Source: Cochleicola gelatinilyticus
GTDB taxonomy: Bacteria > Bacteroidota > Bacteroidia > Flavobacteriales > Flavobacteriaceae
Direction: 5' to 3'
NCBI RefSeq assembly: GCF_001637325.1
Contig: NZ_LRXL01000026.1
Span: 744,001-808,000, forward strand
Length of the DNA stretch: 64,000 nucleotides
Below the pieces are notes generated by a model. The model was not told the origin of the DNA and did no database searches. It saw nothing but the letters and a program-made list of their open reading frames with translations. The position numbers and the translations under genes were made by a program. Positions 1-64,000 of this stretch are shown one piece after another (position 1 is the stretch's first letter; every line of letters starts with the position of its first letter).

Positions 1-59
1 TTTAAAATGAAAGGAATTTGATAGTAGGTTCAATATTCGGAAGGCTCAATTTATAATAG

Positions 60-67
60 TAAATTTG
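60..67 (+). promoter_or_regulatory. candidate -7 box of hemB
   Basis: The octamer TAAATTTG fits the Bacteroidota -7 consensus TAnnTTTG and lies 23 bases before the hemB ATG. No well-spaced -33 TTG is evident, so this is a weak call. Confidence 0.4.
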
Positions 68-90
68 TAGTCGTAAAAATAAACAATTCT

Positions 91-1080
91 ATGTATCCAC
101 TACGACGAAACAGAAGATTACGACAAAGTGAGGCCATTCGTGGTCTTGTAAGAGAAACCATTATTTCTCCTAACGACTTTTTAGTACCATTATTTATTGT
201 GGAAGGGAAGGGCGTAAAAGAAGAAATTGCATCAATGCCGAATTATTATCGGTTCAGTTTGGATCTGCTTCAGAAGGAAGTAAAAGACTTGTGGGATATG
301 GGGTTACGATCGGTACTCCTCTTTGTAAAAGTACCCGATTCCTTAAAAGACAATAGCGGGACCGAAGCCTTGAATGCAGACGGACTCATGCAACGCGCAA
401 TTAAAACGGTAAAAGACATAGCACCCGATATGCTGGTGATGACCGATGTAGCGTTAGATCCGTATTCGAGCTTTGGACACGACGGAATTGTTTCCGAAGG
501 AAAAATTCTTAACGACGATACAACAGCTATTCTTGCCGAAATGTCCTTATCGCATGCCAATGCTGGAGCCGATTTTGTAGCACCCAGTGACATGATGGAC
601 GGCCGCATTTTTGAGATACGAAGTTTGCTCGAAGACGAAGGTTTCCACGATACGGGTATTATGAGTTACAGCGCCAAGTATGCTTCCGCTTTTTATGGGC
701 CTTTCCGTGATGCGTTGGACAGTGCGCCGGTAGATCTTAAAAATGTTCCGAAAGACAAACAAAGCTACCAAATGGATCCCGCAAACCGGGAAGAAGCGAT
801 AAAAGAAACTCTTATGGATATTCAAGAAGGCGCCGATATAGTGATGGTAAAACCAGGTTTGTGCTACCTAGATATAGTTCGAGACATTCGGGAAGCTGTT
901 GATGTTCCAGTGGCGGTGTATCAAGTAAGTGGTGAGTATGCAATGCTAAAAGCCGCTGCAGAAAAAGGATGGTTAGATCACGACGCAGTAATGATCGAAC
1001 AAATCACTTCTATTAAAAGAGCCGGAGCACAGATCATTGCGAGCTATTTTGCGAAAGATGTAGTGAAATTAATTTCATAA
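91..1080 (+). CDS. hemB: delta-aminolevulinic acid dehydratase (porphobilinogen synthase)
   Basis: Condenses two 5-aminolevulinate molecules to porphobilinogen in heme synthesis; cytoplasmic. The 329-residue length is normal for HemB. The two Schiff-base lysines are visible: K196 in SAKYASAFYGPFR and K254 in VMVKPGLCYLD. The metal segment reads DVALDPYSSFGHDG, without the three cysteines of zinc-type enzymes such as E. coli HemB, so a magnesium-type enzyme of the Pseudomonas/plant kind is inferred. The ATG start gives the usual N-terminus with the RRNRRLR motif. It stands alone here; no other heme gene is adjacent. Confidence 0.97.
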   Translation: MYPLRRNRRLRQSEAIRGLVRETIISPNDFLVPLFIVEGKGVKEEIASMPNYYRFSLDLLQKEVKDLWDMGLRSVLLFVKVPDSLKDNSGTEALNADGLMQRAIKTVKDIAPDMLVMTDVALDPYSSFGHDGIVSEGKILNDDTTAILAEMSLSHANAGADFVAPSDMMDGRIFEIRSLLEDEGFHDTGIMSYSAKYASAFYGPFRDALDSAPVDLKNVPKDKQSYQMDPANREEAIKETLMDIQEGADIVMVKPGLCYLDIVRDIREAVDVPVAVYQVSGEYAMLKAAAEKGWLDHDAVMIEQITSIKRAGAQIIASYFAKDVVKLIS

Positions 1081-1160
1081 TTTTTATTCGTTAAACATAC
1101 AGAAACTACCCCGAGCCATTAAGTCTTTAAAGCGGCAGAAAATTAATAACAGAGCACTTT

Positions 1161-1670
1161 ATGAAAACTATTTTTCTTTATTGTATGGTGTTATTCTTCG
1201 GAATAAGCTACGCTCAGCAATCTACTCCTAAAGAAGCGTTCCTCGAAAAATGGGAAAACTCTAAAACATACTTACTTGAAATTGTTGAAGCAATGCCAGA
1301 ATCGGAGTATGACTTTAAACCTTCCGAACGGCAAATGACCTTTCGGGAGCAACTGCTTCATATAAAGGGAAACATGGATTGGCTTCGAACCACTTATTTT
1401 ACCCAAAGCGATGTAAAAGCTACAGAAGCAGGAGGTACTACTAAAAAAGAAATTATTGCCTTAGTTACAAATGCTTTTAACAGTGTTTCAAAAGAAATAG
1501 AAACCACTTCCGAAGAAACACTTTTAGAAACAGTCGATTTTTTTGCGGGACCAAAAAGCAAACTACAAATTCTTAATCTGCTTCAAGATCACGTGACACA
1601 TCACCGCGGGCAGTTAATAGTATACCTCAACCTCAACGACATAGAACCTCCAAAATACTCGGGCTGGTAA
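1161..1670 (+). CDS. DinB-like family protein with signal peptide
   Basis: A 169-residue protein of the DinB/YfiT-like four-helix metal-binding fold. H67 (in LLHIKGN) and H144/H148 (in DHVTHHRGQ) match the spacing of the family's three-histidine metal site. The first ~18 residues form a hydrophobic signal peptide ending in SYA-QQ, so export to the periplasm is predicted, whereas many DinB proteins are cytoplasmic. The family includes thiol transferases and many proteins of unknown role; no substrate can be given. It starts 80 bases after hemB and may be independently transcribed. Confidence 0.8.
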   Translation: MKTIFLYCMVLFFGISYAQQSTPKEAFLEKWENSKTYLLEIVEAMPESEYDFKPSERQMTFREQLLHIKGNMDWLRTTYFTQSDVKATEAGGTTKKEIIALVTNAFNSVSKEIETTSEETLLETVDFFAGPKSKLQILNLLQDHVTHHRGQLIVYLNLNDIEPPKYSGW

Positions 1671-1685
1671 AATTTTAATAAAACT

Positions 1686-1719
1686 TTTGCATGAGGAAAT
1701 GCAATTCGCACTACCTTTG
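1686..1719 (+). promoter_or_regulatory. Bacteroidota-type promoter, leaderless geometry
   Basis: TTTG at 1686-1689 and TACCTTTG at 1712-1719 are separated by 22 bases, matching the -33/-7 layout. The -7 box ends only 5 bases before the ATG at 1725, so the predicted transcript would begin at or next to the start codon. Confidence 0.6.
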
Positions 1720-1724
1720 ACCCC

Positions 1725-2081
1725 ATGAAAGAATTTCAGAACATTTTGAAGCAACTAATTCTCTTGATTGCGATAGGTTTCGCAACGGGTGCTTCTGCGT
1801 TCTCTTCTGAAAGTGCCTTCGTTATTCCAACAGATACTCACGAAGATCAAGTTCAATCTTTTCATAATAATGCATCCCTTTTCTTTGAAGAAGTCTCTGT
1901 TTCTGAAACACTTCCCGTATTTCATGAATCAGATCTCGAACTACATTTTTATAGTGGTGGAGCGATCAAAGAAGGTCATGACGCACTTCTTATTTCTGAA
2001 GCATTACTGTTTCAAACCTATGTTGAGCACAAAAACAAACTGCTCGAAGCACAACTTTTTCCCTTCCATTATTTCTGGTAA
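1725..2081 (+). CDS. small exported protein of unknown function
   Basis: A 118-residue protein that I do not recognise. Residues 1-25 look like a signal peptide (hydrophobic stretch then ASA). The rest is acidic and rich in Ser, Glu, His and Phe, with no clear domain, no lipobox and no further membrane segment. The ATG directly follows a good -7 box. An overlapping reading frame at 1789-2100 is less convincing because it has no start signal and an odd composition. Taken as a real gene because of the promoter and the signal peptide. Confidence 0.6.
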   Translation: MKEFQNILKQLILLIAIGFATGASAFSSESAFVIPTDTHEDQVQSFHNNASLFFEEVSVSETLPVFHESDLELHFYSGGAIKEGHDALLISEALLFQTYVEHKNKLLEAQLFPFHYFW

Positions 2082-2136
2082 TTTTTTATTAATTAGTTAA
2101 TACACCCGCTTTATTTAATGATACAATAAAGTCGTT

Positions 2137-2152
2137 GTTCCGTACTCGGAAC
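2137..2152. repeat. short perfect hairpin
   Basis: GTTCCG-TACT-CGGAAC is a perfect 6-bp stem with a 4-base loop in the gap between the small exported protein gene and the next gene. No T-run follows, so it is not a standard terminator. Confidence 0.45.
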
Positions 2153-2186
2153 TCAATAATTAGTTTAAAATTAAATACGCTATATC

Positions 2187-2651
2187 ATGGAATTCAATTC
2201 AATTGCAATCGGGATCGTAGTTCTCGTATTATTTACTGCACCTATTCTTTATGTTATTATTAATTCGTCTAAATCTGACAAAAAAATTAAAAGTCAATTC
2301 AATAAACTTTGTACCGAAAATGGAGTTAGCCTCACTAATTATGAGGTAATTGGGAGTGCAATAATTGGTCTCGACGCTTCCCTTAAAAAGGTGATGTACT
2401 CTACCTTAAAAGATTTAGAGAATCATTTTCAAGTGGTTGATCTTTCGTTGGTTAAAAACTGTAATGTGAAAACTGTTCAACCCAAAAAAAAGCATTTGGA
2501 GTTGGTAGAGCTAGAACTTAGTGGCTCAAAATTTCATAATGAAATTATCGTTTATCAAGAAGATGATGAGACACTCATCGCCGACCCACAAATGTGTCTA
2601 CACGAAGTTCAGAAATGGGAACAGCTTATTAAAAACAACTTGAATAAATAA
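2187..2651 (+). CDS. single-pass membrane protein of unknown function
   Basis: A 154-residue protein with an N-terminal membrane helix (about residues 5-26) and a soluble, lysine-rich domain with alternating helix and strand. No catalytic motif is recognised. The helix is followed by positive residues (KSDKKIKS), so the soluble part is probably cytoplasmic. The gene is separated by about 105 bases from the genes on either side and is not obviously part of an operon. Function unknown. Confidence 0.7.
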   Translation: MEFNSIAIGIVVLVLFTAPILYVIINSSKSDKKIKSQFNKLCTENGVSLTNYEVIGSAIIGLDASLKKVMYSTLKDLENHFQVVDLSLVKNCNVKTVQPKKKHLELVELELSGSKFHNEIIVYQEDDETLIADPQMCLHEVQKWEQLIKNNLNK

Positions 2652-2797
2652 TTGTGAGGTGAAGTGTTTGAAGAGGTAATTTGAATTAATAATTCTACAA
2701 TTACCTTTTTAAACACTTTTTAAATTTTTGCAATTAACATTCTGTTGTAGAAAAATCGGGTTTAAATCTTTAAATTAGTCAAAATTAATTTTTCGTA

Positions 2798-3892
2798 ATG
2801 ACCCTACTCATACTCTACGCAGTACTTTCTATTTTCTTTTCTTTTTTGTGCTCTATCCTAGAAGCTGCACTTTTAAGCTTTACTCCTACATTTTTAAAAG
2901 TTAAAGCTCAAGAAGGAAAAGGCTATGCATCTACGATTGCGGCTTTAAAAAAAGATATTGACAAACCTCTTATTGCTATTCTTACAATTAATACGGTCGC
3001 GCATACAGTTGGGGCTATTTTAGTAGGTGTTGAAGCAGAGAAGCTTCCTTACAAATTTGAAGTTTTGGGCGTAAATATTGTGGGTGTTGTATCGGCGATC
3101 ATGACACTTTTAATATTAATTGTTTCTGAAATCATCCCGAAAACCATTGGCGCCACATATTGGAAAAAACTAGGGCCTTTCACGGCTTTTACTTTAAAGG
3201 CAATCATTTTTCCTTTAAAATATACTGGTATTCTCTGGATTCTTACACTTACCACAAAACTTATTGGGAAGTCTGCCCATGTGAGTACCATGAGTCGTGA
3301 AGAATTTTTGGCAATGACCGATGCTGCCGAAGAAGAAGGGGTGTTCGAGGAAAATGAAACCACCGTTATTAAAAATCTGTTGGTGTTTAAATCGGTACAA
3401 GCAAAAGACGTCATGACCCCTTTCCCAGTAGTGACTTTAGAAGATGAAAATATGACGCTAAAGGCGTTTCACGAATCCCATAAAAACCTTCAATTTTCTC
3501 GTATTCCTGTATATAGCGGAAAATCTCATAACATTACTGGATTTGTACTTCGCGATGATATTCTGGAAGAAATTGTTGAAGAACACGGCGAAAAATTATT
3601 AAGTGATCTTCGTCGTGAAATCTTTGTCGTCGATGCACAAAAACCAATTCCAGATCTATTCGAAATATTTATAAAGAAAAGAGGTCATATTGCTTCAGTC
3701 GTTGATGAATTTGGAAATACCATAGGGGTGGTTACGATGGAAGATATTATTGAAACCCTACTCGGATTAGAAATTATGGACGAAAGCGATTCTATCGAAG
3801 ACATGCAAGTACAAGCTCGTAAAAATTGGGAACGCCGCGCTAAACGAATGGGTATAAGTCTTCAAGAAGGAAAGGAAGAAAACGAAGAGTAA
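2798..3892 (+). CDS. CNNM/CBS-domain membrane protein (HlyC/CorC-like family)
   Basis: The 364-residue protein has an N-terminal CNNM (DUF21) membrane domain with four hydrophobic segments within about residues 1-145, then a CBS pair (about 195-325) including DVMTPFPVV and the VDEFGNTIGVVTMEDIIE motif. Relatives are linked to magnesium/cobalt efflux or transport. Most family members have about 420-440 residues and end in a CorC_HlyC domain; that domain is missing, and the chain ends in a charged tail. Its TAA overlaps the ATG of the next gene by one base (TAATG), which suggests translational coupling. Confidence 0.88.
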   Translation: MTLLILYAVLSIFFSFLCSILEAALLSFTPTFLKVKAQEGKGYASTIAALKKDIDKPLIAILTINTVAHTVGAILVGVEAEKLPYKFEVLGVNIVGVVSAIMTLLILIVSEIIPKTIGATYWKKLGPFTAFTLKAIIFPLKYTGILWILTLTTKLIGKSAHVSTMSREEFLAMTDAAEEEGVFEENETTVIKNLLVFKSVQAKDVMTPFPVVTLEDENMTLKAFHESHKNLQFSRIPVYSGKSHNITGFVLRDDILEEIVEEHGEKLLSDLRREIFVVDAQKPIPDLFEIFIKKRGHIASVVDEFGNTIGVVTMEDIIETLLGLEIMDESDSIEDMQVQARKNWERRAKRMGISLQEGKEENEE

Positions 3893-4365
3893 TGGCAACC
3901 GCGCATCTTAAAACCCCGATAGGAATTCTTGAATTAAAAGGAACATCGCAAGGTGTAACTTCTGTTTATTTTGTGGATCCTTCGGAAGTTGCTTCGGAAG
4001 AAAACCCTTCAGAATTGCATGAAGCAACCTCGCAACTTATGGAATATTTTGAAGGAAAACGGTCTCATTTCCAACTGAAGCTTTCACTTGAAGGAACTAA
4101 TTTTCAGAAAAAAGTATGGCAGCAATTGCAACAAATTCCGTTTGGAAAAACAGTTTCATATCAGCAAATCGCCAATCAATTAGGCGACCCAAAAGTGATT
4201 CGGGCAGCAGCTTCAGCAAATGGTAAAAACCCTATTTCGATAATTGTTCCCTGTCATAGAGTTATTGGAAGTGACGGTTCTCTTACTGGATATGCCGGCG
4301 GTTTGCATCGCAAAAAATGGTTGCTTGAACATGAAAGTCCGGTAAAGCAAGGTTCTCTATTTTAA
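3892..4365 (+). CDS. ogt: methylated-DNA--protein-cysteine methyltransferase
   Basis: Repairs O6-alkylguanine in DNA by irreversible transfer of the alkyl group to its own cysteine. The acceptor C121 lies in the diagnostic IIVPCHRVIG motif; the helix-turn-helix region with the YQQIANQLG and RAAASANGKNP segments comes just before. The 157 residues fit the Ogt class without an Ada domain. The start overlaps the stop of the CNNM/CBS gene by one base, and the next gene begins 11 bases downstream, so the three genes are likely one operon. Confidence 0.95.
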   Translation: MATAHLKTPIGILELKGTSQGVTSVYFVDPSEVASEENPSELHEATSQLMEYFEGKRSHFQLKLSLEGTNFQKKVWQQLQQIPFGKTVSYQQIANQLGDPKVIRAAASANGKNPISIIVPCHRVIGSDGSLTGYAGGLHRKKWLLEHESPVKQGSLF

Positions 4366-4376
4366 ACGCCTCTCCT

Positions 4377-5513
4377 ATGAAACGGTTTCTTATTTGGTTT
4401 TTCGGAATCATTTTTCTTTGTATCATCTTACTTCTCATTACCGACAACGCCTATATTTTAAAAGGCATTCGTGTGGTCTATTTTACAGGACATTCCACCG
4501 CATTTATAGACGATTATTCCTATTTCGAAAACGAAACTATTCTTGCGAGCACACATCCACAGCCCTGGCAAAAACATGAAGATTTTGGAACTCTAACTCC
4601 TACCGAAACGCTTTCCGAAGCAAATAAAAATTACGAAACCGTTGCTTTTCTTATTATAAAAAATGACAGTCTTATTTACGAGCAGTATGCAGATGGGTAC
4701 GGTATCACATCGCAGACCAATTCATTTTCAATGGCGAAAAGTATAACGTCGGCATTATTAGGAAAAGCAATTCAAGAAGGCTATATAAAAAATTTAGAAC
4801 AACCCGTTTCCGACTTTTATCCACAGTTTGCAGATACAGATATGACTGTTGGAGATCTTTCCTCTATGAGTTCTGGACTTAATTGGGACGAGTCTTATTT
4901 AAATCCGTTTGGGATTACGGCTCGAGCATACTACGATGATGACCTCGCTGAAACAATGCTTAGCCTAAAAGTTGTAGACACTCCTGGACAAGCATTTAAG
5001 TACCTTAGTGGAAATACAGCGCTTCTCGCAATGGTACTTCAAAAAGCCACGCAACAACCTTTGTCAAACTATCTTTCAAAAAGCTTTTGGCAACCTATGG
5101 GCTTTGAACAACCCGCGTTATGGCAAGTAGATGATGAAACAAATCGACTCGTAAAGGCCTATTGCTGCCTTTCAAGTAACGCACGCGATTTTGCTCGCTT
5201 CGGAAAATTGTATAAAGATTTCGGAAAATGGAACGGCAAACAATTAATAGATTCTTCTTTTGTCGCCCAATCTATTCAACCCCGTTTTGAATCGAGTCCC
5301 GAATACGGATACGGTTTTTGGCTGAGTGACTATAACAACAAAGAAATTTTTGTAATGCGTGGTATTTTAGGACAGTACGTTATTACGATTCCCGAAGACG
5401 ATTTAATAATAGTACGATTAGGACATCGTATACCTCGTACAAAAATTGACAATTTCACGACCGATTTCTATCTGTATGTAGATGAAGTTTATGCAATGTT
5501 GAATTATCTTTAA
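4377..5513 (+). CDS. serine hydrolase of the beta-lactamase/NylB-like family
   Basis: A 378-residue protein with an N-terminal hydrophobic anchor or signal (about 4-23) and a class C beta-lactamase-like fold. The nucleophile motif SxxK is S118-M-A-K121; a Tyr-containing motif follows at KYLSGNT. The family covers carboxylic ester and amide hydrolases such as 6-aminohexanoate-dimer hydrolase and penicillin-binding-like enzymes; the substrate cannot be told. Exported or membrane-anchored location is inferred. It follows ogt by 11 bases and ends 18 bases from the convergent methyltransferase gene. Confidence 0.85.
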   Translation: MKRFLIWFFGIIFLCIILLLITDNAYILKGIRVVYFTGHSTAFIDDYSYFENETILASTHPQPWQKHEDFGTLTPTETLSEANKNYETVAFLIIKNDSLIYEQYADGYGITSQTNSFSMAKSITSALLGKAIQEGYIKNLEQPVSDFYPQFADTDMTVGDLSSMSSGLNWDESYLNPFGITARAYYDDDLAETMLSLKVVDTPGQAFKYLSGNTALLAMVLQKATQQPLSNYLSKSFWQPMGFEQPALWQVDDETNRLVKAYCCLSSNARDFARFGKLYKDFGKWNGKQLIDSSFVAQSIQPRFESSPEYGYGFWLSDYNNKEIFVMRGILGQYVITIPEDDLIIVRLGHRIPRTKIDNFTTDFYLYVDEVYAMLNYL

Positions 5514-5531
5514 TGTTTACAAAACTCCTTT

Positions 5532-6185
5532 TCAATTTTCATATAGGGTCGTTACAATACGTCCTCTTCCGCTTTCTAATGTGATAGAAAGCAACTCCGT
5601 TTGTGCTTTTGGATTATAATTGAAGGGGGGAAGCAAAAGATTTAATCCACTTTGTTTTTTCAGTCTAATGCCTTGACCGGAGATAATATCTTTATTAGGC
5701 TTAAAGTCTTCTACAGGCAGATGTTCGGTGAGGATAACATATTTATAGTTCGGCAATTTATTTACAATTTCTTGAACCTCAGCATTCGACAAATGCTGTA
5801 ATACTTGTCTTAGTAATGCACAATCTGCAGCTGGCAATTCGTTTGTTGAAATATTTAAACAATGGAATTCTAAATTTTTATTACTATAAGTGCTTCTGTT
5901 ACGCTCAATTAGTTCAGGTACTATATCTACTGCAATAAATTGTTTCGTGTGTTTTACTAGTTCTTTACCAACGTTAAAATCACCGCAACCTAAATCACAG
6001 ACAGTAAGTGGGTTTTTAAATGAGGTTAAAAATTTGGTTAAAACTCTTGTATAAGGCTGTACAATATCGGGGTGATGCGATCCAATCCCAGAGTAAAAAT
6101 CTGGGGTTGATCCTCCCCAAAGTTTTTTTTCATAGATCTGTTTCATTGCATCTACAGTGGGCCATGGTTTTTTTTCTTTACTCAT
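5532..6185 (-). CDS. class I SAM-dependent methyltransferase
   Basis: A 217-residue protein with SAM-binding motif I VCDLGCGDFNVG (about residue 63) and an acidic residue ending strand 2 (AVDIVPELIERN). The segment CALLRQVLQHL corresponds to the family's motif around strand 4. The acceptor substrate is unknown; small-molecule or lipid methylation is possible. It stands alone on the minus strand, convergent with the serine hydrolase gene and divergent from the exonuclease gene. Confidence 0.82.
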   Translation of the reverse strand: MSKEKKPWPTVDAMKQIYEKKLWGGSTPDFYSGIGSHHPDIVQPYTRVLTKFLTSFKNPLTVCDLGCGDFNVGKELVKHTKQFIAVDIVPELIERNRSTYSNKNLEFHCLNISTNELPAADCALLRQVLQHLSNAEVQEIVNKLPNYKYVILTEHLPVEDFKPNKDIISGQGIRLKKQSGLNLLLPPFNYNPKAQTELLSITLESGRGRIVTTLYEN

Positions 6186-6356
6186 AAAAATTCAATCTTA
6201 ATTTTTTACAATCGATTGTTTCATCATTAAAACGTTACAACAATATAAAGCTAATAAACGAGTGCAGAATTGAAAACGATCCCAATACGTACTGAATGAT
6301 TGTTTGTTAAAAATTTGTACATTTAACCATCTGCTCTCCCATTAGATTTTAATGCC

Positions 6357-7070
6357 ATGTTACAGAGAATTAATTTGGAACACATCCTTTTTCTGGATAT
6401 AGAAACCGTTCCACAACATCCCAACTTTGAAGATCTAGACGAAGCCACTCAACTTCTATATGAGCAGAAAACAAAGTATCAGCGAAAAGAAGATTTCACT
6501 GCATCCCAATTTTACGACCGTGCTGGTATTTGGGCTGAATTTGGAAAGATTGTTTGTATATCTGTAGGGTTCTTTAAGTTACAAGGAGATACACGCACCT
6601 TTCGCGTAACAAGTTTTCACGGAGAAGAAGAGGACATTTTAAAAGAGTTTAAAGTGCTTTTAGAAACTCATTTTAACAGACCCAATCATTTACTTTGCGC
6701 ACACAATGGGAAAGAATTTGACTTTCCATACATCGCTAGAAGAATGATCATTCACGGTATTGAACTTCCCTTCAAATTAAATCTCTTCGGAAAAAAACCT
6801 TGGGAAGTACCTCATCTTGACACTTTAGAATTATGGAAATTTGGAGACTACAAGACCTTTACCTCACTGAAACTAATGGCTCATGTTTTAGGCATCCCTT
6901 CACCAAAGGATGATATAGATGGCAGTCAAGTGCGTGACGTATTTTATGAGGAACAAGATATAGATCGCATTATTATCTATTGCGAAAAAGACACTATTAC
7001 CGTAGCTCAAGTATTTTTAAGACTTAGAAATGAACCACTGTTAACAGATTTGGAAATTAAATCGGTGTAA
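6357..7070 (+). CDS. 3'-5' exonuclease, PolB-exonuclease-like (DEDDy)
   Basis: A 237-residue stand-alone exonuclease of the RNase H fold. The acidic residues of the DEDDy class are visible: D14 and E16 in FLDIETV, an Asp in HNGKEFDFPYI, and the Tyr/Asp pair in YCEKDTITV. It matches the predicted 3'-5' exonuclease related to the proofreading domain of family B polymerases, common in Bacteroidota as a separate gene. The role (repair or RNA processing) is not determined. It is followed by a strong bidirectional terminator. Confidence 0.88.
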   Translation: MLQRINLEHILFLDIETVPQHPNFEDLDEATQLLYEQKTKYQRKEDFTASQFYDRAGIWAEFGKIVCISVGFFKLQGDTRTFRVTSFHGEEEDILKEFKVLLETHFNRPNHLLCAHNGKEFDFPYIARRMIIHGIELPFKLNLFGKKPWEVPHLDTLELWKFGDYKTFTSLKLMAHVLGIPSPKDDIDGSQVRDVFYEEQDIDRIIIYCEKDTITVAQVFLRLRNEPLLTDLEIKSV

Positions 7071-7073
7071 TAT

Positions 7074-7104
7074 AAAAACCCGATCGAGATTCGATCGGGT
7101 TTTT
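7074..7104. terminator. bidirectional intrinsic terminator
   Basis: ACCCGATCGA-GAT-TCGATCGGGT forms a perfect 10-bp stem with a 3-base loop, flanked by five A on the left and T's on the right. It lies between the convergent exonuclease and M4 protease genes and can end transcription from both sides. Confidence 0.92.
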
Positions 7105-7144
7105 CTTTGGGGAGAAAAGTCGTATAGATTAAAAACCTATTGCC

Positions 7145-10096
7145 TTAATTCTTAACAAATCGTTGAATTAAGTCTTTCTGCCCATCATTAATTTTTACAA
7201 GATACAAACCAGCAGCAAGGTTATTTACATTAATAGTTGCTGTTCTATCAAGCATTCCATTTGATACTTGTTGTCCTAATACATTAAATATCTCGTAAGT
7301 AGCTTCACGGTTGTCAAGCAACTCAATGGTTATATAAGTACTCGCAGGATTCGGATACATTTTAATTCCGTACACAGCACTATCATTCCCTAAGGTATCT
7401 CCCGATGTACCATCTGCAATTCCCGCAAAAGATTGTCCGATATTTACAGTATAATCTTCCACTTCACCATAAGAAAAAGCTTCACAAGAGGTCTGTGCAC
7501 TATTATACTTCATAGAAACACGCATTCTTGTTGCTCCAGCAGTTGCTGTTGTTGGAACAGAAAAACTACCACTCAACGTTGCGCTAGAAGATGAAGATCC
7601 ACTAACAACCAACTCATTAGATTCAAAAGTACCATCGTGATCGTAATCAATCCAAATTTTCCAATATTCAGTATAACTTGAACCAGAGAACCCAGCACTA
7701 ATCCTTACTGTGTTTGAACCGTAAGGTAAATTTGCTGAAAGGCTTGTAAAATCGGCATATCCTCCATTATTACCTGTTACATTATTTAAGTTATTCAAGG
7801 CTACTAAATCTATCCATTCGTAAGACGAGTTATTTCCCTGACTATCACAATAGTCTGCAGTAGAAGGAGACGAGGTCGTCACATTTACGCTGTTTGAGCT
7901 TGCGGATGTGTTTCCTGCAGCATCTTTAGCCCTTACGCTAAATGTGTAACTGCTGTTCGCAACTAAACCTGTAATATTTGCCGAGGTACTCGTTGTTGTT
8001 CCTAATACTGTACTTCCTTGATACACATCGTATCCTGTAACACCTACATTATCTGAAGAAGCGTTCCACGAAAGTGTAGCTGTAGTTTCTGTTATGTTCG
8101 AAGCTGAAAGATTTCCAGGTGTGCTCGGTGCTTGGGTGTCGGCTCCTCCCGACTCTATACAAAACTGAGTAGCTTCTGAGCTACCAAAATTTCCACCAGA
8201 TACAATAGTTACTGAATCTGTAGATAAGGTATACGAACCATTTCCATAAGAACAGCAAATCCCATCTCCGTAAGCATCTGTTATTGTAAAGGTATAATCG
8301 TCATCGGCTAGTCCAGAAAAAGTAGCAGTAACCGTAGAACCGTCTGCATTCGCAGAAGAATAACTTCCAGACTCTATCGTAGTTCCTGCTCCATTTTTCA
8401 ATGTCCATGCAGTTTCTTCAGGATAATTATCGAATGTGATCGATAAATTTACATCTCCAGTAACACAATCTTCTGGCGCAGGTGGGTTTCCTCCATCGTA
8501 AGGAGCTCCAACTCCTACCGCATGCCATGCATTGGTTACTGCAATTTCTTCGGCACTTCCTGCTCCGTATAAATCTATAGCAGATTGAATTGCTCCCGCT
8601 CTTGCATCATCATATTGAGAATTTGAATTAAGATATACAGCTAAATTTCTATATGCAATTGCTGCTGCTTTGTCCATTCCAATTACAGAAACATTGTAAC
8701 TATCTCCATTATCATTTGTACCACTTCCACCTACACTTAAAAGATAGAACCAAAAATTTTGTACTCCAGAGTTATAATGCACTCCTCCATTATCTCCAGA
8801 TCCCGAGTACCAATTGTTACCTAAATAGGTATCTGGTTGACCGTAGCTATTTGGGTTACTCATAGAACGAAGTGCTCCACCGCTACCACCGGCACCAATG
8901 GCATCTCCCATTAGCCAGTCATTGTTACCCTGTGCAAACTTCTCGATAGACTCTCCAAAAATATCAGAGAACGATTCGTTTAATGCACCAGACTCATAAC
9001 TGTAAACTAGGTTGGCTGCATACTCTGTTACACCGTGAGCAATTTCATGCCCTACAATATCAAGTGATACTAATGGGCCATATTGAACACCGTCTCCATC
9101 CCCATACGTCATTCTACTTCCATCCCAAAAGGCATTTACATAGTTTGAAGAATAACTCACATACGAACGAATTACCGCTCCAGAACCATTGTAAGAGTTT
9201 CGGCTGTGTTTTTGAGAAAAGTATTTATGAGTTTGTTCTGCACCAAAATGTGCTTGAACTCCTGTAGCATTTCCAGTAAAATTGGTGCTATTGCTTGTAA
9301 TTTCACTTGCACTATTATAATTTGTTCCGTTATTCATGTCGAAAGTCTGAATTCCACCACCGTCAGCAGTTTGACGCAAACGATACTGACCCGAATTACT
9401 GTCGGCAGTAAAAGAGACATTACCGTTATATAAACTTGTTCCAGTTGCAGGTGTGTTTGCGTGATGAATTCGTTTGTTCTCCATTATAAATTCTCCAGTA
9501 ATCGCATCAATATAAACGTCAGCTCGATACACTGGCGCAGTAGCATAAATATCAAATTTATATGCTAATCGAGGTGCAGTAGTTACTTTTTCTATTGCAG
9601 GAAATACGACCAATTCGCCATTAGGTCTAGAGTAGTCTTCTGCTAGTTGTGCTTCTTGGCTATTTTCCCATAAATATGTACTAGCTCCTACATGACTCAA
9701 TGCGCGGCTAAACGCTTGTGCATTGCTAACCTGAGGAGTAATAGGTAGTTCTGCTATGCGAAAAACATTATTGCTCATAGCAATAATCTTTCCCTCTTTA
9801 GCGTGTACCTTACTAGAACTAAACTCTACTTTAATAGAATTGTAATACTGTTGATACTCCTTGTGTGTAAAACCAAGTTCATCTGTTTTTTGAGAAATTT
9901 CAGAAAGGGTATTACCCTCGGGAAGTTTTAATTGTTCAGATAGTACCTGCCTAACATTTGATATGGCTTTGTTTTCCGTCTGATCGAACGTTTGTAAATT
10001 CTTAATAGGTTTCTGTGGAGATTCCTGTGCCAGACTCGTAAAAGAAATGAGTCCTACTAACATTGCAGAAGCAATGTTTCTGTATTGGTTTTTCAT
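7145..10096 (-). CDS. secreted M4 (thermolysin-like) metalloprotease with type IX sorting domain
   Basis: A 983-residue multidomain exoprotease. In order: signal peptide (1-23), FTP/PepSY propeptide (about 40-210), M4 catalytic domain (about 215-533) with H350-E351-x-x-H354 and third zinc ligand E374 in NESFSD, an extra beta domain (about 545-650), a fibronectin type III domain (about 655-745), a GEVED domain (about 750-885) and a C-terminal type IX secretion sorting domain (about 910-983) with the MYPNPAS start and a final RFVKN. Predicted to be secreted by the T9SS and to degrade proteins outside the cell. Monocistronic. Confidence 0.95.
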   Translation of the reverse strand: MKNQYRNIASAMLVGLISFTSLAQESPQKPIKNLQTFDQTENKAISNVRQVLSEQLKLPEGNTLSEISQKTDELGFTHKEYQQYYNSIKVEFSSSKVHAKEGKIIAMSNNVFRIAELPITPQVSNAQAFSRALSHVGASTYLWENSQEAQLAEDYSRPNGELVVFPAIEKVTTAPRLAYKFDIYATAPVYRADVYIDAITGEFIMENKRIHHANTPATGTSLYNGNVSFTADSNSGQYRLRQTADGGGIQTFDMNNGTNYNSASEITSNSTNFTGNATGVQAHFGAEQTHKYFSQKHSRNSYNGSGAVIRSYVSYSSNYVNAFWDGSRMTYGDGDGVQYGPLVSLDIVGHEIAHGVTEYAANLVYSYESGALNESFSDIFGESIEKFAQGNNDWLMGDAIGAGGSGGALRSMSNPNSYGQPDTYLGNNWYSGSGDNGGVHYNSGVQNFWFYLLSVGGSGTNDNGDSYNVSVIGMDKAAAIAYRNLAVYLNSNSQYDDARAGAIQSAIDLYGAGSAEEIAVTNAWHAVGVGAPYDGGNPPAPEDCVTGDVNLSITFDNYPEETAWTLKNGAGTTIESGSYSSANADGSTVTATFSGLADDDYTFTITDAYGDGICCSYGNGSYTLSTDSVTIVSGGNFGSSEATQFCIESGGADTQAPSTPGNLSASNITETTATLSWNASSDNVGVTGYDVYQGSTVLGTTTSTSANITGLVANSSYTFSVRAKDAAGNTSASSNSVNVTTSSPSTADYCDSQGNNSSYEWIDLVALNNLNNVTGNNGGYADFTSLSANLPYGSNTVRISAGFSGSSYTEYWKIWIDYDHDGTFESNELVVSGSSSSSATLSGSFSVPTTATAGATRMRVSMKYNSAQTSCEAFSYGEVEDYTVNIGQSFAGIADGTSGDTLGNDSAVYGIKMYPNPASTYITIELLDNREATYEIFNVLGQQVSNGMLDRTATINVNNLAAGLYLVKINDGQKDLIQRFVKN

Positions 10097-10482
10097 AAAT
10101 AGTGAAATTAAAAAAATTAATAAATCAGGTTTGTATTCGTATTGTATCGTGGGGGATACTTCTTATGCGTAATTTTCAAAGCCCGAGGGGATAAGAGTCG
10201 GGATAAAAATATTTTTGAAACTGAATTTAATGCAATAAATCTATTTAATTAGTAAATATATCTCAATAAAAAGAGCATTAAAATAGTTTTCAGTTACGAA
10301 TTAACATAATTTTTTAATTACTACAAAAGAATTTCGATGAACTACACAATAATTTACATATATGAATAGATACCAACACATTACCTTTAGAGCAATTAAG
10401 AAATATTAGTATAATGGAATTAATCGAATCGTTTGAAAACAATATTTTCATCCATTATTGAATATTCTACTACCTTTGAGAT
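10097..10482. other. intergenic region between divergent protease and ABC ATPase genes
   Basis: 386 AT-rich bases with no convincing gene. A weak 5-bp hairpin (GTATC/GATAC, 10144-10159) lies in the expected leader of the protease gene. The -7 box of the ABC gene is at the right edge. No classical -7 box facing the protease was found. Confidence 0.6.
10471..10478 (+). promoter_or_regulatory. candidate -7 box, leaderless geometry
   Basis: TACCTTTG lies 4 bases before the ATG at 10483. No TTG lies at ideal -33 spacing, so only the -7 element is supported. Confidence 0.5.
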
Positions 10483-12171
10483 ATGAGTGAGACACCCCTA
10501 CTTTCTATTGAAGCACTTTCTATTGCTTTTGGAACAAAAAAGAAAACCACCGAAGTAATTCACAATATTTCCTTTTCTATTTCTGAAAATGAAATTGTTG
10601 GAGTCGTAGGGGAGTCAGGGTCTGGCAAATCTGTAACCTCATTAGCACTTATGGGTTTGCTTCCAAAGAAAATTACTCATTTAAAGGGTAAAGCTCTTTT
10701 CAATGGAAAAAATCTTCTAACCCTTTCTGAAAAGGAACTTCGAACCCTTCGTGGTAATAAGATCGCAATGATATTTCAAGAGCCCATGAGTGCTTTAAAT
10801 CCTTCTTTACGATGTGGTTTTCAAGTTGCAGAAATTCTTCAGAATCATTTAAAATTATCTGTTTCTGAAGCAAAAAAAGAAACCTTGCTGTTGTTTGAAA
10901 AAGTAAAACTGCCTCGTCCCAAGGAAATTTTCAGAAGTTATCCGCATCAAATAAGTGGTGGGCAAATGCAACGGGTCATGATTGCTATGGCGATTGCCTG
11001 TAAGCCTAAATTACTAATTGCAGACGAGCCAACAACCGCATTAGATGTAACAGTTCAGAAAGAAATTTTATTATTATTAAAAGAGCTTCAAAAAGAAACT
11101 GGAATGAGCCTTCTTTTTATCTCTCACGATTTAAGTTTGGTAGCCGAACTCGCCGATCGTGTTATTGTCATGTATCAAGGAGAAGTGGTAGAAGCAGGAA
11201 AGGTTGAATCAATTTTTAAGAATCCGAAGAATACTTACACCAAAGCATTATTAGCGTCACGACCTACTTTAGAGGTGCGTTTAAAAAGACTTCCTACCAT
11301 TGCGTCTTTAGCAGATGCTTCTTTTATAACCGAAGAGGTTTCTCCACAAGAACGAGCTTTACATCACAAACAACTGTATACCCAACCACCTATTCTGGAA
11401 ATTCTAAATCTCGAGAAGGAATACTATGGAAATACCGGATTTTTTAACAAACAAAATGTCGTAAAGGCAGTAAATAATGTAAGTTTTAAGGTATTTGAAG
11501 GTGAAACATTAGGGCTGGTCGGAGAATCAGGGTGTGGCAAATCAACTCTTGGTAAAGCAATACTCCTATTAGATAAAGCCACAGCGGGAACTATTAAATA
11601 CAGAGGAGCCGATATATCGAACCTATCTACTTCTGAAATTAGAAAACTTCGGAAAGAGATACAACTTATTTTTCAAGATCCGTACGCATCGTTAAACCCT
11701 AGAATTATTTTAGGTGAAGCCTTAATGGAACCAATGATCGTCCATAAAATTGGAACTTCAAAAAAGAAACGAAAAGAAAAAGTACTGAAAATTTTGAAGC
11801 GAGTGGGGTTAGAAGAATCTTTTTATTACCGTTATCCACATGAACTTTCTGGAGGGCAACGACAACGCATTGGCATTGCCCGTACCATCATCATGGAACC
11901 AAAACTAGTGATTTGTGACGAATCTGTTTCTGCTTTAGACATATCGGTACAAGCACAAGTATTAAACCTTTTAAATGAATTAAAAGAAGATTTTGGTTTT
12001 ACCTACATTTTTATCTCGCATGATTTGGCTGTGGTAAAATACATGGCAGACCAGCTATTAGTAATGAACCAAGGTCGCATTGAAGAATTAGGAGATGCCG
12101 ATGAGATTTATGCAAACCCTGTAACCGAATACACGAAAAAACTAATTGATGCCATCCCAAAAGGGATATAA
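10483..12171 (+). CDS. fused dual-ATPase subunit of an oligopeptide-type ABC transporter
   Basis: The 562-residue protein is a fusion of two ABC ATPases of the DppD/DppF (OppD/OppF) type, as in YejF. Half 1 has Walker A GESGSGKS (about residue 44) and signature SGGQMQR; half 2 has Walker A GESGCGKS (about residue 348) and signature SGGQRQR. Both keep Walker B (LLIADEP, LVICDES) and the switch histidine (ISHDL). It would power uptake or efflux of peptides or similar solutes, but no permease or binding protein gene is nearby, so the partners must be elsewhere. Confidence 0.92.
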   Translation: MSETPLLSIEALSIAFGTKKKTTEVIHNISFSISENEIVGVVGESGSGKSVTSLALMGLLPKKITHLKGKALFNGKNLLTLSEKELRTLRGNKIAMIFQEPMSALNPSLRCGFQVAEILQNHLKLSVSEAKKETLLLFEKVKLPRPKEIFRSYPHQISGGQMQRVMIAMAIACKPKLLIADEPTTALDVTVQKEILLLLKELQKETGMSLLFISHDLSLVAELADRVIVMYQGEVVEAGKVESIFKNPKNTYTKALLASRPTLEVRLKRLPTIASLADASFITEEVSPQERALHHKQLYTQPPILEILNLEKEYYGNTGFFNKQNVVKAVNNVSFKVFEGETLGLVGESGCGKSTLGKAILLLDKATAGTIKYRGADISNLSTSEIRKLRKEIQLIFQDPYASLNPRIILGEALMEPMIVHKIGTSKKKRKEKVLKILKRVGLEESFYYRYPHELSGGQRQRIGIARTIIMEPKLVICDESVSALDISVQAQVLNLLNELKEDFGFTYIFISHDLAVVKYMADQLLVMNQGRIEELGDADEIYANPVTEYTKKLIDAIPKGI

Positions 12172-12201
12172 ATATCCTTTAAAGCTTTCAGAAACAAACA
12201 T

Positions 12202-12236
12202 AAAAAAGCCCGTTCTAACCTCACAAAGAACGGGCT
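12202..12236 (-). terminator. stem-loop with minus-strand T-run
   Basis: AGCCCGTTCT (12207-12216) pairs perfectly with AGAACGGGCT (12227-12236) across a 10-base loop. Six A's on the left give a T-run only when read on the minus strand, so the standard terminator reading is for minus-strand transcription, although the ABC gene lies to its left on plus. Confidence 0.6.
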
Positions 12237-12532
12237 GACCTTAAATCTGTATCGTAGTAGCAGATTTGGGGGTAATTAACTCAAAAAAACAATTTTCTAC
12301 TTCTAGAAAATTACATCAACAAAAACACTTTTTTTGCAACATACATTACATTCTTAAGAAGCTGAAATGTATTTTTAATAGTTTTAAACATAATAGGTTA
12401 AGTTGGTTAAACTTGGGACTGCTAAGATGTGAACTATTTCTTAAAATTACGTTTAAAAACATAATTATTCGACGTAATGCTTATTTTTTTAACATTTTTG
12501 CACAAAATATCATCTTTTTCCTACATTTTGAT

Positions 12533-12559
12533 ATAAAAAAAACCGATGTAAAACATCGG
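12533..12559 (-). terminator. intrinsic terminator of the CoA-transferase genes
   Basis: CCGATGT-AAA-ACATCGG (12543-12559) is a perfect 7-bp stem followed, on the minus strand, by a run of T's. It lies 28 bases after the scoB stop codon. Confidence 0.8.
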
Positions 12560-12586
12560 CTAAATTCATAAATATCGGTTAAATGA

Positions 12587-13240
12587 CTATAATTCTATTT
12601 CAGGAATTGATCCGTTTACAATAAGATCTCCTTGTGTTGCATTTCTTATATCGTCAACAGAGACACCTGGTGCTCTTTCTAAGAGAACAAAAGCCCCTTC
12701 TTTAATTTCAAGCACCGCAAGATTAGTTACTATTTTCTTTACACAATTTACCCCTGTAAGTGGGAGCGAACATTGTTTTAAGAGTTTAGATTCACCTGCG
12801 CGATTGGTATGCATCATGGCTACAATTATATTTTCTGCTGAGGCTACAAGATCCATAGCGCCTCCCATACCTTTAACCATTTTTCCAGGAATTTTCCAGT
12901 TTGCGATATCCCCATTTTGGGCTACTTCCATAGCACCTAAAATAGTAAGATCGACATGTTGTCCTCGAATCATGCCGAAACTAGTTGCAGAATCAAAAAA
13001 AGAGGCACCAGGTAATGCGGTAATGGTTTGCTTTCCAGCATTGATAAGATCTGGATCTTCTTCTCCATCAACAGGAAATGGTCCCATTCCTAAAATTCCA
13101 TTTTCGCTTTGAAATTCAACTTCAATATCATCTCGCACAAAATTTGCTACCAAAGTAGGAATACCAATTCCTAGATTTACGTAATATCCATTTTTTACTT
13201 CTTTCGCAATGCGTTGCGCTATTTGCTCCTTTGTTAACAT
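12587..13240 (-). CDS. scoB: 3-oxoacid CoA-transferase subunit B
   Basis: The beta subunit of succinyl-CoA:3-oxoacid (acetoacetate) CoA-transferase, which moves CoA from succinyl-CoA to acetoacetate in ketone-body and fatty-acid use. The catalytic glutamate is E46 in SENGILGMG, and the N-terminal LGIGIPTLV segment is typical. The 217-residue length is normal for the separate B subunit. It lies 78 bases downstream of scoA in the same direction, with a terminator after it. Confidence 0.95.
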   Translation of the reverse strand: MLTKEQIAQRIAKEVKNGYYVNLGIGIPTLVANFVRDDIEVEFQSENGILGMGPFPVDGEEDPDLINAGKQTITALPGASFFDSATSFGMIRGQHVDLTILGAMEVAQNGDIANWKIPGKMVKGMGGAMDLVASAENIIVAMMHTNRAGESKLLKQCSLPLTGVNCVKKIVTNLAVLEIKEGAFVLLERAPGVSVDDIRNATQGDLIVNGSIPEIEL

Positions 13241-13318
13241 ATTTAATTTTATTTAATACCTAACCGTGGAATGCACGACAGGTTGTTTTGAAAACAATGT
13301 AATCTGGTCGTTTTCAAA

Positions 13319-14017
13319 TTACTTTTTACGAACAGTTCGTTGCTCAATTCTCTTTTCGTACGCTTCTCCCTTAAAGATACGTTGTACAAAAATTCCTGGA
13401 ATGTGTACCTGATTAGGGTCCAGTGTTCCCGCAGGAACAAGTTCTTCTACCTCAGCTACCGTAATTTTTGCAGCACCACACATGTTCGGATTAAAATTAC
13501 GAGCTGTTCCTTTAAAAATTAAATTACCCGCCTCATCACCTTTCCACGCTTTAACGAAAGCAAAGTCTGCGTTAAAAGCACTTTCCAAAATATGCATTTT
13601 TCCGTTGAATTCGCGACTTTCTTTTCCTTCTGCCACTTCTGTTCCATAGCCTGCTGGCGTATAGAACGCGGGAATTCCTGCTTGAGCTGCTTGACATCGT
13701 TGCGCAAGTGTACCTTGTGGAATTAACTCTACTTCTAATTCTCCGCTCAACATTTGACGTTCAAACTCGGCATTTTCACCAACATAGGAAGAAATCATTT
13801 TTTTGATTTGATGTTTTTGAAGCAATAACCCCAATCCGAAATCATCAACTCCAGCATTATTAGAAATACAGGTGACATTCTTCACGTTTTGTCGCACTAA
13901 TTCAGCAATCGCATTTTCAGGAATTCCGCTAAGTCCAAATCCACCTAGCATAAATGTCATTCCATCTTTAATTCCTTGGCATGCTTCAGTAACATTCGCA
14001 ACTGTCTTATTAATCAT
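13319..14017 (-). CDS. scoA: 3-oxoacid CoA-transferase subunit A
   Basis: The alpha subunit of the same CoA-transferase, 232 residues. The glycine-rich [13 protein letters not shown] motif near residue 26, [13 protein letters not shown] and the [12 protein letters not shown] segment are typical of family I CoA-transferase alpha chains. The two chains form the active enzyme in the cytoplasm. The promoter should lie in 14018-14115, between the gene and the terminator of the PBP1A gene. Confidence 0.95.
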
Positions 14018-14114
14018 TCTGAGTTTTTTTCAGAAAAGAAACCTTTTAGCGACCTCGATAAGCTGCAAGATTTCAAATCGTAATTAGTAGTGATAAAAAT
14101 ACTGAAATCAACCC

Positions 14115-14157
14115 GAAAAAAAAACCTGTTCAACGACATCATTGAACAGGTTTTTTT
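14115..14157. terminator. bidirectional intrinsic terminator
   Basis: ACCTGTTCAA (14124-14133) pairs perfectly with TTGAACAGGT (14142-14151), with A's on the left and seven T's on the right. On the minus strand it ends transcription of the PBP1A gene 23 bases after its stop. Confidence 0.92.
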
Positions 14158-14179
14158 AGTGTACTGAAATTAACCTTCG

Positions 14180-16498
14180 TTAAAAATCAAATTCATCTGG
14201 TATTTCTTCCACATCTGAATTTTCTTGCTTATACTCTGCGCAGTCGGTTATAATTGAAACATTTGCCGGCTTTTTAAAGTTACCTGTCGATATTTCAAGG
14301 CTTTCATCTGCATAACATTTTTTCATATAAATTCCCCAAATAGGAAGTGCCATTGTTGCTCCTTGTCCATATCGTGTTGAACTAAAATGTACCGAACGAT
14401 CTTCTCCTCCAACCCACACTCCGGTTACTAAATTTGGAACCATTCCCATAAACCAGCCATCACTGTTGTTTTGGGTTGTTCCAGTTTTTCCGGCAATTGG
14501 ATTTTTAAAATTATAAGGGTATCCTGTAACTGCGCTCTTATAAAAACTATTGGAAGTCGCCCATGTTCCTCTAAGACGAGCTCCCGAACCAGACTGCGTA
14601 ACACCTTGCATCAAACTTACTGTAACATATGCCGTTTCATCGCTAATAACATCTTTCGTTTCAGGTACATGTTGGAATAATACGGTTCCGTTTTTATCTT
14701 CAATACGCTGAATTAAAGTTGGTTTTACATACACTCCTTCATTAGCAAATGTGCTGTATGCGCCCACCATTTCATACAATGAAACATCTGGCGTTCCTAG
14801 CGCAATAGAAGGCACTTCGGGCATGTTTTTAGTTTCAATCCCCATTTTAGCAACCAAGTCGATTACCGGTCTTGGACCCACGCGATCTATAAGCCTTGCC
14901 GTAGCTGTGTTAATGGAGCGTGCTAATGCCTCTTTTAAATTTACCATATCCCCATAATCTCCCCCTGAGTTATTTGGGCACCAATCTTTTGTGTTTCCGT
15001 GCTTTCCAGCAGGCACACAATAGGGAGTATTTGGCAGTGTATCACATGGTGACATATGCATTTGGTCTATAGCTGTTGCATATACAAAGGGTTTAAAGGT
15101 AGAGCCTATTTGTCGTTTCCCTGTTTTTACCATGTCGTACTTAAAATGCTTATAATCGATTCCTCCTACCCATGCTTTAACTTCTCCAGTTTGCGGAGTC
15201 ATAGACATCATGGATGCTTGTAAAAATGATTTATAATAACGAATAGAGTCCATTGGAGTCATGGTAGTGTCTATATCACCACCCCACGAAAAGATTCGCA
15301 TTTTACTCTTCTTTTTAAAACTTTCAATAATCTCCTTATCATTTTTGCCTTGTTTTTCCATTTCTCGCCAGCGGTCACTACGCTTCATGGAAGACATTAA
15401 GATTTTATCTGTTTCCTCTTCAGTAATATCTCGAAAAGGAGCGGTTTTGTTTTTCTCGTTCTGTTTGTTAAATTCTTTCTGAAGATGAGCCATATGCATA
15501 TCGACCGCTTCTTCTGCATATTCCTGCATTTTAGAGTCGATAGTGGTATAAATTTTTAATCCGTCGCTATACATATTGTATTTAGATCCGTCGGTTTTTG
15601 GATTATCGTCGATCCAGTCTTGCATGAATGCACGTGCGTATTCTCTAAAATAGGTAGCGATCCCTTCATTATGACCTTGAGGTGTGAATTTAATTTCTAA
15701 TGGAAGTGCTTGTAAAGAATCCTTTACCGTTTCAGAAATATAATCGTACTTTTCCATTTGAGAAAGTACTACATTTCTTCTATTTCTAACTCCTTCTGGG
15801 TTTCTAAGCGGATTATATAATGAAGAGTTTTTAAACATTCCAACTAGAATTGCAGACTCTACTGTAGTTAGCTCATTAGGTTCTTTGTCGAAATAGATGT
15901 GTGACGCTGATTGAATTCCAACTGCTTGATTTAAAAAATCATATTCGTTAAAATACATTGTAAGAATCTCTTCCTTAGTATATCTGCGTTCTAGACGCGT
16001 AGCAATAACCCACTCTTTTAGTTTTTGCATCCCTCTTGCAAACTTATTACGAGAGGCATTTTCAGTAAAAAATAATTTGGCAAGTTGTTGAGATATTGTA
16101 CTAGCTCCTCCTCGAGAACCCAAAAAGACAAATGCGCGAAGTGTTCCTCTCCCATCTATTCCTGAATGGTCATAAAAACGTACGTCTTCGGTAGCAATTA
16201 AGGCATTAATGAGGTGGTCGGGTAACGAATCGTAGGGTACTGGTGTTCTATTCTCTTTATAAAATTTACCCAGCACTTTACCGTCGGACCCTATAATTTC
16301 GGTAGCGAGATTTTTTTCTGGATTTTCTAACGTTGTTTCATCGGGTAGCGAGCCTAAAACACCCCAAGAAGTGAGTAAAAAAACAAGTATGATAAATCCT
16401 ATAAAAGCAGCGAATAATTTCCAGAATGTTTTTACGTGTTTTCTGGTGTTGTTTTGTGGTGCCTTTTTTGAAGGCTTTTTCGTGGTCTTTGTTGCCAT
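14180..16498 (-). CDS. mrcA: penicillin-binding protein 1A (bifunctional transglycosylase/transpeptidase)
   Basis: Builds peptidoglycan from lipid II and cross-links it. The 772-residue chain has a Lys-rich cytoplasmic N-terminus, one membrane helix (about 26-48), a GT51 glycosyltransferase domain with catalytic E104 in TEDVRFYDH and GASTISQQLAK, and a transpeptidase domain with S466 in GSTFKPF, the SIN motif and K671 in the KTGTT motif. All key residues are present. It follows gldH by only 6 bases and is probably co-transcribed with ricT and gldH. Confidence 0.95.
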   Translation of the reverse strand: MATKTTKKPSKKAPQNNTRKHVKTFWKLFAAFIGFIILVFLLTSWGVLGSLPDETTLENPEKNLATEIIGSDGKVLGKFYKENRTPVPYDSLPDHLINALIATEDVRFYDHSGIDGRGTLRAFVFLGSRGGASTISQQLAKLFFTENASRNKFARGMQKLKEWVIATRLERRYTKEEILTMYFNEYDFLNQAVGIQSASHIYFDKEPNELTTVESAILVGMFKNSSLYNPLRNPEGVRNRRNVVLSQMEKYDYISETVKDSLQALPLEIKFTPQGHNEGIATYFREYARAFMQDWIDDNPKTDGSKYNMYSDGLKIYTTIDSKMQEYAEEAVDMHMAHLQKEFNKQNEKNKTAPFRDITEEETDKILMSSMKRSDRWREMEKQGKNDKEIIESFKKKSKMRIFSWGGDIDTTMTPMDSIRYYKSFLQASMMSMTPQTGEVKAWVGGIDYKHFKYDMVKTGKRQIGSTFKPFVYATAIDQMHMSPCDTLPNTPYCVPAGKHGNTKDWCPNNSGGDYGDMVNLKEALARSINTATARLIDRVGPRPVIDLVAKMGIETKNMPEVPSIALGTPDVSLYEMVGAYSTFANEGVYVKPTLIQRIEDKNGTVLFQHVPETKDVISDETAYVTVSLMQGVTQSGSGARLRGTWATSNSFYKSAVTGYPYNFKNPIAGKTGTTQNNSDGWFMGMVPNLVTGVWVGGEDRSVHFSSTRYGQGATMALPIWGIYMKKCYADESLEISTGNFKKPANVSIITDCAEYKQENSDVEEIPDEFDF

Positions 16499-16504
16499 GA
16501 TTTA

Positions 16505-16990
16505 CTAATGTTGTGAGGTTGTTTCTATGCTATACCCAACGTCTGTGATGCCCTCCAATTGAGTAACGCCTTCGACATTCCCGTTATTGCGCACTGCTTG
16601 TGTAATGCTAATTTTGTAGGTTCCTTCTTCAGAAAAAGAAACACCTTTTTTATATATAAGCTTACTTTCTTTTATACTTCCTATTCCTTCACCAATCCAA
16701 CTTCCATCAGGGTTCGCCATTTTATACTCTAGGGTATCTTTTACTATTTTACCATGTGGAAATTCCATAGAAACCACTAAAAACAAGTTGCTAAATGGGT
16801 AATCATTATTATTTCGAAGCGTTAAGAAAACATCGTAAGATTGTGATGAATCAATTTGTGGAATAGTAAACACAATAGCTTCATTTTTATTCCAAGTACC
16901 CGAAATACTTTCAGAATCACTAACAAGAACGTCTGAATTGCATGAAAATAAGAGAACGCTTCCTAAAAAAGCGGCACATAGGTTACGCAT
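16505..16990 (-). CDS. gldH: gliding motility lipoprotein GldH
   Basis: A lipoprotein needed for gliding in flavobacteria and part of the GldHJ/SprE group tied to type IX secretion function. I chose the ATG at 16990 because it gives a clean lipoprotein signal (hydrophobic run then LLFSC, lipidated C17); upstream in-frame extension to 17092 only adds charged residues from the other frame of ricT. The mature protein has about 145 residues of beta-rich sequence. Its start overlaps the end of ricT by 8 bases, which suggests translational coupling. Confidence 0.88.
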   Translation of the reverse strand: MRNLCAAFLGSVLLFSCNSDVLVSDSESISGTWNKNEAIVFTIPQIDSSQSYDVFLTLRNNNDYPFSNLFLVVSMEFPHGKIVKDTLEYKMANPDGSWIGEGIGSIKESKLIYKKGVSFSEEGTYKISITQAVRNNGNVEGVTQLEGITDVGYSIETTSQH

Positions 16991-18173
16991 TTTTTTGTGA
17001 ATTTTTATTTGATTTTTTTTGTGAATTTCGGTTTCGATTACGGTTTTTAGTATTCTTTCTTCGCTTCTTGTTGGTTCTTTTAGGCGTATCAAACCGTGTT
17101 AGGCTGTCTTGACCAACGACGTTACTAAAAATTTCTTTTTCTTCAATTGGAATTTCTATAGTGTAAGCTTCAAGGCTTTGTACTTTCTTTCCTTTTTTGT
17201 TAAAAGCAATAATTTCATTTACTTTTTCTAAAGGCATTTGGTGCCAGTTCATTGCTTCTTTTTCGTAGGCATACCACAACAACCCTTTAAAAATGTCGGT
17301 CTTTTGACAGACGGCGGTTCCTTTTTCGGTTTGTAATTTTACATCGCTCTTCGGAAAATGCTCCAAAGCATCCAAATACGTATCTAATTCGTAATTAAGA
17401 CAGCATTTTAATTTCCCACATTGCCCTGCCAACTTTAACGGATTTAGCGATAATTGTTGGTAACGCGCGGCCGATGTACTTACAGAACGGAAATCGGTTA
17501 ACCAAGTAGAACAACATAATTCTCTTCCACAAGAACCAATACCACCTAATCGGGCTGCCTCCTGACGGAAACCAACCTGTTTCATCTCAATACGTGTATT
17601 AAAAGTTCTAGCAAATTCTTTAATGAGCATTCTAAAATCTACTCGCTCTTCTGCTGTATAGTAAAAAATTACTTTTGAAGCATCACCTTGAAATTCGACA
17701 TCGCTTATCTTCATTTGCAGCCCTAGGCGAATGGCAATCTCCCGTGACCGTTTTTGAACATCTGCTTCTCGGTCTCGAACCCCTTGCCAAATATCGATAT
17801 CTTTCTGAGTTGCTTTTCTATATATTTTAGGAAGCTTGGTAGGATCTACATTCTCTTTCTTTTTTTTCATTTGCACCCGAACTAATTCCCCCGTGAGTGT
17901 TACAATGCCTATGTCATGACCGGGAGATGTTTCGGTTGCGACAATATCACCCATACTCAAAGACAATTTATCTGAATTTTGAAAAAAAGATTTTCTTCCG
18001 TTTTTAAAACGAACTTCGACCCCATTAAAAGGTTCCATATTCGCGGGGAGAGACATATTTGAAAGCCAATCGAATACTGTTAATTTATTACAGCCATCAG
18101 TACCGCAAGTTCCATTGTTCTTGCATCCTTTTGGCTGACCGTTAGCACCCGTGGCACAGCTTGTACAGCCCAT
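16983..18173 (-). CDS. ricT: PSP1-domain protein RicT (YaaT) homologue
   Basis: A 396-residue PSP1 family protein. The PSP1 core holds conserved cysteines in GSCGRELCC and QCGKLKCCLNYEL. In Bacillus, RicT works with RicA and RicF in an Fe-S complex affecting RNA processing. Here the N-terminus adds five more cysteines within 30 residues (C3, C6, C17, C23, C28), and the C-terminus is a basic Lys/Arg/Asn tail suited to nucleic-acid binding. No ricA or ricF is adjacent. Its stop overlaps gldH by 8 bases. Two palindromes lie just before the start. Confidence 0.88.
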   Translation of the reverse strand: MGCTSCATGANGQPKGCKNNGTCGTDGCNKLTVFDWLSNMSLPANMEPFNGVEVRFKNGRKSFFQNSDKLSLSMGDIVATETSPGHDIGIVTLTGELVRVQMKKKKENVDPTKLPKIYRKATQKDIDIWQGVRDREADVQKRSREIAIRLGLQMKISDVEFQGDASKVIFYYTAEERVDFRMLIKEFARTFNTRIEMKQVGFRQEAARLGGIGSCGRELCCSTWLTDFRSVSTSAARYQQLSLNPLKLAGQCGKLKCCLNYELDTYLDALEHFPKSDVKLQTEKGTAVCQKTDIFKGLLWYAYEKEAMNWHQMPLEKVNEIIAFNKKGKKVQSLEAYTIEIPIEEKEIFSNVVGQDSLTRFDTPKRTNKKRRKNTKNRNRNRNSQKKSNKNSQKNA

Positions 18174-18177
18174 ACAT

Positions 18178-18211
18178 TTTATATATAAAGCTTTCTGAAA
18201 AGTTCAGAAAG
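18178..18211. repeat. two adjacent palindromes before ricT
   Basis: CTTTCTGAA-AAG-TTCAGAAAG (18191-18211) is a perfect 9-bp inverted repeat; TTTATATATAAA (18178-18189) is a perfect 12-base palindrome. Both lie between 5 and 38 bases upstream of the ricT start, suited to a leader hairpin or a dimeric repressor site. Confidence 0.6.
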
Positions 18212-18324
18212 ACGAAAATTAAACTAATTCAATTCGTAAAGATACCAATAATTAATTGCGAATGAAGATTCAGAATTCAGAATTGTGATGTGAGTCACGA
18301 AAACCAATAAGATATTTTTAATAA

Positions 18325-19356
18325 CTACCTTTTAAACTTTAGTTTTTCAGAACGTCCTTTCTTAAAGATTTTATTGCTGTTGTGTAGCCCGCTACGAAGT
18401 TTCTTCTGCTCCTCCACTGGAAGTTTAATAATTTCTTGGCATTCTATAGAACAACAGGTGTCCATTTTTGAAGCACAGGATTCACACTGAATAAACAACA
18501 AATGACAGGCTTCATTAGCACAATTTACATGGGTGTCGCAAGGTTCGCCGCATTGGTGACAGTTGGAAATTACATCGTCGGAAATGCGTTCCCCACGACG
18601 ATGGTCGAATACGAAGTTCTTCCCTATAAATTTGTTTTCTAAACCCTTATGTTCTACCTGTCTGGCATATTCTATAATTCCGCCTTCAAGCTGAAATACA
18701 TTTTTAAAACCTTTGTGTTTGTAATAGGCACTGGCTTTTTCACAACGAATTCCACCCGTACAATACATAACTAGTTTTTTATCTTCTTTATGGTCTTTCA
18801 GATCTTCTTCAATAATGTCGAGAGAATCGCGAAAGGTATCTACATCGGGTGTTACGGCGCCTTTAAAGTGTCCTATCTCACTTTCATAATGATTTCGCAT
18901 ATCCACTAAAACGGTGTCGGGATCTTCAATTAAAGCATTAAATGCCTCTGCATCAACATGAACACCTTTGTTTCGAACATCGAACGTGGCGTCGTTCAAT
19001 CCGTCGGCAACGATCTTATTGCGCACTTTTACTTTCAGTTTTAGGAAGGATTTTAGATCGTGCTCAATGGCAATGTTTAAACGAACGTCTTTCAGAAAAT
19101 AAATTCCGTCTAAAAAATCTTTAAACTCAGCAAATTGTTTCGCTGGGACCGAAAGCTGTGCGTTAATTCCTTCGTGAGCGACATAAATGCGACCAAGCAC
19201 ATTCAAACTGTCCCAAGCAACAAATAAATGATTTCGAAAAAGTTCGGGATTCCCGATATTGGCATATTGATAAAAAGAGAGCGTTAATCGGTCTTCCCCG
19301 GCATTTTCTAATAATGCTGCTCGCTCTTTTGCGCTTAAGGTATTGTACAGTTGCAT
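18325..19356 (-). CDS. trhO: tRNA uridine(34) hydroxylase, rhodanese-like
   Basis: Oxygen-dependent hydroxylation of U34 in tRNA (first step to 5-(carboxy)methoxyuridine). The 343-residue protein has an N-terminal acylphosphatase-like domain (about 20-125), a rhodanese domain with the catalytic C199 in YCTGGIRCEKA, and a cysteine-rich C-terminus (CHQCGEPCDTH and following) expected to bind metal. These match YceA/TrhO. Monocistronic, divergent from recA, with a well-spaced promoter. Confidence 0.93.
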   Translation of the reverse strand: MQLYNTLSAKERAALLENAGEDRLTLSFYQYANIGNPELFRNHLFVAWDSLNVLGRIYVAHEGINAQLSVPAKQFAEFKDFLDGIYFLKDVRLNIAIEHDLKSFLKLKVKVRNKIVADGLNDATFDVRNKGVHVDAEAFNALIEDPDTVLVDMRNHYESEIGHFKGAVTPDVDTFRDSLDIIEEDLKDHKEDKKLVMYCTGGIRCEKASAYYKHKGFKNVFQLEGGIIEYARQVEHKGLENKFIGKNFVFDHRRGERISDDVISNCHQCGEPCDTHVNCANEACHLLFIQCESCASKMDTCCSIECQEIIKLPVEEQKKLRSGLHNSNKIFKKGRSEKLKFKR

Positions 19357-19403
19357 GCTATACTTGTTTAAGGTGAAAAGAAATTTGTACTGTAATTTAG
19401 GCG

Positions 19404-19434
19404 CAAAAATAAGGCTTTTATGGTTGTTGACAAA
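19404..19434 (-). promoter_or_regulatory. Bacteroidota-type promoter of trhO
   Basis: Read on the minus strand, TTTG (19434-19431) and TATTTTTG (19411-19404) are 19 bases apart, matching the -33/-7 consensus. The -7 box ends 47 bases before the trhO ATG. Confidence 0.65.
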
Positions 19435-19522
19435 AAAACCATCCTACCCGTTTTTCTCTTTGTGCTCCACCAAAAGAAATAGTATTTTTACCTATTGACT
19501 CCTTTACTAAAAAAATGAATTC

Positions 19523-20530
19523 ATGAGCAAAGAGAAAGATGCAAAATTAAAAGCGCTAGAACTTACACTAGCCAAATTAGATAAAACCTACGGAAAAGGT
19601 ACGGTAATGAAAATGGGAGACTCTGCTGTACAAGATGTAGAGGTAATCCCTACAGGTTCCTTAGGGCTCGACGTTGCCTTGGGTGTAGGAGGATATCCAA
19701 GAGGAAGAGTGATTGAAATCTACGGTCCGGAATCTTCAGGTAAAACGACATTAACATTACATGCCATTGCAGAAGCACAGAAAAAAGGAGGTATTGCTGC
19801 CTTTATTGATGCGGAGCACGCTTTCGATAGATATTACGCTGAAAAATTAGGTGTTGATATCGAAAACTTAATCATATCTCAACCCGATAACGGAGAGCAG
19901 GCACTCGAAATTACCGATAATTTAATCCGTAGTGGAGCGATCGATATTATTGTGATCGATTCTGTAGCTGCCTTAACACCTAAAAGTGAAATTGAAGGTG
20001 AAATGGGAGACAGTAAGATGGGATTACACGCCCGTTTAATGTCACAAGCACTTCGAAAACTAACTGGGTCGATAAGCAAAACAAACTGTACTGTTATATT
20101 TATTAACCAGTTACGTGAAAAGATTGGGGTGATGTTCGGGAATCCTGAAACCACTACCGGTGGTAACGCATTGAAGTTTTACTGTTCGGTACGTTTAGAC
20201 ATTCGTCGTTCTACACAAATTAAAGATAGTAACAGCAATGTGATGGGGAACAAAACTCGTGTAAAAGTGGTGAAGAATAAAGTAGCCCCACCATTTAAAA
20301 CAGCCGAATTCGATATTATGTATGGGCAAGGAGTCTCTAAAGTTGGAGAGATCATTGACCTAGGCGTAGATTTCGAAATTGTTAAAAAAAGTGGGTCTTG
20401 GTTTAGCTACGACGACACAAAATTAGGGCAAGGTAGAGATGCTGTTAAAACTCTTTTATTAGATAACCCTGAATTAATGGAAGAATTAGAAACAAAAATA
20501 AAAGCTAGTATTGCCGCATTAAACGAATAA
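19523..20530 (+). CDS. recA: recombinase RecA
   Basis: The ATP-dependent strand-exchange protein of homologous recombination and the SOS response. The 335-residue protein has Walker [10 protein letters not shown] (about residue 68), the FIDAEHAFD segment, Walker [11 protein letters not shown] and the [18 protein letters not shown]-binding loop region. The C-terminus is shorter and less acidic than in E. coli, as usual in Bacteroidota. No LexA box is recognisable upstream. The sigma factor gene follows 184 bases later behind its own promoter. Confidence 0.98.
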
Positions 20531-20601
20531 ACTTTACCTCTACCAAATAGCTTATCTCGTTAAAATTCGTTAAAAGAGGTAGAAAAACAACCATGTACAC
20601 G

Positions 20602-20657
20602 CAACCCTTAAGAATCGAAGGTATCTACTTAACGTAGCACCTTTGATTGCTGGGTTG
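20602..20657. repeat. nested inverted repeat between recA and the sigma factor gene
   Basis: Three coaxial stems are visible: CAACCC (20602-20607) with GGGTTG (20652-20657); AATCGAAGGT (20613-20622) with ACCTTTGATT (20639-20648, one G-T pair); and CTAC (20625-20628) with GTAG (20634-20637). No T-run follows. The right arm overlaps the -33 box of the next promoter, so an operator or a structured RNA are both possible. Confidence 0.65.
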
Positions 20658-20674
20658 TCACTTACTTATATTTG
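20642..20674 (+). promoter_or_regulatory. Bacteroidota-type promoter of the ECF sigma factor gene
   Basis: TTTG at 20642-20645 and TATATTTG at 20667-20674 are 21 bases apart. ACTTAC/GTAAGT (20660-20665 and 20674-20679) forms an inverted repeat around the -7 box. Transcription would start about 30 bases before the TTG start codon. Confidence 0.65.
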
Positions 20675-20714
20675 TAAGTTATTATAATTCAATTCACTAA
20701 CCATTGGACTACGT

Positions 20715-21263
20715 TTGACTTTAGACGAGCTCATCATACTATGTAAGCAGCAGGATGCTAAGGCACAGGGAGAACTTTATAAACGTTATAACCAAACGTT
20801 GTTTTCCATCTGCCTTCGATATTCCCCTAACTATGTAGAAGCAGAAGACAATTTGCAAGATGCGTTTATTACTATTTTTAATAAGATAGCACAGTTTAAA
20901 GACAAAGGTTCTTTTGAAGGATGGATGAAACGGATCACGGTAAATACTGTTCTTCAGAAATATCGAAAACAACGAGTTTTTGACATACCAAATGAGGAAC
21001 AAATTGAGGATAAAGCAGAAGATGAAGACGTTACAGACTTAGAAGTTCCGTTGAATTTTTTACTAAAGATTATTCAAGAGCTACCCGACCGGTACCGATT
21101 GGTTTTTAGTATGTATGTTCTGGATGGGTATACTCATAAAGAGATTGCCGATCTGTTAGGAATCTCAGATGGTACGTCTAAATCAAATCTAGCACGTGCT
21201 CGTGGAATTTTAAAAACAAAGATCGAGACCTATTATCTCGAAAACGAAAATACTAAGCCATAG
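20715..21263 (+). CDS. RNA polymerase ECF-type sigma factor
   Basis: A 182-residue sigma-70 family factor with region 2 (about 10-85, including YVEAEDNLQDAF and the GWMKRITVN segment) and region 4 (about 118-175, helix-turn-helix YTHKEIADLLGISDGTSKS). The best start is TTG at 20715, since no ATG precedes the conserved LDELI N-terminus. It is followed 42 bases later by a gene for a membrane protein with a cytoplasmic N-terminus that is a candidate regulator. No zinc-type anti-sigma factor is present. Confidence 0.9.
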   Translation: MTLDELIILCKQQDAKAQGELYKRYNQTLFSICLRYSPNYVEAEDNLQDAFITIFNKIAQFKDKGSFEGWMKRITVNTVLQKYRKQRVFDIPNEEQIEDKAEDEDVTDLEVPLNFLLKIIQELPDRYRLVFSMYVLDGYTHKEIADLLGISDGTSKSNLARARGILKTKIETYYLENENTKP

Positions 21264-21305
21264 GGCATAATTAAATTATAGAACTGAAACACCCACTAGG
21301 GGATT

Positions 21306-22850
21306 ATGAAAGAAAAGAAACACATAGATCAACTTTTTAAGGAGCGATTCGAGCAATTCGAACCAACTCCTTCTCCACGTGTCTGGGAAAATATTCAGTC
21401 GCAATTGGCAGCTAAAAAGCAAGATCGAAAAGTGATTCCGCTTTGGTGGAGACTAGGTGGTGTTGCTGCCCTGTTGGCATTATTACTACTCGTTGGAAGT
21501 GTGTTTTTTAGTTCTTCGGAATTAAATAATACCGTGGTTACTTCTGAAGGAAAAGAAACACTGGAAGTTTCAGACCCTAATAACACTTTTCAACCTTCCA
21601 AAAAAGTGCCCAATAAATCTTCCGTTGCTTCTGAAGAGGTTGTAACAGAAGAAGAAAGTTTATTTAATCAACCTGCGACCTCAAAAGAGGTGCCTGCAGT
21701 TATTTCTTCGGAAAATGCTTCAGATAAAAGCTCGAAACAAAACACCCCAACTAAAAATTATACGAGGATTGCTTCCGAAGAAAAAGCTACGAAACATTTA
21801 AATTCCGCTACTGAAACCGCTTCCGAAGACATCAATAAAGTACAAACAACGAGGCCTCAAAGCAGCATTACTAACAATGAAGCAGTTGCCGTTGAAAATA
21901 CCTCTAAATCGAATGCTTCTTCAAAAATTAATGAAAGTAAAAAAGAAGCCGTTTCTACTAATAAAGAATTTAGTAATAAAGAGATAGGGGTTACTGAAAC
22001 TACTCCCATAGCAGAAGCATCACAATCGAATAATGAAACCAAGACAAAAACGAATAAAAAATCGTTGATCGAGGAAATTGAAAAAACTAAAAAAGAAGAA
22101 GAGGCTGTAGCAATTAAAAACACCCCTACTCAACGTTGGAATGTTGCTCCTAACATTGCTCCTGTTTATTACAGTAGTCTTGGAAATGGATCTTCGGTCG
22201 ACCCTATGTTTGAAGATAATTCTCAAGGAGGAAATACGAGTATTAGCTATGGAGTGAATATCTCTTATAACATCACCGACCGTTTGAGCGTTCGTTCGGG
22301 AATAAGTAATGTAGACCTTAGTTATTCTACCAATGATGTAGTTGCTGCCGAAGGTCCTGGATCTGTTGCATTACGAGGTGTAAATCATAATGGTAATACA
22401 AATATTATTACTGCTTTCGACAAAGGAAATGTACCCACTTCTAATGGTGCAGAAGGTTTTGGAATGATTATCCCTAAAGCAGGAGGTGCTATTGGGGAGT
22501 TAAATCAAGATATTTCTTACTTTGAAGTTCCTTTAGAGCTAAAATATGCCCTACTAAACAAACGCTTTGGTATTAATGTTATTGGTGGTTTTAGCACCTT
22601 GTTTTTAGGAAACAATGAAGTTTCAGTTCGTTCGGGCGATTTCGAAAGTGTGCTTGGAGAGGCTAATAATTTATCTTCGGTTAGTTTTACTTCGAATGTC
22701 GGACTTGGTTTTGGCTATTCGATTTCTAAAAAATTTAAATTTAATATTGAACCTATGTTTAAATATCAGCTTAATCCATATACAGATTCTTCTGTAAACT
22801 TTAAGCCCTACTATGTTGGGATTTATAGTGGTTTAAGTATTCAATTTTAG
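21306..22850 (+). CDS. putative trans-envelope partner of the sigma factor: membrane helix, long linker, outer-membrane barrel
   Basis: A 514-residue protein of unknown function. Residues 1-44 are soluble and charged, with the FEQFEPTPSPRVWENIQSQL segment seen in many Bacteroidota sigma-partner proteins. A strong membrane helix spans about 47-68 (VAALLALLLLVGSVFF). Residues about 70-275 are a disordered linker rich in Ser, Thr, Glu, Asn and Lys. Residues about 278-514 look like an outer-membrane beta-barrel of the porin-like/OmpA-like type, with alternating strands and a final aromatic residue (YSGLSIQF). The layout suggests one chain linking cytoplasm to outer membrane. No anti-sigma zinc motif is seen. 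Confidence 0.75.
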   Translation: MKEKKHIDQLFKERFEQFEPTPSPRVWENIQSQLAAKKQDRKVIPLWWRLGGVAALLALLLLVGSVFFSSSELNNTVVTSEGKETLEVSDPNNTFQPSKKVPNKSSVASEEVVTEEESLFNQPATSKEVPAVISSENASDKSSKQNTPTKNYTRIASEEKATKHLNSATETASEDINKVQTTRPQSSITNNEAVAVENTSKSNASSKINESKKEAVSTNKEFSNKEIGVTETTPIAEASQSNNETKTKTNKKSLIEEIEKTKKEEEAVAIKNTPTQRWNVAPNIAPVYYSSLGNGSSVDPMFEDNSQGGNTSISYGVNISYNITDRLSVRSGISNVDLSYSTNDVVAAEGPGSVALRGVNHNGNTNIITAFDKGNVPTSNGAEGFGMIIPKAGGAIGELNQDISYFEVPLELKYALLNKRFGINVIGGFSTLFLGNNEVSVRSGDFESVLGEANNLSSVSFTSNVGLGFGYSISKKFKFNIEPMFKYQLNPYTDSSVNFKPYYVGIYSGLSIQF

Positions 22851-22871
22851 GTTAATTTTTAGTTGGTTATG

Positions 22872-22887
22872 TTCGGGATTTCCCGAA
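22872..22887. repeat. perfect hairpin after the sigma partner gene
   Basis: TTCGGGA-TT-TCCCGAA is a perfect 7-bp stem with a two-base centre, just before the main terminator. Five A's follow, so on the minus strand it would be preceded by T's; it may add to termination. Confidence 0.5.
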
Positions 22888-22893
22888 AAACAC

Positions 22894-22925
22894 AAAAACC
22901 GTTCTTCGCCATAGGACGGTTTTTT
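22894..22925. terminator. bidirectional intrinsic terminator
   Basis: AAACCGTTCT pairs with AGGACGGTTT (one G-T pair) across a 7-base loop, with A's to the left and T's to the right. It separates the convergent sigma-partner and acyltransferase genes. Confidence 0.85.
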
Positions 22926-22971
22926 ATTTAGGTGTTTTAAAAAGATTAGGAATTATAATGTTAGAATTACT

Positions 22972-23712
22972 TTAAATAGTAGGATTGTCTAATTCATTAC
23001 GTATAACCGCATGGGTTTTAGTTCGTAACTCTCGTCTGTTCTCTAAGACAAAACCTTTAGTTGGAATTAGCTCGTGAACTTTCACGCGCATTTTACCAGG
23101 GCCACCAGTAAAAAAAGTATAAGAAAATCGTTTTTTATTATCGTGAAAAGTCATAGGAGCAATGGGAATTTGATGTTCGATCGCTAAGCGAAACGCCCCA
23201 TCTTTAAATTCATCAAGAATCAAACTGAGATCTTCTGGAACACCTCCTTCAGGAAAAATACAAACGCTTAGACCTTGCTTCAATCTATTTTGCGCCTGTT
23301 TAAATACTTCCAATCGACTTTTAGAATCTTTTCGATCTACGAGAATACAGGTTCGTTTATAGAAGAAGCCAAACACAGGGATTTTAGCAAGTTCTTTTTT
23401 GCCCACAAACACAAATGGGTTGCGAACCACATACAACATTAACATAATGTCGGTCATCGAAGTATGGTTTGAAACAAACATGTAACTTTTTCCCTTCTCA
23501 AACTTCGTGTCTCTTTTAATAATTGGAAAAAACCCCATACCAAACAAAATAATTGTCGCCCATACACGTGCAATCTTAAAAAACATGGGATACCACGATT
23601 TTTTTAAAATGCTAATAAGTAACAAGGGAAACATTACTACAATAGGAAGCCCTAAAAGAATATAGAACCAGATTCTGTACAATGGAGTAAGGATGTATCG
23701 AAGTACCTTCAT
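22972..23712 (-). CDS. plsC: 1-acyl-sn-glycerol-3-phosphate acyltransferase
   Basis: Acylates lysophosphatidic acid to phosphatidic acid in membrane lipid synthesis. The 246-residue protein has two N-terminal hydrophobic segments (about 12-36 and 47-65), the catalytic H83-x4-D88 motif in SNHTSMTDI, and the substrate-binding FPEGG motif. Located at the inner face of the cytoplasmic membrane. It is transcribed toward the terminator at 22894-22925 and is divergent from trpS. Confidence 0.92.
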   Translation of the reverse strand: MKVLRYILTPLYRIWFYILLGLPIVVMFPLLLISILKKSWYPMFFKIARVWATIILFGMGFFPIIKRDTKFEKGKSYMFVSNHTSMTDIMLMLYVVRNPFVFVGKKELAKIPVFGFFYKRTCILVDRKDSKSRLEVFKQAQNRLKQGLSVCIFPEGGVPEDLSLILDEFKDGAFRLAIEHQIPIAPMTFHDNKKRFSYTFFTGGPGKMRVKVHELIPTKGFVLENRRELRTKTHAVIRNELDNPTI

Positions 23713-23760
23713 GGGCTTTCAAAAATAGTAATTTGAATGATGCAAATGTGCTAAAAAAAG

Positions 23761-23768
23761 TAACTTTG
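23761..23768 (+). promoter_or_regulatory. candidate -7 box of trpS
   Basis: TAACTTTG matches TAnnTTTG, 70 bases before the trpS ATG. The nearest TTTG (23732-23735) is 25 bases away, longer than the usual spacing, so this is tentative. Confidence 0.4.
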
Positions 23769-23838
23769 CATAATATTGAAGTTTTATTAAATAACCTGCT
23801 GAAATAAAGAGGAAGCGGAGGCGAAAAAAAAAATAGAC

Positions 23839-24807
23839 ATGTCCAGAATACTAACAGGAATACAAAGTACGGGAACACCCCATTTAGGAAACATTCTTGG
23901 AGCAATTGTTCCAGCTATAAACATGGCGAACGATCCCAAAAATGAGTCGTTTCTATTTATTGCCGATATGCATTCGCTCACACAAATTAAAGATGCAGAA
24001 ACCTTAAGGAACAATACCTATAGTACAGCAGCGACATGGCTTGCGTTCGGATTAGATATTCATAAAACGGCCTTTTATCGTCAAAGTGATATTTCACAAG
24101 TAACAGAACTTTCTTGGTATTTAAGTTGTTTTTTTCCTTATCAACGCCTCACATTAGCCCATTCTTTTAAAGATAAAGCAGACCGTCTCGAAGATGTAAA
24201 TGCTGGATTGTTTACCTATCCTATGCTCATGGCTGCAGACATCTTATTATACGATGCTGAGATCATACCTGTTGGGAAAGATCAATTGCAACATATTGAA
24301 ATGACAAGAGATGTGGCATCCCGTTTTCATGCTCAAATGGGAGAGACCTTTGTAATGCCTGAAGGAAAAATTCAGGAAAACACAAAACTTATTCCTGGAA
24401 CCGATGGCGCTAAAATGAGTAAGTCTAAGAACAATACCATCAATATTTTTCTAAGCGATAAAAAACTTCGGAAACAAATCATGACCATTGCGACAGACAG
24501 TACACCAATGGAAGAACCAAAGAATCCTGATAGTTGCAATGTTTTTGCTCTTTATAAGCTTTTAGCTTCAGAAAAAGCAATCCTTTCTATGCGAGCCAAT
24601 TACGAAGGAGGTAATTATGGATACGGACATGCAAAACAAGCATTGTATGAGTTAATTGTTGAAAAATTTTCAGAAGAAAGATCACGTTACCATCATTACA
24701 TGACCCACCTTTCTGAGATTGATGAAGCCTTACAAATTGGTGCTAAAAAAGCAACGAATGTAGCAAATGAGGTGTTACTTCGAGTTCGTAAAAAAGTTGG
24801 ATATTAG
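23839..24807 (+). CDS. trpS: tryptophanyl-tRNA synthetase
   Basis: Charges tRNA-Trp. The 322-residue class I synthetase shows the HIGH-type motif as TPHLGN (13-18) and the KMSKS motif starting at K192. The MAADILLYDAEIIPVGKDQLQHIE segment pattern is typical of TrpRS and sets it apart from TyrRS. Length is normal for bacterial TrpRS. It ends 49 bases from the convergent dprA gene. Confidence 0.97.
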   Translation: MSRILTGIQSTGTPHLGNILGAIVPAINMANDPKNESFLFIADMHSLTQIKDAETLRNNTYSTAATWLAFGLDIHKTAFYRQSDISQVTELSWYLSCFFPYQRLTLAHSFKDKADRLEDVNAGLFTYPMLMAADILLYDAEIIPVGKDQLQHIEMTRDVASRFHAQMGETFVMPEGKIQENTKLIPGTDGAKMSKSKNNTINIFLSDKKLRKQIMTIATDSTPMEEPKNPDSCNVFALYKLLASEKAILSMRANYEGGNYGYGHAKQALYELIVEKFSEERSRYHHYMTHLSEIDEALQIGAKKATNVANEVLLRVRKKVGY

Positions 24808-24856
24808 ATCTTTACCTCTATCGCATTACTACAGAAATTTACTTTTTTTTACACAA

Positions 24857-25963
24857 TTATATAATTTGAAAAAGTTTTCCGGGAAGTGGCCGTATTACAC
24901 CTTTCAGTTCTAAACTTAAAAGTAGGGAAGCAGCACGATGCGTCGGCATTTTATTAGCTAATGCAATATCGTCAAGCAATTCCTTCTCTTTACTCTTTAA
25001 ATAGGCCACAACTTTTTCCTCTTCTTCAGTAAGGTCTACAAAAAGTGTTGTTTGTTGTGGTTTTACAATGTCTCGAGTCGTTTTCCAGCCCAGCATATAT
25101 AAAATATCTGCGGCCTCTGTTAATAAACGTGCTTGGTTGGTTTTAATAAGGGTGTTACACCCCGAACTCTGAGAGTCTGTTATACGCCCAGGCACCGCAA
25201 AGACTTCCCGATGGTATGAATTAGCAATATCTGCTGTTACGAGACTTCCTCCTTTTTCGCCAGATTCGATAACGATTGTTGCTTCACTTAAGCCAGCGAT
25301 AATGCGATTGCGTTTTAAAAAATTCGTGCGATCGAACGAATCGTTGCTCCAGAATTCGGTAATAAACCCACCGTGTTCTTCAATTTTAGCAACATATTTT
25401 TTGTGTGTTTTCGGGTAGACTTGATTTAGTCCGTGCGCCAAACATCCTATAGTTTGCAAACCAAGGTCTATTGCTTTTTTTTGTGCTGTAATATCTACAC
25501 CATAGGCAAAACCAGAAACAATCACAGGATTAACAGGAGAAAGTTCTTCGATAAGCTGTTCACAAAATCGGGTGCCATAACTCGTAATTTTTCGAGTGCC
25601 AACGATACTCAGTATTTTTTTATTCTGAAAGTTTATATTTCCTTTCTGAAAGAACAAAATAGGACCATCCAAACAATGTTTTAATTTTTCTGGATAGTTT
25701 GAATCTTGAAAATAACTGAAATCGATTTGGTTTGATTCAATAAAAAATAATTCTTCATCAGCCTCGTCAAGCTGAATTTTTTCTGAAAGATCTTTCAGTT
25801 TAAAGCCACCTATACCATCAACTTTTAAAAGGTTACTTTTCTTTTCTTTAAAAATACCTTCGGCAGAACCTATTTGCGCTATTAATTTTTTGGCAGAGGT
25901 ATCCCCTAGATTCGGGACACGCTGTAAAGCGAGTACGTACCGAAGTTCATTTTTCGACAACAT
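24857..25963 (-). CDS. dprA: DNA-processing protein DprA
   Basis: Protects incoming single-stranded DNA and loads RecA during natural transformation. The 368-residue protein has an N-terminal SAM/helix-hairpin-helix region (about 1-70), a Rossmann-like DprA core with GTRKITSYG, SGFAYGVDITAQ, and ESGEKGGSLVTA, and a C-terminal winged-helix domain (about 305-368). This full three-part layout suggests a functional protein. No other competence gene is in the window. Confidence 0.95.
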   Translation of the reverse strand: MLSKNELRYVLALQRVPNLGDTSAKKLIAQIGSAEGIFKEKKSNLLKVDGIGGFKLKDLSEKIQLDEADEELFFIESNQIDFSYFQDSNYPEKLKHCLDGPILFFQKGNINFQNKKILSIVGTRKITSYGTRFCEQLIEELSPVNPVIVSGFAYGVDITAQKKAIDLGLQTIGCLAHGLNQVYPKTHKKYVAKIEEHGGFITEFWSNDSFDRTNFLKRNRIIAGLSEATIVIESGEKGGSLVTADIANSYHREVFAVPGRITDSQSSGCNTLIKTNQARLLTEAADILYMLGWKTTRDIVKPQQTTLFVDLTEEEEKVVAYLKSKEKELLDDIALANKMPTHRAASLLLSLELKGVIRPLPGKLFQII

Positions 25964-26176
25964 AAATTGTTTGAATTATAGGGGAGGAATTTAAAGATAC
26001 TATTTCTTAAATAGAGTTTCATATGAATGGCTATAATTTACTCCTATCTCCTCAAAACCACACCACAATTTGAAGTAAAATACGTTCATACTACTAAACT
26101 GAAATTTTGAAGTTAAATGATTACCAGCATTCTACAAACAGTTTACAAATTTGTTGATAAAATTGCCTCCTTAGAG

Positions 26177-26207
26177 TTGATTTCCGAAAGGAAAAAATAT
26201 ATGTTTG
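26177..26207 (+). promoter_or_regulatory. Bacteroidota-type promoter, leaderless geometry
   Basis: TTG (26177-26179) and TATGTTTG (26200-26207) are 20 bases apart. The -7 box ends 4 bases before the ATG at 26212, so the transcript is predicted to start at the start codon. Confidence 0.6.
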
Positions 26208-26211
26208 TTAT

Positions 26212-27150
26212 ATGCAATTGGCTACCTACGTTAACGATTTACTATACCGATACGAGTGTGTTATCATTCCCGGATTCGGGGCTTTTTTAACCCAATACCG
26301 ATCGGCACGTATCGACAATGACAGTCATACTTTTTACCCTCCTGGAAAAACTGTTTCTTTTAACAAGCAGTTACAAACCAACGATGGGCTGCTTGCAAAT
26401 TATATTGCATCTGTAGAGAATTGCAGTTATCCAGAAGCGCTTCAAAAAATTCGCAATTTTACGGGAACCTTGTCTCATCAATTATTAGATGGTAAGACAG
26501 TTACTATTAAAAATATTGGTGATTTTAAATTAAATGAAGAACATTCGGTACAATTTACTCCTTCAGAAAAAGAGAACTTTGCTACCTCTTCTTTTGGGTT
26601 AAGTACATTTACCACTCCTGAGGTTTTAAGATCAGCGACTGTAGATTCATCTTCTTCAGACAGTAAAACGCCTATTCTTTTCACTCCCGAAAAACGAGAA
26701 GCAATACCTTATTTAAAATATGCTGCTATCGCAGTAATTGCTTTATCGGTTACCAGTTTTGGAGGAATGAAACTATATGAGAATGGTGTTCAAAAGCACA
26801 ATTTTGTTACAAAGCAAGAGGCCGACAAACGAGTTGAAAATGAAATTCAAGAAGCTACTTTTGTTATTGAAAACCCATTAGCTCCGCTTACACTTACTTT
26901 ACCGAAAGAATCTGGGAGCTATCACATTGTTGCTGGAGCGTATCGCATTGAGGCCAATGCTGAAAAGAAAATTAGACAGCTAGCGGCTAAAGGATTTTCA
27001 GCAAAAAAAATTGGAAAGAATCGATATGGTTTGCATCAAGTAGTCTATAATAGCTATGAAGATCGGCGAGAAGCACTTCGGGATCTTCGCACCATAAAAC
27101 GTACCGAAAACAAAGATGCTTGGTTGCTTGTACAAAACCTTTCCAAATAA
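26212..27150 (+). CDS. HU-CCDC81 and SPOR domain membrane protein
   Basis: A 312-residue protein joining three parts: an N-terminal HU-like (HU-CCDC81 bacterial type) region (about 1-130) with YVNDLLYRYECVIIPGFGAF and the VTIKNIGDF segment, one membrane helix (about 163-185), and a C-terminal SPOR domain (about 236-312) that binds denuded peptidoglycan glycan strands at division sites. The predicted topology is HU-like domain inside and SPOR in the periplasm. This architecture is known in Bacteroidota, but its role is unproven. The neighbours are divergent dprA and a downstream thioesterase with its own promoter. Confidence 0.88.
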   Translation: MQLATYVNDLLYRYECVIIPGFGAFLTQYRSARIDNDSHTFYPPGKTVSFNKQLQTNDGLLANYIASVENCSYPEALQKIRNFTGTLSHQLLDGKTVTIKNIGDFKLNEEHSVQFTPSEKENFATSSFGLSTFTTPEVLRSATVDSSSSDSKTPILFTPEKREAIPYLKYAAIAVIALSVTSFGGMKLYENGVQKHNFVTKQEADKRVENEIQEATFVIENPLAPLTLTLPKESGSYHIVAGAYRIEANAEKKIRQLAAKGFSAKKIGKNRYGLHQVVYNSYEDRREALRDLRTIKRTENKDAWLLVQNLSK

Positions 27151-27215
27151 TTTCAACTCCTTCTTTTCTTAAGAAATTCTTTTAGCCAACATTATTTTTT
27201 CTTCCTAACATCAGC

Positions 27216-27246
27216 TTTGACACTGCACAGGAATGCGCTACCTTTG
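27216..27246 (+). promoter_or_regulatory. Bacteroidota-type promoter of the thioesterase gene
   Basis: TTTG (27216-27219) and TACCTTTG (27239-27246) are 19 bases apart, an exact consensus match. The ATG at 27261 follows 14 bases later, giving a very short leader. Confidence 0.75.
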
Positions 27247-27260
27247 CAAAAAATATTAAA

Positions 27261-27770
27261 ATGAATAGTAAAACTCCTTCAGAATCTAAAACGGTAATTA
27301 CCGATCTGGTCTTACCTAGTGAAACCAACCCAATAGGTAATATGTTTGGAGGTGAATTATTAGCGCGAATGGATCGCGCTGCCAGTATTTCTGCACGTCG
27401 GCACAGCAGACGCATTGTAGTAACCGCCTCTGTTAACCATGTTGCATTTAACAAAATGATTCCACTAGGAAGTGTAGTTACTGTAGAGGCACACGTCTCT
27501 AGGGCGTTTAAAAGCTCTATGGAGGTGTTTATGGATGTTTGGATAGAAGACCGCGAAAGTGGCATGAAAAGCAAAGCGAATGAAGCTATTTATACTTTTG
27601 TTGCTGTTGATGAAATGGGAACTCCTGTTTCTGTTCCCGCACTACAACCAGAAACAGAACTGGAGCAATCGCGTTTCGAAGCAGCTTTAAGAAGAAAGCA
27701 ATTAAGTTTGTTATTAGCAGGCAAAATAAAACCCGAAGAAGCTACAGAATTAAAAGCCTTATTCGAATAA
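27261..27770 (+). CDS. acyl-CoA thioesterase, hotdog fold (YciA/ACOT type)
   Basis: Hydrolyses acyl-CoA to free acid and CoA. The 169-residue protein has the hotdog-fold landmarks NPIGNMFGGELLARMD near the start (with the catalytic Asp) and SVNHVAFNKMIPLGSVV, as in YciA and acyl-CoA hydrolase family proteins. Chain-length preference cannot be read from sequence. Cytoplasmic. It ends 24 bases from the convergent EnvC-like gene. Confidence 0.9.
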   Translation: MNSKTPSESKTVITDLVLPSETNPIGNMFGGELLARMDRAASISARRHSRRIVVTASVNHVAFNKMIPLGSVVTVEAHVSRAFKSSMEVFMDVWIEDRESGMKSKANEAIYTFVAVDEMGTPVSVPALQPETELEQSRFEAALRRKQLSLLLAGKIKPEEATELKALFE

Positions 27771-27794
27771 AAGCCTACAACACCAATTTAAACT

Positions 27795-29030
27795 TTACAT
27801 TCTATACACCCAATCTGCCGGATTCATACGATTGCTGTTTTGATAGATGAGAAATTTTAAAATCGTTTTGTTTGTGGTCGGATTGTGAAATACGGTACCT
27901 ATTTCTTGTTTTGTCTTAATTTTATCTCCCTTCTTAACTTGTATGTCTGTTAAGTTATTATACACTGTGATATAGTTACCATGCTGCACATATACGGCAC
28001 GATTTGCTCCTTTTAATTGTTGAATTTCAAGAACCTCTCCATTAAAAACAGCACGTGCTTTTGCCTTTTTTTCTGTAGCAATTTCTACACCACTATTAAA
28101 AGTAGTTACGTTAGGTAATTGAGGGTGTTGTTGTTTTCCGTAACGACGCACCACGACACCTTTTTCTACAGGCCAAGGTAACTTTCCTTTATTTGTTGTG
28201 AAACTTGCCGCTAGAGCCTTTGCTTCGGCCGTTAGCGCAAAGGTTTCAGACTTAGTACTGGTTGTTGTGTTTTTCGAAGGTGCGTTTTCATTCGATTTGG
28301 CAATTGCAGCTTTAATTAGCGCATCGATCTGTCGGTCGATCTTATCGGCTTCTCGTTGTTTATCTCGTATTTGTGTGGCAAATTTTCCTTCATCTTTTTT
28401 CAATGAAGCCACTAGTATTTCCTGATCTTTTTTCTCTTTATTTAACCGTTGACGCTCGGCTTTATTTTCAGAAATAAGAGTTTCCTTTTGTTTCTTTTGG
28501 GCAATCAAATCTGTGTTTAACTGCTGAAGTGCTTCCGATTTCTCTTTAATACTTTCCCCTTGCTTTTTACGATGCTTGGTATATTGCTTCATATACTGAA
28601 GTCGCTTATACGCTTGGAGAAAATCTTCCGAAGACAACAAAAACATTACCCTACTTTGTTGTGATTTGCTTTTATATGACTTGTTAATCATCGCCGCATA
28701 ATCTTCTTTTAGCTCTTGTAATTCCTCTCTAAGTTGATCTAGTTTTTGAAGATTACTATTTATTTCGCGAGTTAAAAAATTTGCTTGTTGGTTGGTTACC
28801 TTGATTAGGTTTTCTCTTGCCGTTATTTTTTGATTAAGATCTTCTACTTGGGTTAAAACGCTCTTTTTTTCTCCCCTAGTTTTAAATAATAGGGAGTTGA
28901 TTTGCTTGATCTCACTAAGAATTGACTGACGTTTCTCCTCCAGTTGCTTTTGCTTATCGGGTTGGGCAAAACTCATTGTGGAAAACATTCCACAAAAAAT
29001 AAATAAAAGAAGTAAGCGAGTTATTTTCAT
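27795..29030 (-). CDS. EnvC-like murein hydrolase activator, degenerate M23 domain
   Basis: A 411-residue exported protein: signal peptide (1-22), a long coiled coil (about 23-255) and a LytM/M23 domain (about 285-411). The zinc ligands of active M23 peptidases are lost: the HxxxD motif reads NSGVEIA, the YxHL region reads YNNL, and the LHFEI-type motif reads LKFLIYQN. By analogy with EnvC of E. coli it should activate amidases at cell separation rather than cut peptidoglycan itself. Last gene of a seven-gene operon, directly abutting the DUF4292 gene. Confidence 0.9.
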   Translation of the reverse strand: MKITRLLLLFIFCGMFSTMSFAQPDKQKQLEEKRQSILSEIKQINSLLFKTRGEKKSVLTQVEDLNQKITARENLIKVTNQQANFLTREINSNLQKLDQLREELQELKEDYAAMINKSYKSKSQQSRVMFLLSSEDFLQAYKRLQYMKQYTKHRKKQGESIKEKSEALQQLNTDLIAQKKQKETLISENKAERQRLNKEKKDQEILVASLKKDEGKFATQIRDKQREADKIDRQIDALIKAAIAKSNENAPSKNTTTSTKSETFALTAEAKALAASFTTNKGKLPWPVEKGVVVRRYGKQQHPQLPNVTTFNSGVEIATEKKAKARAVFNGEVLEIQQLKGANRAVYVQHGNYITVYNNLTDIQVKKGDKIKTKQEIGTVFHNPTTNKTILKFLIYQNSNRMNPADWVYRM

Positions 29031-29810
29031 TTAATTAAGCTGAATTTCGTCGTATCCATCGGGAATTGTGAAGGGGAAACTAATAGACACATTAAGATCA
29101 ATATTTCGATAAACTATGTCGATTTTAGTCTTTTCGTCGGCTTCTGTTGTATTAATAACTACTTCGGAAGGAAAAAAATTGTTCTCTACCATTTGATAAT
29201 CTCCATACCGAACCGAAAGCAATCGCTTATCGTTTGGTTGTGAGAGGGTTTCTGAAGCTACTTTAAAATTTTCGGGATTCAAGAACACAGAATGGATAAA
29301 ATTAGCGGGTTGTTGCTTCGGAAAAAGTTTGTACGTGTTATTTTGAACAGTAGATGTGTACGCTGAAGCATTTAACCGAAAAATCGACTGTCCTAATAAA
29401 ATACTCTGTGCTTTCTGAAAATCAATATCGGTACCAAGCCATTCACTCAATAAAGCAAAATCACCTTCGAAATAGGTGTTTCCTATAGTTTCATAATAGC
29501 TAACACTTGTAGGAGTTATTAAAACTTTGGCCAACGTAATTCCCAGTACAGATGCCTTTACCCAAATAGTTTTATCTTTTTCCATGCGCAGACTCACCGT
29601 AATACTTTGCGATTTATCTGAATCTTCATAAGCTACAAGCACTCTCGCTGCCATGGTTTCAAAATTGGGAGATGCGGCCTCGTGTGTAGCAAGAATATTT
29701 TTAACTGAAAGATTATTATTGGCTGTATTGGAGCCTTTAATATTTTTTGCTCCTCCACAGGCTGCTAACACAAAAACCAGCAGAGTTATTAAAAAAGGTT
29801 TGTACGACAT
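29031..29810 (-). CDS. DUF4292-family lipoprotein
   Basis: A 259-residue lipoprotein with lipobox LAAC (Cys about residue 18) and a beta-rich mature part. It resembles the DUF4292 family, which is distantly like LolA/LolB-type lipoprotein carriers; a role in moving lipids or lipoproteins is only an inference. Its stop touches the envC start with no gap, and it lies 4 bases after the TPR gene, so co-expression is close to certain. Confidence 0.82.
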   Translation of the reverse strand: MSYKPFLITLLVFVLAACGGAKNIKGSNTANNNLSVKNILATHEAASPNFETMAARVLVAYEDSDKSQSITVSLRMEKDKTIWVKASVLGITLAKVLITPTSVSYYETIGNTYFEGDFALLSEWLGTDIDFQKAQSILLGQSIFRLNASAYTSTVQNNTYKLFPKQQPANFIHSVFLNPENFKVASETLSQPNDKRLLSVRYGDYQMVENNFFPSEVVINTTEADEKTKIDIVYRNIDLNVSISFPFTIPDGYDEIQLN

Positions 29811-29814
29811 AAAG

Positions 29815-31200
29815 TTAATTAGAAGGTTTTATTTCTGAGGCTTTTTTGGCATATTGCGCAGCTTTTGTGCTATCGCCTTTCTGGGTATACGCAATGTTTA
29901 GTTGTTTATAAAAATCGTGTTCCATTGCTGGATTGTCAAACACATAATCAATTCCAGTTTCTAAACTGTCTATCGCTGAATCTGAATCTTGCAACCCATT
30001 TCTTGCAACACCATTTAAAAGATATAATAATGGTTGTGCAGGAAACACTTCTAAAGCATCGGTACTTAACTTTTGAGCTTCATTAAATTTTTTAAATTCG
30101 ATCTGTAACAATAAAGTATTCTTCATTAAAGAATAATTGTCTTGATCACTCGAAATTCCTTTTTCATAAAATTTTAGCGCTTCTTCTTTTCGGTTTTTCT
30201 CAAGATAATAATCTCCTACTTTTTCAAATACTTGTCCGTTGTCGTCTTCAGAAAATAAGCTGATCATACTTTCTAATTTCGCTTCTTGTTCAGGATGGGT
30301 ATTCACAAACTTTATAAAATCGCCTAGTACTTTAAATTGGCTTTCTTTATCTATTGTCGTGCTTTCAAACACGCGTTTCATAGATTCGATAGCATTGGTG
30401 GTATCTCCTTCGTCGAGATAGAATTTGTATAATGCGAGGTGTACCACTTCAGACTTTGGATTGTTTTTCAATAATTCTTTAGCAGTATCGAAAGCTTTTT
30501 TCGTTTCACCATTTTCACTGTAGAGGTAGATAAGGTTAAGATATTCTTTCTCTTTCTTCGGATTGCTATCTACTTTTTGTTCCAATTGCTCGATCGCTCC
30601 ACTCGTATCGCCTGTCACTCTGTAAATACGACTTCGAAGTGCATCTCTATAATCGCTTTCTCCCCAAGAATCATCTAATTCGTCTAAAACTTCTAAGGCA
30701 AGTTCGTATTGTTTTGTTCTGTGATATAGGTTCGCAAGATCCTCTTTGTAATCCTCGTCGAACTTGATGAGCTTTTTTACTAAAGGAATTGCTTGATCGA
30801 AATCCTGTTTTTGATAATAAAGGTCGTAGAGGGCTTCTAGCACTTCTAATCGCTCTGGCTGGGTTTGAAGCACTTTTTTAAAGTTCTCTTCTGCCGGTTC
30901 AAAATCTCTTAATTTGGAATAATTCTTTCCTTTTTCAAAAAAGACCACTGCCTCTTGTATAGGGTTTCCTTTGGCTGCAGCTTCTGCCTTATCTAAAGCA
31001 TTAAGGGCAAGTTCGTAATTCTCAATCCCTTTTTGTTTTAAAGCTTCAAAAAAGTTTTCCTGAAAAGCATCGCTCACATTTCCAAGGTCATCGGTTGGTT
31101 CTTCTTGGGAAGGAGGAATAGTTTCTTGCGCAAAGGTTTGTACTGGAAACAGAAACATTCCGAAGCAAATAAAAAAGATATGATACGATTTGATGTTCAA
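29815..31200 (-). CDS. tetratricopeptide-repeat protein with signal peptide
   Basis: A 461-residue exported protein: signal peptide (1-24) and then about ten degenerate TPR helix pairs to the C-terminus. TPR proteins are scaffolds for protein complexes; the partners here are probably envelope proteins, given the neighbouring DUF4292 lipoprotein and EnvC-like activator. No lipobox is seen, so a periplasmic location is inferred. Spacing is 18 bases to the nucleotidyltransferase gene and 4 to DUF4292. Confidence 0.85.
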   Translation of the reverse strand: MNIKSYHIFFICFGMFLFPVQTFAQETIPPSQEEPTDDLGNVSDAFQENFFEALKQKGIENYELALNALDKAEAAAKGNPIQEAVVFFEKGKNYSKLRDFEPAEENFKKVLQTQPERLEVLEALYDLYYQKQDFDQAIPLVKKLIKFDEDYKEDLANLYHRTKQYELALEVLDELDDSWGESDYRDALRSRIYRVTGDTSGAIEQLEQKVDSNPKKEKEYLNLIYLYSENGETKKAFDTAKELLKNNPKSEVVHLALYKFYLDEGDTTNAIESMKRVFESTTIDKESQFKVLGDFIKFVNTHPEQEAKLESMISLFSEDDNGQVFEKVGDYYLEKNRKEEALKFYEKGISSDQDNYSLMKNTLLLQIEFKKFNEAQKLSTDALEVFPAQPLLYLLNGVARNGLQDSDSAIDSLETGIDYVFDNPAMEHDFYKQLNIAYTQKGDSTKAAQYAKKASEIKPSN

Positions 31201-31218
31201 AAAATTGTTTTTGAATTA

Positions 31219-32235
31219 TTATTTTAATGCGGAATAATCCCCAATACTCACATTTGTAAATTTCCCATCGAAATGAGCATGGTTTCCTATCATCGCATTG
31301 TCTAAGGTAGCATTTTTTATAACTGAATGTGTTTGAATAATACTATTTTTAACGGTACTATCTTCAATTATTGTGCCTTCGCCGATAGAAACATGCGGTC
31401 CTACAGTACTATTTTTAAGTGTGACACCTTTTCCGATAAAGCAAGGTGAAATTATTGTTGAATTTTCTTGAACACTTTCTTCTGAAACTAACGTTTCGCC
31501 ATCTTCTGCTAGAAACCCTAACATGCGTGCATTTGTTTCGACCGTTACTTCTTTATTTCCACAGTCCATCCATTCATCTACAGTTCCGGTTTTAAAAATT
31601 TTTCCGTCTGCCATCATGCGCTTAATACCATCATTAATCTGGTATTCTCCACCGTTAATAATATTGTTATCCAGCACATACTGAAGCTCTTTCTTTAATA
31701 CGGCAACATCTTTAAAATAGTAAATTCCGATGACAGCTTGATCGCTGACAAAAGTTTCTGGTTTTTCTACCAATTCGATGATTTCTTCTTTTTCATTCAA
31801 GTTTACCACTCCAAAAGCTTCTGGATTCTCAACTTTCTTAGTCCAAATCACACTATCGGCTTCTTTATCTAAATTAAAATCTGCTTTAATTAGTGTGTCA
31901 GCATACGCAATTACTGCGGGGCCAGATAAGGACGGTTCGGCACACATAATAGCGTGACCCGTTCCTTTTGGATCTAGCTGTCTGTAAATGCTTGCTTTGG
32001 CTCCTAATTCATTCGCGAGTGCCTTTAACGCTGTCACTACTTCATCTCCAAAAAAAGCAGGATCACCTAAAATAAAGGCGATCTCTTCAATCTCCTCGTC
32101 TAAAATGGTAGCGATCTCTGTGACCAATCGATGTACAATAGGTTTACCTGCCACGGGTATGAGTGGTTTTGGAACCGTTAATGAGTGTGGACGAAGGCGG
32201 GAACCTCTCCCTGCCATAGGTACAATGATTTTCAT
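31219..32235 (-). CDS. sugar-phosphate nucleotidyltransferase
   Basis: Makes an NDP-sugar from NTP and a sugar-1-phosphate. The 338-residue protein starts with the nucleotide-binding loop GRGSRLRPHS and the PKPLIPVAGKPI motif; the C-terminal ~100 residues form hexapeptide repeats of a left-handed beta helix (GKGVTL, GPHVSIGEG). It resembles RmlA/GlmU-type or glucose-1-phosphate thymidylyltransferase-like enzymes, but specificity is open. It sits in an operon with a flippase, so envelope sugar supply is plausible. Confidence 0.88.
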   Translation of the reverse strand: MKIIVPMAGRGSRLRPHSLTVPKPLIPVAGKPIVHRLVTEIATILDEEIEEIAFILGDPAFFGDEVVTALKALANELGAKASIYRQLDPKGTGHAIMCAEPSLSGPAVIAYADTLIKADFNLDKEADSVIWTKKVENPEAFGVVNLNEKEEIIELVEKPETFVSDQAVIGIYYFKDVAVLKKELQYVLDNNIINGGEYQINDGIKRMMADGKIFKTGTVDEWMDCGNKEVTVETNARMLGFLAEDGETLVSEESVQENSTIISPCFIGKGVTLKNSTVGPHVSIGEGTIIEDSTVKNSIIQTHSVIKNATLDNAMIGNHAHFDGKFTNVSIGDYSALK

Positions 32236-32281
32236 AATTTACAATGTTAGGTGTTTTCTCTTACTTGTTTTATTCTAAAAT

Positions 32282-32719
32282 TTACTTCACTCCAGTGCTC
32301 CCAAAACCGCCGGCACCTCGTTTGGTCTCGGTTAATTCTTCAACTTCCTCCCAAACAGCACGTTCATGTTTAGCGATCACTAATTGTGCAATGCGTTCTC
32401 CGTTTTCAATTGTAAAATCTTCGTTAGAAACATTTACAAGAATAACTCCAATTTCACCACGATAATCCGCATCTATGGTTCCAGGTGCATTAAGTACGGT
32501 TACTCCTTTTTTGGCAGCTAATCCACTTCTTGGACGTACCTGAGCTTCATATCCTATTGGCAATTCGATAAACAACCCTGTCTTTACAATGGCGCGTTGC
32601 AATGGCTTTAACGTTGATGGTTCTGGGACATTAGCACGCAAATCCATTCCTGCAGAAGCGATTGTTTCGTATGCGGGGATTGGATGGTTTGATTTATTGA
32701 TGATCTTAATTTTCAGCAT
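32282..32719 (-). CDS. dut: dUTP diphosphatase (dUTPase)
   Basis: Hydrolyses dUTP to dUMP, keeping uracil out of DNA and feeding dTMP synthesis. The 145-residue trimeric-type enzyme shows motif 1 AGMDLRA, motif 2 RSGLAAKKG, motif 3 [11 protein letters not shown], and the flexible C-terminal motif 5 [10 protein letters not shown]. All five motifs are present. It lies 2 bases after the PH-domain gene, inside an operon of envelope genes. Confidence 0.97.
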
Positions 32720-32721
32720 GT

Positions 32722-33099
32722 TTAGAGTACTTTTTGTGCCAGATATCGTTGCACTGCATATACATCGATACTTTTATTAAACTTCTTGCTTACCGTAGGG
32801 GTATTTTCGCTCGATATCCAAATTTTAAGTTCAGCATCTAAATCGAATGTTCCTGCAGTTTCCAAAGAAAATCGGGAAATGTTTTTATAAGGCATTGATT
32901 TATATTCGGCTTTGCTCCCTGTAAACCCTTGAATATCTATTAATATAAGGCGCTTATTGGTAAACATAAACACATCTCTTAGTAATTTGAAACCCAATTC
33001 TACCGATTCGCCTTCAATTAACAACCGTCCATATTTTTCGGTTAAGCTTTCCGAAGAAACCTCACTTGCGTTTCCTAAAATTTTATTGAAAAGACTCAT
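32722..33099 (-). CDS. bacterial PH-domain protein
   Basis: A 125-residue soluble protein matching the bacterial pleckstrin-homology (bPH) family: beta strands with [15 protein letters not shown] and [13 protein letters not shown]. These domains are small scaffolds of uncertain ligand. It is packed between the flippase gene (11 bases upstream) and dut (2 bases downstream). No catalytic residues are expected. Confidence 0.82.
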
Positions 33100-33110
33100 T
33101 CTTCATTTTT

Positions 33111-34571
33111 TTATCTTCTAATAATTCGTTGTACTTCTTTTCTCTCCAGCCCAACAATGAGTAACAAAAATACCAATAATAATAGAGTCCCAGCGATTAA
33201 ATTCCCTTCAAATACATAAAACGACAATAGGGAAAAACTAACTGCTATAAGTAGATAGCTTCCTATGCGTTTTAAATTATATGGAACTTTGTAATATTTT
33301 CTTCCGAAGAAATAGGATATTGTCATCATGGTACCATAAGCTGCTAGTGTTGCTATTGCTGAACCCATATAACTTAATATTGGGATGAGTACAAAATTTA
33401 AAACTAATGTAATGATTGCTCCAAAAACTGAAATATACGCGCCGTATCGAGTTCGATCTGTTACTTTATACCACACTGAGAGGTTGTGATAGATTCCGAG
33501 GCAAAGATTTGCTAATAAAATAATAGGGACAATTGAAAGAGCCACCCAGTATTCTGCCTCTGGAATAAGAATTTTTTTAAAGACGTCTATATAGACAACT
33601 ACGATTAGAAGAATACAACTCCCAAAAATTGTAAAGTATTTTGTGATGGTTGCATAAGTCTGTTTGGCATTGTTGTTCTCGGCATGATTAAAAAAGAAAG
33701 GTTCGATTCCTAACCGAAAAGCCGTGGCAAATAAAGTCATAAACACTCCCAATTTGTAACATGCCGCATAGACACCAACTTCGGCTTCTGCAATGTCGGC
33801 AGGTAAAAGATACTTTAGTAAAATCTTGTCGAATGCTTCGTTAATAGAAAATGCAATGCCTGCAATTAGTACGGGGAATGCATAGCGAAGCATTTGTTTC
33901 CAAATCGCATGGTCGAATTTAAATTGAATTTTAAAATAAACAGGCAGTACCATTACTAATGTACATGCGCTAGCAATAAGATTAGCAATAAAAATATAAG
34001 CTAATTTGTTTTCTTCGGAATAAAATGTATTCCAGAAACTTTCGGTCTCATTTGAAGCTAAACTGGGAAGAACCAAAAAGAAAAACAGGTTACACCCTAA
34101 ATTAATTACCACGTTTAAAATTTTTATAACGGCATACTGCATTGGGCGTTCGTTGGCACGATACCAGACAAAGGGAAGTACACACAAGGCGTCTAATGTG
34201 AGAATTATTAGTCCGTACGTTATGTATTCTGAATCAAATTCTAAGAAACTTGCAATCGATTCGCGTGTTGGTAGCACCAACACTAAAAAAAGTAGAGAAG
34301 AAACTGTAAGGGATGTGAGTGCTGTGGATTGAACAATTTTTTTACGAGAGGCTTCTTTATTTATAAACCGAAAAAAAGCAGTTTCCATCCCATAGGAAAG
34401 CACAACATTTCCAAGAATTAGAAAAGCCATAAGTGAGGCATAAATACCAAATTCCTCCTTGGCTAAATATTCAACATATAAAGGCACTAAAACAATCGCC
34501 AATGCCCTTGGTAGCACTGTCGCTAGTCCATAAATAAAAGTTTGTTGAAAGAGTTTTTTAAAAACACTCAA
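33111..34571 (-). CDS. polysaccharide flippase-like membrane protein (MOP superfamily)
   Basis: A 486-residue protein with about 12-14 membrane helices, of the Wzx-like polysaccharide transport family in the MATE/MOP fold. It starts with FKKLFQQTFIYGLATVLPR, typical for these flippases. It would flip undecaprenyl-linked oligosaccharide across the inner membrane. It heads the seven-gene operon that ends at the EnvC-like gene and lies apart from the main polysaccharide locus at 50-64 kb, so it may serve that locus or another glycan. Confidence 0.9.
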   Translation of the reverse strand: MSVFKKLFQQTFIYGLATVLPRALAIVLVPLYVEYLAKEEFGIYASLMAFLILGNVVLSYGMETAFFRFINKEASRKKIVQSTALTSLTVSSLLFLVLVLPTRESIASFLEFDSEYITYGLIILTLDALCVLPFVWYRANERPMQYAVIKILNVVINLGCNLFFFLVLPSLASNETESFWNTFYSEENKLAYIFIANLIASACTLVMVLPVYFKIQFKFDHAIWKQMLRYAFPVLIAGIAFSINEAFDKILLKYLLPADIAEAEVGVYAACYKLGVFMTLFATAFRLGIEPFFFNHAENNNAKQTYATITKYFTIFGSCILLIVVVYIDVFKKILIPEAEYWVALSIVPIILLANLCLGIYHNLSVWYKVTDRTRYGAYISVFGAIITLVLNFVLIPILSYMGSAIATLAAYGTMMTISYFFGRKYYKVPYNLKRIGSYLLIAVSFSLLSFYVFEGNLIAGTLLLLVFLLLIVGLERKEVQRIIRR

Positions 34572-34648
34572 GCCCTTGCAGATTTAGGACGTAAAAGTAT
34601 TGATTTATTTCTGTTTGAACTCTTCTAAGAGAAAAGACCTTAAAAAAC

Positions 34649-35239
34649 TTATTTCTGATCTATTTGTTCTTCAGATTCTTCAACGGGTGTTTTTTCTTGG
34701 TCATTCATATTCATTGATGGATACCCAATTCTACTAACGGTTTTAACAAAAGGTATTTTATAATACCTTGTTCTGCCAAAATACTCATAACTTATTACCG
34801 CTTCGGTATCTGTTAATTCGAAGGGAAATTGTGTTAGTGGAAGGGATTCAGGTTCTTCATCGGTTTCTGTTTGAAACGCTTCATTTGTATTTCCATCTTT
34901 AAAAAAAGCGACAAAATGATTTGATGATTCTAAAAACTGATTTCTGTATTCAGCTGGTTTCCGAAGGTTTGCAACTTGATCTTTAAAAAATAATTGTTGA
35001 AATGTAATATCGGCATCTCTTCTTTTAAACTTTTCAATGCTTACATATACATCATCTCCAACACTACCGTCTCTAATTCCAGAAGCCCATTGTTTATTGT
35101 ACACTTGACTAATTAAAAATGGCGGTCTTTTTTCTAATTTAAATGAATCCTTTGTTACTCCACAAGCTACAAAGCTTAATAAAAAAGTAGCAATAATGGT
35201 AAAGGATATTAATTTATTTAGCTTCTTCATATTCCCCAA
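34649..35239 (-). CDS. putative lipoprotein of unknown function
   Basis: A 196-residue protein with a hydrophobic N-terminus ending in the lipobox FVAC (Cys about residue 26). The start may be residue 1 or the Met at residue 4. The mature part is charged, with a Glu-rich C-terminal tail, and no known domain. It lies 77 bases upstream of the flippase gene, same direction, so it could be the first gene of that operon or stand alone. Confidence 0.7.
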   Translation of the reverse strand: MGNMKKLNKLISFTIIATFLLSFVACGVTKDSFKLEKRPPFLISQVYNKQWASGIRDGSVGDDVYVSIEKFKRRDADITFQQLFFKDQVANLRKPAEYRNQFLESSNHFVAFFKDGNTNEAFQTETDEEPESLPLTQFPFELTDTEAVISYEYFGRTRYYKIPFVKTVSRIGYPSMNMNDQEKTPVEESEEQIDQK

Positions 35240-35410
35240 TTTTGAAGATTAAAATATTCCTTTTTTGCTTATATAAAGATACGAAAACTAAAGATTCTAA
35301 AGCATTGAATATCTTTGAAATACGTAGGATATAGATTACTAAAAATCTAATTCATACCTTATATGTTTCCCTGCTTATCTCATACAAGAATATAAGCTTT
35401 TGCTATAAGT

Positions 35411-35950
35411 TTATAAGGCATAGTTTATTCCAAGAAATACTGCAATTCCATCTGCGGCTTTCTCATCGATAGTAATATTCTGTCCTTTAAAATAGGGGAG
35501 GGTTCCTTTTATATATAGTTTATCTGCCACTTTATAGTTCGCACCAAATCCAGCACTAAATACTGTTAAAGCGCTGTTTTCAATTTCCCTGCGCGTACGG
35601 TCTTCAAATCCGAAACCGTATCCAAGTTGTGCGAAAAGGTTAAATTTTTCGTTGTTTAAGAGATAGTACTGAATTGAAGGAATAAATCCGTACGAATGAA
35701 TCGTTAGTCCACTATCATTAGTAATTAAGGTGTTATTAGTGGTAAAAAAGCTTCCAGAAAAAGAAACCTCATTGGAAACAAAAAATTCCAGATTAATTTT
35801 TCCAATAATCCCAAAGTCGTCTTGATTATCGGAAGTCGTTGGAAAGGGAGAAACTAATAAAGAGGTCATAATATCCCCTTTTTCGTGTTGTCCCTGAGTA
35901 GTAATAGTAGTTGCAATAAAACAAAGAATTAGGACAATGGTCTTTTTCAT
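35411..35950 (-). CDS. small outer-membrane beta-barrel protein
   Basis: A 179-residue protein with signal peptide (1-20) and about eight alternating amphipathic strands, ending in GINYAL. It fits small OmpA/OmpW-like or porin-family barrels of Bacteroidota. Ligand or role is unknown. It lies between the lipoprotein gene (171 bases) and the terminator of the ATP synthase operon, and is probably monocistronic. Confidence 0.75.
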   Translation of the reverse strand: MKKTIVLILCFIATTITTQGQHEKGDIMTSLLVSPFPTTSDNQDDFGIIGKINLEFFVSNEVSFSGSFFTTNNTLITNDSGLTIHSYGFIPSIQYYLLNNEKFNLFAQLGYGFGFEDRTRREIENSALTVFSAGFGANYKVADKLYIKGTLPYFKGQNITIDEKAADGIAVFLGINYAL

Positions 35951-35996
35951 TTTAATATGGTTTAGTGGTTGAATTCACATAGCACCAAGTTTTATT

Positions 35997-36037
35997 CCAA
36001 AAAAAATCCCCTTCCGAAAAGTATCGAAAGGGGATTT
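35997..36037 (-). terminator. intrinsic terminator of the ATP synthase operon
   Basis: AAATCCCCTTCCG (36004-36016) pairs with CGAAAGGGGATTT (36025-36037) with one mismatch; eight A's at 35999-36006 give a T-run on the minus strand. It lies 18 bases after the atpG stop. Confidence 0.88.
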
Positions 36038-36055
36038 GTAGGTTGTAATTTACAG

Positions 36056-36925
36056 TTAACCTGCAAGAGCCTCAGCACCTCCAACAATTTCTAAGATCTC
36101 GTTGGTAATAGCAGCTTGACGCGCTTTGTTGTATTGTAGTTTTAAAGCATCTCTAAGCTCTGTCGCATTATCGGTTGCTTTATGCATTGCTGTCATACGT
36201 GCTCCGTGCTCACTTGCCACAGAATCTCTAAGGGCTTTAAACAATTGTGTTTTTAAACTCTTCGGAATTAATTCTTCAACAATTTCTGCTTTTGAAGGTT
36301 CGAAAATGTAATCTACATTAGCTGTTGAATCCGTTTCAATTACTTCTGGAGGAAGAATAGGAAGAAACTGCTCTCTCATCACTAATTGAGTAGCTGCATT
36401 TTTAAAGTTGTTATAGACTAATATGATTTTGTCGTAGGTTCCTTCAGAAAACAGCTTCATCAAACTTTCAGCTATTTCAGCAGTTGCATCATAAGAAAGA
36501 TCATCAAAAATTGCGATGTTGTGATCGATTACCTTTCCGTTTTTCTTCAGAATATCGTTTCCTTTTATACCAATGGTCACAAAATCAACCTGTTTTCCAA
36601 CATACGTCTCATTTGCAAGCACATGTGCAGCTTTAATAATATTACTATTGAAAGCTCCAGCTAATCCACGATTAGAGGTGATTGCCACGACCAACACATT
36701 TTTTACCTCACGTTGATCTGAATATTTACTTCCGCTGTCAGCATCAAGGGTTGCGCTTAGGTTTTGCAACAATTCCGATAGTTTTTCAGAATACGGTCGC
36801 ATTGCGGTAATTGCATCCTGAGCTTTTTTCAATTTTGCAGCCGATACCATTTTCATGGCACTAGTAATCTGCATCGTTGAACTTACCGATGAAATTCTGT
36901 TACGTATTTCTTTTAAGTTTGCCAT
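36056..36925 (-). CDS. atpG: ATP synthase F1 gamma subunit
   Basis: The central rotor shaft of F1. The 289-residue protein has the expected N-terminal helix (NLKEIRNRISSV and TSAMKMVSAAKLKKA) and the C-terminal helix (RMTAMHKATDNATELRDAL and QAAITNEILEIVGGAEAL). It is the last gene of the operon in this window; the beta and epsilon genes (atpD, atpC) do not follow, and a terminator does. In Bacteroidota those two commonly form a separate locus. Confidence 0.97.
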   Translation of the reverse strand: MANLKEIRNRISSVSSTMQITSAMKMVSAAKLKKAQDAITAMRPYSEKLSELLQNLSATLDADSGSKYSDQREVKNVLVVAITSNRGLAGAFNSNIIKAAHVLANETYVGKQVDFVTIGIKGNDILKKNGKVIDHNIAIFDDLSYDATAEIAESLMKLFSEGTYDKIILVYNNFKNAATQLVMREQFLPILPPEVIETDSTANVDYIFEPSKAEIVEELIPKSLKTQLFKALRDSVASEHGARMTAMHKATDNATELRDALKLQYNKARQAAITNEILEIVGGAEALAG

Positions 36926-36990
36926 TTTTCTTGGTTTCGGTATTCCACATTGTTTGCGGAATTGTATTAATTAAACCTCAAACTACAATA

Positions 36991-37020
36991 GTGAATACTC
37001 TGCATATACAAAGTATTCAC
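36991..37020. repeat. hairpin between atpA and atpG
   Basis: GTGAATACT (36991-36999) and AGTATTCAC (37012-37020) form a perfect 9-bp stem with a 12-base loop, 8 bases after the atpA stop. In the operon direction no T-run follows, so a processing or stability element fits better than a terminator. On the plus strand seven T's follow, which would end antisense transcription. Confidence 0.7.
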
Positions 37021-37028
37021 TTTTTTTA

Positions 37029-38609
37029 TTACTTCTTATATTTCGCTGAAAGCTCTGATGCTACAGTTACTAACACATCTGTTACTTCGTCGGTTAATTT
37101 ACCTGCTTTTAAAGTATCTAATGCGGTTCTGTGTTTCGCATTTAGCATTTCAAGATAATCTCTTTCGAATTCTTTTACTTTTTCAACTGGTACGTCACGT
37201 AACAAGTTCTTTGAACCTGCATAGATGATCGCAATTTGATCTTCGACCGTATACGGGTCGTTCTGTGCTTGTTTAAGGATTTCTACGTTACGCTGTCCTT
37301 TTGATATTACATTCATCGTAGCCGCATCAAGATCGGAACCAAATTTAGCGAATGCTTCCAATTCACGGAATTGTGCTTGGTCTAATTTTAATGTACCTGC
37401 TACTTTCTTCATCGATTTAATCTGAGCGTTACCACCCACACGTGATACCGAGATACCTACGTTAATTGCAGGACGAACCCCTGCGTTAAATAAATCAGAT
37501 TCTAAGAATATTTGTCCGTCTGTAATAGAAATTACATTGGTTGGGATGTATGCAGAAACATCTCCCGCTTGTGTTTCAATAATTGGAAGTGCTGTTAAAG
37601 ACCCTCCACCTTTTACCATCGGTTTTAATACGTCTGGTAAATCATTCATTTCTTTTGCGATGGCATCATCATTAATCACTTTTGCCGCACGTTCTAATAA
37701 ACGAGAGTGTAAGAAGAATACATCTCCAGGATATGCTTCACGTCCTGGTGGGCGACGTAATAAAAGAGATACCTCACGATAAGCAACCGCTTGTTTAGAT
37801 AAATCATCGTAAATAATTAGAGCAGGACGACCTGTATCTCTAAAATATTCACCAATTGCAGCACCAGCAAAAGGAGCATATACCTGCATTGGTGCAGGAT
37901 CTGATGCGTTTGCAGCTACAATAGTGGTGTAAGCAAGAGCTCCAGCTTCCTCTAACACTTTAGAAATAAGTGCTACGGTAGAAGCTTTTTGACCAATTGC
38001 TACATAAATACAATATACAGGTTCACCTGCATCGTAAAATTCTTTTTGGTTTATAATGGTATCGATACATACCGTAGACTTTCCTGTCTGACGGTCACCA
38101 ATAACCAATTCACGTTGTCCTCTTCCTACGGGAATCATCGCATCGATGGATTTAATTCCAGTTTGAAGTGGCTCTGTTACTGGCTGACGATAAATTACAC
38201 CAGGTGCTTTACGTTCTAATGGCATTTCGTAAGTTTCGCCTTCAATAGGACCTTTTCCGTCGATAGGCTGCCCTAAGGTATCTACCACACGACCAACAAT
38301 TCCTTCACCTACTTTTAAAGATGCAATTCGTTGCGTTCTTTTAACGGTAGATCCTTCGTTGATGTTTTGTGAAGATCCAAGCAATACAACTCCAACGTTA
38401 TCTTCTTCGAGATTAAGTACGATTCCCTCAAGACCTCCATCGAATTCAACTAATTCTCCATATTGTACATTGGACAATCCGTATACACGGGCAATACCAT
38501 CACCCACAGTTAGTACCGTTCCTACCTCGTCTAAAGAAGCTGTTGCTTCAAAACCTGTAAGTTGCTCTTTTAAGATCGCTGAAACTTCAGCTGGTTTAAC
38601 TTCTGCCAT
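37029..38609 (-). CDS. atpA: ATP synthase F1 alpha subunit
   Basis: The non-catalytic nucleotide-binding chain of F1. With the ATG at 38609 it has 526 residues and the normal N-terminus ([17 protein letters not shown]); an in-frame extension to 38687 would run into atpH and is not credible. Walker [10 protein letters not shown], the VISITDGQ motif, and the alpha-type [15 protein letters not shown] segment are present. The start lies one base after the atpH stop. Confidence 0.97.
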
Positions 38610-38610
38610 T

Positions 38611-39150
38611 TTATAATGATTTAGTAAATTCTCTTTTAATATTATCGAGTTTATTAGCGATACTCGCATCATATTGCAAATCGCCAACTCTTAATACGAA
38701 CCCTCCAATAATAGATTCGTCGATTGTATTGTTTAATGTTACATTGTCGCTTCCTGTGAGTTCTTTCACTTTAGCTAACACTTTTGCTTCCAACTCTGAA
38801 GACAAAGCAACCGCAGTAGTGACTTCTGCAACCTTTACACCCTTTTCATCGTTGTAAAGATCTATATAGCTTTTGGCTACATTGCCAAGCAAAGATGTTC
38901 TTTTGTTTAGCACTAAAAGCTTAATAAGATTGTGTGTAGCCGCAGACTGACCTTTAAATATGGTAAGCAATGCATTTTTCTTATCATCGGGCTTTATCAC
39001 TGGACTGTTTAAAACAACACGAAGTTCTTTACTTCCTTCGATTGTTTGGTAAACAGATTGCATGTCTCCGAAGAGCACATTTCCTACTTGAGCTTCGTTC
39101 GCTTGTTGTAAGATCGCTTTTGCATATCGTATCGCTGCTCTGCTACTCAT
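38611..39150 (-). CDS. atpH: ATP synthase F1 delta subunit
   Basis: The peripheral-stalk protein that joins F1 to the b subunits. The 179-residue protein opens with [14 protein letters not shown] (the typical AxRYAxAL motif) and ends with [17 protein letters not shown], both family hallmarks. It lies 5 bases after atpF and one base before atpA, in the usual F-H-A order. Confidence 0.95.
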
Positions 39151-39155
39151 AGGAA

Positions 39156-39656
39156 TTAATTTAATTTGGCATCATTCAACATAGAATCTACCAACTGTAA
39201 TTGTTTCGTTTTATCTGAAAGCTCTCCTTTAACCACTTTCTCAGCGATTTCTACCGAAAGTTCAGCAACGGTATTTTTAAGCTCTGCTACGGCTGCCTTC
39301 TTTTCACTCTGAATGGCCGCTTGCGCATTTGTAATCATTTTATCTGCTTCAGATTTAGCTTCATCTTTTGCTTCAGCAATCATTTTAGCTTTGATCTCAC
39401 GAGCCTCTTTCATCATTGCTTCTCGCTCTAAACGAGCTTCTTGCAATAATTTTTCATTACTAGCCTGCAAATTAGCCATCTCAAGCTTCGCCTTTTCAGC
39501 AGCATCAAGAGCCCCCTTAATTCCTTCTTCTCTACTTTCAATAGCATTTAAAATAGGTTTCCATGCAAATTTTCTTAGTAAGATTACTAACAAAACAAAC
39601 ATTAATAATTGCCAGAAAAAGAGTCCGAATGAAAATTCGTTTATTAATTTTTCCAT
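39156..39656 (-). CDS. atpF: ATP synthase Fo b subunit
   Basis: The peripheral stalk. The 166-residue protein has one N-terminal membrane helix (about 9-28), the KFAWKPILNAIESRE segment typical of bacterial b chains, and a long Ala/Glu/Lys-rich coiled coil. It follows atpE after 102 bases that contain a perfect 13-bp hairpin. Confidence 0.96.
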   Translation of the reverse strand: MEKLINEFSFGLFFWQLLMFVLLVILLRKFAWKPILNAIESREEGIKGALDAAEKAKLEMANLQASNEKLLQEARLEREAMMKEAREIKAKMIAEAKDEAKSEADKMITNAQAAIQSEKKAAVAELKNTVAELSVEIAEKVVKGELSDKTKQLQLVDSMLNDAKLN

Positions 39657-39719
39657 AGTATTTTTCCGCTATAAGGGAATATATTAGGTTAATTTTTATC
39701 TAAGACATGTTTAATTAAA

Positions 39720-39750
39720 CAATAGCTACAACCAACCGTTGTAGCTATTG
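39720..39750. repeat. perfect 13-bp hairpin between atpE and atpF
   Basis: CAATAGCTACAAC (39720-39732) and GTTGTAGCTATTG (39738-39750) are exact inverse complements with a 5-base loop, 8 bases after the atpE stop. In the operon direction a mixed TTTAATTAAA stretch follows, not a pure T-run. It could act as a 3' stabiliser of atpE mRNA, an RNase processing site or a leaky terminator that sets subunit ratios. Confidence 0.85.
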
Positions 39751-39758
39751 TCTATTTC

Positions 39759-39950
39759 TTAACCTGCAAATAATGCAGCAAATCCAATACCTTCAATAAG
39801 TGCTGCTGCAATAAGCATAGCTGTTTGAATTTTTCCTGAAGCTTCTGGTTGACGTGCAATAGCGTCCATCGCTGAACCACCAATTTTACCAATACCTAAT
39901 CCGGCACCGATTACAATTAAACCTGCTCCTACAATAGTTGGAATAGTCAT
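39759..39950 (-). CDS. atpE: ATP synthase Fo c subunit
   Basis: The proton-carrying rotor ring protein, 63 residues from the ATG at 39950. A longer in-frame start at 39974 adds eight residues and seems less likely because the normal c chain begins just before the first helix. Two membrane helices flank the polar loop with ARQPE. The ion-binding glutamate is in ALIEGIGF. The sodium-type signature (Gln in helix 1 and Ser/Thr after the Glu) is absent, so proton coupling is inferred. Confidence 0.95.
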   Translation of the reverse strand: MTIPTIVGAGLIVIGAGLGIGKIGGSAMDAIARQPEASGKIQTAMLIAAALIEGIGFAALFAG

Positions 39951-39980
39951 AAATATATATATTAAATTAAACATTCAAAA

Positions 39981-41066
39981 TTAGTGGTCCTCATGGTGTT
40001 CTTCAACAGCAGAACCAAAATATAAAGCAGATAACATTGTAAAGATATATGCTTGTAAAGCGGCTACTAAAAGTTCTAACAAAGACAAGGCAAATGCCAA
40101 GAAAAATGATAATGAACTTCCTAACCAGTTTTTAAATATAAACATCAAACCGATGATACTCATTAATACAATGTGTCCAGCTGTAATGTTTGCATACAAA
40201 CGAATCATTAATGAGAATGGTTTAATAAGTGTTCCTAATAATTCGATTGGTGCTAAAACAATTCGCATTAATGGCGGTACACCAGGCATCCAAAAAATAT
40301 GGGCCCAATAATTTTTATTGGCGGTAAATGTTGTAATTAAAAAGGTAATAAGTGCCAATGCAAGAGTAACAGCAATATTGTTTGTTACATTAATCCCCAT
40401 TGGAGTAAGACCTAATAAGTTAATAATCCAAATAAAGAAAAATACTGTTAAAAGATACGGCATGTATTTTTTGTATTTCTTAACTCCAATATTTGGAATC
40501 GCAATATCGTCTCTTATATATTGTACAATTGGCTCTAATCCACGACCAATTCCTGTTGGTATTGCTCCTTTTTTGTAAGATCTCGCCATACGATTAAACA
40601 CTAATAATATAAGTAGCGAAACAACAAAAATGGTGAACACATTTTTTGTGATTGAAAAATCTAAATGAACACGCCCTTCAGGATGGTTATCCGCATCCAT
40701 TTTTAAAGTACCTGCTGCATCTGTTTTATAAATTTTTCCATGGTAAGAACGGTAAAAGTTTCCTCCTACCTCAGCGACACCTTCATCATGCTTTAATCTT
40801 GAAGAAGAAAATACCTTAAGACCATCGTCCCAAATAATTACTGGCAAAGGAAATCCTACATACTCATGATTTCCTTCGTCGTTCGTATACGAATACAAAC
40901 CAAAATCGTATGAGTCTAATAAGTGATGTGAAATATACTCCTTAATTTCACTTTTGACATCTGTGGCTCCCTTTTCTTCTGAATACTGAACCTCTACAGC
41001 TCCCATCTGAAATGAAAACAGCAAAACGAATAACGTCAATAATCTACCTAAAATATTTTTTCGCAT
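39981..41066 (-). CDS. atpB: ATP synthase Fo a subunit with periplasmic extension
   Basis: The stator half-channel for protons. The chain has 361 residues against about 270 in E. coli. Residues 1-23 form a signal-like segment, about 24-130 are soluble and charged, and the membrane a-subunit core begins about residue 138. The essential arginine is in SLMIRLYANITAGH. The N-terminal extension with a signal sequence is a feature of Bacteroidota a subunits; its job is unclear. It is followed by atpE after 30 bases. Confidence 0.94.
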   Translation of the reverse strand: MRKNILGRLLTLFVLLFSFQMGAVEVQYSEEKGATDVKSEIKEYISHHLLDSYDFGLYSYTNDEGNHEYVGFPLPVIIWDDGLKVFSSSRLKHDEGVAEVGGNFYRSYHGKIYKTDAAGTLKMDADNHPEGRVHLDFSITKNVFTIFVVSLLILLVFNRMARSYKKGAIPTGIGRGLEPIVQYIRDDIAIPNIGVKKYKKYMPYLLTVFFFIWIINLLGLTPMGINVTNNIAVTLALALITFLITTFTANKNYWAHIFWMPGVPPLMRIVLAPIELLGTLIKPFSLMIRLYANITAGHIVLMSIIGLMFIFKNWLGSSLSFFLAFALSLLELLVAALQAYIFTMLSALYFGSAVEEHHEDH

Positions 41067-41169
41067 TTTTGAACAAATTATGAGTGTTCCTAAAATCGGT
41101 GCAAAAATACAGTTTATCTTAATAAAGAAAAAAGAAAAAAAAGTGTTTTTTTAACCAATCGCTTTTCAA

Positions 41170-41559
41170 TTAAAAGGTCTGATTATTAAGCTGCTTAGAA
41201 AGATAAATTACCTCTAAGGTTAAACACACTACATAAGGGACGAAAAAGCTAGTAAATTCCGCTGTTTCCATAATTCCATCACTCTTATAAGCGGGGTAAA
41301 ATAACAAGAAAAAAACAAGGAACTTTAAGCCACTTCCCGCCATAAAAATAAACCCTGAATAAGAAGATTTTTTTAATAACGACCGTTCTATGAAGATTAA
41401 AATGATCATTGCCATGGCAAAATTAACGCTATAACTAAGAATAATTTTATGATGGAATAAATCTAAATTTAATAAATATAGAATCCCGATATGGATTCCG
41501 AAGCAAATCAACAAAACAACCAATAAAAAAACTAAGAACGTAATACTCCTTCTACTCAT
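41170..41559 (-). CDS. small four-helix membrane protein of the ATP synthase operon
   Basis: A 129-residue protein with four predicted membrane helices and little else. The position between atpZ (7 bases) and atpB fits the DUF6168-like protein seen in flavobacterial atp operons. By position and size it could be a functional stand-in for AtpI, which helps c-ring assembly, but sequence similarity cannot be judged here. Confidence 0.75.
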   Translation of the reverse strand: MSRRSITFLVFLLVVLLICFGIHIGILYLLNLDLFHHKIILSYSVNFAMAMIILIFIERSLLKKSSYSGFIFMAGSGLKFLVFFLLFYPAYKSDGIMETAEFTSFFVPYVVCLTLEVIYLSKQLNNQTF

Positions 41560-41566
41560 AAATAAC

Positions 41567-41782
41567 TTAGGAGTTTAACTTATTGGTTTGTTTTATCACC
41601 AAATAGAGAGAAATACTAATCCCAACAAAAGTTCCCAAAATAAGAAAAAGCTTTCCACCTGAGTTGTATTCGGTGTCTAACCAAAGCCCAAGTTTTACAA
41701 AAACAAAAATAATTACCCCCATCTCAATTCCAATGGCCGAAAGTATGGCCCATCGTTTAACACTATTGTCTTTTTTAGACAT
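41567..41782 (-). CDS. atpZ: AtpZ/AtpI-family protein
   Basis: A 71-residue protein with two membrane helices (about 11-32 and 43-63) joined by a short loop containing LDTEYNSGG, typical of the AtpZ/AtpI family found in front of ATP synthase genes. Members have been linked to magnesium or calcium handling and assembly of the c-ring. Spacing of 9 bases to the bactofilin gene and 7 to the next gene indicates one transcript. Confidence 0.85.
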   Translation of the reverse strand: MSKKDNSVKRWAILSAIGIEMGVIIFVFVKLGLWLDTEYNSGGKLFLILGTFVGISISLYLVIKQTNKLNS

Positions 41783-41791
41783 GGTTCCGTT

Positions 41792-42256
41792 TTAATTAGA
41801 TGGTTGGGGAGTCGTTTGCTTTACACGTTGCTGACGATCGTATACATTCCCTTTATTGGTTTCTTTTTTAAAAGTTTGTTGATCGTTGCCCTTTTTATTT
41901 GCGCCTTTCATAGCACAAGATGCATTAAAAGTTGCACCAGGTTCCACAGCAAGTTTTCCTACAACTACATCTCCCTCTATATTGGCTGTAGCGCGTAAGG
42001 TAAGCGTACCAGAAACATTTAAATTTCCTACAAAAGTTCCTTCAATATCAGCATTTTCGCACGTTAAGGTACCGTCTATAATTCCGCTTTTCCCTAGAAC
42101 TACTTTAGATGGAGTACTTACGTTTCCTTCAATTGTACCATCGATTCTAAAAAATCCTTTCGAAGTAATATCTCCTTTTAACGTAGTTCCTTCATTGATT
42201 CTATTTTGCCCGGTTCCCGGCTCTTGGGATGTTTTTTCTTTCTTTTCTGAAAACAT
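41792..42256 (-). CDS. bactofilin (polymer-forming cytoskeletal protein)
   Basis: A 154-residue protein with a central bactofilin beta-helix (about 22-120): repeats such as GTTLKGDITSKGFFRIDGTIEGNV and VSGTLTLRATANIEG, flanked by disordered tails. Bactofilins polymerise without nucleotide and organise cell-wall enzymes or envelope complexes. It lies between sprE (28 bases) and atpZ (9 bases), which places a cytoskeletal protein between a gliding gene and the ATP synthase genes. Confidence 0.92.
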   Translation of the reverse strand: MFSEKKEKTSQEPGTGQNRINEGTTLKGDITSKGFFRIDGTIEGNVSTPSKVVLGKSGIIDGTLTCENADIEGTFVGNLNVSGTLTLRATANIEGDVVVGKLAVEPGATFNASCAMKGANKKGNDQQTFKKETNKGNVYDRQQRVKQTTPQPSN

Positions 42257-42284
42257 AACGGCTAATTTATAAGGTTAACATCTA

Positions 42285-44816
42285 TTATTCTACCGAGGCT
42301 GATTGCAAATAATCGTCTAGATTTTTATGAATCTGAATGGTTTTATAATTAGGAGAAGAGATCTCGAAAAAAGGTTTTGCCACTCGGTATTCTTTATTTT
42401 CCTTTAAGTTTTGACCAAATCCACGAGCACCCATTTTCGTATTTAGACCATGAACAATTAAAAATAATTTTCCAGGCGCATAATAATCAATAGAAGTTGA
42501 CATAGTGCTATAATTATAACTATCTATTGCTCTATTTAACGTTTTTTGCAACGCTTCTAAAGCGGTACGTTCGTCTGTATTAAATTGATATACTAATTTA
42601 TACTTTTCTGAAGCATCTTCCCCAACGAATTCGGTCGTTGAGATTTTTGGCAATACCGTACTAAAAATTTTCTCCGCTTGTTTGCCTTCTGGAGCATTCG
42701 GATAGTTTAATGAAATAAAATTCAATGCCTTTTTATAGGCTTCAAAACCTTGTTGGCGTCCTATTGCGGTAGCCTTCAGTAATTCAAATTTTGGAACGAT
42801 CTCGGTACCATTATAACGAGATATATAATCATCACTTTTTGCAATCACCTCTTCGTATTGTGAAGCTTCAAATTGCTGGTACAACTCTTTGTATTTAAAT
42901 TCTGGACTCGATTCGTCTGTAGCCAGGGCGGTGTTTGGATTCCGAAGAATTTCTGCATACCTAGAATCAGCGTGATTATTTAAAATATCATTCTTATATT
43001 TTTGAGCTAACGCTGCATTTTCAGATTCAGAATAAATTTTATATAAATTGTATTTCGACGGAAGAATTAAACGTTCTTCAGGACCATAGGTTAATAGCTT
43101 TTCTAATCGGTTTGAAGCTAATTCATTCTCTTTAAACTTTTCCTTGTAAATTAAACCTAATTGGTAGTAGGCAAAATTTCGCTCTTTTGCTAAACTGTCT
43201 AGCACCACTTGGTCGGTCGGTATTTTTGAAATGTAACTTTGCGGATTAAACATTTCATTCTCGGCAATTGGAATCGTTTCAGCGACTTCTTCTTCGATCG
43301 ATGTGGTAGTTCGTTGTTTTTCTGAACGTCTCCAATTATCTTCTAATTTTCTATTTCCCCATGCTTTCTGAAACTCTAATTTTCCAAAAGAAACGGTTGT
43401 CGGGTTGTAAAAATAGAATGGCCCTCCTTTTCCTGTTTGATTTGTTTTCTTCTGAAAAAACTCATTATTGGCAACCCCTTTTTCGACCGAAGCATTGGCA
43501 ATAGAATCGGCAACTGCCTTTGCTTTGAGTTTCTGTGTATACTCTGTAAAATATGTTAATTGCTGCGCTTCACTCATACCAGCAATTCGAAGCACACTAT
43601 CGTTCACAGTAGCGATATCTTCGTAATTTATTACATCATCAAGATTTTCACGTCGCTTTGTAATTCTACGAAACAATCGAGTTCCTTCATTTAAATTAGT
43701 AAGTGTACTATCATAATACGAACCTGCCATTTTATATTCGGCAGCATCGAAGTTAATTTCAGCAAGCGTTTGATAATTTACTGCCTGTAAAGGACGGTCT
43801 TGAGTAACTGCCTGTATCGATTTGTTATAATACACAACTGCAGTATCGATGGTGTTATTGTTTCTATAGTATTCACCAATCTGGTTGTAGATCTTGTCTA
43901 AAAATGGACGGTTTTCCCGATCATTTTCCAGTTCATCTAACAATTCTCGAAATGCAACTTTGTCTTCGTTATTATAATCGAAATTTTTTGCCTTAGCAAT
44001 GTAGGCGTTGATCATATATACCCTTGGCGATTTCCGATTGAGTTCAATTACTTCATCGAATGCGAGGTTTGCACTGTCGCGCTTTTCCAAACGGTTGTAA
44101 AGTTGTCCTTTAATAAAGGTATATCGTCCCTTTAATTCTTTATCACGAACCTCTTCTGAAGCGATTTTCATATAAGGTAAAGCTTCTGCTAACGAATCAA
44201 GATTAATATAGGCTTGTGCCATGATCGCAGCTGCATCTGCATATTCTTCGTCATCCAACTCTTCTTCTTCAAGCATTTTCTTAAGGTTCTCTAATGCAAC
44301 TTCTTCATTTCTTAAACGAATGTTTGCTTTTGCCTTCCAAACCTTTGCGTGGTTAATATTATTACTCGTTGGATATTTATCTAAAATAAAATTAAACGCA
44401 TCTAGTGCCGGAATAAAACGAGCATCGTAATAACGTGCTTTTCCTAAAAGCATATAAGCTTCATCAATCTGCGGATTGTATTCTTTTCCATCGATATAAA
44501 TAGAATGCTTCTGGATGGCTTTAGCAGCTTTTTCTTCTGCTTTGTTAAAGTTAGGATCTTTAGATGTTCCTGGAACATCGAATTTCTCTTCCAATTCAAG
44601 TCGTTCTACAGGAAGAATTTCCCAAAAATTATCCCGATAGGTTTGCGCCAATCCTTCTTTTCCTTGCTCAAATGCCACACCTCCGTTATACAATGCATTG
44701 TATTCAGCTTTTACAGCATGTGCATTTCGAGTTAAAAAAGTGTTTTTCTTGCGTGAACATGCTGCGAGCACAAGAACAACAAGAAGAAGTAATGTAGTTT
44801 TATATATGCCTTTCAA
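42285..44816 (-). CDS. sprE: gliding motility / type IX secretion lipoprotein SprE (PorW)
   Basis: An 843-residue TPR lipoprotein required for gliding and type IX secretion in flavobacteria; PorW is the Porphyromonas homologue. The signal peptide ends at lipobox LAAC (lipidated Cys about residue 20), followed by RKKNTFLTRNAHAVKAEYN, a typical start of this family. The rest is helical with many TPR-like repeats. It heads the gene run that continues into bactofilin and the ATP synthase. Divergent from the PaaE-like gene. Confidence 0.9.
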   Translation of the reverse strand: MKGIYKTTLLLLVVLVLAACSRKKNTFLTRNAHAVKAEYNALYNGGVAFEQGKEGLAQTYRDNFWEILPVERLELEEKFDVPGTSKDPNFNKAEEKAAKAIQKHSIYIDGKEYNPQIDEAYMLLGKARYYDARFIPALDAFNFILDKYPTSNNINHAKVWKAKANIRLRNEEVALENLKKMLEEEELDDEEYADAAAIMAQAYINLDSLAEALPYMKIASEEVRDKELKGRYTFIKGQLYNRLEKRDSANLAFDEVIELNRKSPRVYMINAYIAKAKNFDYNNEDKVAFRELLDELENDRENRPFLDKIYNQIGEYYRNNNTIDTAVVYYNKSIQAVTQDRPLQAVNYQTLAEINFDAAEYKMAGSYYDSTLTNLNEGTRLFRRITKRRENLDDVINYEDIATVNDSVLRIAGMSEAQQLTYFTEYTQKLKAKAVADSIANASVEKGVANNEFFQKKTNQTGKGGPFYFYNPTTVSFGKLEFQKAWGNRKLEDNWRRSEKQRTTTSIEEEVAETIPIAENEMFNPQSYISKIPTDQVVLDSLAKERNFAYYQLGLIYKEKFKENELASNRLEKLLTYGPEERLILPSKYNLYKIYSESENAALAQKYKNDILNNHADSRYAEILRNPNTALATDESSPEFKYKELYQQFEASQYEEVIAKSDDYISRYNGTEIVPKFELLKATAIGRQQGFEAYKKALNFISLNYPNAPEGKQAEKIFSTVLPKISTTEFVGEDASEKYKLVYQFNTDERTALEALQKTLNRAIDSYNYSTMSTSIDYYAPGKLFLIVHGLNTKMGARGFGQNLKENKEYRVAKPFFEISSPNYKTIQIHKNLDDYLQSASVE

Positions 44817-45034
44817 AATTGCCTTAATTTATATGTTATAGTAACTTAAAAGCACTGCTTTTAGTATACATCGCACTAAGAGAACGGTAAAAATACGTTT
44901 CTTTTTTAGAATTCATACCCAAACACCTATTTTTTGAACCCGCAACTCCTCTTAGTTCCTTTAAAATCAAAGTCCTCGAGAACTCCAAAATATCCTGTTA
45001 AACGCAATTTTAAAATGCATGCTTATTTGTATTT

Positions 45035-46102
45035 TTGCTCACAAATTACAAGATCTTGAATACATTCCATACGCTTACTGTAAAATCGGTGCAACGAGAA
45101 ACGCCAAATGCTGTTTCCGTTACTTTCGAAATACCTTCCGAAAAAAAAGACGCCTTCCGTTTTAAAGCGGGCCAATATATTACCATTAAACACCTTAAAG
45201 ACGGGAAAGAAATTCGCAGGGCTTATTCCATTTGTAGTGCTCCTTCAGAAATAAATCTTACTGTAGGAATTAAAGAAGTAAAGGGAGGAAGTTTTTCTGT
45301 GTATGCCAATTCAACACTAAAAGCTGGCGATACGCTAGAGGTAATGCCTCCTCAGGGAAAGTTTACATTAACAGAGCCTACAACGCCAAAAAATTATGCC
45401 GCTTTTGCAGCAGGAAGTGGGATAACACCAATTCTTTCTTTAGTAAAATCGGCACTTGAAACTGCTTCAGAAAACACTTTTTTATTGGCTTTCGGAAATC
45501 AATCTTTAGAAAGCACCATGTTTCATTCTGAAATTTTACAACTTCTTAAAACATATCCCAATCGGTTTTTTGTTGAGTTTATTTACAGTAGAAAACAAGA
45601 AGATCAAGGGCGCTTCGGAAGAATTGAACGTTCTACAGTAAATTTTCTTCTGAAGAATAAATACGGAGAAATAACATTCGATGCGTTTTATTTATGTGGT
45701 CCCGAACCAATGATCGACGAAGTGGAAGCAACCCTGAAGCAAAACGGTGTGAATGAAAAAATAATTCATCACGAATTGTTTAGTACCGCCGAAGAAGGAT
45801 TACTGGTAGAATCACATGACGGAAATACATCGGTAACGATAACTGTAGATGACGAAACCGAAAGTTTTGTTATGCCACAAACAAAGTCGATTCTTCAGGC
45901 AGCTTTAGATGAGGGACTGGATCCTCCATACTCTTGTCAAGGTGGTATATGTAGTACGTGTATTGCGCGATTAACGGAGGGAAAAGCAGAAATGAGAAAA
46001 AACCAAATCCTTACCGATAGCGAGATAGCCGACGGTTTTATTTTAACTTGTCAGGCACACCCTACTACTGCTAAGATCGTGGTTGACTATGATGATGTTT
46101 AA
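45035..46102 (+). CDS. PaaE-like NAD(P)H reductase with plant-type 2Fe-2S ferredoxin domain
   Basis: A 355-residue flavin and iron-sulfur oxidoreductase: FAD-binding barrel (about 12-110, with RRAYSICSAP), NAD(P)-binding domain (about 115-245, YLCGPEPMID) and a C-terminal 2Fe-2S domain with CQGGICSTC and a fourth Cys in LTCQAHP. This is the layout of PaaE, the reductase of phenylacetyl-CoA epoxidase, but no paaABC genes are here, so another partner is likely. No ATG is available; the start is TTG at 45035, or possibly TTG at 45056. Confidence 0.88.
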   Translation: MLTNYKILNTFHTLTVKSVQRETPNAVSVTFEIPSEKKDAFRFKAGQYITIKHLKDGKEIRRAYSICSAPSEINLTVGIKEVKGGSFSVYANSTLKAGDTLEVMPPQGKFTLTEPTTPKNYAAFAAGSGITPILSLVKSALETASENTFLLAFGNQSLESTMFHSEILQLLKTYPNRFFVEFIYSRKQEDQGRFGRIERSTVNFLLKNKYGEITFDAFYLCGPEPMIDEVEATLKQNGVNEKIIHHELFSTAEEGLLVESHDGNTSVTITVDDETESFVMPQTKSILQAALDEGLDPPYSCQGGICSTCIARLTEGKAEMRKNQILTDSEIADGFILTCQAHPTTAKIVVDYDDV

Positions 46103-46139
46103 GACTTTCGGATTAGACTTTATCTGGTTTAAAGAGTGC

Positions 46140-47171
46140 TTATAAATTCTCTTTAATTTTTTGAACGACCAGCTCAGGAGGAATGCTATCCATGGCTTTT
46201 TCGTATCCCTTCGGAAACTTATTTCCATAGATCGATGTGGGTAGTAGTGGAAATTCATCTCTATTGGAAACTAACTGATTTGAATTGGGCTGTTGAAAAG
46301 GAACAAATCCTGCATACGGATGGGTAACACCCCAAAGCGTCACTACTGGAATTCCGTACATAGCCGCCAAATGACCATTGGCACTATCCATTGCAAGCAT
46401 GACATCAAGATTGGAGATAAATGCTAGTTCTGCTTCTAACGAGAAACGACCAGCAAGATTCGTTGCCGATGCATATTTAGCCTCTAATTTTTTTAAAATT
46501 TCAATTTCTTTCTTTCCGCCACCAAATAAAAATATACGGTATTTCCCAGAAGCATTCAACATCTCAATAACTTCAGTGAGTAACGACAGGGAATACTGTT
46601 TGCTTTTATATGCAGCAAAGGGAGCAATTCCAATGAGTTTTTTGGGTTCTACTCCAATAAGTGCATTTAATTGTGGCGATAATCGTTGTCGTTCTGGAAA
46701 TGTGTGTTTTTTGAGATCGATAGGGTATCCAAGTTTTTTGAAAACATTCGCATACCGTTCGTGAGTCGATTCTAAAGGAGAAATGGAACCGCCATGATTT
46801 TGAGTAAGTGCTTTTTTTTCAGCTCTACCTTTATCGATTGTTGCTGTTGGAATGCCTCGCAAACAGAGTGCATTTTTAAGGATTTTAGAACGAATTACAT
46901 TATGAAGGTCTGCTACAGCATCGACCCCAAGGGCTTTCGCTTCATTCGCAAGACCAAGTAACCCGAATCCTTTGTGTTTTCCATAGACATCAGCCTCTAG
47001 AAAGTTAATTGTGTGAAGGTCTGAAAATAAAGGCTTAAAACCCGGTTTTGAAAGTATTGTAAGTTGTAGTTCGGGATAAGAATCTAATAGTACTCGAAGC
47101 ACTGGCACTGTCATGGCTACATCGCCCAAAGCGGACAATCGAATTACAAATATGTGCGTAGGCTTTTTGAT
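46140..47171 (-). CDS. glycosyltransferase family 9 (heptosyltransferase-like), start codon unclear
   Basis: Transfers heptose or a similar sugar to lipopolysaccharide core. The conserved N-terminus is HIFVIRLSALGDVAMT, and the C-terminal half has AMDSANGHLAAMYGIP. The first standard start codon (TTG at 47138) would cut off the first beta strand (HIFVIR). In-frame sequence continues upstream only to the TAA of the DUF4254 gene at 47175-47177; between them are ATC (47171), ATA (47153) and ATT (47144) but no ATG, GTG or TTG. I give the ATC as a provisional start; the alternative is 47138. Confidence 0.82.
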   Translation of the reverse strand: MKKPTHIFVIRLSALGDVAMTVPVLRVLLDSYPELQLTILSKPGFKPLFSDLHTINFLEADVYGKHKGFGLLGLANEAKALGVDAVADLHNVIRSKILKNALCLRGIPTATIDKGRAEKKALTQNHGGSISPLESTHERYANVFKKLGYPIDLKKHTFPERQRLSPQLNALIGVEPKKLIGIAPFAAYKSKQYSLSLLTEVIEMLNASGKYRIFLFGGGKKEIEILKKLEAKYASATNLAGRFSLEAELAFISNLDVMLAMDSANGHLAAMYGIPVVTLWGVTHPYAGFVPFQQPNSNQLVSNRDEFPLLPTSIYGNKFPKGYEKAMDSIPPELVVQKIKENL

Positions 47172-47174
47172 TGT

Positions 47175-47786
47175 TTATTTGTTCTGTGCGCGCAGTACTG
47201 GATTTAATTCATCGTCGTTGTACATTTTCATTTGTTTGTACACTTTCATGTATTTATCACCCTTAGCGATATCCTCTAATAATTGATCTATTGCAGTACT
47301 TAGATCCACACGTTGCTCAAGAAGTACATTTAATTTTGCTCTACAGGCTTCTTGATGTTGTGGAGATGCATCTTCCCGAGAAGCTTCTTCGTTCATATGA
47401 TATACCTTCAGTGCGAGAATTGACAATCGATCTACCCCCCATGCCGGGCTTTCAGTATTAATTGTCGCATTTTCTTTAACGTTTACATCTTTGTATTTCG
47501 AAAGAAAATAACTGTCAATATATTCGACCATATCGGTTCTATCTTGATTAGAAGCGTCGATCTTACGTTTCAGCGTTAAGGCAGCAACTGGGTCTATATT
47601 TGGATCACGAATAATATCTTCGTAGTGCCATTGTACGGTGTCTATCCAACATTTACGATATAACAAATGTTCAAGCAATGAGGTCTCTTTATCGTATGCA
47701 TTGATAAATGGCTGATCCACCGAATTAATTACATGGTACGTATCGATGACTTCTTTGAAAATCTTATTGGCTGTGTCGCTGAACAT
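47175..47786 (-). CDS. DUF4254-family protein
   Basis: A 203-residue soluble, helical protein of unknown function matching DUF4254: conserved stretches include LLYRKCWIDTVQWHYEDIIRDP and RKIDASNQDRTDMVEYID. It commonly sits next to a family-9 glycosyltransferase gene in Bacteroidota, which suggests a role in lipopolysaccharide assembly. Here the two genes share a frame with a single TAA between them. No signal peptide or membrane helix is seen. Confidence 0.82.
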   Translation of the reverse strand: MFSDTANKIFKEVIDTYHVINSVDQPFINAYDKETSLLEHLLYRKCWIDTVQWHYEDIIRDPNIDPVAALTLKRKIDASNQDRTDMVEYIDSYFLSKYKDVNVKENATINTESPAWGVDRLSILALKVYHMNEEASREDASPQHQEACRAKLNVLLEQRVDLSTAIDQLLEDIAKGDKYMKVYKQMKMYNDDELNPVLRAQNK

Positions 47787-47887
47787 AAATAAATTTTTAA
47801 TGAGGATGTCCCCTTTATTCTTATTTTACAAAGATATTATATTTTAAGATAGAACTCATACTGTATAAGTTTGTTCTGCAATTACCT

Positions 47888-48835
47888 TTAAACGAAAAGA
47901 ACTGCTATAGGAAGCAATACTATTAACCACAGTAAGATTTCTTTAAACCATATTTCTTCCCCTTCGCTAGTAGCAGACACTCCAATACGTTCAAGATAAT
48001 TGGTTGCAATAATCGCAGTAGGAGCAAGCATAAAAATTAGTTCAGCACCTGTTTTTTTGGGGCTTGCTAAGGCAATAACAATGGTGATAAGCAGAATGAC
48101 AAGTAATAAAACATAGTTTGGTTTTTCTTTAGAAGCTGCGGCTTTTAAACTTAGAAGACGAAAAACCACGGTCCAAAGAATGAGTGTAAGCAATACTGCT
48201 AAAGGAAGTAAAATATTTACAGAATTATAGGTTGAAAAATCGAAACTAATCTCAGTTTTCCAAGTATAAAACCATTCGAAAGAATCCTTTGTAAGAAAAA
48301 AAACAGTCGTAGTAAGTATAAAAACAGCTACAAAACCTGCTACAGGTATTAATAATTGTTTGAACGTAGTGTCGGGTTTTCGTAAAATACCAATAAAAAG
48401 CACCACAAAATAAAGAAGACTCCAGAAGTAAAAAAAGGAGGCTATGGTAATATAAATAGCAGCATCAAGTATTTTTTTTTCGTTATTCCTATCAGAATGT
48501 AAGGTTACAACCCTTCGAAAAGCTAAAAGTAAAAAAAGGTTGGCAAGCATTGCCATTTGGTCTGTAAAGATAACAGGGAACATCCAAAAAAAGCAACCAA
48601 ATAGAAGTATAGCAAAAGTGTTCTGTTTAGTCAATTGGTTTTTTCGAATAACAAAATCGAGCAACAGCATAGAAAAAACAACTATCACCATATACAGCAA
48701 ATGTTCTAAAATTGAAGAAAAGGTTAAAAACGCTTCTGTTTGCGCAATCCCTCCATATATATACCCGATGGACAGGAGAATCCCTATAATTAAATAGTTT
48801 ATCGGATTAGATTTGCTGAAAAAGCTTGTAAGCAT
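47888..48835 (-). CDS. polytopic membrane protein, DUF6427-like
   Basis: A 315-residue protein with about eight or nine membrane helices. It starts MLTSFFSKSNPINYLIIG, a pattern I associate with the DUF6427 family of flavobacteria, placed near a small DUF6341-type gene and purD. No catalytic motif is recognised, and function is unknown. It is divergent from the small gene at 48875. Confidence 0.75.
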   Translation of the reverse strand: MLTSFFSKSNPINYLIIGILLSIGYIYGGIAQTEAFLTFSSILEHLLYMVIVVFSMLLLDFVIRKNQLTKQNTFAILLFGCFFWMFPVIFTDQMAMLANLFLLLAFRRVVTLHSDRNNEKKILDAAIYITIASFFYFWSLLYFVVLFIGILRKPDTTFKQLLIPVAGFVAVFILTTTVFFLTKDSFEWFYTWKTEISFDFSTYNSVNILLPLAVLLTLILWTVVFRLLSLKAAASKEKPNYVLLLVILLITIVIALASPKKTGAELIFMLAPTAIIATNYLERIGVSATSEGEEIWFKEILLWLIVLLPIAVLFV

Positions 48836-48856
48836 ACTGGGTATTTTATACTTTTG
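48826..48856 (+). promoter_or_regulatory. Bacteroidota-type promoter of the DUF6341-like gene
   Basis: TTG (48826-48828) and TACTTTTG (48849-48856) are 20 bases apart. The ATG at 48875 follows 18 bases later. The -33 box lies inside the start of the divergent DUF6427-like gene. Confidence 0.6.
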
Positions 48857-48874
48857 CGTTATAAATATAAGGAT

Positions 48875-49111
48875 ATGACTTTTAAAGACATTTTTACCGG
48901 TATACAGGATTTTACAGAAACAATTCTGTTTGCACCTTTTGATGCTTTGCGTTCACTCGAGTTAGACAGTTGGTTCTTAGCTAGCGTAATGAATTGGCTC
49001 TTTATGATCGTTGGCTTTGTTGCATTTATCTACTGGATGCGTGAATTAAAAACCTATAATGAAAATGATGAGGAAGATCGATCTTCTACATCACATTCTT
49101 ATTTAGGCTAG
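48875..49111 (+). CDS. small membrane protein, DUF6341-like
   Basis: A 78-residue protein from ATG 48875, with one membrane helix (about 34-54) and an acidic, Ser-rich tail. I prefer this start over a TTG at 48854 because the TTG lies inside the -7 box of the promoter. The gene pair with the DUF6427-like protein is common in flavobacteria. Its last 9 bases overlap the end of purD on the opposite strand. Function unknown. Confidence 0.75.
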   Translation: MTFKDIFTGIQDFTETILFAPFDALRSLELDSWFLASVMNWLFMIVGFVAFIYWMRELKTYNENDEEDRSSTSHSYLG

Positions 49112-50377
49112 ATCGTAACCAATATCGGTTCTATAATACATCCTATTAAAAGATAGTTTTTCTATGTTTTGATAGGATTTTTTTAGTGCCTTTTTGTAGT
49201 CGGAATCTAATGAGGTAACCGCTATAACTCGGCCACCATTAGTAAGCACCTTACCTTCCTTTAAACGAGTTCCGGCGTGAAAAATAATTGAATCTTTTAC
49301 TTCTGAAATTCCTGTAATCTCTTGTCCCTTTTCATAAGCTTCAGGGTATCCGCCAGATACCAACATTACGGTTGTAGCAGCACGCTTGTCTATTTCTAAC
49401 GACAGTGTATCTAGTTTTTGTTGATAGGTCGCTTGTAATAATGTTACCAAATCGGTTTTTATACGCGGGAGTACAACTTCAGTTTCAGGATCTCCCATGC
49501 GTACATTATATTCTATAACGTACGGTTCATCCCCCACTTTTATTAAGCCTATAAATATAAACCCCTTGTAATCGATTTTTTCTTCTTGTAGTCCATTTAC
49601 AGTAGGTTTTACAATGCGTTCTTCAATCTTTTTCATGAGTGTTTCGTCTGCAAATGGAACTGGAGAGATGGCGCCCATTCCCCCCGTGTTTAGCCCTTTG
49701 TCCCCTTCCCCAATACGTTTATAATCTTTTGCTGTTGGAAGAATTTTGTAATTTATACCATCGGTTAAAACAAAAACACTTAACTCAATACCATCCAAAA
49801 ATTCTTCAATAACAACCGTGTTGCTCGCTGCGCCAAATTTTGCGTGTTGAAGCATTTGCTCTAATTCAGCTTTAGCTTCTTCGAGGTCGTTAATTATTAA
49901 CACCCCTTTTCCTGCTGCCAAACCATCTGCTTTTAGTACATAAGGAGGCTGAAGTGTTTCTAAGAACTCTTTTCCAGCTGAAAGAGTTTCTGCTGTAAAG
50001 CTTGCATAAGCTGCTGTTGGAATGTTGTGCTGCAGCATAAATTCTTTTGCGCGCTCTTTGCTTCCTTCAAGCAAAGCTCCTCGTTTTGAAGGACCTATTA
50101 ACATGACGTGTTTTAAAGAATCGGTTTCTGAAAAATAATCTGAAATTCCTTCTACTAAAGGATCTTCAGGACCAACTACGACCATGTCAATCTTATTCTC
50201 AAGCACACATACTTTAATCGCTTCGAAATCGGTCACATTTAGAGGTACGTTGGTCGCAATTGAAGCAGTTCCGGCATTTCCAGGAGCTACAAAAAGTTGA
50301 TCGCACGCATCACTTTGAGCAATTTTATAAGCAAATGTATGTTCTCTTCCGCCAGAACCGAGGATTAAAATATTCAT
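49103..50377 (-). CDS. purD: phosphoribosylamine--glycine ligase
   Basis: Joins glycine to phosphoribosylamine, the second step of purine synthesis. Using the ATG at 50377 the protein has 424 residues and the normal GARS start (MNILILGSGGREHTFAYKI). An upstream in-frame extension to 50464 crosses the promoter region and is not credible. ATP-grasp features VLKADGLAAGKGV, NTGGMGAISPVPF and EYNVRMGDPETEVVLPRI are present. It converges with the small gene at 48875, with a 9-base overlap. Confidence 0.96.
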   Translation of the reverse strand: MNILILGSGGREHTFAYKIAQSDACDQLFVAPGNAGTASIATNVPLNVTDFEAIKVCVLENKIDMVVVGPEDPLVEGISDYFSETDSLKHVMLIGPSKRGALLEGSKERAKEFMLQHNIPTAAYASFTAETLSAGKEFLETLQPPYVLKADGLAAGKGVLIINDLEEAKAELEQMLQHAKFGAASNTVVIEEFLDGIELSVFVLTDGINYKILPTAKDYKRIGEGDKGLNTGGMGAISPVPFADETLMKKIEERIVKPTVNGLQEEKIDYKGFIFIGLIKVGDEPYVIEYNVRMGDPETEVVLPRIKTDLVTLLQATYQQKLDTLSLEIDKRAATTVMLVSGGYPEAYEKGQEITGISEVKDSIIFHAGTRLKEGKVLTNGGRVIAVTSLDSDYKKALKKSYQNIEKLSFNRMYYRTDIGYDLA

Positions 50378-50401
50378 AGAAATAGGATTTGTTTTAAGCT
50401 T

Positions 50402-50409
50402 CAAAAATA
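50402..50409 (-). promoter_or_regulatory. candidate -7 box of purD
   Basis: On the minus strand the sequence reads TATTTTTG, 24 bases before the purD ATG. No good -33 element at normal spacing was found. Confidence 0.4.
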
Positions 50410-50444
50410 ATTGTTTGTAAATTACCGCACTAATTTTTTCTGAA

Positions 50445-51755
50445 TTGAATTTATTCGAGATCACTTTACGAGCTAACGGTTTTCCTATTAAAGAGGCAAA
50501 ATCACGTCTGAAGAAAATTCAGCAAATACCCGAATCGGAATATCCAGACTATGTAGAAAAACTAAGAATGGATATTGTTGATTATCATTTACGGGAAAAT
50601 TCGTTTTACAAAGGTTTTTTAAATGCAAGAAAGATAAGTCATTGGGAAGATGTTCCTGTAATGACTAAGGCGGATCTTCAAGTACCTCTTAAAAAAAGGC
50701 TTTCCAACGGTTTTAATACTAAAAATAGCTACGTTAATAAAACGTCTGGGTCCAGTGGACATCCTTTTGTATTCGCAAAAGACTTTTTTTCTCATGCATT
50801 GAGTTGGGCAGAATTTATAGATCGCTATCAATGGTTTGACATACACATGGAAGCTTCTCTTCAAGCTCGCTTCTATGGAATTCCGCTGGATTTCTTAGGA
50901 TATCAAAAAGAACGCCTTAAAGACCGTTTAAGTGGTCGCTATCGGTTTCCTATCTTTGATCTTTCCGAAGAGAAAATGGAAGTCTTTTTACAAACCTTCC
51001 GAAGAAAAAAATTTAAATATATTAATGGATATACCAGCTCCATTGTTCTTTTCGCCAAATTTTTGAAGAAAAAAGGAATAAGACTTAAAGACGTTTGTCC
51101 CACGCTACAATTGTGTATAGTAACCAGCGAAATGCTATTTGAAAAAGATAAAATATTATTAGAAAATACGCTTGGAGTGCCTATAGTAAATGAATACGGA
51201 GCTAGTGAGCTTGGATTGATCGCCTTTACAAACAAACAAAATGAGTTTATTGTAAATAGTGAAACTTTATTTGTTGAAATCTTAGATGATAACAACCGTC
51301 CTGTTCCCTACGAAACCCCTGGACGTATTGTAATAACTTCCTTGTATAACAAAGCACATCCACTAATTCGTTATGATATCGGTGATACGGGTGTTTTTGC
51401 ATTAGAAAGCACTTTAAAAAAGCCCATTTTAAAACAATTAGTGGGACGCACTAATGATGTTGCGAGACTTCCTAATGGAAAAATAGTCCCCGGTCTTACT
51501 TTTTATTATGTTACAAAAAGTGTTATTGAAGATGATGGAAATGTAAAAGAGTTTGTAGTAGAACAAAAATCCTTACATGCATTTACAATTGTTTACGTAG
51601 CCACCGAAAAATTAACTGAAAAAGCTGAAAAGGAAATTGAGAGAGCTCTTCAAAAATATGTGGGGCAAGATCTTGACCTTTCATTTAAAAGAAAACGCAT
51701 TTTAGATCGCAGCAACAGGGGAAAATTAAAGCAATTTATATCACTTTTTAGATAA
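50445..51755 (+). CDS. CapK/phenylacetate-CoA-ligase-like adenylate-forming protein
   Basis: A 436-residue member of the phenylacetate-CoA ligase/CapK branch of adenylate-forming enzymes. Visible motifs are the phosphate loop TSGSSGHPF, NEYGASELGLIAF and YDIGDTG. CapK-type proteins occur in capsule loci and are thought to activate an acid or decorate a sugar; the substrate is unknown. The start is TTG at 50445, as no ATG precedes the conserved region. It lies divergent from purD and convergent with the polysaccharide operon. Confidence 0.85.
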   Translation: MNLFEITLRANGFPIKEAKSRLKKIQQIPESEYPDYVEKLRMDIVDYHLRENSFYKGFLNARKISHWEDVPVMTKADLQVPLKKRLSNGFNTKNSYVNKTSGSSGHPFVFAKDFFSHALSWAEFIDRYQWFDIHMEASLQARFYGIPLDFLGYQKERLKDRLSGRYRFPIFDLSEEKMEVFLQTFRRKKFKYINGYTSSIVLFAKFLKKKGIRLKDVCPTLQLCIVTSEMLFEKDKILLENTLGVPIVNEYGASELGLIAFTNKQNEFIVNSETLFVEILDDNNRPVPYETPGRIVITSLYNKAHPLIRYDIGDTGVFALESTLKKPILKQLVGRTNDVARLPNGKIVPGLTFYYVTKSVIEDDGNVKEFVVEQKSLHAFTIVYVATEKLTEKAEKEIERALQKYVGQDLDLSFKRKRILDRSNRGKLKQFISLFR

Positions 51756-51781
51756 CCATTAAATTTCTTTAAGTGGGTGTT

Positions 51782-52612
51782 TTATAAATAATCGATCTGA
51801 TTGGGTCGAACAAAAAAGTATTCCCAAAAGAATTTTGAGAGACGCCACAAAGATCCTACTTGCGAGTAGCCTAAATGATTTCTATAAAATTGAAAATTAT
51901 ACTTTATGAGAGAACGCTTTTTTGAGCTCATCCCGCCTTCATGAATTCGATAAAATGCAAGGTCTTTCTGAAGTCCCATTGCTGGTTTTTCACTCCTCTT
52001 TATTGCTTCCAACCAAACTGCCCAGTCCTGCCTTTTACGAATATCGGGGGCTAATATTTTTCCTAGAACCTCAACATTGTACATACCAGTAAGATTACCA
52101 ATGTAATTATTAGTTAGTTCTTTTTCATAAGAAACTGAGGGTAAGGCTTTAATGCGTTTTAGGGCCTTATCGCCTTTGTCATTAATATGAAAATAGCTGG
52201 TATATGAAACCAAGCAATTATTTTGGTCCATAAAACGTAACTGTAATTCCAACTTGTCTTCATGCCATAAATCGTCTGCATCTAGAAAAGCAATCATACT
52301 TCCTTTGGCAGCTTCTGTTGCTAAATTTCTACAATAAGCGGCTCCCTTATTTTCAGAAAGTTTGATGATTTTAATTCTTGCGTTCTTTGCTGAGAGCATT
52401 TCTGCAATTTCTACAGAATTATCTGTTGAAGCATCATCTACAATGATTTGCTCCCAATGTAAGTAACTTTGTTTTTGAAGGCTTTGAATGGTTTTTTCAA
52501 TATAAGGAGCTGCATTATACATGGGAGTAATAATGGAAACAAGCGGATTTCCGCTTTTGCTAATATGCTTTTTCTTCTCCTCGTAGTGCATTGTAAATTG
52601 TTTGGAAAACAA
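51782..52612 (-). CDS. glycosyltransferase family 2
   Basis: A 276-residue GT-A fold transferase with the N-terminal SIITPMYNAAPYIEKTIQSL motif, the DDASTDNS segment and the DxD-like FLDADDLW. It probably adds one sugar to the growing lipid-linked repeat. The start is ATG at 52612 or the in-frame ATG at 52591; either overlaps the end of the sugar transferase gene (by 53 or 32 bases). It is the last gene of the polysaccharide operon. Confidence 0.9.
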   Translation of the reverse strand: MFSKQFTMHYEEKKKHISKSGNPLVSIITPMYNAAPYIEKTIQSLQKQSYLHWEQIIVDDASTDNSVEIAEMLSAKNARIKIIKLSENKGAAYCRNLATEAAKGSMIAFLDADDLWHEDKLELQLRFMDQNNCLVSYTSYFHINDKGDKALKRIKALPSVSYEKELTNNYIGNLTGMYNVEVLGKILAPDIRKRQDWAVWLEAIKRSEKPAMGLQKDLAFYRIHEGGMSSKKRSLIKYNFQFYRNHLGYSQVGSLWRLSKFFWEYFFVRPNQIDYL

Positions 52613-53915
52613 TTTTTAAATCTAAAAAAAGTGACCAATTCTCTAAATAAAAAATATCGTACTTTACTCTATTTATAATATCACTGTCGTCCTCAACTTC
52701 GCCACGAAATCCACTTACTTGTGCTAATCCTGTAATTCCAGGTTTAATAAAATGACGCACCATAAATTTATCAATACGTTCAGCATACATATGGGTGTGA
52801 CTTACCATATGTGGTCTAGGTCCTACTACAGACATTTCACCCTTTAAAACGTTGATAAATTGTGGTAATTCATCCATACTTGTTTTTCGTATAATTTTAC
52901 CAACCTTTGTTATACGCTCATCACCTTTTTTAACTTGGTGCAGATCTGCCAAAGGATTGGGTTTCATAGAACGAAACTTGTAACAGAAAAATTCTTGATA
53001 ATCTAATCCGTTACGTTTCTGTTTAAAAAACACAGGTCCTTTCGACTCTAATTTAATAATAATTCCTAAGATAGGGGTTAACCATGACAAAATACCGATA
53101 ATCACAATTAATGATAAACAAATATCGAAAGTTCGTTTTACAAATTTATTAAAAGGTTCATCCATGGGGATTTTTCGCATCGATAGTATTGGCAAGAACC
53201 CGTAATATGTAAAATCTAGTTTCTTACTATAGATCTCTTTATTATCTGGTAGAAACTTTACAATTTTTAAGTTATTGTCTGCAAAGTCGATAAGCTTTAC
53301 AAGATCTCTATTTCCTATTTCTGCTACCGAAGAATATATCTCATCGATCTTATGTTCGATAATATAATCGAAGCATGCTTCTATCGTATTTCTATTAGGT
53401 CCCTTAAGATCGAAAATGTGAACCAAGTTATACCCATACTCTGGATTGTCATTGAAAAATTTTCGTAATTGATCTGTTTTCTGATTAAGCCCTATAATAA
53501 CTACCCGACGCACATTTCCTTTAAAGGATTTTCGGTATTTTTTGAGCACGTAATAAATTGAAAACTTAACAATGGTAATTAAACCCATTACCCATAAAAT
53601 GTAGGTAAAGATGGTTAATGGCTCTTTAGTTACTTGATTGTAATAGCCAAAAAAAGCGAATACAATTAATAAAAATATAACGCTTTGTTTCCCAATAAGT
53701 GACATTATTTTTGCCACATGAGTAAAGCGATAAATTTCGTAAAAATTAGATTTTATCGATAGTATTATCCAAGCAAGTGAAATAAATATGATGTAGTTAA
53801 GGTATTCGAAATTTCTTTCAAAAAACTGATGAGCTAATACATGAATGATTAACAAATCGATCACATATGATATGGGCCTTAAATACCCTGAATATCTCCC
53901 TCGCTTAAATATCAT
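52560..53915 (-). CDS. initiating sugar-phosphate transferase (polyprenyl glycosylphosphotransferase)
   Basis: Transfers a sugar-1-phosphate to undecaprenyl phosphate, the first step of polysaccharide repeat synthesis. The 451-residue protein has four N-terminal membrane helices, a Rossmann-like middle region (about 145-235) and a C-terminal bacterial sugar transferase domain with a helical membrane hairpin (about 265-300), KRNGLDYQEFFCYKFRSM, TSMDELPQFINVLKGEMSVVGPRP and a LAQVSGFRGE motif. This is the WbaP/WcaJ type. It overlaps the downstream glycosyltransferase gene and follows uxs by 3 bases. Confidence 0.93.
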   Translation of the reverse strand: MIFKRGRYSGYLRPISYVIDLLIIHVLAHQFFERNFEYLNYIIFISLAWIILSIKSNFYEIYRFTHVAKIMSLIGKQSVIFLLIVFAFFGYYNQVTKEPLTIFTYILWVMGLITIVKFSIYYVLKKYRKSFKGNVRRVVIIGLNQKTDQLRKFFNDNPEYGYNLVHIFDLKGPNRNTIEACFDYIIEHKIDEIYSSVAEIGNRDLVKLIDFADNNLKIVKFLPDNKEIYSKKLDFTYYGFLPILSMRKIPMDEPFNKFVKRTFDICLSLIVIIGILSWLTPILGIIIKLESKGPVFFKQKRNGLDYQEFFCYKFRSMKPNPLADLHQVKKGDERITKVGKIIRKTSMDELPQFINVLKGEMSVVGPRPHMVSHTHMYAERIDKFMVRHFIKPGITGLAQVSGFRGEVEDDSDIINRVKYDIFYLENWSLFLDLKIVFQTIYNALRGEEKAY

Positions 53916-53918
53916 GTA

Positions 53919-54908
53919 TTAGGATCTGTTGTGCTTAGAGAAGTTCTTATGTTCACTTTTAAAAAGCTCTTCTTTAGAAAGGCTTTTAAAATATTCGAAA
54001 GTAAGTTTCATTCCTTCTTCCCTATTTACTTTAGGAGACCATCCAAGAATTTCTTTCGCTCTTTTTATATCTGGTTCCCGTTGCAACGGATCGTCTTTTG
54101 GAAGGGGTTTAAATACGATCTTTTGGTCGGTTCCTGTGAGTTTAATTATCTCTTCAGCAAAGTCTAAAATTGTGATCTCATCGGGATTTCCAATGTTTAC
54201 CGGATCACTATAATTGCTCATTAAAAGCCTATACAAACCTTCAACCTGATCATCTACATAACAAAAAGAGCGGGTTTGTTTTCCATCGCCAAAAACCGTT
54301 AAATTTTCACCTCGGAGTGCTTGGCCGATAAATGCAGGAATTACTCTACCATCGTTAAGACGCATTCTGGGTCCATAGGTATTAAATATTCGTGCAATGC
54401 GTGTTTCCAATCCATGAAAGCGATGATACGCCATGGTAATAGATTCTTGAAATCGTTTTGCTTCATCATACACACCACGAGGTCCTATTGTATTTACATT
54501 TCCGTAGTAATCTTCACTTTGCGGATGTACCAATGGATCTCCGTATACTTCAGAAGTAGAAGCAATAAGCAGTCTGGCATTTTTTTCTTTAGCAAGTCCC
54601 AATAAATTATGTGTTCCTAAAGAGCCTACTTTTAACGTCTGGATTGGGATCTTTAAATAATCGATTGGACTAGCAGGAGAAGCAAAGTGTAAAATAAAAT
54701 CGACGTTACCCGGAACATGTACAAAAGTAGTTACATCATGATTGTAAAATTCGAAATGTTCATTCTTAAAAAGATGCTCAATATTTTTTAGATCACCCGT
54801 AATGAGATTATCCATCCCAATTACATGGAAGTTTTCAGCAATAAAACGATCGCAAAGATGAGACCCTAAAAATCCTGCCGCACCTGTAATTAAGACTCTT
54901 TTTTTCAT
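53919..54908 (-). CDS. uxs: UDP-glucuronate decarboxylase (UDP-xylose synthase)
   Basis: Converts UDP-glucuronate to UDP-xylose. The 329-residue extended SDR protein has the NAD motif [12 protein letters not shown], the specific [15 protein letters not shown] segment, the catalytic YDEAKR motif and the [18 protein letters not shown] stretch seen in UXS and plant homologues. It begins one base before the end of the UDP-glucose dehydrogenase gene (TAATG overlap), which makes the substrate. The pairing strongly supports a UDP-xylose branch. Confidence 0.93.
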
Positions 54909-56218
54909 TACTGAATTTCTTTTCTTCCTATTGAAATATATGTGAATTTTTCAGTTTTAAGGTCATCTACATTGTAAAGATTTCTTCCGTCGAAAATTAC
55001 CGTATCGTTCATTAATTCTCGAAGTTTAGCGTAATCTGGAGTTCTAAAAATACTCCATTCCGTACATATTAAAAGTGCATCTGCTCCTTTTACAGCATCA
55101 TACATGCTTTCTGAATATTGCAACGTATCTCCAAACTGCTTCTTAATATTTGGCATGGCTTCTGGGTCGAAAACCTGCAATGTTGCACCTCTTTTTAAAA
55201 GACCGTTCATCATATCGATGGCGGGTGCTTCTCGAATGTCATCGGTTTCAGGCTTAAAAGCAAGACCCCAAACAGCGATTGTTTTTCCCTTCAGGTCGTC
55301 TTTAAAATAACCTTCCATCTTCGGAAGCAAAATTGTTTTCTGACGCACATTTACATCAATAACCGCATTTAAAATTTTAAAATCGTAATTAGAATCTTTA
55401 CCGGCCTTCTGAAGGGCTTTCACATCTTTAGGAAAACAAGATCCTCCATAACCAATTCCCGGAAATAAAAATCGCTTCCCTATTCTCGAATCGGTTCCCA
55501 TTCCTACCCGTACTTTGTCTACATCTGCTCCCACTTTTTCGCAATAGTTTGCGATCTCGTTCATAAATGTAATCTTGGTTGCCAAAAATGAATTCGCGGC
55601 ATATTTAGTCAATTCAGCCGATTTCTCGTCCATAATGAGTATCGGGTTGCCAGAACGAACAAACGGACTGTATAATTTCTGCATTAAAACCGTTGCTCTA
55701 TCGCTTGAAGATCCCACAACGATACGTTCAGGTTTCATGAAATCGTCTACGGCAAAACCTTCTCGAAGAAATTCGGGGTTGGAAACTACATCGAATTCAC
55801 AGCTTGCGTTTTTAGCAATAACGCTATATACTTTTTCGGCAGTACCAACAGGTACAGTACTTTTATCTACAATTACTTTGTAGCTTTTTATTTTCTTCCC
55901 TATTTCTTCGGAAACGTTTAAAACATAAGAAAGATCTGCAGAACCATCTTCGTCTTCAGGAGTTGGAAGTGCTAAAAATATAATCTCGCCATGTTGTAAC
56001 CCTTCCTCTAGAGAAGTTGTGAATTGAAGCCTATTGGCTTTTATATTACGATCGAACAAAATATCGAGGTGCGGCTCATAAATTGGAATTACCCCACTGC
56101 GCATTTTTTCAACCTTTTCTTGATCTATATCGACACAAATAACTTCGTTTCCGGTTTCAGCAAGACATGTTCCTGTTACTAAACCAACATACCCGGTGCC
56201 AATGACTGTTATTTTCAT
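54908..56218 (-). CDS. ugd: UDP-glucose 6-dehydrogenase
   Basis: Oxidises UDP-glucose to UDP-glucuronate with two NAD. The 436-residue protein starts with the NAD motif [17 protein letters not shown]; the catalytic C261 is in [10 protein letters not shown], and the C-terminal UDP-binding domain has [16 protein letters not shown]. All key residues are present. It overlaps the upstream glycosyltransferase gene by 4 bases and the downstream uxs by one base. Confidence 0.96.
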
Positions 56219-57351
56219 ACTTTATTTTTACTATAAGAACGGTAGATTCCCTCTAATTTCTGAATCGTATTGTTAATATTATGATGCTCATTGAAATAGT
56301 CCAAGGCATTATTTTCAAATTTTGTAAGTAATGCATTGTTCTGTAAGAGCGCAAAGGTACGATTTGCCATAGTTTCTACCGAATTTTCTTCTACAACATA
56401 TCCATTGTACCCATCCTTAATTAAATCTTTATTGCCGTCGCAACTAGTCACGACACATGCTTTCCCTAATGCCATTGCTTCAATAACGGCATAAGGTAAT
56501 CCTTCATACCGCGCAGTTGAAAGATACAACTGTGATTTACTCACAATGGTAAAAATCTTGCCTCTTTCGATCCATGGGATAAGAGTGGTGTTTTCTGAAA
56601 GTCCGTAGGTTTCGATTAATTGCTCGACATGTTCTTTGTTCGGACTGTATTCGCCTACACCCATGATGACCAAATGAATGTTTGGTTGCTTTTGTTTTAA
56701 CAAATTTAGTACCTCGATCATCATCTCGATGTTTTTTTGATAGGAGGGCCTACCTACGGTACAAAGGTATTTTTCTGGAAGTTGAAGGTCGTGTTTCAGA
56801 AAAGCAGTTTCAGAAATAGGATGAATACAATTGTTAAAAACTAGAGCTTTTTCTTCTTTGTACCCTACTTCCCGAATTCCCCTGTTTCTTTCCGAAGTAG
56901 AACACGCCAGTAAAATAGAATTAAAATGCTTAAAGAGCCGTTCAATTCTTAAATACAGCCCTTTTTTAAACCGATTGGGTGTGCTGAGGTATGAAAAAGC
57001 ATGTGGGGTATATAACACAGTTGTTGGATAAAACAAGGATGCAGCGCGAGCAACAATACCTCCTTTTGCACTATGAGCGTGAATAACATCGGGTTTTTCT
57101 TTCCGAAGAATTTGTGCGGTTTCATAGATGGAACGAAGATCTTTTATTGGGGATATAGCTCGTTGTATTGGAACGAGAAATGTTTGCACTAAATTACCGT
57201 GTTTCTCTTTAAAAATCTTATTTTTTGTGTGATGCCCTTGAATGATAAAAGCTTCGATCTTTTCGGGATCGATTGCCTGAAGCGTGATCTGAAGATATAC
57301 CGCTACGCCGCCAACTGCGTCTGCTATATGAGCGACCCTAGTTTTCTTCAT
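56215..57351 (-). CDS. glycosyltransferase family 4
   Basis: A 378-residue GT-B fold retaining transferase. The C-terminal nucleotide-sugar site shows RYEGLPYAVIEAMALGKACV with the paired glutamates of GT4; the N-terminal half has IHAHSAKGGIVARAA. It would extend the lipid-linked glycan on the cytoplasmic side. It overlaps the polymerase gene by 14 bases and ugd by 4 bases. Confidence 0.92.
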   Translation of the reverse strand: MKKTRVAHIADAVGGVAVYLQITLQAIDPEKIEAFIIQGHHTKNKIFKEKHGNLVQTFLVPIQRAISPIKDLRSIYETAQILRKEKPDVIHAHSAKGGIVARAASLFYPTTVLYTPHAFSYLSTPNRFKKGLYLRIERLFKHFNSILLACSTSERNRGIREVGYKEEKALVFNNCIHPISETAFLKHDLQLPEKYLCTVGRPSYQKNIEMMIEVLNLLKQKQPNIHLVIMGVGEYSPNKEHVEQLIETYGLSENTTLIPWIERGKIFTIVSKSQLYLSTARYEGLPYAVIEAMALGKACVVTSCDGNKDLIKDGYNGYVVEENSVETMANRTFALLQNNALLTKFENNALDYFNEHHNINNTIQKLEGIYRSYSKNKV

Positions 57352-58567
57352 TCTCTAAAGTGCTTTGGCGACTTGGTTCAGGTCCTGAGAAAATAATTAG
57401 AATAAAAATCATAGAAAAAATATATCCTCCCATTTGTCGCTGAAAAAAACATTCGATAAATGCAAATGCAGCGATGCTTAAAAGCAGTCCCGTCCTATAA
57501 TATGAGTTCCGGTTTTTTAGTAACAGGCTGATAAAAATAGCAGTAAACAGCAAGAAAGCAATTACACCATAACTTAAAATAAAATCGGCAAACTGATTGT
57601 GTGGATTAAAGCGTTTCAATAAAAAATAGGCTCTTTTTTCCTTTCGTTCTATGGTAGTATCGTAACAAGCTACGAGTTTATTTTTTGTCTCATAAAATCC
57701 ATTGCCGGTGAAAACAGGGGTGTCGTTTTTTAAAATCTGATAATTACAATCCCAAATAACAACACGTTGTTCCCATGATTTAAACAGTTCGATATACGAT
57801 TTTCCACTGTCGCTGCTTTGGGTGTAGAAAAAACGTTCGCCTAAATTTTTATTTACAAGGAAAGCACCCGATACTATGGCTATAATTCCGATAAAGAAAA
57901 GTCCATATTCCAATTTTTTTTTGGTGTAGAAAATTTTCAGAAGAAATAAAATCAGCAATAATATAATTGCAATTCTTGATGAGATTAACAGTACAAATAC
58001 AATACTTAAAACGATGTTTGCAAAATACCATTTGTTGTATTCGTTGTAGGTAGAACCAATAATTCCAATGGATGCAACGATACTTAATACGCAAAGAAAC
58101 CCTAGGTATAGTCGGTCTATAATAAGCACATCGTCTACCGCAGCGCCTGAAGCAAAATGAAAAACTCCTTCTTTCATATAAAACCCATATAAATTAAATA
58201 GGCTAACAGCTATACAGACTAATACAGAAATAATGATCGTCTTGTTTAGTTTCTTTGTTGAGTAGATTGGAATAAACAGCACTACCAGAAGTAACGAGGA
58301 AGCAATTTTTGCAATAATATTTATATCCTTTAACCGATCTTGAAAAAGCAACATTTCTAAGGTAATAAACACGACCAAACCTCCAAACAAAAGGAACTCA
58401 AGGCGTACTAATCTTTTAAAATCTTCTTTTTTTACAACAAAAGGAAATGAAACTAGTAAAGCAATAAGGACAATGTTTGGGATCGCAGTTGCGTATTTGT
58501 CTAATGGAATGACAAAGCAAAAGATCAAGAAAAGATACGGATATAAATTACTAAGTAGTACTTTCAA
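57338..58567 (-). CDS. O-antigen polymerase/ligase-like membrane protein (Wzy/WaaL type)
   Basis: A 409-residue protein with about ten to twelve membrane helices and one large periplasmic loop (about 245-330). The FNPHNQFADFILSYG stretch matches the conserved histidine motif of the Wzy_C/O-antigen ligase family. It would polymerise repeats or ligate glycan to lipid A core. It lies in mid-operon with a 14-base overlap with the GT4 gene. Confidence 0.87.
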   Translation of the reverse strand: MKVLLSNLYPYLFLIFCFVIPLDKYATAIPNIVLIALLVSFPFVVKKEDFKRLVRLEFLLFGGLVVFITLEMLLFQDRLKDINIIAKIASSLLLVVLFIPIYSTKKLNKTIIISVLVCIAVSLFNLYGFYMKEGVFHFASGAAVDDVLIIDRLYLGFLCVLSIVASIGIIGSTYNEYNKWYFANIVLSIVFVLLISSRIAIILLLILFLLKIFYTKKKLEYGLFFIGIIAIVSGAFLVNKNLGERFFYTQSSDSGKSYIELFKSWEQRVVIWDCNYQILKNDTPVFTGNGFYETKNKLVACYDTTIERKEKRAYFLLKRFNPHNQFADFILSYGVIAFLLFTAIFISLLLKNRNSYYRTGLLLSIAAFAFIECFFQRQMGGYIFSMIFILIIFSGPEPSRQSTLENEEN

Positions 58568-58590
58568 AAGCTGCTATTTGTATTAATAAA

Positions 58591-59382
58591 TTAGCGCAAA
58601 ACACTAATAACTATTCTTCTTAAATATTTTAGAAAAGAATAAAGGTAAATAAATATATATTCAGGAAAGTTTACAACCTTCATTTTATATGCCATTGTAA
58701 TATTATGAAGCTCTCCTTTTTCCATTTTCCATAGATTTGCACTTAAACCAGATTCCCCAAAACCCTGTTTACCTGTAATAGAACGAACCAAGCTTTTATT
58801 TAGTAAGTAACATGTAAATGAATTATTAATGCGAAGAAAATACTCTAAGTCTTCGGAATAACTCATGGTTTCATTAAAAAAACCGGTTTGTTTTGCCACC
58901 TCTTGTTTCATAAGAATGGAGGATGTCATTAGGTAATTTTTATATAAAAGTAACCGGGAAGAAAGTTTGTGAAGAGTATCGATCTTATTGCCAAAAAAAG
59001 AGGTGTGTCGTATGCCATCACGATTTGTGCCCAGCATATCAATATCGGGAGCAGTTTTAAAGGCCGCTAATTGTTCCTGTATCTTATTAGGAAGCCACGC
59101 ATCATCACTATCTAAAAAAGCGATATATGCCCCAGTTGCTTTTTGAAGTCCGAAATTTCTAGCTGCTGAAACACCTTTATTTTTCTGAAAAAAATAGCGC
59201 ACATTAGTTTTTGGAAATTCTATTAAAAATTCATCGACTTTCAATTTCGTTGCGTCTGAAGAACCATCGTCGACCACTATAATTTCAAACTTATAATCTC
59301 CCTGTTTCACAATAGATTCTAATGCTTCCCGTATTGTTTCTTGAGAATTATAAGCTGGAATAATAACACTAATGGTTTTCAT
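58591..59382 (-). CDS. glycosyltransferase family 2
   Basis: A 263-residue GT-A fold transferase beginning SVIIPAYNSQETIREAL, with DDGSSD and the DxD-like FLDSDDAW, followed by a specific acceptor-binding C-terminus. Soluble or membrane-associated, cytoplasmic side. It lies 23 bases before the polymerase gene and 27 bases after the GtrB-like gene in the operon direction. Confidence 0.9.
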   Translation of the reverse strand: MKTISVIIPAYNSQETIREALESIVKQGDYKFEIIVVDDGSSDATKLKVDEFLIEFPKTNVRYFFQKNKGVSAARNFGLQKATGAYIAFLDSDDAWLPNKIQEQLAAFKTAPDIDMLGTNRDGIRHTSFFGNKIDTLHKLSSRLLLYKNYLMTSSILMKQEVAKQTGFFNETMSYSEDLEYFLRINNSFTCYLLNKSLVRSITGKQGFGESGLSANLWKMEKGELHNITMAYKMKVVNFPEYIFIYLYSFLKYLRRIVISVLR

Positions 59383-59409
59383 TAATTGAAGGTTTGAGGC
59401 ATACTTAGG

Positions 59410-60360
59410 TTACTCTTTAATATTCGTGTTTTGAATAATATACAACGGTCTATCTAAAACATTCTTATTAATTCTTCCAATGTATTCTCCAATAATTCCA
59501 ATTGATATGAGCTGGACACCTCCAATAAACATAGAACTAATTATTAGAGAGGTCCATCCGGTGATGGTTTGTTTCAGAAAAAAATGAGAAAAAATTGCAT
59601 AGAGAATAACTAGAAATGAAAAGGCGGAAATAATAAATCCTAGCCGTGTAACTAGCGTTAAGGGTTTGTCTGAAAAACTGGTAATTCCGTCCATTGCAAA
59701 CTTCATCATTTTGCTGAATGGATATCCTGTTGTTCCAAACCTACGTTTATCTCGGTTAAATAATACTGCGGTTTGCCTAAAACCTAACCATGCGATCTGT
59801 CCTCTTAAAAATTTATTCTGTTCTGGCATTTTTTTGAGGCAATCGATAATTTTTCTATCTATTAATCTAAAATCTCCAGTGTCTACGGGAATTTCTATAG
59901 AAGTGCTTTTCCTTAAAATGCGATAAAACCATTTCGCTGTTAATTTTTTAAAATAAGATTCTCCTTCTCGTTTCGCTCTTCGTGCATAAACTACTTCAAA
60001 GCCTTCTTTATGTTTTAAATACATTTCGGGAATAAGTTCTGGGGGGTCTTGAAGGTCGCCATCAATAATTACAGCTGCCTCTCCTTTACAAGCATCAATT
60101 CCTGCCGTAACCGCTATTTGGTGCCCGAAATTTCTGCTAAAATTAATGTAAAAAACTTGAGGATCGGTTTCAGAAAGATGAATTAGTTGTGGCAAGGTAC
60201 TATCACGACTGCCGTCATTAACAAAAATTAATTCATAATTTTTCGTCACTTCTTTTACAGCACTCGTCAATCTAGCATAAAGTTCTGGAATAATTTCCTC
60301 TTCATTATAAACAGGAATTATCACAGACAAAACGATTTCTTCTTCTATCATTTTTTCCAT
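59410..60360 (-). CDS. polyprenyl-phosphate glycosyltransferase (GtrB/DPM1-like family 2)
   Basis: A 316-residue protein with a GT-A domain (SVIIPVYNEEEIIPEL, NDGSRDST, IDGDLQDPPELI) and two C-terminal membrane helices (about 230-252 and 265-288), as in GtrB, ArnC and bacterial DPM-like enzymes. These make undecaprenyl-phosphate sugars for transfer outside the cytoplasm. The next gene upstream in the operon, 24 bases away, encodes a GT-C-like membrane protein that could use this product. Confidence 0.92.
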   Translation of the reverse strand: MEKMIEEEIVLSVIIPVYNEEEIIPELYARLTSAVKEVTKNYELIFVNDGSRDSTLPQLIHLSETDPQVFYINFSRNFGHQIAVTAGIDACKGEAAVIIDGDLQDPPELIPEMYLKHKEGFEVVYARRAKREGESYFKKLTAKWFYRILRKSTSIEIPVDTGDFRLIDRKIIDCLKKMPEQNKFLRGQIAWLGFRQTAVLFNRDKRRFGTTGYPFSKMMKFAMDGITSFSDKPLTLVTRLGFIISAFSFLVILYAIFSHFFLKQTITGWTSLIISSMFIGGVQLISIGIIGEYIGRINKNVLDRPLYIIQNTNIKE

Positions 60361-60384
60361 AAATATAGCACTATGAAGGTTTTT

Positions 60385-62511
60385 CTATTTATTAAATCTA
60401 AAGTTTTTTAATATGAAAAAGTCACAATAGTCTTCATATTTTCCTTTATCTACACTTATCTGTATTGTGGTAATATTTACAATCTCTACCAAAACAGGAA
60501 TCTCTTTTTTATGTGATACAGAGAACTGTTCTAGTATCTCACCATCTCCTTTAATAATAAGTTGCACCTCACCATCTTTATCTACATTACAATTGTTCTC
60601 GATTTCTTGCTTATCATAAAAAGATGTGACAAAAGAAAGATTTTTATCTAAAGGAGAGACCGTGAAACTTATGGTACTGTTCCTCTTTTTTCCTGGAAAC
60701 ATTTTAATAGTTTGATTATCTAAAAATTCAACATTTCCATAGCCATCCCCTTCTAAGATCTCAAATGATCTTAAAATATTTTCTTTAACATCGAACATTT
60801 TGGGATATTCTGGAAATTTACTTTTAAAAAAGTTTCGAATGCTGTCGATTTCCTTTTTATTAAAGCCTGATGTTTTTTTCATTATATATGCTGTAATACC
60901 TTTATTTAAATGGTAGGTCTGTACAATTTTGTAATGAGGTTTAAGGCTTCCGTTAAGTATAGCATTATTAAAATAACCAATTACTTGTTGGTTTTTCTCT
61001 CCTAAGTGATATTGAGCTGGGTCTGTTACCACGACGTAATCTGAAGAAAAAAGCTCGTTTGGAAAGTGGTCTCTCTTGTCTACATGTTGCGTAATGTGAA
61101 GCTTTTTAAACTCATTTCGCAGTTCAGGCAACTTGCTGTTTTTAACAATATTATCGTTGATTTCTCTTGAACTTGTTAGCATATAGATAGATGCTCCTTC
61201 CTTTTCATAATTAATAATAGCATTAGATATAGCAACGATCTCGTCGTAATCGGCTCTTATTTTTGAAGCACCGTCAACTTGCGAAAAAATTCGTAGTGTA
61301 TCGTTGAATTTAAGTGAATGCGTAAAAACCTGCGCATTATTAATAGCTAGAAAAGCAAAGAAAGTTAGAACTATTACAGCCTTTTTCCGTACTAGCAGTA
61401 GTCCTCTCATGGTAAAAATAACAATCATAGGTAACAGCAAATAATAATGTTGATACCCACCAAAATCATTAATTCTTGTAAAAAGTGCAATAATTATTAT
61501 GGAGTTAATTCCTAGAAACAAGGTTAGGAACTTTTGTTGCCGGGCTTGTATTAGTGTCATTATTAAAAAAATTACCAGTAATCCCCAACCAAAAAAGTTA
61601 ATTGCATTTTGCAGCTGACCAAGAGGAACCGCTCTTCTATAAGCGGAATAAATATCTCCATAATCTTTTAGTACAGACATTTCAAAAAACGGATAAAAGA
61701 AAAGCAGCATGATAGAAAGAGGTACAATGCCTCCTATTGTAAGATTCAGCACTGCATTTTTAAACGGTTTCCACTCTCTATTCCAAATGGCATATATTAC
61801 ATTGGTTAGGAAAAGGCTGACATAAAACGCTGTAGCCCAAAAGGCATACCATCTCCTGCTGAATACCAATACCAACATAAGTATTCCTATTGCAATGGCA
61901 CTTTTATAATTGAACTTTCTTAAAAAATCGCTTTTTAAAACACTGATTAAAATTATAAAGATGAGTACCAACCCTATACTATCAATAAATCCAAAGCGTA
62001 TTGGAATTAATAAAGGGGTAAAGAGTAAGCATAGAAATGGAAGGCTGAGTTTTTGAAAGAGACTCGTTACATTTCTAAGAGTTAGAATAATTATGTTAGA
62101 AACTAATAAAACAGCTGGTAAAAAATAAATTACATAAATTGAAAACACATACCACCCAAAAGAAAGACCAAAGAGCTTATTTAATGGTGCTATGAATAAG
62201 TTCGCTAAGAAATTATATTCTGCGTGTCGTATTGTATTATAAACCTCCTCGAATGCTACAAAAGGCTTTTCAAAATAAAGTTCGGTAAAATCTATAGCCC
62301 GTATCCAATACCCTGAAAGATCCCAGTAATAAACAAATTTTTCATCGTGTAAAATCCATACTAAATAAAATCCTGGTAACAGCATGGTTAAAAAATAAAC
62401 GATTATTCCAGTTGTAGGTAACTTTCGAATCTCTAGAATAAATGCTCCAATGGATTTATAAATTAGAAAAAAATAAGCGGCCAAAATTAACACCGAAATA
62501 AATATAGCCAT
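60385..62511 (-). CDS. large GT-C-like membrane protein of unknown specificity
   Basis: A 708-residue protein with about 12 membrane helices in residues 1-410 and a soluble periplasmic region (about 420-708) whose end is beta-rich. The first outside loop holds YYWDLSGYWIRAID with acidic residues where GT-C transferases carry their catalytic Asp, but I do not recognise a specific family. A role as a transferase using polyprenyl-phosphate sugar is inferred from the neighbouring GtrB-like gene. First gene of the minus-strand polysaccharide operon. Confidence 0.75.
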   Translation of the reverse strand: MAIFISVLILAAYFFLIYKSIGAFILEIRKLPTTGIIVYFLTMLLPGFYLVWILHDEKFVYYWDLSGYWIRAIDFTELYFEKPFVAFEEVYNTIRHAEYNFLANLFIAPLNKLFGLSFGWYVFSIYVIYFLPAVLLVSNIIILTLRNVTSLFQKLSLPFLCLLFTPLLIPIRFGFIDSIGLVLIFIILISVLKSDFLRKFNYKSAIAIGILMLVLVFSRRWYAFWATAFYVSLFLTNVIYAIWNREWKPFKNAVLNLTIGGIVPLSIMLLFFYPFFEMSVLKDYGDIYSAYRRAVPLGQLQNAINFFGWGLLVIFLIMTLIQARQQKFLTLFLGINSIIIIALFTRINDFGGYQHYYLLLPMIVIFTMRGLLLVRKKAVIVLTFFAFLAINNAQVFTHSLKFNDTLRIFSQVDGASKIRADYDEIVAISNAIINYEKEGASIYMLTSSREINDNIVKNSKLPELRNEFKKLHITQHVDKRDHFPNELFSSDYVVVTDPAQYHLGEKNQQVIGYFNNAILNGSLKPHYKIVQTYHLNKGITAYIMKKTSGFNKKEIDSIRNFFKSKFPEYPKMFDVKENILRSFEILEGDGYGNVEFLDNQTIKMFPGKKRNSTISFTVSPLDKNLSFVTSFYDKQEIENNCNVDKDGEVQLIIKGDGEILEQFSVSHKKEIPVLVEIVNITTIQISVDKGKYEDYCDFFILKNFRFNK

Positions 62512-62625
62512 GCTTGGTAGGGTTTATGAGTATTTTATCACTATTAAATTAAACTTGAGGTATTCTAGGTAAAATTGATTGAACCACTTTTAAGATTAAA
62601 AAGGATGTACTATTTCTTTAGCGTT

Positions 62626-62633
62626 CAAATGTA
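62626..62633 (-). promoter_or_regulatory. candidate -7 box of the polysaccharide operon
   Basis: On the minus strand the sequence reads TACATTTG, 114 bases before the first gene of the operon. The nearest upstream TTTG is only 14 bases away, so the -33 element is not convincing. Confidence 0.35.
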
Positions 62634-62709
62634 ATAAATTGCATATACAAATTGCTAGAAAGCATACTTTCTTACTACGTTTCATAAAAAAGAATCATAT
62701 CAAAATAAG

Positions 62710-62717
62710 TATCTTTG
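62710..62717 (+). promoter_or_regulatory. candidate -7 box of the pyruvyl transferase gene
   Basis: TATCTTTG matches TAnnTTTG and lies 41 bases before the ATG at 62759. No -33 element at usual spacing. Confidence 0.4.
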
Positions 62718-62758
62718 TCATTCGAAATTAAAACAAATACTGGGGTTTATAAGCATTT

Positions 62759-63865
62759 ATGAAAATAATTTTTGAAGGTTTCTATGGATTTAAAAACGCA
62801 GGTGATGATGCTTTTGTTGAAGTAGCTTCATGGGGAGCTAAAACGTATTGGAACTGCACAAAAAATGTTTTTATCGGCACTAAGTTACCAGAAACAAAAT
62901 ACCCTATAATAGCAAATGAACCTACTGACGCTCTAAAAGGAATTGACCGACTTCATTTTATGCGTCATTTTTTTAATTCCAATTATCTTATTTCTGCAGG
63001 AGGATCTACCTTTAGTGATATTCCTTTTCACAGCAACCGAGCATTGGCAAAGAAATATGCTTCTCTTACCCAATCCCTTACATTAGGAGCAATAGGTGTT
63101 TCGATAGGGCCTTTTCAAAATGTTGAAGCTGAAAAAAATGTGGTGAAATACCTTCAGTCGTTGTCTTTTCTTTCTCTTCGCGATCGACGCTCTTTCGAAT
63201 ACGCCATGTCATTACAACTTCCATACACACCCGTTGACGCCTTCGATCTTGCGGCATTGTTACCATCGGTATATCAAGCTGAATCGCTTCCGAAGCAAAC
63301 CATGAGAACCCAAAAAACCATAGGAATAAGCATTTGCAATTATGAGCGTTACAAAGGAGGGGATTTATCGAAAGAAAAACACAGAAACCACTTTTTTAAA
63401 TTGGTGGTTCATGAGTTATTACAACAGGAAAATGTACTTCTGAAGGTTTTTATCATTAACGGAAATGAAGCCATTGGTGATATGGAAGCCACACAAGAGT
63501 TACTTCAGGGAATTGATGCAAACCGATACACTATTGTGCCGTATTCTAGAAACGTAGAAACTACATGGCGCAACATTGAAACTTGCGATTTTATGCTCTC
63601 TACCCGGTTGCACGCCAGTATTTTTGCCTGTTATGCGAAAGTGCCATTTGTTCTAATTGAATATCATAGAAAATGTTCCGATTTTTTAACAGATGTGGGA
63701 CAAGCTGATGATTTGCGCGTGTACGATGCTGAAAAAGACCCTAAACAAATTGCACATACTATTCTTGAAACCATACAGACTCATTATACCGCACCAAAAA
63801 ACATTTCTAAAACTATAGAAAAATCTAAAAGGAACTTTACAAAAACATTGATGCTTACTAAGTAA
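62759..63865 (+). CDS. polysaccharide pyruvyl transferase family protein
   Basis: A 368-residue protein of the PS_pyruv_trans family, which adds pyruvate ketals from phosphoenolpyruvate to sugars of surface polysaccharides. The N-terminal FYGFKNAGDDAF motif and the C-terminal STRLHASIFACYAKVPFVLI segment with its conserved Arg/His are typical. It lies divergent from the polysaccharide operon with a 247-base shared upstream region. Pyruvylation would add negative charge to the glycan. Confidence 0.88.
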   Translation: MKIIFEGFYGFKNAGDDAFVEVASWGAKTYWNCTKNVFIGTKLPETKYPIIANEPTDALKGIDRLHFMRHFFNSNYLISAGGSTFSDIPFHSNRALAKKYASLTQSLTLGAIGVSIGPFQNVEAEKNVVKYLQSLSFLSLRDRRSFEYAMSLQLPYTPVDAFDLAALLPSVYQAESLPKQTMRTQKTIGISICNYERYKGGDLSKEKHRNHFFKLVVHELLQQENVLLKVFIINGNEAIGDMEATQELLQGIDANRYTIVPYSRNVETTWRNIETCDFMLSTRLHASIFACYAKVPFVLIEYHRKCSDFLTDVGQADDLRVYDAEKDPKQIAHTILETIQTHYTAPKNISKTIEKSKRNFTKTLMLTK

Positions 63866-63899
63866 AAGGAATATTTAGTAGTGGTTTCCTCCGTGTTTT

Positions 63900-64000
63900 C
63901 TACTCTATTTCTTTTTGAGTAGAAAAATCGTCTTCAGCATCTTCCCTCTTTAAATCAAGGTGTCGTTTATAAAGTATTAAAATAGCAAGACTTAACCAAA
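63900..64000 (-). CDS. C-terminal end of an unknown membrane protein (partial)
   Basis: The open frame enters from the right edge and ends at TAG 63902-63900, giving the last 32 residues: a hydrophobic stretch (WLSLAILILY) followed by a charged, acidic tail (RHLDLKREDAEDD...). This looks like the final membrane helix and cytoplasmic tail of a membrane protein, perhaps another flippase or polymerase of the polysaccharide locus. The body lies beyond the window, so the family cannot be told. Confidence 0.55.
   Translation of the reverse strand, partial: WLSLAILILYKRHLDLKREDAEDDFSTQKEIE

Follow-up and report, generated by a model that had tools for sequence, protein, structure and literature searches.

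A mostly recA-linked ECF sigma factor gene of the Flavobacteriaceae is paired with a putative envelope-spanning anti-sigma factor of the Dma/Reo type

In relays of the TonB receptor/FecR type, the receptor and the anti-sigma factor are distinct polypeptides that make contact in the periplasm. A single-chain arrangement has been described as the "dual membrane-spanning anti-sigma" (Dma) design, which includes EcfO-Reo (PMC9308784, PMC13114119, PMC13088901) and whose published Reo/Dma members are described as repressing their sigma factors. The domain order is given as an N-terminal sigma-binding domain, a membrane helix, a disordered tether and a C-terminal barrel (PMC13088901). Reo is described as reaching from the cytoplasm to the outer membrane, where it ends in the C-terminal barrel (PMC9308784, PMC13114119), and in Dma3-type fusions the sigma domain lies within the same chain (PMC13088901). 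Here we analyze a gene pair in a 64-kb stretch of DNA, hereafter the window. A sequence-only reading had proposed that one polypeptide crosses the whole envelope at this locus; the predicted architecture and homology to Reo/Dma proteins support that idea, which is right in essence but already published as the Dma design. We read the pair, with a probability of about 0.75, as an ECF sigma factor together with a Dma/Reo-type anti-sigma factor that spans the envelope in a single chain.

The ECF sigma factor gene (20715..21263, plus strand; 182 aa, TTG start) is followed on the same strand by a gene for a 514-aa putative anti-sigma factor (21306..22850), so the gene order in the sequence-only reading holds. 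The sigma ORF matches Pfam Sigma70_r2 (1e-15) and Sigma70_r4_2 (1e-16), and against sigma models it finds only general sigma-70 models, or named ones below their cut-offs; the window's genome contains 16 Sigma70_r2 matches. Upstream of the pair lies recA (19523..20530, plus strand), while downstream a terminator-like hairpin with a T run (22899..22925, plus strand), read by eye, is followed by a convergent gene (22972..23712, minus strand) whose product we take to be acyltransferase-like. Our terminator scan did not report this hairpin, the loop of which exceeds the length the scan allows, and the generic sigma-70 and terminator scans gave counts at chance level.

A relative of the 514-aa protein is encoded in 125 of 149 genomes of the same family, the Flavobacteriaceae. 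Of the 124 best family loci opened, 123 have a sigma gene immediately before the gene for this protein, at a median intergenic distance of 0 nt; in the single exception the contig ends inside the gene, and the 125th locus (G023) is outside this count. The pairing is therefore conserved across the family and far beyond chance. The neighbors are conserved as well, with recA upstream in at least 111 of the 124 loci and the acyltransferase-like gene in the opposite orientation in at least 107. In the window's ORF list we recognized neither a second anti-sigma gene nor, by eye, a TonB receptor gene adjoining the pair, in line with the earlier remark that a separate anti-sigma gene is lacking. Pfam gave no FecR match up to E = 1. 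The 514-aa protein also has no Cys, hence no HxxxCxxC zinc motif of the ZAS anti-sigma type, as had likewise been noticed.

An AlphaFold model of the 514-aa protein, built on 123 family members, predicts all the parts named in the sequence-only reading. Residues 1-45 (21306..21440; this and the following segments on the plus strand) form a predicted cytoplasmic segment with helices at 7-16 and 24-35, and a single inner-membrane helix is predicted at residues 46-68 (21441..21509), where the best 19-residue hydropathy window begins at residue 50. Next comes a putative disordered periplasmic tether (residues 69-253; 21510..22064), with block means of 39-54 pLDDT over residues 71-250, and a partly conserved helix just ahead of the barrel (residues 254-270; 22065..22115). 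Among the 123 family proteins the linker has a median length of 200 aa (5-95% range 139-245, full range 65-326) and diverges in sequence, while its composition stays rich in N/E/K/T/S and devoid of Cys. At residues 278-514 (22137..22847), where the absence of a barrel would have counted against the proposal, the model instead shows a confident eight-stranded outer-membrane barrel, with block means mostly 91-98 pLDDT (72-89 in 361-400). The C-terminal Pfam match to OMP_b-brl_2 (3.1e-6) is barely above the curated cut-off (27.8 bits versus 27). VIA-align superposes the modeled barrel on NspA and OprF (Z 17.8) and on OmpA (best Z 17.9), and the C-terminal Phe is present in at least 90% of the 123 family rows. 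Searched by sequence against the PDB, the full-length protein returned two meaningless matches and no anti-sigma match.

The pre-helix region is the proposed sigma-binding segment, a role to which several kinds of evidence point. Positions K5, D8, F11, P22, W27, I30, L34, P45 and W47 are conserved in at least 90% of the 123 rows. The sequence-only reading had suggested a profile search of this segment and a structure prediction together with the sigma factor. By profile, residues 1-45 are homologous to the N-terminus of the Bacteroidales Reo/Dma proteins (Prob 98.7). When sigma and N-terminus were folded as one chain, a read-through construct with an artificial intergenic linker, the model reached a mean pLDDT of 90.8 and a pTM of 0.87, and residues 4-43 rose to block means of 91-98 pLDDT, compared with 68-86 in the full-length sigma-free model. 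In a phylum-wide search the N-terminal module adjoined an ECF sigma gene in all 65 loci opened, while its C-terminal partners varied among barrels, VWA domains, TonB plugs and short tails. Covariation with sigma is weak in these alignments: N-terminal columns score somewhat above barrel columns matched for entropy (of 2000 draws, 12 reached the same level), strong pairs per column come to 0.93 in the N-terminus, 0.88 in the membrane helix and 0.64 in the barrel, and residues 1-3 take part in 6 of the 15 top pairs. The modeled sigma superposes over both domains on the sigma factors of SigW-RsiW (Z 13.2, 151 residues, rmsd 4.4), CnrH-CnrY (PDB 4cxf, on CnrH; Z 11.2, 148 residues, rmsd 5.3) and RpoE-NepR (Z 11.0, 144 residues, rmsd 4.9), and over one domain only on those of sigmaE-RseA, AlgU-MucA and SigE-ChrR. 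SigG1, a sigma solved without an anti-sigma factor, fits equally (Z 11.5, 145 residues, rmsd 4.2); these model superpositions are unspecific and bear on the sigma factor, not on the fold of the N-terminal segment itself.

Upstream of the sigma gene we identified a predicted ECF promoter of the sigma operon, ACGCAACC-N15-TATCTAC (20599..20628, plus strand), with the motif CGCAAC(C/T)-N15-(C/T)ATCT. This is the single copy in the window. Of 123 family loci, 109 have the motif in the 1 kb preceding the sigma gene, compared with 0 in controls, and its spacer is fixed at 15. Since ECF genes usually autoregulate, we infer that the pair's own sigma reads it. Six promoter motifs have been derived from mapped starts in F. 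psychrophilum (PMC9723704), none of which is described in the text of that report as this one. Our literature search, with subscription papers mostly outside its reach, found nothing on the Flavobacteriaceae pair, motif or peptide described below.

The same motif precedes a conserved membrane peptide, mostly of about 35 residues, in all 19 of the best-matching genomes. For the next 11 peptide loci (L456-L466), the 90 bases ahead of the chosen ORF contained no motif; in L456 the chosen ORF was the wrong one. Most sampled relatives carry an extra lipoprotein gene, X, in the sigma operon. Scans of Pfam (3 members) and NCBIfam (2 members) identified nothing in X but a lipoprotein attachment site; as hhalign aligned only its signal peptide, we claim no homology to NigD, and among the motif matches we recognized no NigD-like gene. 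A link of the motif to Kdo8N lipopolysaccharide genes is tentative. For the KdnA gene, whose product matches PDB 5k8b (E 1e-150), the strict motif lies upstream of 4 of 24 located genes, with one more in relaxed form (27 loci examined, 3 genes not located), and the site overlaps a box resembling TAnnTTTG, described as the housekeeping -7 element (PMC9723704). For the KdsB-KdnB fusion (30 loci examined), 6 of 23 located genes have the motif upstream, 2 strict and 4 in a relaxed form defined after seeing the matches, compared with 0.035 in shuffled stretches. In the relaxed form the distance from motif to start varies between 51 and 83 nt, versus 23-24 for the strict pair, and all six genes belong to the window's close clade. 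A further candidate was rmlD (named by eye): the motif stands upstream of it in the window's own genome and in 12 of 13 relatives, three of these 12 having been assigned on sequence only. In the opened loci, however, this site lies within an upstream ORF of 183-326 codons, is readable as A-T-L-x-L-D-W-H-L and shows synonymous changes; protein conservation explains it and we dropped rmlD.

Taken as a working scheme, the 45-residue cytoplasmic two-helix segment would, in the unstressed cell, hold sigma at the inner membrane in a form incompetent for RNA polymerase. Helix 46-68 would anchor the chain, about 200 disordered residues would thread the periplasm, and the barrel in the outer membrane would report its own state. 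The most economical signal may be failed or damaged barrel assembly, because the barrel needs assembly in the outer membrane with the far end of the same chain fixed in the inner one. Such a signal would loosen the N-terminal grip, probably via proteolysis, and the freed sigma would act at CGCAAC(C/T)-N15-(C/T)ATCT promoters of its own operon, including the lipoprotein gene in most sampled relatives, of the membrane peptide and perhaps of lipopolysaccharide genes. A bolder proposal, which we hold with odds of only about one in three, is that across the family the envelope-spanning anti-sigma factor controls a regulon of this motif that includes the peptide co-induced with the sensor, the lipoprotein of the operon for most of the members sampled, and both KdnA and KdsB-KdnB within the window's lineage. 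In that case the response would bring about amino modification of the lipopolysaccharide inner core, with feedback through the tiny membrane protein.

What the barrel senses could be read differently. It may be a BAM client instead of a sensor of external damage, folding only when assembly capacity is free, so that the chain gauges assembly load. We regard this as a serious contender at somewhat under even odds, given that the single chain would itself have to be an outer-membrane assembly client and has a conserved terminal Phe. Furthermore, ecfO-reo of P. vulgatus is reported to be most upregulated under BcpT or bacteroidetocin A, the latter said to bind and inhibit BamA, but these induction data were obtained in the Bacteroidales and could reflect either load or general outer-membrane damage. 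That the tether reports spacing or tension between the membranes appears improbable. Linker length is fairly well kept while the sequence diverges, as a mechanical role might require, yet the extremes within the family and the 115-169 residues in 30 Bacteroidales proteins (measured to the conserved Trp before the barrel) speak against it. Moreover, 200 residues fully extended measure about 70 nm at the usual spacing per residue, far more than the periplasm, which makes tension at rest unlikely.

It is unusual for the export route that one protein keeps its inner-membrane anchor uncleaved and also has an outer-membrane barrel, and the N-terminal segment and membrane helix might instead be removed in export, leaving an ordinary barrel whose adjacency to sigma is regulatory only. 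We think this the least probable of the alternatives, since the region before the helix is conserved at the positions listed above, is found again next to ECF sigma genes in proteins with different C-termini, and covaries, if weakly, with sigma. The pair could also be strictly orthologous to EcfO-Reo/Das1-Dma1 and share their NigD and vesiculation output. The second family searched, in the Bacteroidales, is presumably the Bacteroidaceae, as one of its proteins (L249) is identical to a Phocaeicola massiliensis protein (L294). The architecture is the same and profile homology is detectable at both ends, the barrel aligning to the Bacteroidales Reo/Dma profile with Prob 99.4 (E 2e-21, 156 columns). 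In a sigma tree of 46 rows, however, the window clade and EcfO fall in separate starred groups with nothing but weak forks (76/88) between them, and 26 rows lie outside both. The locus differs too: it is recA-linked, whereas 57 of 80 Bacteroidales loci have a NigD-like gene close by, between about 3 kb upstream and 4.5 kb downstream. Finally, 64 Bacteroidales upstream stretches share another conserved element, not the motif found here. Strict orthology is thus unlikely, if a little less so than mechanical sensing.

The pair carries the envelope-spanning anti-sigma design over to a locus that is mostly linked to recA and occurs in 125 of 149 genomes sampled from a single family. To the known design it adds the modular N-terminus, the co-fold confidence, the fixed-spacing motif and the motif-preceded membrane peptide, and the sharp motif and candidate target peptide make the question of what such sensors control testable. 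The modular N-terminus with its varied tails suggests an evolutionary route from ordinary to envelope-spanning anti-sigma factors. The window's genome also encodes a "split" relative, an anti-sigma factor with a separate secreted protein of barrel-like appearance, which allows direct comparison with the single-chain form.

The known systems can be ranged around the window pair. CnrY (PDB 4cxf), which we take to be a short helical anti-sigma factor without an outer-membrane barrel, likewise places a short helical segment ahead of a membrane helix, but the window protein carries a barrel. The TonB/FecR relay also lets the state of the outer membrane control an ECF sigma, through two proteins instead of one chain. 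Dma3-type fusions, of which we found 14 ORFs of 553-603 aa in the Bacteroidales family searched, share sigma, membrane helix, linker and barrel with the window pair (PMC13088901). In the window, by contrast, sigma is encoded by a gene of its own, and the partner protein carries an N-terminal segment in addition to helix, linker and barrel. Dma1/Das1 and Dma2/Das2 of B. thetaiotaomicron have the same four-part domain order beside an ECF sigma gene (PMC13088901). EcfO-Reo of Phocaeicola vulgatus and Bacteroides fragilis likewise comprises an ECF sigma gene followed by a barrel-ended anti-sigma gene, and both ends of the window protein align by profile with the Bacteroidales set; the window pair differs in following recA with no NigD-like neighbor, in its longer linker (median 200 versus about 130 residues) and in its upstream element.

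In the window, recA (19523-20530) precedes an ECF sigma factor gene with a TTG start (20715-21263), whose product matches both sigma regions in Pfam (Sigma70_r2, 1e-15; r4_2, 1e-16), and then a gene for a 514-residue protein (21306-22850); a convergent neighbor of the pair is presumably acyltransferase-like. The sequence-only reading had proposed a sigma gene followed by an envelope protein that ends in an outer-membrane-type barrel and lacks a zinc anti-sigma motif, and all three points were borne out. The AlphaFold model of the 514-residue protein (alignment with 123 rows) predicts short N-terminal helices at residues 7-16 and 24-35, a membrane helix at 46-68, a stretch at 71-250 with pLDDT block means of 39-54, a helix at 254-270, and then an eight-stranded barrel at 278-514 with block means mostly of 91-98 (72-89 at 361-400). 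The modelled barrel superposes on NspA and OprF (Z 17.8) and on OmpA (best 17.9), and Pfam identified an OMP_b-brl_2 outer-membrane barrel, though barely above the cut-off (3.1e-6). Neither protein of the pair matched an anti-sigma family in Pfam, and the sole NCBIfam anti-sigma match fell far under its cut-off (17.9 vs 100 bits). The 514-residue protein contains no cysteine and therefore no zinc motif.

A relative of this protein is encoded by 125 of 149 genomes of the same family, and many, though not all, of the genomes without a listed relative are small. We opened the best locus in 124 of the 125 genomes (G023 was omitted). The adjacency of the two genes proved to be conserved: in 123 of the 124 loci the sigma gene immediately precedes its partner in the same orientation, the exception being a contig that ends within the gene. 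As lower bounds, given flanks of 1.5-3 kb and contigs that end, recA lies upstream in at least 111 loci, the acyltransferase on the opposite strand in at least 107, and all four genes occur together in at least 103. The median distance from the sigma gene to the next gene is 0 nt, with frequent start/stop overlap. Across 123 proteins, the linker diverges in sequence; its length has a 5-95% range of 139-245 residues (extremes 65-326), and N, E, K, T and S are abundant. Of the 24,358 linker residues in total, 18 are Trp and none is Cys. Near-invariant positions of the N-terminus are K5, D8, F11, P22, W27, I30, L34, P45 and W47.

Because both genes share a frame in the window, the intergenic stops were read through and the sigma and residues 1-48 were folded as one chain (137 alignment rows), yielding a mean pLDDT of 90.8 and a pTM of 0.87. 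The putative anti-sigma residues 4-43 reached block means of 91-98 with the sigma, compared with 68-86 (residues 1-40) in the full-length model without it, and these pLDDT and pTM figures suggest that the N-terminus may contact the sigma. Both domains of the modelled sigma could be superposed on sigmas solved with their anti-sigma, namely SigW-RsiW (Z 13.2, 151 residues, rmsd 4.4), SigK (Z 11.7, 146 residues, rmsd 8.4), CnrH-CnrY (Z 11.2, 148 residues, rmsd 5.3) and RpoE-NepR (Z 11.0, 144 residues, rmsd 4.9), while RNA-polymerase-bound ECF sigmas gave a one-domain fit or an rmsd of ~10-27. However, SigG1, solved without an anti-sigma, fits equally well (Z 11.5, 145 residues, rmsd 4.2) and the fit to sigmaE-RseA, AlgU-MucA and SigE-ChrR is limited to one domain; both count against reading the superpositions as an anti-sigma-bound form, for which they are not specific. 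As an independent test on 123 sequences, covariation with the sigma was compared between N-terminal columns and barrel columns matched for entropy; the mean column maximum was higher in the former (3.79 vs 3.31), a value reached by 12 of 2000 barrel draws. Yet per column the N-terminus had 0.93 strong covarying pairs, the membrane helix 0.88 and the barrel 0.64. With 6 of the top 15 pairs involving residues 1-3, at blurred alignment ends, the covariation is only suggestive of a sigma/N-terminus pairing.

Sequence comparison shows the N-terminus to be modular. Searching with a profile built on residues 1-75 gave matches in 108 of 395 genomes of the phylum, and an ECF sigma gene lies immediately upstream in all 65 loci opened from the better-scoring matches listed (57 outside the window's family, 8 inside). 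With six same-family paralogue loci added, segment and sigma gene occur together in 70 of 71; in the exception (L137), the threshold used gave no match to the N-terminus. Of these 70 proteins, 33 are longer (>=335 aa), and their matches at E up to 0.01 comprised 19 OMP_b-brl_2, 8 OMP_b-brl, 4 VWA and 4 TonB Plug, in overlapping classes; no barrel family was found among the 37 shorter ones. The fusions of module and membrane helix to VWA (4/33) or TonB-plug (4/33) domains could couple a sigma directly to those domains. The full-length profile gave one full and five partial matches in the window's own genome. All five partial matches adjoin an ECF sigma gene, and one of them is strong (L135, contig 51, E 2.6e-11; the others 7e-4 to 0.09). 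At L135, an ECF sigma gene is followed by a gene for an anti-sigma-like protein of 272 residues, in which this N-terminal module is joined to a low-complexity tail, and then by one for a separate secreted 354-residue protein, barrel-like by eye and without a Pfam match, an arrangement that resembles a split counterpart of the envelope-spanning chain.

The spacer between recA and the sigma gene contains a predicted promoter motif (20599-20628), which in close relatives (L009-L022) reads ACGCAACC-N15-(C/T)ATCTAC with some variants. Of 123 loci, 109 have the shorter form CGCAAC(C/T)-N15-(C/T)ATCT no more than 1 kb before the sigma gene and in the same orientation; among the 109 loci outside the motif definition, 96 have it. 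The reversed pattern and the opposite strand each gave 0. When spacers of 8-23 were scanned, 15 gave 110 matches and every other length 0-3. From the position of the motif we infer that the window-type sigma reads it. In 87 of the 123 loci an extra ORF of ~139 residues lies between motif and sigma gene (median 32 nt from the motif to its start, and 27 nt to the sigma), with a lipoprotein-type signal in those shown. In most of the relatives sampled (L023-L131) the sigma operon begins with this lipoprotein-like ORF, which is missing from the window's clade; two further cysteines are invariant in 11 aligned proteins, and the protein is unnamed in Pfam (3 members scanned) and NCBIfam (2 members).

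CGCAACC-N15-(C/T)ATCT has four copies in the own genome (reversed control 0), at the sigma operon, a small peptide gene, kdnA and an rmlD-linked coding site. Thirteen close relatives hold 57 copies (control 3): sigma 12 (5 by coordinates), small peptide 13, rmlD-linked coding site 12 (3 by sequence alone), lipoprotein-like genes 5, kdnA 3, membrane proteins 2, a 71-residue ORF 1, a KdsD-like gene 1 (named by eye) and sites within long ORFs 8. The peptide gene of the own genome (G000:C44:47608-47712, minus strand) lies downstream of its motif, and its product (example MTTFLIVLGALLVTNFLLLQFSCNDATEPETPEEE) consists of a single hydrophobic stretch and a conserved F-S-C-N, in most cases with an acidic tail, making it a candidate membrane or lipo-peptide; one member scanned had no Pfam or NCBIfam match. 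The motif precedes all 19 best matches in the 149 same-family genomes (32-57 residues, most 33-36), of which 14 genomes served in finding the peptide and 5 did not, and lies 21-26 nt before the ATG in 16 and 34-47 nt in 3. It is absent from the 90 bases taken before the ORF at 11 loci of lower-ranked relatives.

With enzyme names taken from PDB entries, the aminotransferase 3' of the motif in the own genome is KdnA-like (5k8b, E 1e-150), and AGCAACC-N15-TATCT sits 24 nt before the start of a KdsB-KdnB fusion (1gq9, 2e-46; 5k8c, 1.7e-83). KdnA and KdsB-KdnB are steps toward 8-amino-Kdo. In relatives the motif is patchy, being strict in 4 of 24 kdnA genes plus 1 relaxed, and strict in 2 and relaxed in 4 of 23 kdsB-kdnB genes, with the relaxed form picked after viewing the sequences. 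That the sigma response feeds lipopolysaccharide 8-amino-Kdo genes is a lead rather than a result. KdsB and the Kdo 8-oxidase KdnB form one ORF in the window's close clade (L494 and relatives) and separate ORFs in several more distant relatives.

The most economical reading is that the N-terminal clamp would retain the sigma while the chain transmits the state of the outer membrane through its barrel; loss of grip would release the sigma, which would then produce more of its own operon and the small peptide. Clamp, span and signal are all proposed here for the 514-residue protein. In published work on Reo (PMC9308784, PMC13114119) and Dma (PMC13088901), agents that harm the outer membrane induce the response and loss of the anti-sigma frees the sigma, which supports this direction of control for the kind rather than for the window's member.

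The Dma ('dual membrane-spanning anti-sigma') report describes a sigma-binding N-terminal domain, membrane helix, disordered tether and C-terminal barrel, in that order, encoded next to ECF21 sigma genes and confined to Bacteroidota (PMC13088901). We compared the best 80 of a larger number of Bacteroidales loci. Those of Phocaeicola vulgatus ATCC 8482 (L298), Bacteroides fragilis S82 (L347) and B. acidifaciens (L345) each combine a NigD gene in divergent orientation with a sigma-like gene and a protein that ends in a barrel; a nigD likewise bears the adjoining locus number in the published ecfO-reo account, and because the surroundings match, we take these by synteny as ecfO-reo-type loci. In the region before their sigma genes, Bacteroidales loci (L294-L369) carry a different conserved element, which in several of them lies around GATGCAGTATTTTTGCA and TTTACTGCTT. 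Fourteen Bacteroidales ORFs of 553-603 aa (L274-L283, L286-L289), chosen by length, join sigma and barrel in a single chain, as has been described for Dma3; in several the ECF sigma domain visibly leads directly into a membrane helix, and the anti-sigma segment is apparently absent from the set. Such a chain would be a membrane-tethered sigma needing cleavage for activity.

The sequence-only reading of a sigma paired with a chain predicted to span the envelope was correct, and the pair is a real, strongly conserved feature of a kind already published; new here are the family-wide motif, the small peptide, the modular N-terminus and the split relative (L135). At both ends, the window family aligns with a profile built from 30 Bacteroidales proteins: the barrel (Prob 99.4, E 2.1e-21, 156 columns) and the N-terminus (Prob 98.7, E 2.2e-16), both as single-comparison E-values. 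In a sigma tree of 46 rows, the window's sigma falls in a starred group of its own family, the EcfO-type sigmas form a second one, and the forks separating the two are weak. Given the domain order, the profile matches and these separate sigma groups, we therefore file the pair with the Dma kind rather than as an EcfO-Reo orthologue.
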